In this document: positions 1 through 25,485 of the stretch, in pieces
Position numbering within the stretch: the first letter of the stretch is position 1
How the letters are laid out: every line of letters starts with the position of its first letter
Made by a program: the position numbers and the translations under genes
Notes under the pieces: generated by a model
The model's database searches: none
Seen by the model: the letters and a program-made list of their open reading frames with translations, nothing else
What the model was told of the DNA's origin: nothing
Assembly: GCA_030429345.1 (NCBI GenBank)
Contig: JAUIFJ010000040.1
Coordinates: 1 to 25,485 of the forward strand
Origin: a bacterium
GTDB lineage: Bacteria > CAIWAD01
DNA length: 25,485 nt
Direction of reading: 5' to 3'

Positions 1-305
1 AGAAGTACCCGCTCTTCGAATCCGAATTCCAGTACAGCGCCGAGCTGGACAAGAAGACCGGACGGATCACGGTCGTGACGCACACGCCGCGCCCGGCGGT
101 GGAGAACAATCCCGAAGAGCCGTCCAACCCGCCCGGGGAAGTGGATTCCGACCCGGCAGTCGCCCAGCCCCGGGCGGGGGAACCGGCCTCCGAAGAGGAA
201 CAGGAATCCAGCCCGGAGGGAGGTGATGCACTTGAAGATGAAGTGACCAATGGCCAGGACGCCGGCGGCGACGAGGAAGGCACCCTCGACCCCTTCGGCG
301 ACTAG
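1..305 (+). CDS. C-terminal part of an unidentified protein with a very acidic tail
   Basis: An open frame runs in from the left edge (first full codon at base 3) and stops at TAG 303-305, so the 5' end lies outside the window. About 100 residues are visible. The first 30 or so look folded (KYPLFESEFQYSAELD), and the rest is a disordered Pro/Glu/Asp-rich tail ending LDPFGD. Acidic tails of this kind occur on phage virion and scaffold proteins and on ssDNA-binding proteins, where a C-terminal DPFGD-like tip recruits partners; the tip here resembles that of SSB (which ends DIPF), but the body shown is too short to test it. A GTG at 75 could be read as an internal start, but the frame is open upstream, so I treat it as a partial gene. 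Function not assigned. Confidence 0.6.
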   Translation, partial: KYPLFESEFQYSAELDKKTGRITVVTHTPRPAVENNPEEPSNPPGEVDSDPAVAQPRAGEPASEEEQESSPEGGDALEDEVTNGQDAGGDEEGTLDPFGD

Positions 306-313
306 TCTTGACG

Positions 314-373
314 GGCCCGGCAGCCTGAACCAAAACTTTCCGGGGGGGGAGGTGGAGGGACGGTTGCCGGGCC
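314..373. repeat. 9-bp inverted repeat in the gap between two genes
   Basis: GGCCCGGCA at 314-322 is the perfect reverse complement of TGCCGGGCC at 365-373. The arms are 42 bp apart, around a G-rich segment with a run of eight G. The right arm is followed by ACATTTT. It could be a weak terminator or an mRNA structure between the upstream acidic protein and the HU-like gene. The long loop and short T-run make a terminator doubtful. Confidence 0.3.
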
Positions 374-389
374 ACATTTTGGAGCACCG

Positions 390-707
390 ATGAGATACAA
401 GAACCGCGACTTGGCCGTCCGGATGAAAGAGCTGGGCGTCGCGCGCTCGGTGCAGAAGTGTCAGACCATCCTGACCCAAACCACGCAGGCCATGTTGGAC
501 CTGTTGGACGAGCTGGAAACACAGGACAGCCTGACACTCCTCAACCTGGGCCGCTTCCAATTGGTCGAACGTCGCAGGAGCAGATTCGCAGACTGGCATA
601 CACGCCTGGTCTTCTATCCCGCCGAGTCCGTGAAGCAGGGCCTGCGGGAACGGATCCCCCCCAGTCCGGAACGCCGCATGAATCCGAAGGAGGTGGCCGA
701 TGAGTAG
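390..707 (+). CDS. HU/IHF-like DNA-binding protein (probable)
   Basis: This 105-residue protein has the layout of the HU/IHF histone-like family: an N-terminal two-helix segment (RYKNRDLAVRMKELG, then a second helix to about residue 50), then the beta segment LTLLNLGRFQLVERR at about 48-62, which matches the family core V-x-L-x-GFGTFEV-x-x-R. HU and IHF bend DNA as dimers. The DNA-embracing beta arm seems shortened here (RSRFADWHTRLVFYP), and the last 20 residues are a charged extension. GGAGC upstream of the ATG is the ribosome site. The stop overlaps the next start (ATGAGTAG). The fold match is by eye; an unrelated helical protein is possible. Confidence 0.5.
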   Translation: MRYKNRDLAVRMKELGVARSVQKCQTILTQTTQAMLDLLDELETQDSLTLLNLGRFQLVERRRSRFADWHTRLVFYPAESVKQGLRERIPPSPERRMNPKEVADE

Positions 708-1077
708 CCCGCCCCGCTGGATCACGACCCTCTTCCGCTTGGGTGGCCTGTCCTTCCGGTTCAACCGGCGCTTTGTCCTCGATCGTCACACCTGGGTGCA
801 CTTGTTCGGCAGCCTGGGTCTCTGTGTGGGGATCGGACTGCTGGTCTACAAGTCGGGGGCGGGGAGGCCCGAGCTTCCAGCCGCTGGCTGGGCGCTCCTG
901 CTGGGCCTGCTCTGGGAAGTGGGCGATGGCTTCAAACCCCTGTGGTACGAGCGGCCCTTCGGGGACTTGAGGGACCAGTTCCTGCGCGCCGATGGCTTCA
1001 GCTGGTCAGACCTGGTCGTCGACCTGGTGGGCGTCCTGATCGGCATGGTGGTCCTGCAGCAGCTGCTGGGACTGTAA
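700..1077 (+). CDS. Small multi-pass membrane protein, YfiM/VanZ-like pattern
   Basis: This 125-residue protein has three predicted membrane segments at about residues 32-52, 62-77 and 101-124. Between and within them is the arrangement LLWEVGDGFKP ... GFSWSDLVVDLVGVLIG. That E-x-x-D then G-x-S-x-x-D-x-x-x-D-x-x-G pattern resembles small membrane proteins of the YfiM (DUF2279) and VanZ-like groups, whose biochemical role is poorly known. The gene overlaps the end of the HU-like gene by 8 bp. In a phage context a small membrane protein could also be a holin, but the conserved acidic residues fit YfiM-like proteins better. Confidence 0.5.
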   Translation: MSSPPRWITTLFRLGGLSFRFNRRFVLDRHTWVHLFGSLGLCVGIGLLVYKSGAGRPELPAAGWALLLGLLWEVGDGFKPLWYERPFGDLRDQFLRADGFSWSDLVVDLVGVLIGMVVLQQLLGL

Positions 1078-1093
1078 CACGAAGGGAAAGCAC

Positions 1094-1891
1094 ATGCACA
1101 TGGATCACCAATACCGGGCACTCCGCCCGGGACCACTCAAGGCCTTCTGGCGGTGGATTACCAGCACGGACTGGAAGACCGCTGTGGACCTGGTGGTCGC
1201 GCGCATCAATCGCCTGCAGGGCGCTGTGGACGCAGCGGTAGAGGGACAGAACCAGCTTGCCCGTGATGCGGAACGCTACTGCGATCGCAGGATCAGGGAG
1301 GACTCGAAGGCGCAGGCGGCCACCACAAAGGCTGAAGTGCTGCGAATGGAGTTTCGGCTCAAGCGCCGCTTGGAACAGCAACTGCAGCAGCAGCTGAACC
1401 AGCGTGTGCCACGAGATCCGCTGATGAATCGACTGCACTACCTGCTCTCCAGGTCGGACCCGGCTGCCATCATGGTCTTCGCCGAGGACGTGGGCGCACC
1501 TGTGGAACTGATCGAGCAATGGGCGCAAGGCCGCTCAATCCCCAGCCAGCGCCATCGCCAGGAAATCGCCGGCTGGGTTTACGATGTGCGCAGCCCAAGC
1601 CCTGAGCAGCTGGCGGGCACGGCAGACATGGATTCCAGGGGAGATCCCCTGATCCTGAAACTGAAGAAACTGCTGGCCCAGCCCGGCAAGGTGGACAGCC
1701 GCGCGGCCGAGGAGCTGGGCGTCCATGTCCGCACCCTTTACAAATGGGCGGACAAGACTCAGAAGCCGGATCTGCGGAACCGGATGCGGATTGCCCAGCT
1801 GGTCTACGGTCTGGAGGCCCAGCACATCACGGACCTGCACCTGGAAGGCCTGGCATATCTGGAGTCTGGTTCGAAAGGCGGTGAGGCATGA
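1094..1891 (+). CDS. Coiled-coil protein with two tandem HTH-like domains
   Basis: A 265-residue protein. Residues about 35-105 form a long Gln/Arg/Glu-rich helix, probably a coiled coil (EFRLKRRLEQQLQQQLNQ). Two related modules follow at about 107-165 and 183-243. Both start DPL, continue with an AE-x-x-GV helix and W-A, and end R-x-R-x-x-IA-x-x-VY, which is what an XRE-like HTH with a preceding helix looks like. The second copy has the better recognition helix (SRAAEELGVHVRTLYKWAD). Two linked DNA-binding modules on a coiled coil suggest a dimeric or bridging DNA-binding protein. A similar module is present in the gene at 18424-19002. ATGA overlap with the next gene. The target is unknown. 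Confidence 0.65.
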   Translation: MHMDHQYRALRPGPLKAFWRWITSTDWKTAVDLVVARINRLQGAVDAAVEGQNQLARDAERYCDRRIREDSKAQAATTKAEVLRMEFRLKRRLEQQLQQQLNQRVPRDPLMNRLHYLLSRSDPAAIMVFAEDVGAPVELIEQWAQGRSIPSQRHRQEIAGWVYDVRSPSPEQLAGTADMDSRGDPLILKLKKLLAQPGKVDSRAAEELGVHVRTLYKWADKTQKPDLRNRMRIAQLVYGLEAQHITDLHLEGLAYLESGSKGGEA

Positions 1892-2181
1892 GCGAACCGC
1901 GGGCGCGGCGCCAGCCGCTTTCTGAGCTGGACCACGAGGTCCTTCACCGCCTGTCACACAATGTTCGGCTGCTGATGCGGGAGTCTGATCCGCCTGCGGT
2001 GCCGGCGGCCGTGGCTCGCGCCGCGGGCATCAGCATGGGCAGCCTGCAGGGGATCCTGAAGCCCAGGGGCCAGATGCCGGGACTGCGAACCCTTCTGCGT
2101 CTGGTACAGCACTTCGATCTGGATGGCGTGGGTTGCCTGACGGACGGGCATCTGGGGCCGGTCACGGATGCTGCGCAGTAG
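1888..2181 (+). CDS. Cro/C1-type HTH regulator
   Basis: This 97-residue protein is essentially one HTH domain. Residues about 17-72 read LSHNVRLLMRESD, then AAVARAAGISMGSLQGIL, then a helix ending LRTLLRLVQHFDLDGVG. This is the usual five-helix XRE layout, with the ARAAGIS-turn-SMGSLQGIL as helices 2 and 3. It starts with ATG overlapping the upstream stop (ATGA), so it is co-translated with the coiled-coil HTH protein. It is probably a phage-type transcription regulator. The operator is not identified. Confidence 0.7.
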   Translation: MSEPRARRQPLSELDHEVLHRLSHNVRLLMRESDPPAVPAAVARAAGISMGSLQGILKPRGQMPGLRTLLRLVQHFDLDGVGCLTDGHLGPVTDAAQ

Positions 2182-2443
2182 GCAGGGGCAGGGGGACCCT
2201 GTTCCACCCCGCTTTGCCGGCGTCCCCTTCTACGGTGATCGAGAAGGCCTAAGGGCCCTGAACCGCAGGATCGATGCCCTGGCCTTCCAGGCAGAGCAGA
2301 CAAGGCCCAAGCGTTGGCCACGTGGCAATGGCAGGGCCAGACGCACGATTCTTAAGCGGTTGGGTCTGGAGTTCCCCACCGGCTTGACAGCCGGCCAGGC
2401 CCTGCGCTGGCTCGAAACCCAGGACTGGAACAACTTCAAATGA
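2168..2443 (+). CDS. Small basic protein of unknown function
   Basis: 91 residues, rich in Arg, starting inside the last codons of the HTH gene (14-bp overlap, different frame). The sequence includes FAGVPFYGDREGLRALNRRIDALAFQ and then a segment reading RTILKRLGLEFPTGLTAGQALRWLETQ. I recognise no family. The C-terminal half (TAGQALRWLE) has the amphipathic look of a small helical fold. Codon use matches the GC-rich neighbours, which supports it being a real gene. Confidence 0.55.
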   Translation: MLRSRQGQGDPVPPRFAGVPFYGDREGLRALNRRIDALAFQAEQTRPKRWPRGNGRARRTILKRLGLEFPTGLTAGQALRWLETQDWNNFK

Positions 2444-2468
2444 CACACATTGACCGAAAGGAAAGACC

Positions 2469-2699
2469 ATGAGATTCACGCGCACTGTAACCGGCCTGGT
2501 GCCGCAGAAGGAGAAAATGTCTGAGACGGTTCTCAATGGCCTGGGCAGTTATGAAGGACTGCGACCCGTCAACAAAGTCTCGGAGGAGCTGCACAATCTG
2601 ATCAAGTGCTGCATTCCCATGCCAGATGAAGACCTCTTTAAAGGTGAGAAGATGGTCAAGCGGCGGGTTCGCATCACCATCGAGGTTGAAAATGAATAA
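2469..2699 (+). CDS. Small hypothetical protein
   Basis: 76 residues, preceded by an AGGAAAG ribosome site. The middle (NKVSEELHNLIKCCIPMP) is probably helical and the end (KRRVRITIEVENE) a beta strand. No recognised motif. It is the last gene before base composition turns AT-rich. Confidence 0.55.
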   Translation: MRFTRTVTGLVPQKEKMSETVLNGLGSYEGLRPVNKVSEELHNLIKCCIPMPDEDLFKGEKMVKRRVRITIEVENE

Positions 2700-2889
2700 G
2701 AGTCGTTCTAGAAATCCCCGCATCAGATCTCCTGCTATCGCAATACTTATCAGTGGGTTAGGACAAGTATGCCCGGCTCAAAAGTGCGGTAAGAAACAGT
2801 GATGAATTTTCCTCAACATTTTTCCCATGGATTTGATTGTTCTTGGAAACGAAAGAAGAATGAATGTCTTTAGCCATAGGAGGTACCAA

Positions 2890-3051
2890 ATGAATTCGCC
2901 CCCAAATACGAATGAGCCCAGTACATCGGTCAGCATCACAGAGAAGGGCAATCTTCGTGTCGACTTTGACAAACTCAAAGAATCTTCTAACTACAAGAAG
3001 ATTTTAGAGGAAACTCGCAAAGTTGTAATACGTGAGAGTAAGCCCAAGTGA
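2890..3051 (+). CDS. Small protein at the head of an AT-richer two-gene cassette
   Basis: 53 residues. The start is set by a near-perfect AGGAGGT at 2878-2884, 5 bp before ATG 2890; an in-frame ATG at 2827 has no such site. The N-terminal third is Asn/Ser/Pro/Thr-rich and disordered, followed by VSITEKGNLRVDFDKL and a charged helix. The stop overlaps the start of the membrane protein downstream (GTGA), so the two are translated together. Function unknown. Base composition is clearly AT-richer than the flanking genes. Confidence 0.6.
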   Translation: MNSPPNTNEPSTSVSITEKGNLRVDFDKLKESSNYKKILEETRKVVIRESKPK

Positions 3052-3809
3052 CATGGCTGCTATTACTATTTCTTGTTCCTGGATATATCGTATCACGCCA
3101 TCACCTTCCAGTAAAGTTTATAGCACGCCAAGAGACCGGACACACTCAATATTTTCGAATTGTAGAAATATCATTACGCCTTTTCCTAATTAACTCAGCC
3201 ATCCTGTATCTGGCTTCAGTCACACCGGGATTTGGCTGGGCAATTGAGAAACTGATTGATTTTCTCAACTCACTGCCAATACTTCGTGAGATGATTCCAG
3301 AAGCAAGGCAAGATTCATTCGGATATTTGTCGCTGAATTTCTTGTTATCATACTGTTACGCGTATGACATGAAATACAGTGCTTCTAGGGCCGATCGAAA
3401 TACAACAGTTAAGCACTATGAAAGCGCACTTGAGGACAATGAGTTTGAGAATTTACTCCTCCAGGCCGCAAAAAGGGGACTTCCAGTCAGCATTACCCTT
3501 AAGAATGACAAGACCTACATTGGATTAGTGCAGCGAACTAACTTCCACAGCGTTGAAAGGAAGCACCTTGCACTACTCCCGCTATTGAGTGGATATCGAG
3601 ACCCGGAGAAAAAGACACTGGAGCTAACCACTAGATATACAGATATTTATGACAGACTTTCATGCATGAAAGAGCCGGATGTGTCAGAGAAGGATTTCAA
3701 GATGGTGTTTGCAATTGACGAGATCGTGAATGCCAATCTGTTTAGCCTACGAGTCTACAATATGCTGCATAGTGGCGGGCAGAGTACTGATGGAAAGTCC
3801 GCTTCATAG
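3048..3809 (+). CDS. Membrane-anchored protein of unknown function (DUF6338-like N-terminus?)
   Basis: 253 residues with a GTG start overlapping the upstream stop. Residues 2-16 are a hydrophobic start (TWLLLLFLVPGYIVS), a second hydrophobic segment lies at about 43-64, and a third possible one at 90-105. The rest is soluble and charged, with a beta-rich stretch GLPVSITLKNDKTYIGLV at about 142-159. The hydrophobic LVPGYIV start followed by a small strand-rich cytosolic domain reminds me of the DUF6338 group, but this is recall only. It is followed directly by an intrinsic terminator. The AT-rich composition and isolated transcription-unit look suggest independently acquired cargo. Confidence 0.65.
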   Translation: MTWLLLLFLVPGYIVSRHHLPVKFIARQETGHTQYFRIVEISLRLFLINSAILYLASVTPGFGWAIEKLIDFLNSLPILREMIPEARQDSFGYLSLNFLLSYCYAYDMKYSASRADRNTTVKHYESALEDNEFENLLLQAAKRGLPVSITLKNDKTYIGLVQRTNFHSVERKHLALLPLLSGYRDPEKKTLELTTRYTDIYDRLSCMKEPDVSEKDFKMVFAIDEIVNANLFSLRVYNMLHSGGQSTDGKSAS

Positions 3810-3824
3810 TCTTCGTGTAACAAT

Positions 3825-3876
3825 AGGATAAAGCTTATCCTCACACACAAAGAGCAGCTTCGGCTGCTCTTTTTTT
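3825..3876 (+). terminator. Intrinsic terminator with UUCG tetraloop, preceded by a second hairpin
   Basis: AGAGCAGC (3851-3858), loop TTCG, GCTGCTCT (3863-3870) form a perfect 8-bp stem followed by an unbroken T-run to 3876: a textbook Rho-independent terminator with a very stable tetraloop. Just upstream AGGATAA (3825-3831), loop AGC, TTATCCT (3835-3841) form another perfect hairpin. It lies just after the AT-rich membrane-protein gene and ends that transcription unit. Confidence 0.9.
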
Positions 3877-3911
3877 GACCTTTTTTCTCTGGGCCTGTCA
3901 GGATTCAGGAA

Positions 3912-4307
3912 TTGCTCGCCGTGTTATTGGGTAGACACCCCGAATTGGAGGACTACCTGGTGACCGATGTACAGACCATCCTGAACGAGCTGGACGAGGG
4001 CCTTGCCGCCCATGGGGGCGGGCGCCACCGCCCGGGAGACCTGCGGCTGATGATGACCCGCAAGGGCCGCGATACTCTGGTCCAGGCCGTTCTGGATGCC
4101 CACGGGACGCACAGACTTATCCTCAAAGACGAAAGCTATCGCGGGGTCCGGATCGAACAGTATCCCGGTCTGGAAGGCGGCGCCGACTGGTGCCTGGTGG
4201 TCAGGCATCCTGCGCAGTTCAAGTTGTCACACGCCGTGACGGGCGAACTGCAGCAGCGACACCTGCCGGCCGGCGCGATCCTCGCCCGGGGGACAGTCCG
4301 GCAATGA
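3912..4307 (+). CDS. Hypothetical protein, first gene after the terminator
   Basis: 131 residues from a TTG start (AGGA just upstream); a GTG three codons later is an alternative. The N-terminal helix (LEDYLVTDVQTILNELDEGL) is followed by DLRLMMTRKGRDTLVQAVL and a strand-rich half containing GVRIEQYPGLEGGADWCLVV. I recognise no family. Composition returns to high GC here. The stop overlaps the next start (ATGA at 4304). Confidence 0.6.
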   Translation: MLAVLLGRHPELEDYLVTDVQTILNELDEGLAAHGGGRHRPGDLRLMMTRKGRDTLVQAVLDAHGTHRLILKDESYRGVRIEQYPGLEGGADWCLVVRHPAQFKLSHAVTGELQQRHLPAGAILARGTVRQ

Positions 4308-4852
4308 AGGGCAGCCCCTCCCATCCGATCCCGCGCCTGTTTTCCACCAGGCCCATGAATCCGGCCGACGAGCTGGAAGACCTGTACGCCGTGATCCGCG
4401 AGCTGGTCGAGAACCGCACGCTCTTTGGCCTGCGGTACGGTTCCTCCGGCTGGCACGCCCTGTGGCGGATCCTGAATGCCAGGGCAGAGCGGTTGAACGC
4501 CCAGGGAGTGGATGCGCCACTCACGACTACACCTGCCCTTGAGGTGCAGGAGCAGCGCGTCTGCACCATCCCGATAGCCCTGCCGGATCAGCATGATCTG
4601 GCCGTCGGGGCAGCAGGTCCTACCTGGAATCAATTCCTGCGCGACCTGATCGAATGGGCGGAGCCGGATCCGGAGTCCCTGCCACACACCCAGGTCTGCA
4701 GCCTGCATCCCGAACTGCCGTGGCCGCATTACGGGTGCCAGGGCGGGCACGGGATCCGCCCGCCACACAGACCCGCCGATGGCCAGAGTCCGCCGCATGA
4801 AATCCACCTGGTGATCAAGCTGAAGAATTCTGCCGGAAGGGAGTCATTGTGA
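4304..4852 (+). CDS. Hypothetical protein with a Cys/His-containing C-terminal segment
   Basis: 182 residues. I chose the ATG at 4304 because it overlaps the upstream stop as ATGA; the frame is open further upstream, but that part reads as a low-complexity shadow of the previous gene. A helical N-terminal half (ELEDLYAVIRELVENRTLFG, WHALWRILNARAERL) is followed by a segment with CSLHPELPWPHYGCQGGHG at about residues 145-163, whose Cys and His spacing could bind a metal. No family recognised. Confidence 0.6.
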   Translation: MKGSPSHPIPRLFSTRPMNPADELEDLYAVIRELVENRTLFGLRYGSSGWHALWRILNARAERLNAQGVDAPLTTTPALEVQEQRVCTIPIALPDQHDLAVGAAGPTWNQFLRDLIEWAEPDPESLPHTQVCSLHPELPWPHYGCQGGHGIRPPHRPADGQSPPHEIHLVIKLKNSAGRESL

Positions 4853-5037
4853 GACAACTGACTGGGCTTCTGATGGTCGCCGGAGCTGTATTGAGTGGCG
4901 GCAGGAAATCCTTGCCTATGCCCTTCAATCGAACTCCCGGCGTTCGCCAGCGTACAGCCACCGACAGACGAGTATCTCGATCGAAGAGCTCTCGCCGCCA
5001 GATGATCAAGAAATCACGTAGACGTAATCGCAAATAG
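4849..5037 (+). CDS. Small very basic protein
   Basis: 62 residues from a GTG start that overlaps the upstream stop (GTGA), with AGGGAG as ribosome site. The first 18 residues are weakly hydrophobic (TGLLMVAGAVLSGG), and the rest is strongly Arg/Lys-rich, ending RRRNRK. This could be a nucleic-acid-binding peptide or simply a fast-evolving phage peptide. No family recognised. The overlap and ribosome site are the main support. Confidence 0.45.
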   Translation: MRQLTGLLMVAGAVLSGGRKSLPMPFNRTPGVRQRTATDRRVSRSKSSRRQMIKKSRRRNRK

Positions 5038-5052
5038 CACGTGGAGAAACGG

Positions 5053-5397
5053 ATGCAGAACCAGCTGAAGAACCCGAAGAAACTGAAGCGCCTTTACCGC
5101 CAGGCAGGCCAGCAGGGTGTGCGGATCATTGACCAGAAGGGCAAGCCAATTTCCCTGCGCGAGCTGATGGCCAGGCAGCGGGGCCGGCGGCCGGTGATCC
5201 GCGGTGGTCATAGCTACCCGGGGCACATGAAGGCCCTGCCGAACGAGCTGCTGCCCCCGAAGGTCCAGCTGCTGGTGGAGCAGGGAGCCAGGCTCCGTGA
5301 CCAGCATGGTCAGGGAATGGTGAGTCGGAACTCTCCGTGTCCGTGTGGCACGGGACTCAGGTTTAAGCGCTGCTGCATGACCGGGCTGAAGCGATGA
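5053..5397 (+). CDS. SEC-C motif protein
   Basis: 114 residues. ATG 5053 is preferred over GTG 5041 because GGAG at 5043-5046 lies 6 bp in front of it, whereas nothing suitable precedes the GTG. The C-terminus carries a clear SEC-C zinc motif, SRNSPCPCGTGLRFKRCC (C-x-C-x8-C-C), as at the end of SecA and many small proteins. The N-terminal part is basic and helical (MQNQLKNPKKLKRLYRQ). The motif binds zinc and usually serves contact with protein or nucleic acid; the role here is unknown. The stop overlaps the methyltransferase start (ATGA). Confidence 0.7.
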   Translation: MQNQLKNPKKLKRLYRQAGQQGVRIIDQKGKPISLRELMARQRGRRPVIRGGHSYPGHMKALPNELLPPKVQLLVEQGARLRDQHGQGMVSRNSPCPCGTGLRFKRCCMTGLKR

Positions 5398-6311
5398 GCA
5401 ATCTCAAGGCAATTGACCTGTTCGCCGGCGCCGGTGGATTCAGTGAAGGTGCTCGAATGGCCGGTGTCGAGGTCGTCTGGGCAGCCAACCACTGGCCGGC
5501 AGCCGTCGAGGCGCACCAGGCCAACCACCCGACGACCGAGCACAGTTGCCAGGACCTGCATCAGGCAGACTGGACCCAGGTCCCCGCGCATGACCTGCTG
5601 CTGGCCAGCCCCGCCTGCCAGGGACACAGCCGAGCCAGGGGCAAGGACAGGCCGCATCATGACGCCACACGGTCGACCGCCTGGGCTGTCGTATCCGCAG
5701 CCGAGTGCCACCGGCCGCCGGTCCTGCTGGTCGAGAATGTCCCCGAGTTCGCGAAGTGGCAGCTGTTCCCGGCATGGCGCCAGGCACTGGAAGCCCTGGG
5801 CTACAGCCTGATGCCCATGGTCGTCGACGCCGCGGATCACGGGGTGCCCCAGCATCGGCGCCGGCTCTTCATCGTCGGCACACCCAGTCGCTCACCGCTG
5901 AGTCTCAACCTGCCCAGCCGGAAGCACACAGCGGCCGCCACGATAGTGAACTTGTCTGGGGGTGACTGGTCCCCGGTTCGTCGCACAGGTCGCGCCGCAG
6001 CCACGCTCGCGCGCATTTCCCGCGGTCGACGCGATCACGGCCCGCGATTCCTTATCGGTTACTATGGGAATGAGCGCGGTGGACGAAGCCTCGAGCGCCC
6101 TATCGGCACACTGACTACCAGGGACCGCTGGGCCATCGTCGACGGTGACCGGATGCGGATGCTCCTTCCCGACGAAGTGCGCGCTGGAATGGGATTCCCC
6201 GAAGGCTACCAGCTGCCGGCCAACCGCAGACTCGCTGTGCACTTGCTGGGAAATGCCGTGTGCCCGCCCGTGGCGGCTGATATGATCCGGGCGATCAGGA
6301 AAGCGGTATGA
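5394..6311 (+). CDS. Orphan DNA (cytosine-5) methyltransferase
   Basis: 305 residues with the C5-MTase motifs in order: motif I IDLFAGAGGFSEG at 7-19, catalytic motif IV ASPACQGHS (Cys nucleophile; the common form is PPCQ), motif VI LLVENVPEF, motif VIII QHRRRLFIVG, and motif X LLGNAVCPPVA near the C-terminus. The enzyme moves a methyl group from AdoMet to C5 of cytosine. The target-recognition region between VIII and IX is short (about 60-90 residues), so this is a compact enzyme. No restriction gene is adjacent, so it probably protects phage DNA or marks regulatory sites. ATGA overlaps at both ends place it inside the long operon. Confidence 0.92.
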   Translation: MSNLKAIDLFAGAGGFSEGARMAGVEVVWAANHWPAAVEAHQANHPTTEHSCQDLHQADWTQVPAHDLLLASPACQGHSRARGKDRPHHDATRSTAWAVVSAAECHRPPVLLVENVPEFAKWQLFPAWRQALEALGYSLMPMVVDAADHGVPQHRRRLFIVGTPSRSPLSLNLPSRKHTAAATIVNLSGGDWSPVRRTGRAAATLARISRGRRDHGPRFLIGYYGNERGGRSLERPIGTLTTRDRWAIVDGDRMRMLLPDEVRAGMGFPEGYQLPANRRLAVHLLGNAVCPPVAADMIRAIRKAV

Positions 6312-6613
6312 GCGCCTACCAAAAGTTCCACGGCCAATGGGCCGCACATCTGCCGCATGGCGCGGATGATCCGGAGTCTTCTGTAGACATACGAGAGGCC
6401 GTGTTCGAGACCTACGATCTGGCCAACGGTCACGCGCAGCACGAGGCTTCGAAGGGCCCGCGACCCGGCTGGTGGGCCGTGATCGAAATGCGGCGCCGTC
6501 CAGCCAGGTCTGTGCTTCGGCAGGATCGCTGGGAGCCTGTACGCCACTGGGAGTCCGGCCAAGTAGTGTTGAAGATCAATCGACCCGACCAAGAAATTGC
6601 GAGGAACGCATGA
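6308..6613 (+). CDS. Hypothetical protein downstream of the methyltransferase
   Basis: 101 residues, ATGA-overlapped with the methyltransferase stop. Features: GQWAAHLPHGADDPESSVDI, PGWWAVIEMRRRP and a strand-rich end (WESGQVVLKINRPDQ). No recognised domain. The overlap on both sides and GC-rich third positions support expression. Confidence 0.6.
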   Translation: MSAYQKFHGQWAAHLPHGADDPESSVDIREAVFETYDLANGHAQHEASKGPRPGWWAVIEMRRRPARSVLRQDRWEPVRHWESGQVVLKINRPDQEIARNA

Positions 6614-6906
6614 GTGACAGCCAACCTGTAGCCGAGCAATTCAACCACAAAATCTACGTGCAGACCGGTGAATTCGAGGCCGGGCTGAGGGTGCAGCTGC
6701 AGGCCCTGCTGGCCCCGGCCGACCTCGAGTACCAGCTGGGACAGCGGATCCTGGTGCGCGAAATCTGTGGAAGCGAGATCACAGACAGGGCCTTTAGCGC
6801 ATGCATCACGCACATCGTGCCTGACGGCACAAAAGGCCTAGCCGAGGGCTGGGTCCTGCTGGGTTTGAGCAGCACCAGGTGTGGCACACGGGCAAACGGG
6901 AAGTAG
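6610..6906 (+). CDS. DUF3850/ASCH-like (PUA superfamily) small protein
   Basis: 98 residues from ATG 6610, which overlaps the upstream stop; the in-frame extension upstream is a shadow. The core reads EYQLGQRILVREICGSEITDR, then ACITHIVPDG and GWVLLGLSS. This matches the pattern of DUF3850 proteins: a gate of x-VGD-x-L-x-LRE, a Y-TGR-like turn, an alternating strand ITHI, and a closing YVVLS strand. These small beta-barrels belong to the ASCH/PUA RNA-binding superfamily and are common in phage early regions. The usual N-terminal H-x-LK is replaced by HKIYVQ. Match by eye only. Confidence 0.6.
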   Translation: MSDSQPVAEQFNHKIYVQTGEFEAGLRVQLQALLAPADLEYQLGQRILVREICGSEITDRAFSACITHIVPDGTKGLAEGWVLLGLSSTRCGTRANGK

Positions 6907-6913
6907 AATCCGA

Positions 6914-7423
6914 ATGAACAAGAAACTGAAACCAGGCCCCTGCCTGGAATACAGCCAGCTGGTCCGCCAGCTGGAGGAAGCGAAGCAGCAGATGCTTCAG
7001 TGGCGATCGCGCGCACGCCTGGCGGAGAAGAGAATCAAGCAGCTCACGGACTCGAATGCCACACGCCGCTTTCCGTGGAACACATGCGGTGCCAGCCGTC
7101 ATGCCCAGATGATCGGGGACGGGCTGTTGGAAGGCCACCTGGTCATTGATGGCCATGACAGTGTGCACATCGGCCAGTCGATCCACACAACCGTCCGCTG
7201 CCTGTTCGCCGCGCGCGATCGCCTGAAGGCCATTGAGGATGCCCAGAACTTCGTTGACAACGCGGCGGCTGGTCTGAAACTGGCCAGCACCCCGGAGCAG
7301 ATCCAGCATTCACAGCGGGACCTGCGGGAAGCGGAGGCCAGGCTGCTCAGCCTGACGACCCGTGCGAGCGACGCGGGGTACGCTCCTTTCAAGACGGCGC
7401 GCGAGGAGCAGAAGCGGTCATGA
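6914..7423 (+). CDS. Coiled-coil hypothetical protein
   Basis: 169 residues. ATG 6914 is chosen; a GTG at 6881 would overlap the previous gene by 26 bp with no ribosome site. N-terminal helix LVRQLEEAKQQMLQWRSRARLAEKRIKQL (residues about 15-45) is likely a coiled coil. The middle has a short strand-rich part (GLLEGHLVIDGHDSVHIGQSI) and the last 80 residues are again helical with heptad-like spacing. Helix-hairpin architecture, no named family. The stop overlaps the next start (ATGA). Confidence 0.6.
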   Translation: MNKKLKPGPCLEYSQLVRQLEEAKQQMLQWRSRARLAEKRIKQLTDSNATRRFPWNTCGASRHAQMIGDGLLEGHLVIDGHDSVHIGQSIHTTVRCLFAARDRLKAIEDAQNFVDNAAAGLKLASTPEQIQHSQRDLREAEARLLSLTTRASDAGYAPFKTAREEQKRS

Positions 7424-7998
7424 GCACCATTTCCCCGGCCATGCCTGAGCGCACCTACTGGCGCTGCAGGCACTGCCTGCTGCCCTTCGTGCTGCTGAAT
7501 CCGCAAGCGATCCCTTCGGGCGGCACCTGCGGCTGCTGCGGCAGCCAGTCCTTCGACTATATGGGCAAGGTCCAGGTCATCAAGCAGAAGCCTGGAAATC
7601 TGGCCCAAGGCTGCAGGTGCAATGAATCGTGTGCCAAGGCGCAAGGACCACGCTGCACCTGCGCCTGCGGCGGGTTGCATCACGGAACGGGCATGGACGC
7701 CCGGTTTCAGCACGACACGGCAAGCTGCACGCGCATTCTGATTCCTGCCGCACCCAAGACCCAGTTGCGCGCCAAGGACCGGGCCATCGAATGGCGGGCG
7801 GCACTGCAGGCCGCGCAGAAAGGCGTGGATTCCTGGATGGCGGGGCAGTCTGGACTCGCGACCGACGACCGCGATTTCTACAAGCAGCTGCAACTGGAAA
7901 ACATGCTGAACCTGGCACAGAAGGCTCGGCAGCACGAACCGCGCATGCAGATCCTGCAGGACCTGCAGCAGCTGCTGAATCAGGAGAGCACAAAGTGA
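7420..7998 (+). CDS. Zinc-ribbon protein with a dense Cys cluster
   Basis: 192 residues. An N-terminal zinc ribbon is formed by CRHC at about 16-19 and CGCCG at about 37-41. A second cluster at about 65-89 reads C-x-C-x3-C-x7-C-x-C-x-CGG-x2-HG (CRCNESCAKAQGPRCTCAC then GGLHHG), a pattern I have seen in phage and actinobacterial proteins that ends in CGG-x2-HG. The remaining 100 residues are helical and charged. Probably two metal-binding modules on a helical tail. Function unknown. ATGA overlap upstream, GTGA downstream. Confidence 0.65.
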   Translation: MSTISPAMPERTYWRCRHCLLPFVLLNPQAIPSGGTCGCCGSQSFDYMGKVQVIKQKPGNLAQGCRCNESCAKAQGPRCTCACGGLHHGTGMDARFQHDTASCTRILIPAAPKTQLRAKDRAIEWRAALQAAQKGVDSWMAGQSGLATDDRDFYKQLQLENMLNLAQKARQHEPRMQILQDLQQLLNQESTK

Positions 7999-8255
7999 AC
8001 TACGAAGACGTCCAGCCTGGCCAGCGTGTCCGCTACCACCCGATCATGGGCGGCCCACACGACGGCCAAGTCTATACCGTGACACACAAGAACCTGTTGA
8101 ACGGCGCCCGGCCTGTCGCCTGGCTGGAAGGAAAATCCGGCTGCGTGTCCGTCCACGCCCTTTCCAGGTTCGGCTTTGGGCCCGCCAAGGTGGATTGCAG
8201 TCCCCAGGTCTGCCGCGGGTATCATGAAGTCCAACGAAGAGGCCAAGGGGCATGA
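7995..8255 (+). CDS. Small beta-rich protein, paralogue A of a tandem pair
   Basis: 86 residues from a GTG that overlaps the upstream stop, with GGAG before it. The first 57 residues (YEDVQPGQRVRYHPIMGGPHDGQ, then WLEGKSGCVSVHALS) align closely with the start of the gene at 8303: shared P/AG-x-x-VRYH-x-I-x-G-PHDG-x-V-T-V and a shared WLEGKSG-x-VS-H motif. This looks like a small SH3-like barrel. No function is known to me. Confidence 0.65.
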   Translation: MNYEDVQPGQRVRYHPIMGGPHDGQVYTVTHKNLLNGARPVAWLEGKSGCVSVHALSRFGFGPAKVDCSPQVCRGYHEVQRRGQGA

Positions 8256-8302
8256 ACCAGTATGCAGCCGGGACCGACAAGCAGTTGTGATCGGAGCGCA
8301 CG

Positions 8303-9049
8303 ATGGAGTACGATCAGATCCAGGCCGGCATGTCCGTCAGGTATCACAACATCATCGGATGTCCCCACGATGGGAAGGTCTGGACCGTGGTATCCAAGCG
8401 TGTGCTACGCGGCCGTCCCATGGTCTGGCTTGAGGGCAAGTCTGGTGGGGTCTCTATTCACAACATCACGCACGTATCGACCGACGTGGCCGACGCGACT
8501 GGAGTAGACGAACAGGAGACCCAGGTGGCAAAGAGGCGGAAAGCAGCGGCTGAAGGTCCCAAGGGCAAGGGAAGGGAGCGTGCGGCTGTCCAGGCGGACA
8601 AGCAGGTCACGGAAAGCAAGGATCCGCCGGCACAGAAAGAGGAGAGCCGCAGGCCACAGGAACCAAAGGCCGTACAGCCTGCCAAGCAGGAGGATCCGCC
8701 CGCTGCAACTACAGCAGAAGAGCCTGCGCAGCCGATGCAGGATCTGCCGGCAAAGACTCAGGAGAAGGGGCAAGGGGCCCAGAAGTCGGAGGAGCAGGTG
8801 GATAGCGCCACGCAACCACCTCGCCCCATTCGCCTGGGATTCCGATGCGCCAACTGCGGATCGGAGATGAGGGTTGAGCTGCAGCAACATCCGGATCACG
8901 GCCCTCACTTCCGCATCGAGCCCTGCACCCCGTGTTACGAGAAGGACTTCGGGCCGGCCATGCGATTCCGCAAAGGGGTGCTGAACCTGCTTTTCGAAAA
9001 CCTTCCGGCATTGGATAAATCCAGCGGACAGAAAGAGGTGGGAGCATGA
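8303..9049 (+). CDS. Paralogue B: same N-terminal barrel, disordered linker, zinc ribbon
   Basis: 248 residues in three parts. Residues 1-60 are the same barrel as the upstream gene (GMSVRYHNIIGCPHDGKVWT, then WLEGKSGGVSIHNITHVS). Residues about 65-170 are a low-complexity Lys/Glu/Gln/Pro/Ala linker with imperfect repeats. Residues about 178-215 form a zinc finger, FRCANCGSEMRV ... CTPCYEKDFG. It looks like a duplicated barrel that gained a linker and a metal-binding domain. GGAGC lies before the ATG. The upstream 48-bp gap holds only a 12-codon open frame. Confidence 0.65.
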   Translation: MEYDQIQAGMSVRYHNIIGCPHDGKVWTVVSKRVLRGRPMVWLEGKSGGVSIHNITHVSTDVADATGVDEQETQVAKRRKAAAEGPKGKGRERAAVQADKQVTESKDPPAQKEESRRPQEPKAVQPAKQEDPPAATTAEEPAQPMQDLPAKTQEKGQGAQKSEEQVDSATQPPRPIRLGFRCANCGSEMRVELQQHPDHGPHFRIEPCTPCYEKDFGPAMRFRKGVLNLLFENLPALDKSSGQKEVGA

Positions 9050-9267
9050 GCCGCAGCCGGATCCAGGAAGTAGAGCGCTGGCAGCAGTATCCGAATGGCA
9101 GGGTGTACTACAGGCACTACTTCAGCCTGTCCATCAAGTGCAATGGACGGAACCACACCTACACGCGCTCGATCACCAGGTATGGGCGCCGGCGGGCCCT
9201 GCGCGAACTCCGGGAGCTTGAAAAGCAGATCATGGGCCAACGCAGAATGAAAGGATGGAGAACATGA
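9046..9267 (+). CDS. Small basic Tyr-rich protein
   Basis: 73 residues, ATGA-coupled on both sides. The sequence has two strand-like segments (NGRVYYRHYFSLSIKCNGRNH and TYTRSITRYGR) followed by a basic helix (RALRELRELEKQIMGQRRM). A strand-strand-helix of this size with many Arg is reminiscent of an RNA- or DNA-binding mini-domain (for example an AP2/integrase-arm type sheet), but I cannot assign it. Confidence 0.55.
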   Translation: MSRSRIQEVERWQQYPNGRVYYRHYFSLSIKCNGRNHTYTRSITRYGRRRALRELRELEKQIMGQRRMKGWRT

Positions 9268-9782
9268 AGGATCAGATGGCGAAGCCAGCAATGCAGGTCT
9301 TCGAAGTGGGCGATGCCGTCAAGTGGACGTCTACTTCCAATGGATCCACGATCGAAAAACGGGGCAAGGTGATCCAGGTGATCGAACCCAGGGCCAATCC
9401 CCACAAACAGTTTGACCAGCTGGAACGCCAGGGCTACCGGTCCATGTGGGGTGGCGGGTGTCCGCGCGATCATCGCTCCTACATCGTGGCCGTAGGACAG
9501 GGAGAAGGGAAAGCCATCCTCATCTACTGGCCGCGTGTACGAGCCCTTGTGCACGCTGCGCCCGGTGAACAAGTGTGCCCGCATTGCGGCGGCCAGCTCA
9601 AGGGAAAGCGGGTCAGTCAGGCGGAACGGCTGATGGGCAGCGAAGTCATGATCGAGGCCCTGGAACACGCTGGCCAGTACGCCACTTCCGACGAGGCGCA
9701 TGATTTCTATCGCAAGGCCATCCCGTTGGCCAGGCGGCTGAACAGGGAATTGGAATCCAGCGGGAAAGGAACTGCAGGATGA
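9264..9782 (+). CDS. SH3-like barrel protein with a CPHCGG knuckle
   Basis: 172 residues. ATG 9264 overlaps the upstream stop and has AAGGA 8 bp ahead; ATG 9255 lacks spacing. The N-terminal domain (VFEVGDAVKWTS ... EKRGKVIQVIEPRANP) is a typical small barrel, with a later strand YIVAVGQGEGKAILIYWPRV. CPHCGG at about residue 108 is half of a metal site. The C-terminal 60 residues are helical (MIEALEHAGQYATSDEAHDF). The VGD-V-W start and Y-WPRV element recur in phage hypothetical proteins. Function unknown. Confidence 0.6.
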   Translation: MKDQMAKPAMQVFEVGDAVKWTSTSNGSTIEKRGKVIQVIEPRANPHKQFDQLERQGYRSMWGGGCPRDHRSYIVAVGQGEGKAILIYWPRVRALVHAAPGEQVCPHCGGQLKGKRVSQAERLMGSEVMIEALEHAGQYATSDEAHDFYRKAIPLARRLNRELESSGKGTAG

Positions 9783-10048
9783 GCAAGACACCACTGTGCC
9801 CCAACTGCAAAGGCGCACATGCCGACGGGATGGAGATCAAATTCGACTGGATCGTCCACAAATACAAAGTCCGAGAACCGGAGAATCCGTGGCTCGACTT
9901 TCAGCACGATGACGACCGTGGAGATTCGACTTCCGTGTGGACGTGCTCGAACTGCGGAAATGAGTGGCCAGTACTCGACGAAGACGGTTGGGATTTGTGC
10001 GACGACCCACCGACCTACATCGGAGAAGAGGATGCCGACCATGAGTGA
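9779..10048 (+). CDS. Zinc-ribbon protein
   Basis: 89 residues with a full four-Cys ribbon: CPNCKG at 7-12 and CSNCGNEW at about 56-63, separated by an acidic insert. The tail is strongly acidic (DEDGWDLCDDPPTYIGEED). This is likely a single structural zinc site; such small ribbons often bind nucleic acid or a partner protein. ATGA overlap with the preceding gene; it overlaps the following start by 8 bp. Confidence 0.65.
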   Translation: MSKTPLCPNCKGAHADGMEIKFDWIVHKYKVREPENPWLDFQHDDDRGDSTSVWTCSNCGNEWPVLDEDGWDLCDDPPTYIGEEDADHE

Positions 10049-10343
10049 CACGCTAGGGCAGGGCAAGCCGTTGTATGTACTGCTAGCGCGCGATGCCGAC
10101 ATGCTGACAATCTGGAATGAGGGCTGTGCGGAATACTTCCCCTTCACCAGCTACAGCAGGAAGCCACTGCCCCTCGAACAGGGAGTTCTGGTCAGGGGCC
10201 TCTACGACCCTGCGACCGAGCAGGTCTGGACGCGGGAACAGCTTGATAGGCTGATCTGCCTCGTAGAAGAGAATTCGGAGTCCATGATCGCCTTCAAGGA
10301 CAATGATGAGCTGATCACCCTGGCGCAGAAGGGTGACGCATGA
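10041..10343 (+). CDS. Hypothetical protein
   Basis: 100 residues. ATG 10041 has a GAGG ribosome site 10 bp ahead; an ATG at 10032 is too close to it. The N-terminus is strand-rich (PLYVLLARDADMLTIWNEG, GVLVRGLYD) and the C-terminus helical (TREQLDRLICLVEENSES). No recognised motif. ATGA overlap with the next gene. Confidence 0.6.
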   Translation: MSDTLGQGKPLYVLLARDADMLTIWNEGCAEYFPFTSYSRKPLPLEQGVLVRGLYDPATEQVWTREQLDRLICLVEENSESMIAFKDNDELITLAQKGDA

Positions 10344-10732
10344 ATCACGACAACAAGGGCGGCTGGGTGGCACAAAACAGCACTCAGATGGACGCACTGA
10401 GGGATGAACAGCGGTGGGTGCGCGCAGTAGAGCACGGCGAACGATTCACAACGCTCACAGAGTTCACAATGTCGCACCTGGAGGCTATCGACATTCCCAG
10501 GAGAGATACCGTCAAAGTCTTTCCCATCTGCCGCACCGATCGCGGCGAATCCATCCTCATGCCGGACCAGGTCGCTGTGAGCCGGGAGTGGCTGCGACGG
10601 ATCGGCGGCATCCTGCGCGAGGCGTTCCAGGCGGGGATTTCGACGGGCGTCGAGATGCACGAGATCAAGCGCATGCTCACCAGCCCCACCGCCAACCAGC
10701 CGAACAATAAGGATCCAGAATGCCACACCTAA
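10340..10732 (+). CDS. Hypothetical protein carrying a QVAVSRE helical module
   Basis: 130 residues. Residues about 75-122 (PDQVAVSREWLRRIGGIL ... EIKRMLTSPTANQP) match the middle of the next gene. The V-x-V-x-RE-x-L-x-R-x-x-x-I-L pattern followed by a short helix is a recurring module in phage early proteins. The N-terminal half has no recognised feature. ATGA-coupled to the previous gene and overlapping the next by 13 bp. Confidence 0.6.
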   Translation: MNHDNKGGWVAQNSTQMDALRDEQRWVRAVEHGERFTTLTEFTMSHLEAIDIPRRDTVKVFPICRTDRGESILMPDQVAVSREWLRRIGGILREAFQAGISTGVEMHEIKRMLTSPTANQPNNKDPECHT

Positions 10733-11160
10733 GCACTACGCCTAACGGAACGCCGGTCGATCTGGACACGGCACGGGGCCAGTACGAGTATGTCGGCGAG
10801 TTCCTTGTGTCACACGGCGCACCTTCGACTACGCTCAGCTTGTTGGAGAAACTCTACACCGCAGCCAAACCCGAGCCGGGGCAGGTCGCGGTGAGCCGGG
10901 AGCAGCTTGCAAGATGGCTTCGACTTCTGCATGAGGGGGCAATGGAAGACATCCAAGATCCCGAGGAATTTGATTTCGCGCAAGAAGAAATCGAATCAAT
11001 CCTTGACACCAGCCCCGGCGCCGACCAGCCGGTCGACGGGGTAGACATCTGCGGTCACGATTCGCGCTACCCAGACATGGACAACCAGCCGACTGACGAT
11101 GAAGATACCTACCCGCCAAATAGCACACAGATCAAAGACATCGGGGGGTGTGATGTTTAA
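10720..11160 (+). CDS. Hypothetical protein, shares the QVAVSRE module
   Basis: 146 residues. An N-terminal helical part is followed at about 54-108 by PGQVAVSREQLARWLRLL ... EIESILDTSPGADQP, the same module as in the gene upstream. At DNA level 20 of 21 bases are identical at its core (10568-10588 versus 10882-10902), implying a recent local duplication or gene conversion. The acidic tail (DNQPTDDEDTYPP) is probably disordered. Confidence 0.6.
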   Translation: MPHLSTTPNGTPVDLDTARGQYEYVGEFLVSHGAPSTTLSLLEKLYTAAKPEPGQVAVSREQLARWLRLLHEGAMEDIQDPEEFDFAQEEIESILDTSPGADQPVDGVDICGHDSRYPDMDNQPTDDEDTYPPNSTQIKDIGGCDV

Positions 11161-11216
11161 CCACAACGGCAGCGGCAGCGATCCGGCGCGGGAAGGGGGC
11201 GGGGGTGCCACGTAAC

Positions 11217-11570
11217 ATGAGCTTCAGTCTGACCACGCCGCAGTTCCTAAACCGGACGAAGACTGTCACACGCCGACTTGGTTGGACTTTCCTGAAGCCG
11301 GGTGATCTGGTGATGGGCGTAGAGAAGGGTATGGGCCTAAAGCGGGGCGAGAAGGTCAAGAGGCTGGGCCTTATCCGCATCGTCGACGTGAACCTGGAGC
11401 CCCTCTGCTGTATTACCAAGGAAGACGTCCGCCGCGAGGGCTTCACAAAACCCATTCACACGATACCCTACTTCATCGAGATGTTCTGCCGCGCAAACAG
11501 ATGCCACGCTCGGACAGAGGTCACACGAATCGAATTCGAATATCTGGAGACCCCCAATGCAGAGGACTGA
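11217..11570 (+). CDS. ASCH-domain protein (PUA superfamily)
   Basis: 117 residues from ATG 11217; a GTG at 11205 in the same frame is possible, but family members usually begin at the equivalent of MSFSLTT. The protein reads SFSLTTPQFLNRTKTVTRR, then GW-x-FLKPGDLVMGVEK, then MGLKRGEKVKRLGLIRIVDV and EDVRREGF. The K-T-x-T-RR segment, GD-x-V turn and MGLK-GE-K strand are the signature of phage ASCH proteins, small RNA-binding barrels related to PUA. The last third (YFIEMFCRANRCHARTEV) is the usual closing helix and strand. A 20-codon open frame (11153-11215) precedes it. Confidence 0.75.
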   Translation: MSFSLTTPQFLNRTKTVTRRLGWTFLKPGDLVMGVEKGMGLKRGEKVKRLGLIRIVDVNLEPLCCITKEDVRREGFTKPIHTIPYFIEMFCRANRCHARTEVTRIEFEYLETPNAED

Positions 11571-11808
11571 AGATACCGTGCCGTCATGCCAAGATCTGCG
11601 TGATGCTATTGCACGAACTGTGAACACACTGAACTTGGGGATGAAGCCGACAGCAGATGAAGTCAGCGAACTGCTTCGACTGGCCAATGCGAAGACCCAG
11701 GAGGAAAAGCAGCTGGAGATGATCGGCACGGAAGCCGCGCGAATCATAGAACTGCAGGATCAAGGGAAAGACCCTGACGAAGATCGGTTGTGGGAAATGC
11801 TGCTATGA
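11557..11808 (+). CDS. Small helical hypothetical protein
   Basis: 83 residues, overlapping the ASCH gene by 14 bp. It reads almost entirely as helices (CQDLRDAIARTVNTLNLG, ADEVSELLRLANAKTQEEKQ, acidic end). No motif. Overlap with the next gene is ATGA. Confidence 0.55.
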   Translation: MQRTEDTVPSCQDLRDAIARTVNTLNLGMKPTADEVSELLRLANAKTQEEKQLEMIGTEAARIIELQDQGKDPDEDRLWEMLL

Positions 11809-11987
11809 ATCACGCACACAAGCTAGCCGCTGAAAAACGCAGGACAAACCGCATAAGATTATCAGCCAAGCGGGTCATCGAATCCTTGTTTTTGAAACGA
11901 ATGCTTAAAGCGATGCAGCATTACTCCAGCACTGCGGGTCTTGATCAGTTCAAACGGTATATGCCCCATAGGCAGGGTGAAGTATGA
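11805..11987 (+). CDS. Small basic hypothetical protein
   Basis: 60 residues from ATG 11805 (overlaps the upstream stop); an in-frame GTG at 11790 would overlap more. Lys/Arg-rich helices (HKLAAEKRRTNRIRLSAKRV) suggest nucleic-acid contact. GC content is lower than in the neighbours. No family. Confidence 0.5.
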   Translation: MNHAHKLAAEKRRTNRIRLSAKRVIESLFLKRMLKAMQHYSSTAGLDQFKRYMPHRQGEV

Positions 11988-12307
11988 ATCACAAAATCGA
12001 ACTCAGCACGGAGACGCTACGGCTATGCAAGAATGCTTGCCGTAGACGGGCGGTTCAGGTTCGTGAACTGGGGGCCAATACTCTTGCCGATGTGTATAAG
12101 TCAGCCGCCGACGAAATCGACGCCCTCCTCAACCTACGAGCAAAAGAAACGTGCTGTGATCGCCCCAGCCTCGATACCCAGTGCATTACAGCCGGGACTG
12201 TGAGTGCCTGTAAAAGCTGTGGGAAAGTACACGGCATTTGTGCGCACTACGTCATACACGGGAAGGTCGTCCATGTGGAACACAACACATCTGAGGTAGC
12301 GAGATGA
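11984..12307 (+). CDS. Small Cys-containing hypothetical protein
   Basis: 107 residues, ATGA-coupled at both ends. The N-terminal 50 residues form a helical pair (LRLCKNACRRRAVQVRELG, ADVYKSAADEIDALLNL). The C-terminal half has CCDRP, C-x2-CGKVHGIC and H residues, consistent with a zinc-binding turn. No family recognised. Confidence 0.55.
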   Translation: MNHKIELSTETLRLCKNACRRRAVQVRELGANTLADVYKSAADEIDALLNLRAKETCCDRPSLDTQCITAGTVSACKSCGKVHGICAHYVIHGKVVHVEHNTSEVAR

Positions 12308-12744
12308 GCAAGATTTTCAAGAACGATTCCCTGCTGCCGTGTCCGCACTGTGGATCAGAGAGGATGCTTGGGGATGATGCCGGGAATCCAACAGATATCC
12401 CTGCATCGTGGTTCGTACTGTGCTGTGACCGGGAGCTTCCATGTGGTGCATGTTGGCCCTGGGCGGACACGAAGAAAAAGGCCATCGGAATCGCCAACCG
12501 GGGATGTTGGCGCGACATCAAGCAAGACGGTTATCCCAGGCAGAATGGCGAGCTGCAAGAATTCATCGTCCAGTTGTGCGAAGGCACGATCGTTGTCGCC
12601 CAGTTCTACCCAGAGCAGCAGGGTGACACGTTCTCCCATTGGGGGTACTGCGGGAAGAAAGGCTCACACATTCTCTACGACTACGGTGAAGATGCCGTGG
12701 CCTGGATGCCCCTGCCGCCGGTTGTCAAGAAAGTGACCAAGTGA
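12304..12744 (+). CDS. Zinc-finger plus DUF551-like protein
   Basis: 146 residues with two parts. The N-terminus LLPCPHCGSERM with Cys residues at about 39-50 (CCDRELPCGAC) looks like the Lar/restriction-alleviation type zinc finger common in phages and prophages. The C-terminus (VVAQFYPEQQGDTFSHWGYCG ... AVAWMPLPP) carries the end motif of DUF551 proteins, V-T-HW-MPLP. In Rac-like prophages Lar modulates type I restriction, but only its zinc knuckle is shared here. A fused domain order like this is common in phage early genes. Function inferred only. Confidence 0.65.
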   Translation: MSKIFKNDSLLPCPHCGSERMLGDDAGNPTDIPASWFVLCCDRELPCGACWPWADTKKKAIGIANRGCWRDIKQDGYPRQNGELQEFIVQLCEGTIVVAQFYPEQQGDTFSHWGYCGKKGSHILYDYGEDAVAWMPLPPVVKKVTK

Positions 12745-12923
12745 TGTCGTACAGCAAGCCAATGAAACTTTGCCGCCATGCCCGCAAAACCGGGGTCAAA
12801 GGCATCCACTCCCACAAGGGCAACAAGTGGTACCGGAAGTGCACGACCAAGAGGGAACGGCGCCGCGCGCACCGCGATCCCCAGTGCGAACCACAGTATC
12901 GCCGTTTCTGGGGGTACGAATGA
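12744..12923 (+). CDS. Small basic Cys/His protein
   Basis: 59 residues from ATG 12744 in the TGATG overlap (a GTG at 12741 in the same frame is equally close). Contents: CRHARKTGVKGIHSHKG, then WYRKC and a run of Arg, ending with CEPQYRRFWGYE. Cys and His placement may hold a metal. Strong basic charge suggests nucleic-acid binding. No family. Confidence 0.5.
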   Translation: MSYSKPMKLCRHARKTGVKGIHSHKGNKWYRKCTTKRERRRAHRDPQCEPQYRRFWGYE

Positions 12924-13060
12924 TGCACAAGCCTGCCCCTGCATCCGAAGACTCAACGCGCATCACACCCGGTGAATGGGTCTGGGCGGCCTGTGCGGCA
13001 ATCTTGGTGGCAGTAGTCGTGGCATCCGCAATCTACGTTTGCACTCAAGTTTGGAGCTAG
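12920..13060 (+). CDS. Single-pass membrane peptide
   Basis: 46 residues beginning MMHKPAPASED, overlapping the previous stop (ATGATG). One transmembrane helix spans about residues 20-42 (WVWAACAAILVAVVVASAIY). The N-terminus is probably cytoplasmic or exposed, with no signal-peptidase site visible. Its place right before another membrane protein suggests a joint role. Small phage membrane peptides are often holins or host-membrane modulators, but nothing here proves it. Confidence 0.5.
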   Translation: MMHKPAPASEDSTRITPGEWVWAACAAILVAVVVASAIYVCTQVWS

Positions 13061-13063
13061 GAA

Positions 13064-13906
13064 ATGGAACAAGAGATGAATGCCATGTACTTCGTGCAAG
13101 ATGTCCTGATCAGCGTGCTCATTATGATCGCGGTTGTGTTTCTCCTCGCAATGATCAGGGCAATCCAAACCATTTTGAAAATTCACGGACTAAGGAAAAC
13201 GGATGTCGTCTTTGGTACGACAATCGGTCTACTTTTCTTTGCCACGGGATCATACGGATTGTATTACGGAATCTTGGGGAATGAACTCGATCCAATGGTG
13301 CTTGGAATCTTCTTGCTCTGTGGTTCGCTCTTCATCAGCAGCGGTATTGGCGATCATCGTCGCCTGGAGAAACTAGCGCCTGCATCCAAGCCAATGCTTG
13401 GCCGGGGCAAGCGGAGCAAGCCCACTACCCCCAGGCCTGATCCGCCGGCAGGCGAAGCCGAATGTGACGCAGCCCCATCACAGAATAAGCCTCTTGCCCC
13501 ATGCGAATGTGATGGCCCGGTGCCCCGCGCGGATTCAAATCCAGATGACCGCTTCCCCACCTGTGGGAACTGTGGTTTCCGGATTGTCACAGCCGACCTG
13601 GTGGCAGATGCCATCCACAGCTGCCCCCACGTCGACGATTTCATCGACGACCCGGATACCGATCCCCATGCCAGCCTGTTCTTCCTGCTCTTCCGACTGC
13701 CCGAGAGCCTGAAGCTCAAACTGGGTCCCTGGCTGAAGGTCCTGGACCTCCGCCTGTACTGCAGTTGGCGCGGCAAGCGCTACAGGGTCACCGGCTGCTC
13801 ACGCCTGGGCGAAATCTGGCTATCCAAGGACCTGGATTACGGCGGACCCGGCTATGGTCACAGAGTAGAGATCAGCGAACTGTCCGACTGGTCGGACCAA
13901 GCGTAG
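13064..13906 (+). CDS. Three-helix membrane protein with a soluble zinc-ribbon domain
   Basis: 280 residues. Hydrophobic helices at about 12-32, 47-70 and 76-95 are followed by a Pro-rich linker and a cytosolic-looking domain. That domain has CECDG, then CGNCGFRIV and a later C (ribbon-like), then strands LRLYCSWRGKRYRVTGC and EIWLSKDLDYG. GGAG 7 bp ahead supports the start; a second ATG five codons in is possible. Membrane anchor plus zinc domain is unusual among the surrounding soluble small proteins. Function unknown. Confidence 0.6.
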   Translation: MEQEMNAMYFVQDVLISVLIMIAVVFLLAMIRAIQTILKIHGLRKTDVVFGTTIGLLFFATGSYGLYYGILGNELDPMVLGIFLLCGSLFISSGIGDHRRLEKLAPASKPMLGRGKRSKPTTPRPDPPAGEAECDAAPSQNKPLAPCECDGPVPRADSNPDDRFPTCGNCGFRIVTADLVADAIHSCPHVDDFIDDPDTDPHASLFFLLFRLPESLKLKLGPWLKVLDLRLYCSWRGKRYRVTGCSRLGEIWLSKDLDYGGPGYGHRVEISELSDWSDQA

Positions 13907-13914
13907 GAAGCGTG

Positions 13915-14886
13915 ATGAGCAAATCGAAAATCGAATGGACCGAGCGGGTTTGGAATCCCGTGACCGGCTGCACCAAGGTGAGCCAGGGTTGCAAGAACTG
14001 CTATGCCGAGCGGATGGCCAAGAGATTGGCAGGGCGCTGCGGGTATCCTGCAGACGAGCCCTTCCGTGTGACACTCCATCCCGATCGGCTAGGCCAGCCC
14101 CTGCATTGGAAGAAGCCCAGCCGCATCTTCGTCAACAGCATGAGCGACCTGTTCCACCAGGATGTGCCGGATGAATTTATCGAACGAGTATGGGCCGAGA
14201 TGTACTCCAATGCGCAGCACACTTTTCAGGTCCTCACGAAGCGGCCCGAGCGAATGCTGCACTGGTATCGCCACAGCATCCGTGCAAGCATGTCGCTGGA
14301 ATTTCCCCCGGGAAATATCTGGCTCGGCGTGTCTGCCGAGAACCAGGAGACTGCGGACCAGCGGATTCCCCTGCTGCTCCAGACCCCGGCGGCCGTGCGC
14401 TTCGTTTCGTGTGAGCCGCTGCTGGGGCCCGTGGATCTCTGTGAATGGTTGTGCTGCACAGCCTGTGCAGATACTTGCGGTGGCACCCGCAAGCCTGCGG
14501 GATTGTCGGTCGTTGCGCACTGCAAGAACCCGCGACTGGACTGGGTGATTGCCGGCGGCGAGTCCGGTCCGGGTGCCAGACCCATGCACCCCGACTGGGC
14601 GAGAGGTCTGCGTGACCAGTGCGCCGCGGCCCGTGTGCCCTATTTCTTTAAACAATGGGGGGAATGGCGGCCACCCGCCGAGGGCGAGGAGTACAATACG
14701 ATGAACAGTGGGCCGCGCCAGGCTAGACTTGTTGATCAGTGCGGGAACATTCACTGCACCCGGGAGGCATCCGGGCCTGACGCGGTGACGATGATTTGCG
14801 TAGGCAAGGTCGGGGCCGGCAACTGCCTCGACGACCGCCAGCACCTTGAGTTCCCGAGCACACGCAGCCGAGGCCGAGATGACTGA
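13915..14886 (+). CDS. Phage Gp37/Gp68 family protein (DUF5131)
   Basis: 323 residues from ATG 13915; the open frame extends upstream but the homologous start is MSKSKIEWTE. The hallmark start is WNPVTGCTKVSQGCKNCYAERMA (Cys residues at about 19, 26, 29), followed by PFRVTLHPDRL, RIFVNSMSDLFH, FQVLTKRPERM, NIWLGVSAEN and DWVIAGGESGPGARP. The C-x6-C-x2-C layout and TIM-barrel-like repeats relate the family to radical-SAM enzymes such as spore photoproduct lyase, so an Fe-S cluster is likely, but its reaction is not established. It is a widespread phage accessory gene. The stop overlaps the next gene's start. Confidence 0.93.
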   Translation: MSKSKIEWTERVWNPVTGCTKVSQGCKNCYAERMAKRLAGRCGYPADEPFRVTLHPDRLGQPLHWKKPSRIFVNSMSDLFHQDVPDEFIERVWAEMYSNAQHTFQVLTKRPERMLHWYRHSIRASMSLEFPPGNIWLGVSAENQETADQRIPLLLQTPAAVRFVSCEPLLGPVDLCEWLCCTACADTCGGTRKPAGLSVVAHCKNPRLDWVIAGGESGPGARPMHPDWARGLRDQCAAARVPYFFKQWGEWRPPAEGEEYNTMNSGPRQARLVDQCGNIHCTREASGPDAVTMICVGKVGAGNCLDDRQHLEFPSTRSRGRDD

Positions 14887-15361
14887 GGCACAGATGCTGG
14901 CAGCCCTGTACTCCAAATTCGCGTATAGCGGGACGCTCGCCCTCCTCAGCCACTTTACACCCAAGACCTGGTGGGAGTGCGACGCCCTGCGAATCACAAG
15001 CGCAGGCTACGCCATTGAGTACGAGCTCAAGATCTCGCGCAAGGACTATCTGGCTGATTTCCGGAAGTGCCGACGCGCCTGGTCCACCAGGACGATGGAG
15101 CAGAAGCACACGCTGCTGGCCCTGCGAACAGGCTGGCCCAGCCGTTTCTACTTCGTCATGCCCGCCGGCCTGGCCGACCAGGTTCAGATTCCAGAGCACG
15201 CGGGGCTGATCGCTGTCGGCGGGGCAGACGTTCCATACCTGCGGACCGTTCGACCTGCTCCCCAGCTGCATGATCGGCCGGCTGGCCCGCAGGTCATCCA
15301 GACCATGGGGCGCAACGGGCTGTACAGGCTGGCGAACCAGGTAATCGAGAGCGGAATGTAG
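14879..15361 (+). CDS. MmcB-like PD-(D/E)XK fold protein
   Basis: 160 residues from ATG 14879, which overlaps the Gp37-like stop by 8 bp. The key segment WWECDALRITSAGYAIEYEL then KISRKDYLADF gives the D...E-x-K layout of a PD-(D/E)XK nuclease core, and is followed by RKCRRAW and SRFYFVMPAGL. These sections match the MmcB DNA-repair family and its phage relatives (D-x-(W/L)-x-L-T-x-A-GY-x-x-E-x-E-x-K). Nuclease activity is plausible but unproven for the family. The join with the Gp37-like gene suggests the two act together. Confidence 0.75.
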   Translation: MTEAQMLAALYSKFAYSGTLALLSHFTPKTWWECDALRITSAGYAIEYELKISRKDYLADFRKCRRAWSTRTMEQKHTLLALRTGWPSRFYFVMPAGLADQVQIPEHAGLIAVGGADVPYLRTVRPAPQLHDRPAGPQVIQTMGRNGLYRLANQVIESGM

Positions 15362-15437
15362 AAGGAACGAAATGCCGGGAAAGGCTCGGCGTGTAGACCA
15401 TGACACACAACCATATCCCCGAAGGAGTAACAGCATC

Positions 15438-15815
15438 ATGAGTTGGAGAAATGAAATCGTCAAAGGCCTGGAGCGAAAATCGCTGTCTGCCCGCGCCCTG
15501 GCCAGGGGTGCCGGGCTGTCGACAAGTACCGTGCACGACATGCTGAACAAGCCGGGCTTCAGCCCCCAGATCAGCAGCCTGGAAGCCGTGTTCGAACAGC
15601 TGGATATCCGCATGTGCTACGAATCCGGACCCGATGTCCACACGGCCATGCAGACGTTCCTGGACGGGCGCGGCTGGACCGACGAGCTTTCGGCCAGGGA
15701 GTATTTGGCCATCGCCGCCTTCCTTTCCGAGACCGGCGTGGAGAACGGGCTGAAGGTCCTGCACATGATCACCGGGGTGGAGAAGCTGCGGACCTTCATC
15801 GCCAGCATGCATTGA
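15438..15815 (+). CDS. XRE-type HTH protein
   Basis: 125 residues from ATG 15438 with AAGGAG about 10 bp upstream; an in-frame ATG at 15372 also has a GAAGGA site and would add 22 residues. Residues about 15-60 form the HTH: SLSARALARGAGLSTSTVHDM, LNKPGFSPQISSLEAVFEQLD. The C-terminal 60 residues are helical (TDELSAREYLAIAAFLSETG, LKVLHMITGVEKLRTFI), possibly for dimerisation. A phage-type repressor or antirepressor is likely. Confidence 0.7.
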   Translation: MSWRNEIVKGLERKSLSARALARGAGLSTSTVHDMLNKPGFSPQISSLEAVFEQLDIRMCYESGPDVHTAMQTFLDGRGWTDELSAREYLAIAAFLSETGVENGLKVLHMITGVEKLRTFIASMH

Positions 15816-15823
15816 GGTGTCAG

Positions 15824-16036
15824 ATGAGCAGAGAAAGAATCATTCGGCAACTGAAATACGGCAAGCGCAAGGCCAGACTGAATGATGACGCGCTGCCAGC
15901 CCTGAAACACACGTCGAAAGGCTTTGTGTGCGATGAGGCCTATCTCGAAGAGCATGGACTTGTAGAAGTCGGTGGAAAACGGCGTGAGTACAATGTTCTC
16001 CGTGTGTACCTCAAGGAGGTCCCTAATGGAAGGTGA
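15824..16036 (+). CDS. Small hypothetical protein
   Basis: 70 residues from ATG 15824, eight bases after the HTH gene. Basic N-terminus (ERIIRQLKYGKRKARL), then KGFVCDEAYLEEHGLVEVGG and a strand YNVLRVYLKEV. No family. Its 3' end contains the AAGGAGGT ribosome site of the next gene. Confidence 0.5.
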   Translation: MSRERIIRQLKYGKRKARLNDDALPALKHTSKGFVCDEAYLEEHGLVEVGGKRREYNVLRVYLKEVPNGR

Positions 16037-16229
16037 GCGCAAGCCAAAGCCATCAGATCTGATAACCGTGTGCGACAAGTGCCTGATGTCATCTTGTTGG
16101 CAAGGGATTCACATGTGCCAGCACTCACAGGCTGCTGGTACGGTCAGGAAGCGAAGGGATGAGCTACAGGCCCTGGGCCTTGAGCACCACTCGTATATGA
16201 AGACAGACCGTGAGCTGTGCCGTGCGTAG
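16026..16229 (+). CDS. Small Cys-rich protein
   Basis: 67 residues. The start is fixed by a perfect AAGGAGGT (16013-16020) 5 bp before ATG 16026, inside the preceding gene. A zinc-type cluster C-x2-C-x4-C-x6-C (CDKCLMSSCWQGIHMCQH) is at about residues 15-30. The second half is a charged helix (GTVRKRRDELQALGLEHH). Function unknown. Confidence 0.6.
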   Translation: MEGERKPKPSDLITVCDKCLMSSCWQGIHMCQHSQAAGTVRKRRDELQALGLEHHSYMKTDRELCRA

Positions 16230-16464
16230 GGGCTGCAGATCTGAATGGCGAGCCGTCAAACGCTGCTGGAAGCAGCATCCTGGCCATCGTGTCGCCCTCG
16301 CCATGACGGGGCTCACATTCGTGGCCGGCACGGCCCGCCATGACGGGTCCTGCATTCTTGGGTTGCTAGCCGCCGGCACCATGGCCAGCGTTCTGTGGCT
16401 CGTCGTGGCATGGGCATCCTGGACGGGTAGAAGGTATCACCAAGGGAAAGGCGAGGATCAATGA
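16210..16464 (+). CDS. Small membrane protein
   Basis: 84 residues from GTG 16210 (GTG 16222 also possible), overlapping the Cys-rich gene by 20 bp. One or two hydrophobic helices lie at about 26-43 and 49-72 (ILGLLAAGTMASVLWLVVAW). The N-terminus is basic. The start codon choice is weak because no good ribosome site is seen. ATGA overlap with the next gene. Confidence 0.5.
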   Translation: MSCAVRRGCRSEWRAVKRCWKQHPGHRVALAMTGLTFVAGTARHDGSCILGLLAAGTMASVLWLVVAWASWTGRRYHQGKGEDQ

Positions 16465-16670
16465 AGTGGATTCAGCCCAGGGGCAGCCGGTTTGTCCACC
16501 TGTTCCACGGCCAGCGGGTCGGCCGGTTTGACCGCGGGGCCTGCGGCACCCTCTTCTGGCTGCGCAGCTGGCTGCCCGTGCGGCCGACTGAGCCTGTCAC
16601 ACCAGTATGCCCAGCATGCGCAGCCAGCACCAAGGAGGCGGCCGACGATCAGGCGTCCCCGCCACAGTAG
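16461..16670 (+). CDS. Small basic protein with a CPAC knuckle
   Basis: 69 residues, ATGA-coupled. It begins KWIQPRGSRFVHLFHGQRVGR, then a GACGTLFWLRSWL segment and CPACAAS near residue 50. With the earlier Cys it may form an incomplete zinc ribbon. This kind of short protein (FH-x2-G ... CG ... C-x2-C) recurs in phage genomes, but I cannot name a family. Confidence 0.5.
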   Translation: MKWIQPRGSRFVHLFHGQRVGRFDRGACGTLFWLRSWLPVRPTEPVTPVCPACAASTKEAADDQASPPQ

Positions 16671-16920
16671 ACAGGGGCTGGCAAACCCGCCGCCTGCCCA
16701 AGAAACCGTGCCTTCCCCCCGCGAATCCCCAGGTCCCCCGGACAGGATCGATGTCCGTACCCATGTTCCGCGCCGGTTTACGGCCCGTATGGCCCTTTCG
16801 TCCGCCCCTGGTCCCTGGCTATCCGGTCCGCCGTCCAGCTTTGTTAGCACACCCAGATCGCAGCTGGTGAATAATCCGCCATCCATTTGCTGCCCTGGCT
16901 ATCCCTTTTCGGAGACCCCT
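16671..16920. other. 250-bp gap without a convincing gene
   Basis: C-rich DNA before the ATG of the next gene. Two + frames stay open through it (16607-16870, and an upstream extension of the next gene), but both read as Pro/Arg/Ser-rich, gene-like only in length, and lack a good start. No clear terminator or promoter is visible. It separates the small-protein operon from the HTH cluster and may hold the promoter for that cluster. Confidence 0.4.
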
Positions 16921-17427
16921 ATGCACGATGACCAAAAGATGCAAGCGCAACCAGGGCCAGAAGCCCTTATGGGCTGTGCAATCCGCCTGTGGTACCAACG
17001 CAGGCCCTGCGGCTGGACCGAAGACCAGCACCTGGCAAATCCCGCGGTCAACACCCAGAACCAGGCAGAAAAGCAGCTGGCGAATACCGTGGCCAATTGG
17101 ATTCGCAATCAGCAGCCTGATCCCCGCCCGGGCCTGGATCTAAGCCACCTGGTCGAACGGGCGGCCACATCTGTAGTTCCGGCCGTCTGCACCGCCCGGA
17201 CTGTTCTCGAAGCCCTGCGGATTGCGCTAGGCCTCACAGTCCCCGAGTTGGCAGCCCGTCTGGGCCTCCGGCGCCGAAGTCTCAACCGCTGGTGCGCAGG
17301 ACACGCAAAACCCATTGGCCAGGCACGCCACGTGCTCAACGGCTTCCTCGCAGACCATGGGCTGGGCATGGTTTACCCATTGCAGAAAAATGAAACACGG
17401 CCGGCTGGCCGAAGGAGCAAGAAGTGA
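16921..17427 (+). CDS. HTH protein with a paralogous N-terminal RP-x-GW domain
   Basis: 168 residues from ATG 16921 with GGAGA before it; the frame stays open for 143 codons upstream, but that reads as shadow. Residues about 16-65 (IRLWYQRRPCGWTEDQHLAN then VNTQNQAEKQLANTVANWI) match the next gene's protein. The C-terminal half is an HTH: LEALRIALGLTVPELAARLG, LRRRSLNRWCAGH. The N-terminal module is unnamed. GTGA coupling to the next gene, with AAGGAG. Confidence 0.65.
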   Translation: MHDDQKMQAQPGPEALMGCAIRLWYQRRPCGWTEDQHLANPAVNTQNQAEKQLANTVANWIRNQQPDPRPGLDLSHLVERAATSVVPAVCTARTVLEALRIALGLTVPELAARLGLRRRSLNRWCAGHAKPIGQARHVLNGFLADHGLGMVYPLQKNETRPAGRRSKK

Positions 17428-17723
17428 ATGACACTACGAACAGAGGGATCACAGACCCACAAATCAATGGAGTGAACACCATGTCCACAGTTGAAAATTC
17501 TGAATCGGCCGGGCAAAAGACACACACTGTCCAGGAAGCAGTTCTCTGCGCCGCCTACAAATGGTGGGAGGAGCTGCGGCCCCCAGGCTGGTCCATCCAG
17601 CAGCACTTGCAGCACCCGACGGTCAACACGACGAACGTATGGCAGCACTTCCTGGCAACCTCGGTCGCCCAGTGGGTTGCTGAAGACGCAGATTTTTCTG
17701 CCGGCGAGGAGGCATCAACATGA
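17424..17723 (+). CDS. Paralogue of the RP-x-GW domain, without HTH
   Basis: 99 residues from GTG 17424 (AAGGAG ahead, GTGA overlap); ATG 17481 with GGAG is a second candidate start. Residues about 38-90 (AVLCAAYKWWEELRPPGWSI, QHLQHPTVNTTNVWQHFLAT, VAQWV) align with the previous protein's N-terminal domain: shared RP-x-GW-x-x-x-QHL-x-x-P-x-VNT-x-N and LA-x-x-VA-x-W. It seems to be the stand-alone version of that domain. Role unknown; its fixed place between HTH genes suggests a partner or decoy. Confidence 0.6.
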   Translation: MNDTTNRGITDPQINGVNTMSTVENSESAGQKTHTVQEAVLCAAYKWWEELRPPGWSIQQHLQHPTVNTTNVWQHFLATSVAQWVAEDADFSAGEEAST

Positions 17724-18427
17724 GCACCCATATCAGCAACGACGATCTGCTGCAGGAGCTTCTGGAGCAACGGATTGCCCGCCTGCACGACTTCATTCAA
17801 GTTGGCCTGCCGTGCATAAAAGCTGCCAACGGTCTGCAGGCCGGACACGTTCAACTCTTGCTGCCAATGACAAATCCCAAAAAGTATGGCGCGCCGAACG
17901 AGATTGGAGATCTGATCGATAAAATCGAAGACCTGGCGGATCTTGTGATGATCATGAAAGAGCAGATCCAGCAGGTGGCGAAGGCCGGGCAGTGTGTTTC
18001 AAAACACATCACACCCCGCATGCAGATGGATCCGCGCACCCTTCAATTGATTGCCAATTCAGACTTTCAGGCAGACATGAAAGCGGTCAACTTGCAGGCG
18101 GCAAAGCACATGGTTTGCCGGGCCATCGCAAGCACAACCACCTGGATTACAGGAAAACGATTTGCCAGGGAAGCGGGGGTCCCGCGATCGTGTGTTATTC
18201 GCTGGCGACGGGGGCAAAATCTGTCTTGCGCCAAAACCCGCAGAACCATCATGCTGGCGCTGATCCACCTCTATAGACTGCGTAATCTGGACATCCACAC
18301 CATCACCGATTGGCCCTCATACTTCAGCGTCGAATGCCGAGCCGTGCTCTGCGCCTTGCCGCCCGAACTAGCCCCAACGGTCCAAATGGAACACGAAAGC
18401 AGCCCAACCAGAGGAGCAATGAAATGA
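17720..18427 (+). CDS. HTH-containing protein with helical N-terminus
   Basis: 235 residues, ATGA-coupled at both ends. Residues 1-90 are helical (DDLLQELLEQRIARLHDF, IGDLIDKIEDLADLVMIMKE). At about 140-190 an HTH-like segment reads ITGKRFAREAGVPRSCVIRW, then RRGQNLSCAKTRRTI. The C-terminus is a helix and a disordered tail. A DNA-binding role is inferred from the HTH; the match is moderate. Confidence 0.6.
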   Translation: MSTHISNDDLLQELLEQRIARLHDFIQVGLPCIKAANGLQAGHVQLLLPMTNPKKYGAPNEIGDLIDKIEDLADLVMIMKEQIQQVAKAGQCVSKHITPRMQMDPRTLQLIANSDFQADMKAVNLQAAKHMVCRAIASTTTWITGKRFAREAGVPRSCVIRWRRGQNLSCAKTRRTIMLALIHLYRLRNLDIHTITDWPSYFSVECRAVLCALPPELAPTVQMEHESSPTRGAMK

Positions 18428-19002
18428 ACAACGACAACGGAAAGATCATCCGCATGGACCCTGCACAACAGACCGCTGATCTAGCTGCCCAGCTGCAGCA
18501 GATGCAAGAACAGTTCGACGAGAAATGGGGGGTCATGGTCGACCAGGTCCGGCAGCTGGAACGGGATCAGAAGCAGTTGCAGCCCCAGGTGGAACGGCTG
18601 CACGACCAGCTGGTAGATACTCGCCGCCGGGTCACCGACCTGGAAACCGGGCAGAAACCGCTGCTGGCACCCCTGCAGTCCACGCCTCGTCGACCGTCCG
18701 GTGTTCCCGGCCCTAGGGGAAAAGGAAGGCCATACAAGAACCGGGGATTCGAAAACGAAATCCTGGACTCCCCACTCCTCGATCGATTGCAGAATGCTAT
18801 GGGCAGAACAGGCGTGAACGCCACCGAGCTGGCTGCCGTGCTCGGGGTTTCGCGCGGGGCAGCCAACAAATGGAGGCGGAGGCTGTCCGAGCCCAAAGGC
18901 CAGAACCTTGAGCGATTGATCGATTGGATTGTCCGCGTGGAGTCCGCATCCGATGAAATGATTCACACGATTAGACGAGAAGCACAGGCGGCCAAGGGCT
19001 AG
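18424..19002 (+). CDS. Coiled-coil HTH protein
   Basis: 192 residues from ATG 18424 in the ATGA overlap. Residues about 14-80 are a strong coiled coil (AAQLQQMQEQFDEKWG, VRQLERDQKQLQPQVERL). A Pro/Arg linker follows. Residues about 118-175 are an HTH: SPLLDRLQNAMGRTGVNATE, LAAVLGVSRGAANKWRRRL, then a closing helix. The overall design, coil then the same type of HTH, mirrors the protein at 1094-1891. It is the last gene before the large repeat-rich gap and a good candidate for a protein that binds those repeats. Confidence 0.7.
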   Translation: MNNDNGKIIRMDPAQQTADLAAQLQQMQEQFDEKWGVMVDQVRQLERDQKQLQPQVERLHDQLVDTRRRVTDLETGQKPLLAPLQSTPRRPSGVPGPRGKGRPYKNRGFENEILDSPLLDRLQNAMGRTGVNATELAAVLGVSRGAANKWRRRLSEPKGQNLERLIDWIVRVESASDEMIHTIRREAQAAKG

Positions 19003-19013
19003 GAAATCGGAGC

Positions 19014-19205
19014 GGCTAAGTGGATATATTTTTTTCTGAAAAACGCGATTCAATGCACATGCGGGGCCTAATTATGGTCCCTTAGACAATTATGGCGCAA
19101 AATTCGCCATAGCCAAATTGTCAATTCTGACGCTACTGGGGCCAATATTAGGCACTGCCTGTGCACCGTTTGAACGTTTTCAGAAAAAAATATATCCACT
19201 TAGCC
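19014..19205. repeat. 192-bp imperfect palindrome with 29-bp perfect arms
   Basis: The arms 19014-19042 and 19177-19205 are perfect reverse complements for 29 bp (starting GGCTAAGTGGATATA and containing a run of seven T). Further in, TGCACA (19054-19059) pairs with TGTGCA (19160-19165) and GCCTAAT (19066-19072) with ATTAGGC (19147-19153); all three pairs share the same centre (19109.5), so the whole element folds on one axis. Near the centre sits a nested hairpin: GACAATT ATGGCG (19085-19097) against CGCCAT and AATTGTC (19105-19122). Such size fits a cruciform origin, a MITE-like insertion or a non-coding RNA hairpin. Confidence 0.85.
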
Positions 19206-19407
19206 ACAAATATTGCGGGGAAATTTCTTTGCAAACCATTAAGAAACAATCGAGTGTCCATAAATATTGCTTTTATACGTTTCTGGGTGTAAGAACCCCA
19301 TGGACTCTCTCTCTCATGAGAAAACGTCCAGAAAAAACCGGCCATAAAAACACCCGAATTATCTCATTTTTAAGAGAGAGTGTAAATGTGGACGCACTTA
19401 TGGACAC
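19204..19407. repeat. Direct 13-bp repeat and 10-bp inverted repeat
   Basis: CCACAAATATTGC (19204-19216) and CCATAAATATTGC (19258-19270) are direct repeats identical at 12 of 13 positions, 54 bp apart. GTGTCCATAA (19254-19263) is the perfect reverse complement of TTATGGACAC (19398-19407). The repeats partly overlap each other and the right palindrome arm, as expected for protein-binding clusters (iterons or operators). Confidence 0.65.
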
Positions 19408-19535
19408 ACCGTTGAAAACAGGGAGAGAGAGAAAACTGCTGCCCTTATAGGGTAGATCGCGAGAAAAATGGCCACTCGGCAATTTGAGCAGACATGGCAA
19501 AATAGTGGGCGATAACCTGCTATCCAGTCTGACAA

Positions 19536-19607
19536 GTCGAAGCGGCTTCGACAAGGGGGAATGGACGTGTCCCCGGCGAAGCCGGACTACCGCGGGCGAA
19601 GCCCGTG
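19536..19607. repeat. Three consecutive small hairpins, two with GCGAAGC cores
   Basis: First, 19536-19552: an 8-nt inverted repeat, GTCGAAGC and GCTTCGAC around one G, able to fold as a 7-bp stem with a 3-nt loop. Second, 19573-19585: CCGGC GAA GCCGG. Third, 19593-19605: CGGGC GAA GCCCG, extendable to 19591-19607. The last two contain GCGAAGC, known as an exceptionally stable single-stranded DNA mini-hairpin. No T-run follows, so they are not terminators. The first hairpin shares the CGAAG element. Confidence 0.7.
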
Positions 19608-19700
19608 CATCTTCTGGCCAATCGCTCCTCTTTCCCCACGGCGCAGCGCGCGGCGCGCGCACCACGACCGACGAACTGAAACAGAACGAAAGGACCAACC

Positions 19701-21062
19701 ATGTCACAGACCCAGACCCTGCAGCTGCCCAAGACACAGATGCTGGAGCCACTGCTGCCGAAGGGATACACACACCACAGGGAGTTCCATTCCCATTCGT
19801 CCATCGACCTCTTCTGCCACTGCCCACAGGCCTACAAGGCACGCTACATCGACCCCAAGCTGGGGATCGAACACCAGGTGGTCGAGAACCCCACGGGACC
19901 CCTGCCCCTGGGAACCCTGCTGCACCGGTGCCTGGAACTCACCACCCAGGAACTGTGGGCCGGCGGACACTCAGGCAGGGTGGTCAAGGAAGCACACCTG
20001 TACTATGACATGCTGAACCAGGCCTTTGCTGAAGACCCTGCTGCAGGTGCCCCCGTCCTGACAGAGGCACAGGAGATCCTGAAACACTGGCTGCCCACCG
20101 AGCTGGTGGACGCCCAATCCATCCGTGGACTCGAATGGCCTTTTCAGCTGATCCTGGAAGACCTGGAAGGCGATGTAGGGATCCGAGGCTACATCGATCG
20201 GCTGGAACACCGGGGCGATGACACCGTCCGCATCGTGGACTACAAGTCCAGCAGACTGCTCTTCACACACGACGAGCTGAGGAGGTCCAGGCAGGCAAGC
20301 ATCTATGAGCTGGCCGTCCGGGACAGCACGGTCCTCAACGTCCATCCCGAGACCCCGGTGGACATCGAGTTCGTGATGCTACGCCACCCCGGAATCAACC
20401 AGCGAACCACCCGCAGTCCCGAGCAGCTGAACCAGGCTTTCACCGAAATCGTCGGCCTGGTCCGCAAGATCGAGTCCACCAGGGAATTCAGGCCACAGCT
20501 GAACAAGAACTGCGCGTACTGCGAACACCGGCACGCCTGCCCGCTGTGGCGTCAGATCATCGATCAGGGCCTGCCACAGGCGCAAATAGACCCCATGGAC
20601 GTCACGGCCGTGGCAGAGGAATACGAGCGGATGAACAACGCAGCAAAAATCCTTTACCGCAGAAAGGAAGAGCTGGGGGACGTGATGCGCACCCACCTCA
20701 TCGGCCAGGACCACATCCAGACCCGGAATCACATTTACCGGCTGTCCAAGACAACGGAGACCGAGTTCTTGGATCCACACCGCGTGATCCAGATCTTTGC
20801 CAAGGCGTTCAAGCAGCCCCAGGCACGGATCATGGCACGCATCGGTGCCATCCGCAAAGGCGAGTACGACACGCTGATGAAAGCCCTGGGCGGCCGGCTC
20901 GACCTGCAGGAACTGGCGAAGGTGAAGGCGGAGATGAAGACCCTGATGATCCAGAACCCGGCGCCCAAGCTGCAGGCGTACAAGGCTTCGGTGCCTGAAT
21001 CACGCCCGGCAGGCAAGGTCAAGCGTGATCGACACACAAGATCATCACGGGGTCAGATCTAG
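19701..21062 (+). CDS. RecB/Cas4/AddB-like PD-(D/E)XK nuclease with Fe-S cluster motif
   Basis: 453 residues. All expected motifs are visible: HSSIDLFCHCPQAYKARYI (first cluster Cys) at about 31-49, GTLLH (motif with His) at about 71-75, IRGYIDRLE (Asp) and VRIVDYKSSR (D-x-K) around 160-185, RQASIYELAV (Q-x3-Y RecB motif) at about 200, and CAYCEHRHACPLW (C-x2-C-x5-C, the rest of the cluster) at about 273-285. The C-terminal 150 residues are helical with a basic tail. Enzymes of this group are DNA exonucleases used in recombination, repair or CRISPR adaptation. AAAGGA precedes the ATG. It stands after the repeat region as the first gene of a new transcription unit. Confidence 0.85.
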   Translation: MSQTQTLQLPKTQMLEPLLPKGYTHHREFHSHSSIDLFCHCPQAYKARYIDPKLGIEHQVVENPTGPLPLGTLLHRCLELTTQELWAGGHSGRVVKEAHLYYDMLNQAFAEDPAAGAPVLTEAQEILKHWLPTELVDAQSIRGLEWPFQLILEDLEGDVGIRGYIDRLEHRGDDTVRIVDYKSSRLLFTHDELRRSRQASIYELAVRDSTVLNVHPETPVDIEFVMLRHPGINQRTTRSPEQLNQAFTEIVGLVRKIESTREFRPQLNKNCAYCEHRHACPLWRQIIDQGLPQAQIDPMDVTAVAEEYERMNNAAKILYRRKEELGDVMRTHLIGQDHIQTRNHIYRLSKTTETEFLDPHRVIQIFAKAFKQPQARIMARIGAIRKGEYDTLMKALGGRLDLQELAKVKAEMKTLMIQNPAPKLQAYKASVPESRPAGKVKRDRHTRSSRGQI

Positions 21063-21197
21063 GGTCTCAATATTCCGGAAAACAGCAGGCCAAGGGCATC
21101 GTTTTCAGAAGCAAATTCCGGGCGGGAAATCCTTTGAAGAAAAGTGATCTGGAAAGATGATAGTCATAGCCTATCGAAACCGGAATATTGATAGGCT
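21063..21197. repeat. Inverted repeats in the gap after the nuclease gene
   Basis: CAATATTCCGG (21068-21078) is the exact reverse complement of CCGGAATATTG (21180-21190). The second copy lies in a hairpin, AGCCTATC (21168-21175) with GATAGGCT (21190-21197), an 8-bp perfect stem with a 14-nt loop. This arrangement of a repeated 11-mer, once free and once inside a hairpin loop, suggests a regulatory site, perhaps an operator pair. No T-run follows. Confidence 0.6.
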
Positions 21198-21227
21198 GCG
21201 GCTGATGTCGAGATGGTAGGCGGTGAA

Positions 21228-21320
21228 ATGGCCAGAATCAACAGCGTGAGACCCCGCCCGCGGCCCAAAACTTTCGCGCCGCGCCGCAGGCGCCTTGGCC
21301 ATCCGCAGAAGGAGTGGTGA
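21228..21320 (+). CDS. Tiny basic open frame (30 codons), tentative
   Basis: ATG 21228 follows AGGCGGTGA and reads MARINSVRPRPRPKTF with a Pro/Arg-rich tail ending GHPQKEW; its TGA overlaps the next start (TGATG at 21318-21322). The stop-start overlap fits the local style, but the length gives little statistical support. If translated it would be a very basic peptide. Confidence 0.3.
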   Translation: MARINSVRPRPRPKTFAPRRRRLGHPQKEW

Positions 21321-21985
21321 TGAAGAGGCAGGACGGGGCATTGAATCCTGCGCGCCGGCGGGCCCTGCCGGCCCCTGGGCGCGTCTGCGGCGTACCCTTG
21401 GGCAGTGGTGGGACGTGCCAGCGGCCGTCCGCCGATGGCCGGCCTTGCGCGGACCACGGGGGAAAGAGGGATCCGGACCCGCCGGCAGGACTACCCGACG
21501 GCTTCAAGGTCCACAAGGTGTTCAAGAAGGAGGACCGGCAGGCCGAGCTTGAGCGCTACGTCGAGCGCATCATGGTGGAGTACGGGTTGAACCAGTCGGC
21601 TGACCTGCGGCAGGTCCTGCTGTCCGGCATCGCCTACGTCCGCCTGCTCTTCGACGGCCCTACCTTGGAGCCCAAGGACCTGGACTACCTGAGCCGCGTT
21701 GTCGACCGCCACCTGCGGAACCTGCGGGCCACGCCGAAGGAGCAGCAGGAAGCCAGGTCGACGGGCGATCGGGACAGTAGCCTTCCAGGACCCGCGGGCC
21801 TGCAGGCTGCAGCGATCCTGGAGCGCGTGCGCGTCTCCCTTTCCCCTGGACAGCTGCAGGCCCTGGCCGGCGGAACAGGCGCCCAGGCCAAGGCGCCTGA
21901 AGCAGGCGAAGTCGAGGTAGAAGACCCGGAGTTCCCGGCGCCACGCCGGGCGGAACCAGACGACGAAGAGGACCTGTTCGACTGA
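21320..21985 (+). CDS. Zinc-motif protein, possible phage small terminase subunit
   Basis: 221 residues from ATG 21320 with AAGGAG at 21309-21314; two GTG codons just before are less well placed. Residues about 23-48 hold C-x10-C-x10-C-x2-HGG (RVCGVPLGSGGTC, then PCADHGG), the zinc knuckle seen at the N-terminus of many phage small-terminase-like proteins. A helical middle follows (ELERYVERIMVEYGLNQSAD, LRQVLLSGIAYVRLLFDG, DYLSRVVDRHLRNLRATP). The acidic C-terminus ends DDEEDLFD. No large terminase gene follows, so the assignment is tentative; a general phage DNA-binding protein is the alternative. Confidence 0.55.
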   Translation: MKRQDGALNPARRRALPAPGRVCGVPLGSGGTCQRPSADGRPCADHGGKRDPDPPAGLPDGFKVHKVFKKEDRQAELERYVERIMVEYGLNQSADLRQVLLSGIAYVRLLFDGPTLEPKDLDYLSRVVDRHLRNLRATPKEQQEARSTGDRDSSLPGPAGLQAAAILERVRVSLSPGQLQALAGGTGAQAKAPEAGEVEVEDPEFPAPRRAEPDDEEDLFD

Positions 21986-22426
21986 GATCCGCTGAGATCT
22001 TCTGATTTTCCGGGAATCGTGTCCGAGAAATCGCAGAATTCAGAAAATTGCTCTACTGTTTCTTAGTGAATTGCCTTTTCTGGCGAATGCCGCCAAAGCT
22101 AAACTTGTCCTAGAATCCCCATTCCCGGACTAGAATTAGGGGCGGCGAAGTCTAGGCTGTAGAGCGATTGGGCTGCCTGGTAGTGCTGATCCGCTTCTGC
22201 TGCGATGCGCGCGCCGCGCGCCCTGGGGACAGGGGGGGGGTGGTTGCTGGGAAAGCTCGAGTGGGTAGGCGGTCTCCACGGCGGAAAGGGGTCCTTTCCC
22301 GCACGAGGGGGTCGGATGAAAGTTTCAGCCCATGTCCGAGAATCTTAGATTCTGGACCTATTCCGCCGCTCTTTTCAGGGTGCTCAAGCCGCTGTGAGAC
22401 TCAAGGAATTGGCAGGGATCTCACCA
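21986..22426. promoter_or_regulatory. Non-coding region before the restriction-modification operon, two hairpins
   Basis: About 440 bp without a believable gene; the + frame open here is a shadow of the downstream gene. It includes a nine-G run (22231-22239) and CTAGAAT direct repeats near 22111 and 22131. One hairpin at 22281-22302 is GGAAAGG, loop GGT, CCTTTCC with two more pairs. Another at 22334-22357 is GTCC, bulged G, AGAATC, loop TTA, GATTCT, GGAC. The second lies 70 bp before the operon start and may be an operator or attenuator. No controller (C) gene is seen, so control may rest on these or on the methyltransferase. Confidence 0.45.
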
Positions 22427-22864
22427 TTGGATACTCTCAGCAAGACCGATCGATCAATTCGCATGTCTCACATCCGGGGCAAGGACACGAAGCCCGAGCT
22501 GCTTGTTCGTTCCCTGATTCATCGCATGGGTTATCGATTCCGTCTGCATGGCAGGGGGCTTCCAGGAAAGCCGGACATCGTGTTTCCAGCCAGAAGCAAG
22601 GTGATCTTCGTTCATGGCTGCTTTTGGCATCGCCACGCAGGATGCCCCCAGTCAAGGACTCCCAAGACGAACGTGGAGTTTTGGACTCGCAAGTTCGAGA
22701 CGAATGTGTCGCGAGATCGACGGGTCGAGAACGACTTGAAGGAAAAGGGGTGGGACGTGTTGGCGATTTGGGAATGCGAGCTGGCTCACATGGAAGACAT
22801 GAAGTACAGGATTCAAGCATTCCTGGATGGATCTCGAAATGGGGGTGGGAATGAAGTCCGTTGA
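22427..22864 (+). CDS. vsr: Very short patch repair endonuclease Vsr
   Basis: 145 residues from TTG 22427 (AGGGA before it, and homologues begin around this DTLSK...RS-x-x-MS-x-IRGKDT point); GTG 22394 gives 156 residues. Family blocks present: IRMSHIRGKDTKPE, GYRFRLHGRGLPGKPDIVF (catalytic Asp), VIFVHGCFWHRHAGC, FWTRKFETNVSRDRR and GWDVLAIWECEL. Vsr nicks the T strand at T:G mismatches formed when 5-methylcytosine deaminates, so it goes with C5-methyltransferases. Overlaps the methyltransferase gene by 14 bp. Confidence 0.93.
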   Translation: MDTLSKTDRSIRMSHIRGKDTKPELLVRSLIHRMGYRFRLHGRGLPGKPDIVFPARSKVIFVHGCFWHRHAGCPQSRTPKTNVEFWTRKFETNVSRDRRVENDLKEKGWDVLAIWECELAHMEDMKYRIQAFLDGSRNGGGNEVR

Positions 22865-24062
22865 GTTGTTCGCAGGTGCCGGAGGACTTGGTCTGGGCCT
22901 GTCGATGGTTGGATTTCATCCAGAAATGGTAGTTGAATGGGACAAGTGGTGTTGTGACACGATAAACATCAATCAAGAACGGGGACATCCCCTGGTTCGA
23001 GATTGGCGCGTGATACGCGGCGACGTGAGGGATGTCGGATTCGAGCGCCTGCATGGAAAAGTGGACCTGGTATCCGGAGGCCCGCCTTGTCAGCCTTTTT
23101 CCTTGGGTGGGAAGCATCGAGCATTCGATGATGAACGGGACATGTGGCCAGCTTCGGCGGAGATCGTTCGTGAGTTGGCACCTCGCGCCTTTCTGTTCGA
23201 GAATGTGAAGGGTATCACCCGCGCTTCCTTCATTAACTATTTCCAGTACGTGCAACTCAGGCTATCCTATCCCGAAGTGCGGCCCAGGAAGAGCGAGGAT
23301 TGGCTGGATCACCTGAAGCGCCTGGAGCGTCACAAGACACGTGGAAGACATCGTGGCTTGTGGTACAGGGTGATTGCTCGTGTCTTGAACGCCGCGGATC
23401 ATGGTGTTCCTCAGAGAAGGGAGCGCGTCTTCATCGTGGGGTTCAGAAGTGATCAGAAACAGGGCTGGTCATTTCCTTCTCCCACGCATTCCCTGGATCG
23501 GTTGCTTTGGGATCAATGGGTGACGGGCGAGTATTGGGAACGACATCGAATCTCCAAGCGCCGCCGCCCAGACACACCAGGTAGGTTCGGCACGAGGGTG
23601 CGCAAACTGACTCGGGAGAGGGAGTTGGGGCCGCCCACTGAAAAGCCCTGGAAGACGATCCGGGATGCATTCCGAGGACTTCCCGATCCCCGGAGAAAAA
23701 GAGTCGATGTCCAGTTTCTGAATCACGGTTTCCAAGATGGTGCTCGAGTGTACCCTGGGCATTCAGGTAGTCCGATGGACCTGCCGGCCAAGACATTGAA
23801 AGCGGGCGATCACGGCGTCCCTGGTGGCGAGAACATGTTGATCGAGTTGAATGGCTCGGTTCGGTATTTCAGCGTCCGGGAGTCCGCCAGGCTGCAGACT
23901 TTTCCGGATGGATATGAATTGCACGGCTCTTGGACCGAATCGATGCGTCAGCTTGGGAACGCTGTTCCAGTTCGACTTGCCAAGGTGGTTGGGGCTTCCC
24001 TTGCCCGGCAATTGATCCTGAGTGAATCCGAGATCTTGTCCAAGGAAAGGGCTGGACGTTGA
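22851..24062 (+). CDS. DNA (cytosine-5) methyltransferase of a type II system
   Basis: 403 residues from ATG 22851 (in-frame ATGs at 22827 and 22839 are also possible; the conserved start is VELFAGAGGLGLG). Motifs: I VELFAGAGGLG, IV GGPPCQPFSLGG (catalytic Cys), VI FLFENVKGI, VIII HGVPQRRERVFIVG, IX RESARLQTFPDGYEL, X RQLGNAVPVRLAKVV. A long target-recognition stretch of about 150 residues lies between VIII and IX. It methylates the host's own sites so that the adjoining nuclease does not cut them. Coupled by overlap to the genes on both sides. Confidence 0.95.
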   Translation: MKSVELFAGAGGLGLGLSMVGFHPEMVVEWDKWCCDTININQERGHPLVRDWRVIRGDVRDVGFERLHGKVDLVSGGPPCQPFSLGGKHRAFDDERDMWPASAEIVRELAPRAFLFENVKGITRASFINYFQYVQLRLSYPEVRPRKSEDWLDHLKRLERHKTRGRHRGLWYRVIARVLNAADHGVPQRRERVFIVGFRSDQKQGWSFPSPTHSLDRLLWDQWVTGEYWERHRISKRRRPDTPGRFGTRVRKLTRERELGPPTEKPWKTIRDAFRGLPDPRRKRVDVQFLNHGFQDGARVYPGHSGSPMDLPAKTLKAGDHGVPGGENMLIELNGSVRYFSVRESARLQTFPDGYELHGSWTESMRQLGNAVPVRLAKVVGASLARQLILSESEILSKERAGR

Positions 24063-24661
24063 GCGACCAGTACAATCCACTCGACAAGGGCAACCTGGCG
24101 GAGAGCGTCGTGCGCGCGATCCTGGAAAAAGAGGCGGAACCGCTCGGGGGACTCGCCAAGTTCCAGGGGGCAGGTGTATACGCCATTTACTACTCGGGAG
24201 GGCTAGAGCTCTACAAGCGGATTCGATGCTCCACACCTGTTCCTGCGGCTGGGGTGCCCGTCTATGTTGGAAAGGCTGTTCCCGATGGTGCCCGGAAAGG
24301 AGTAAAGGGACTCGAAAAGAAGCCGGGGAATTCGCTATTCAAGCGGCTTTCGGATCACGCGAAGAGCGTCGACGCCGCCGTGGATCTTGAACTGGGAGAC
24401 TTCTGGTGCCGTCATCTGGTCGTGGACGACATATGGATCCCCTTGGGCGAGGCGCTGCTCATCGCCCGGTTCACTCCTGTTTGGAACACGATCGTGGATG
24501 GTTTTGGCAATCACAATCCTGGAAAGGGCAGGCGCGAGGGATTGCGTCCTCGTTGGGACACGTTGCATCCAGGCAGGGATTGGGCCACCAAGTTCAAGGA
24601 GAGGCCTGAATCCAGGGAGACGATCGCCAATGAGGTCAGGATGGAATTGGAAGGCTCCTAG
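24059..24661 (+). CDS. Eco29kI-like GIY-YIG type II restriction endonuclease
   Basis: 200 residues from a TTG start overlapping the methyltransferase stop (TTGA), with GGAAAGGG upstream. The N-terminus YNPLDKGNLAESVVRAIL and FQGAGVYAIYYSG ... VPVYVGKAVPDGARKG give the GIY-YIG type core (VYA-x-YY, then VYVGK). LFKRLSDHAKS, DFWCRHLVVDDIWIPLGEAL, FTPVWNTIVDGFGNHNPG and WDTLHPGRDWA are the segments I associate with the Eco29kI family. Eco29kI itself cuts CCGCGG; whether this enzyme does is inferred. Full length and intact. The TTG start may keep its level below that of the methyltransferase. Confidence 0.88.
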   Translation: MSDQYNPLDKGNLAESVVRAILEKEAEPLGGLAKFQGAGVYAIYYSGGLELYKRIRCSTPVPAAGVPVYVGKAVPDGARKGVKGLEKKPGNSLFKRLSDHAKSVDAAVDLELGDFWCRHLVVDDIWIPLGEALLIARFTPVWNTIVDGFGNHNPGKGRREGLRPRWDTLHPGRDWATKFKERPESRETIANEVRMELEGS

Positions 24662-24708
24662 CGTGATCCAAGCATTGCAAACCTCGTCGTGTTGATGGAG
24701 GTGATTTT

Positions 24709-24960
24709 GTGAAACGCCTTTACCAGGGTGACGAATTGCGGCATAGAGCAGAAGCTTTGGGTGTGAACATCTATTGTGCACCTTCAGAGAACTTTTTATC
24801 TGGCAGGCAGGATCTGGCCACGGAATACGAGATACAAAGGCGCGTGATCGAGGCTGAAAGGGCAACACGTGAGTCTAGGCTTTGGATTGTCGCACTAGTC
24901 TCAGCAATTGCTTCAGTTCTAAGTGCTGTAGCGGCCGTGATCGCAGTAACATTGAGATAG
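24709..24960 (+). CDS. Small single-pass membrane protein
   Basis: 83 residues from GTG 24709, set by a perfect GGAGGTGA ribosome site ending 4 bp before. The middle is a charged amphipathic helix (LATEYEIQRRVIEAERATRE) and the C-terminus one transmembrane helix (LWIVALVSAIASVLSAVAAV) with a very short end, LR. A tail-anchored small protein of this form beside restriction genes and a HEPN-motif gene could be an effector or sensor; the role is not known. Base composition drops in GC from here on. Confidence 0.65.
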   Translation: MKRLYQGDELRHRAEALGVNIYCAPSENFLSGRQDLATEYEIQRRVIEAERATRESRLWIVALVSAIASVLSAVAAVIAVTLR

Positions 24961-24997
24961 TCAAATTGTTTCGATCGCCTCAAAACTGGATGAGAGA

Positions 24998-25485
24998 TTG
25001 ATTCACGGTATTGACAGATGTCGTCTTCCCGAGCTGTTTCCTACGGACAAACATGATCGTGAGTTTTGGGAATGGCTTGGCCGAGCGGTTGCCACGTATG
25101 GGTTTCTTGAGGATGTATTGCTGAGAGCCGTTTTCGTGTTTACAGGTAGCCGCAAAGTACCAGAAGATCAGATTGAGGAAGAATTGAAAAAGTGGTCAAA
25201 GATGATGCGATATGCAGTTGGTGATACGCTGGGAACTTTGATAAAGAGATACTCAGTCGCCTTGCAAGAGCACCCGGAAACAGAATTTGAGAACTACGAA
25301 GTACTTGTTTTGAAACTCCACTCAGCAGCAACACTTCGAAACATCCTCTGTCATTCATCATGGGGACCCCCAGATGCAAATGGAGCATCAATGCCGTTCT
25401 TCATGAATCGAAATATGGAATCAATTGCGACCAAGATGGATCACATATTCTTCAGAGAAGTGCATGTTCATGTTAAGGAGTTGGC
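24998..25485 (+). CDS. HEPN-motif protein, truncated at the window edge
   Basis: Open frame from a TTG at 24998 to the right edge (about 162 residues seen, 3' end missing); the frame is open from 24956, so the true start may be earlier. It reads IHGIDRCRLPELFPTDKHD, WLGRAVATYGFLEDVLLRAV, and later AATLRNILCHSSWGPPD. RNILCH is an R-N-x3-H motif, the catalytic signature of HEPN ribonucleases, in the expected setting of a helical protein with an E-D/LL helix before it and SW after. HEPN RNases are common toxins and abortive-infection effectors. It follows the membrane-protein gene by 37 bp. Confidence 0.6.
   Translation, partial: MIHGIDRCRLPELFPTDKHDREFWEWLGRAVATYGFLEDVLLRAVFVFTGSRKVPEDQIEEELKKWSKMMRYAVGDTLGTLIKRYSVALQEHPETEFENYEVLVLKLHSAATLRNILCHSSWGPPDANGASMPFFMNRNMESIATKMDHIFFREVHVHVKEL

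Follow-up and report, generated by a model that had tools for sequence, protein, structure and literature searches.

The window, that is, the whole 25,485-nt stretch of DNA analysed here, is a prophage fragment and corresponds to the complete contig C26, one of the 92 contigs that make up a 4.24-Mb genome. The same genome contains C43 and C57, two collinear but modular copies about 90% identical to it, as well as a 4-kb piece, C24, which may be the continuation of C57, since the nuclease is cut off at residue 344 in C57 and picks up at residue 368 in C24; with further copies in this genome sought by search only, the window has two or more relatives at about that identity there. Outside the genome, four copies were found in the sister genus G001 and one, V55, in IMG/VR, the latter being the one close relative returned by the search of viral contigs, and no further relatives were found among the genome contigs searched. 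Two skeleton patterns run against the viral contigs recovered V55 again and one other contig, L067 (the 303-kb IMG/VR contig IMGVR_UViG_3300037042_006844), which at positions 1376-1393 contains GCCCAATGGCTGCCAAAA, part of the second dyad described below, in a single exact copy.

The prophage gene content includes a primase, two helicases and a RuvC-like domain. The fullest prophage copy, C100 from G001, carries helicases (one with the RuvC-like domain), a primase and an SbcC-like protein upstream, and these early genes are followed by a helix-turn-helix (HTH) gene, a non-coding gap, an exonuclease gene and genes coding for a conserved 222-aa protein, an integrase, a GpA-like terminase and a portal protein; by this gene order, the gap lies where the early module gives way to the late one. 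In all eight loci of this family of tailed-phage prophages, a gap of 556-729 bp separates the gene coding for the coiled-coil HTH protein from the one coding for the Cas4-like exonuclease, and in each of the eight the gap is rich in dyads.

The gap of the window (19003-19700) contains the 192-bp palindrome reported in the initial annotation (19014-19205, no strand assigned), which was confirmed, with perfect 29-bp arms at 19014-19042 (+ strand) and 19177-19205 (− strand), complementary at 29/29 positions and separated by 134 nt. When the gap is shuffled with its dinucleotide composition preserved, perfect inverted repeats reach at most 12 bp, versus 29 bp in the real sequence. The nested inner pairs and the central hairpin are both present in the predicted fold, with the inner TTATGG/CCATA sites and the hairpin occupying 19072-19112 (no strand assigned, sequence and fold), and the gap minus its last 130 bp folds with z-scores of −10.0 and −8.2 on the two strands relative to shuffles. 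This palindrome is the window's version of the dyad array, hereafter array I, of the other copies. Among the repeats noted earlier, the six TGGAC sites and the GA/CT tracts are there (the latter seen both in the sequence and in k-mer counts), while the 13-bp direct repeat (19204-19216 and 19258-19270) is present with an identity of 12/13. A second dyad region, CAATCGAGTGTCCATAA / TTATGGACACACCGTTG (82%), was recognised from sequence and fold at 19247-19414 (no strand assigned) and encloses TGGAC sites, GA/CT tracts and an AT-rich stretch; the CT tract lies at 19305-19315 and the GA tract at 19420-19434, both read on the + strand. The sequence CCATAA occurs five times in this gap and not once in the other six gaps compared, and from these counts only the window's own motif looks like TTATGG; TGGAC forms an equally dense cluster elsewhere, inside the nuclease gene.

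The gap ends with the leader of the nuclease gene (19569-19700, + strand), which is 88-98% conserved in C43 and C57 and contains two GAA-loop hairpins (CCGGCGAAGCCGG, CGGGCGAAGCCCG) at 19578-19607, a pair kept in all three copies of this genome; GAA-loop hairpins occur in four of the five other copies too. The gene itself (19701-21062, + strand) codes, according to profile matches, for a PDDEXK_1/Cas4-like exonuclease with 97-98% identity among the three copies within the genome. The closest exonuclease among named phages is that of the Gordonia phages Orchid/GTE7, with which the Cas4 family is shared at an identity of only 24-26%.

The four HTH proteins said to be encoded just upstream of the gap were found only roughly so: those at 16607-17427 and 18424-19002 are above the HTH_3 cutoff, whereas those at 15372-15815 and 17720-18427 match weakly. 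The gene adjoining the gap (18424-19002, + strand) codes for a 192-aa protein with a coiled coil and an XRE/Cro-C1-type HTH (HTH_3, E 6.5e-05), the HTH class of phage repressors, and it matches the phage transcriptional repressor phrog_2328 with an E-value of 6.3e-08. The profile searches gave only HTH_3/XRE-type matches for it and none to RepA_N or other initiator families, and no match was found among named phages. A homologue was modelled as a long helix plus an HTH (pLDDT 85); in the AlphaFold model of the protein from C56, a long helix (4-88) precedes the HTH, and the helix at 131-138 holds the co-varying residue discussed below. We infer that the 18424-19002 protein is the reader of the dyad array.

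C43 and C57 align with the window up to 17429/17430 and again from 19569, and between these points only a short 75% match is found, at 18289-18369. The last HTH genes and the gap (17431-19568, + strand), with no close DNA match to C43/C57 and with conserved flanks on both sides, are therefore an exchanged cassette. C43 and C57 lack the 192-bp palindrome and carry other dyads in the equivalent position, as do the G001 copies and V55, so that the palindrome is private to the window; in the two co-resident copies, which keep the flanking genes, the block is not simply absent, its place being taken by another dyad-rich gap next to an HTH gene of its own. The palindrome is a single copy in the genome and not found at many unrelated loci, the 25-bp core of its arms has no exact match in the genome or the viral contigs, and no similar DNA was found in phages or plasmids.

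Array I starts about 45 bp past the HTH stop codon in most copies, and its motifs are copy-specific and mirror-symmetric, with matching offsets from the stop codon, most clearly so in C43, C57, C58 and C56. The sites (offset and orientation, with the centre marked by a slash) are GAACA at 50−, 61−, 69− / 116+, 124+, 135+ in C43, GGACA at five of these six positions in C57, GGTCG at 48+, 53−, 61− / 107+, 115+, 120− in C58, and GGCGGGA at 42+, 55−, 65− / 111+, 121+, 134− in C56; the arrays of C8 and C100 are less regular and the full six-site pattern was not seen there. The gap of C100 has no perfect inverted repeat longer than 11 bp, a length no greater than chance, yet it folds better than chance (z −10.9). 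After array I comes a second, larger dyad around an AT-rich stretch and with other motifs, namely AACGCCC in C43/C57 and CTGCCCG in G001. There are seven to eight AACGCCC sites in both orientations within L025:8670-9398 and L027:1033-1761, in the second dyad of C43/C57. The HTH_3 protein at 16607-17427 was rejected as a reader of AACGCCC, its recognition helix being the same in all three copies and the motif being absent from the window.

The motifs were chosen by eye and from k-mer counts, and the counts alone are no test; their clustering was compared across sequences most of which are partial, with only C100 covering most of a prophage. The repeated sites are clustered in the one non-coding region beside the HTH gene, which codes for the candidate initiator, most clearly in V55 (GGCCGGA five times in 150 bp in the gap, next best two), C58 (TGGTCG six versus two), C43 (GAACA six versus three) and C57 (GGACA five versus three), whereas the GGNTCA motif of C100 has an equally dense cluster outside the gap (four and four).

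Comparison of the sequences of two close pairs of copies shows that the sites and the HTH recognition helix have changed together. The gaps of C56 and V55 differ at 59 of 574 positions, and all six sites have changed from GGCGGGA to GGCCGGA at the same base, one of them with an additional change; the numbers of changed sites per motif column (0,0,0,6,0,1,0) were matched in 0 of 200,000 permutations with random placements. Between C43 and C57, six of six sites have likewise changed at one base, GAACA to GGACA (1,6,0,0,0 per column, matched in 124 of 200,000 permutations), and the two GAACA matches outside array I are unchanged. These figures weaken if palindrome arms are copied onto each other, since the six sites would then be non-independent: counted on one arm they become 1416/200,000 for C56/V55 and 10958/200,000 for C43/C57, which would leave the significance of C56/V55 modest. 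Within each pair the HTH region is nearly identical with few differing residues, and both pairs differ at one shared position of the recognition helix, R to G in one and Q to R in the other. This position aligns with Val33 of the P22 c2 repressor, which we take to be a base-contacting residue. Covariation of protein and site specificity is thus found in two independent pairs; for the window's own array, which is without a close relative, the link between sites and protein would hold by analogy.

As to replication, the GC skew turns within about 2 kb of the gap, the minimum falling about 1.1-1.4 kb downstream of it, where the nuclease gene has its 3′ end, so the palindrome is not singled out. 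The cumulative minimum lies at the end of this gene in five of five loci tested, the window and C43 being taken after detrending; in V55 this holds for the raw minimum only, since the proximity of the contig start to the gap displaces the detrended one. In C100 the skew is negative across nearly all early genes and mostly positive across late genes on the same coding strand. Such a turn fits a nearby origin but also a mere border between gene modules, which could itself produce the change. The near-DnaA box (TTAGCCACA, 19200-19208) exists, but with 14 one-mismatch boxes found in the window versus 8.6 expected it carries little weight. A DnaA-dependent oriC-type origin was rejected, as there is no exact box in the gap and one-mismatch boxes are only mildly enriched window-wide.

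The gap is a special DNA locus and no accident. The earlier reading of it as a replication or master-control locus stands in part, in that its architecture recurs in eight of eight loci, is linked with the HTH gene beside it and lies near the skew turn, replication being the inferred part. The locus is probably a phage replication origin or a comparable "self-recognition" site. The explanation that we favour, with confidence that goes about halfway and on sequence grounds, is a cassette of a co-evolving HTH protein and dyad array that most likely serves as a phage replication origin. The HTH protein would bind array I, its N-terminal coiled coil would bridge the mirrored half-arrays, and the complex would remodel the AT-rich second dyad, where phage DNA replication would initiate with the phage-encoded primase and helicases loaded at the gap. 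With private sites, several nearly identical prophages could share a cell, in the manner of iteron incompatibility groups. Somewhat more tentatively, this may be an undescribed self-identity module of phages, in which the helix of a coiled-coil XRE protein and a mirrored private array co-evolve, can be swapped together, define the origin and avoid cross-talk.

Lambdoid phages have a type-specific binding protein, O, beside or within an origin consisting of repeated sites (iterons) and an AT-rich stretch. Such a protein at the locus, repeated sites and an AT-rich stretch are seen here as well; the differences are that the gap comes after the HTH gene and not inside it, that there is no O-family match and that the palindromes are much larger. 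With the operators of P22 c2 and 434 the locus shares the Cro/C1-type HTH fold and the co-varying residue at Val33, whereas here the HTH is C-terminal behind a long coiled coil and many sites form one array downstream of the gene. In the PLE satellites of the Vibrio phage ICP1, the DNA-binding domain of the RepA_N initiator and the neighbouring non-coding iterons covary and are swappable, and only cognate pairs work (PMC8263062). The likeness is that a DNA-binding domain and adjacent non-coding sites covary as a module; here, a small coiled-coil XRE protein without RepA_N is paired with 5-7 bp motifs in mirrored arrays inside large dyads, at what would be an origin. Co-varying initiators and iterons are accordingly already known; the protein here matches no initiator family.

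The main rival to the origin is a late-gene operator, in which the HTH protein would act as a repressor or activator looping the mirrored sites and switching the exonuclease-late operon, the diversity of sites reflecting immunity groups. This is possible, though we consider it doubtful. The HTH fold and the best family matches are those of phage repressors, the gap is directly upstream of the nuclease and the late genes, and immunity systems predict divergence of sites between co-resident prophages. However, the gap clusters of V55, C58, C43 and C57 stand well above any other in the available sequence, whereas a lysogeny repressor should have operators at early promoters too, and two large dyad regions across more than 500 bp exceed the needs of an operator; the promoter scan, uninformative for an unknown phylum, gave no convincing match.

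It is unlikely that the gap is a packaging (pac/cos) site read by a small-terminase-like protein, even though it adjoins the packaging module (portal and GpA-like terminase, the latter a weak match) and the HTH protein has weak profile matches to terminase small subunits (E 0.02-0.09), because the domain order is reversed, with the coiled coil first and the HTH last, and the terminase large subunit is about 11 kb off in C100. Moreover, the conserved gene at 21314-21985 is a better-placed small-subunit candidate, though without a family match. Its 223-aa product has a Cys/His-containing N-terminus (C..C..H) and a helical body, matched no family and gave a low-confidence structure model; by position it is a possible terminase small subunit.

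Slightly less probable still is a partition/centromere or anchoring site with the coiled-coil HTH protein as an adaptor: such proteins as RacA are among the weak matches and incompatibility would fit private sites, but the prophage proteins searched included no recognisable ParA-like ATPase and the elements carry integrases. It is improbable that the gap is transcribed into a large structured non-coding RNA. Such an RNA would fit the folding of seven copies, with z-scores from about −6 to −18; both strands, however, fold about equally, and consensus folding is no better on the sense strand. When the helices of one copy were read in its nearest relative in six comparisons, G-U/C-A substitutions were 12/16, 11/11, 8/6, 7/6 and 8/7, with a C-A excess in one (8/21), and thus without a sense-strand signature. 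No Rfam family reached the gathering threshold and no match below it was credible, the low-threshold ones being mostly microRNA-hairpin models fitting the palindromes. A ROOL/GOLLD-like RNA was rejected on the same grounds, lacking strand-specific G-U covariation and an Rfam match, and the strand tests favour DNA dyads over RNA. A MITE-like insertion or an assembly artefact, which a long perfect inverted repeat within an AT-rich gap might bring to mind, is refuted, since the palindrome occurs once in the genome and its position is conserved, seven other loci having equivalent dyads there.

The locus may show how close prophages diversify their "identity" and so live together in polylysogens. 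It may also be an origin type for which no initiator family is recognised, in a bacterial phylum that has been sampled poorly (five genomes). It is uncommon for a clean natural pair to differ by a joint change of one helix position and of one base in all six sites, and C56/V55 and C43/C57 present a directly testable protein-DNA specificity code.

The window also carries features of note away from the gap. At 2699-3840 lies an insert low in GC (~0.44) that holds a phrog_3630 gene of unknown function; the site looks like an insertion hotspot because C57 has a different insert of about 1.1 kb there and C43 almost none. The DNA methyltransferase of the early region (5394-6311) and a Lar-like restriction-alleviation protein (12304-12744; phrog_599, E 2e-05) together make up anti-restriction cargo. 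At 22394-24661, in the interval from the conserved 223-aa gene to the end of the contig, are genes coding for a Vsr endonuclease, a C5-cytosine methyltransferase and an Eco29kI-type restriction enzyme; the cargo at the equivalent place, beside the integrase on the opposite strand, is a methyltransferase in C100 and a PDC-S32-like protein in C43.
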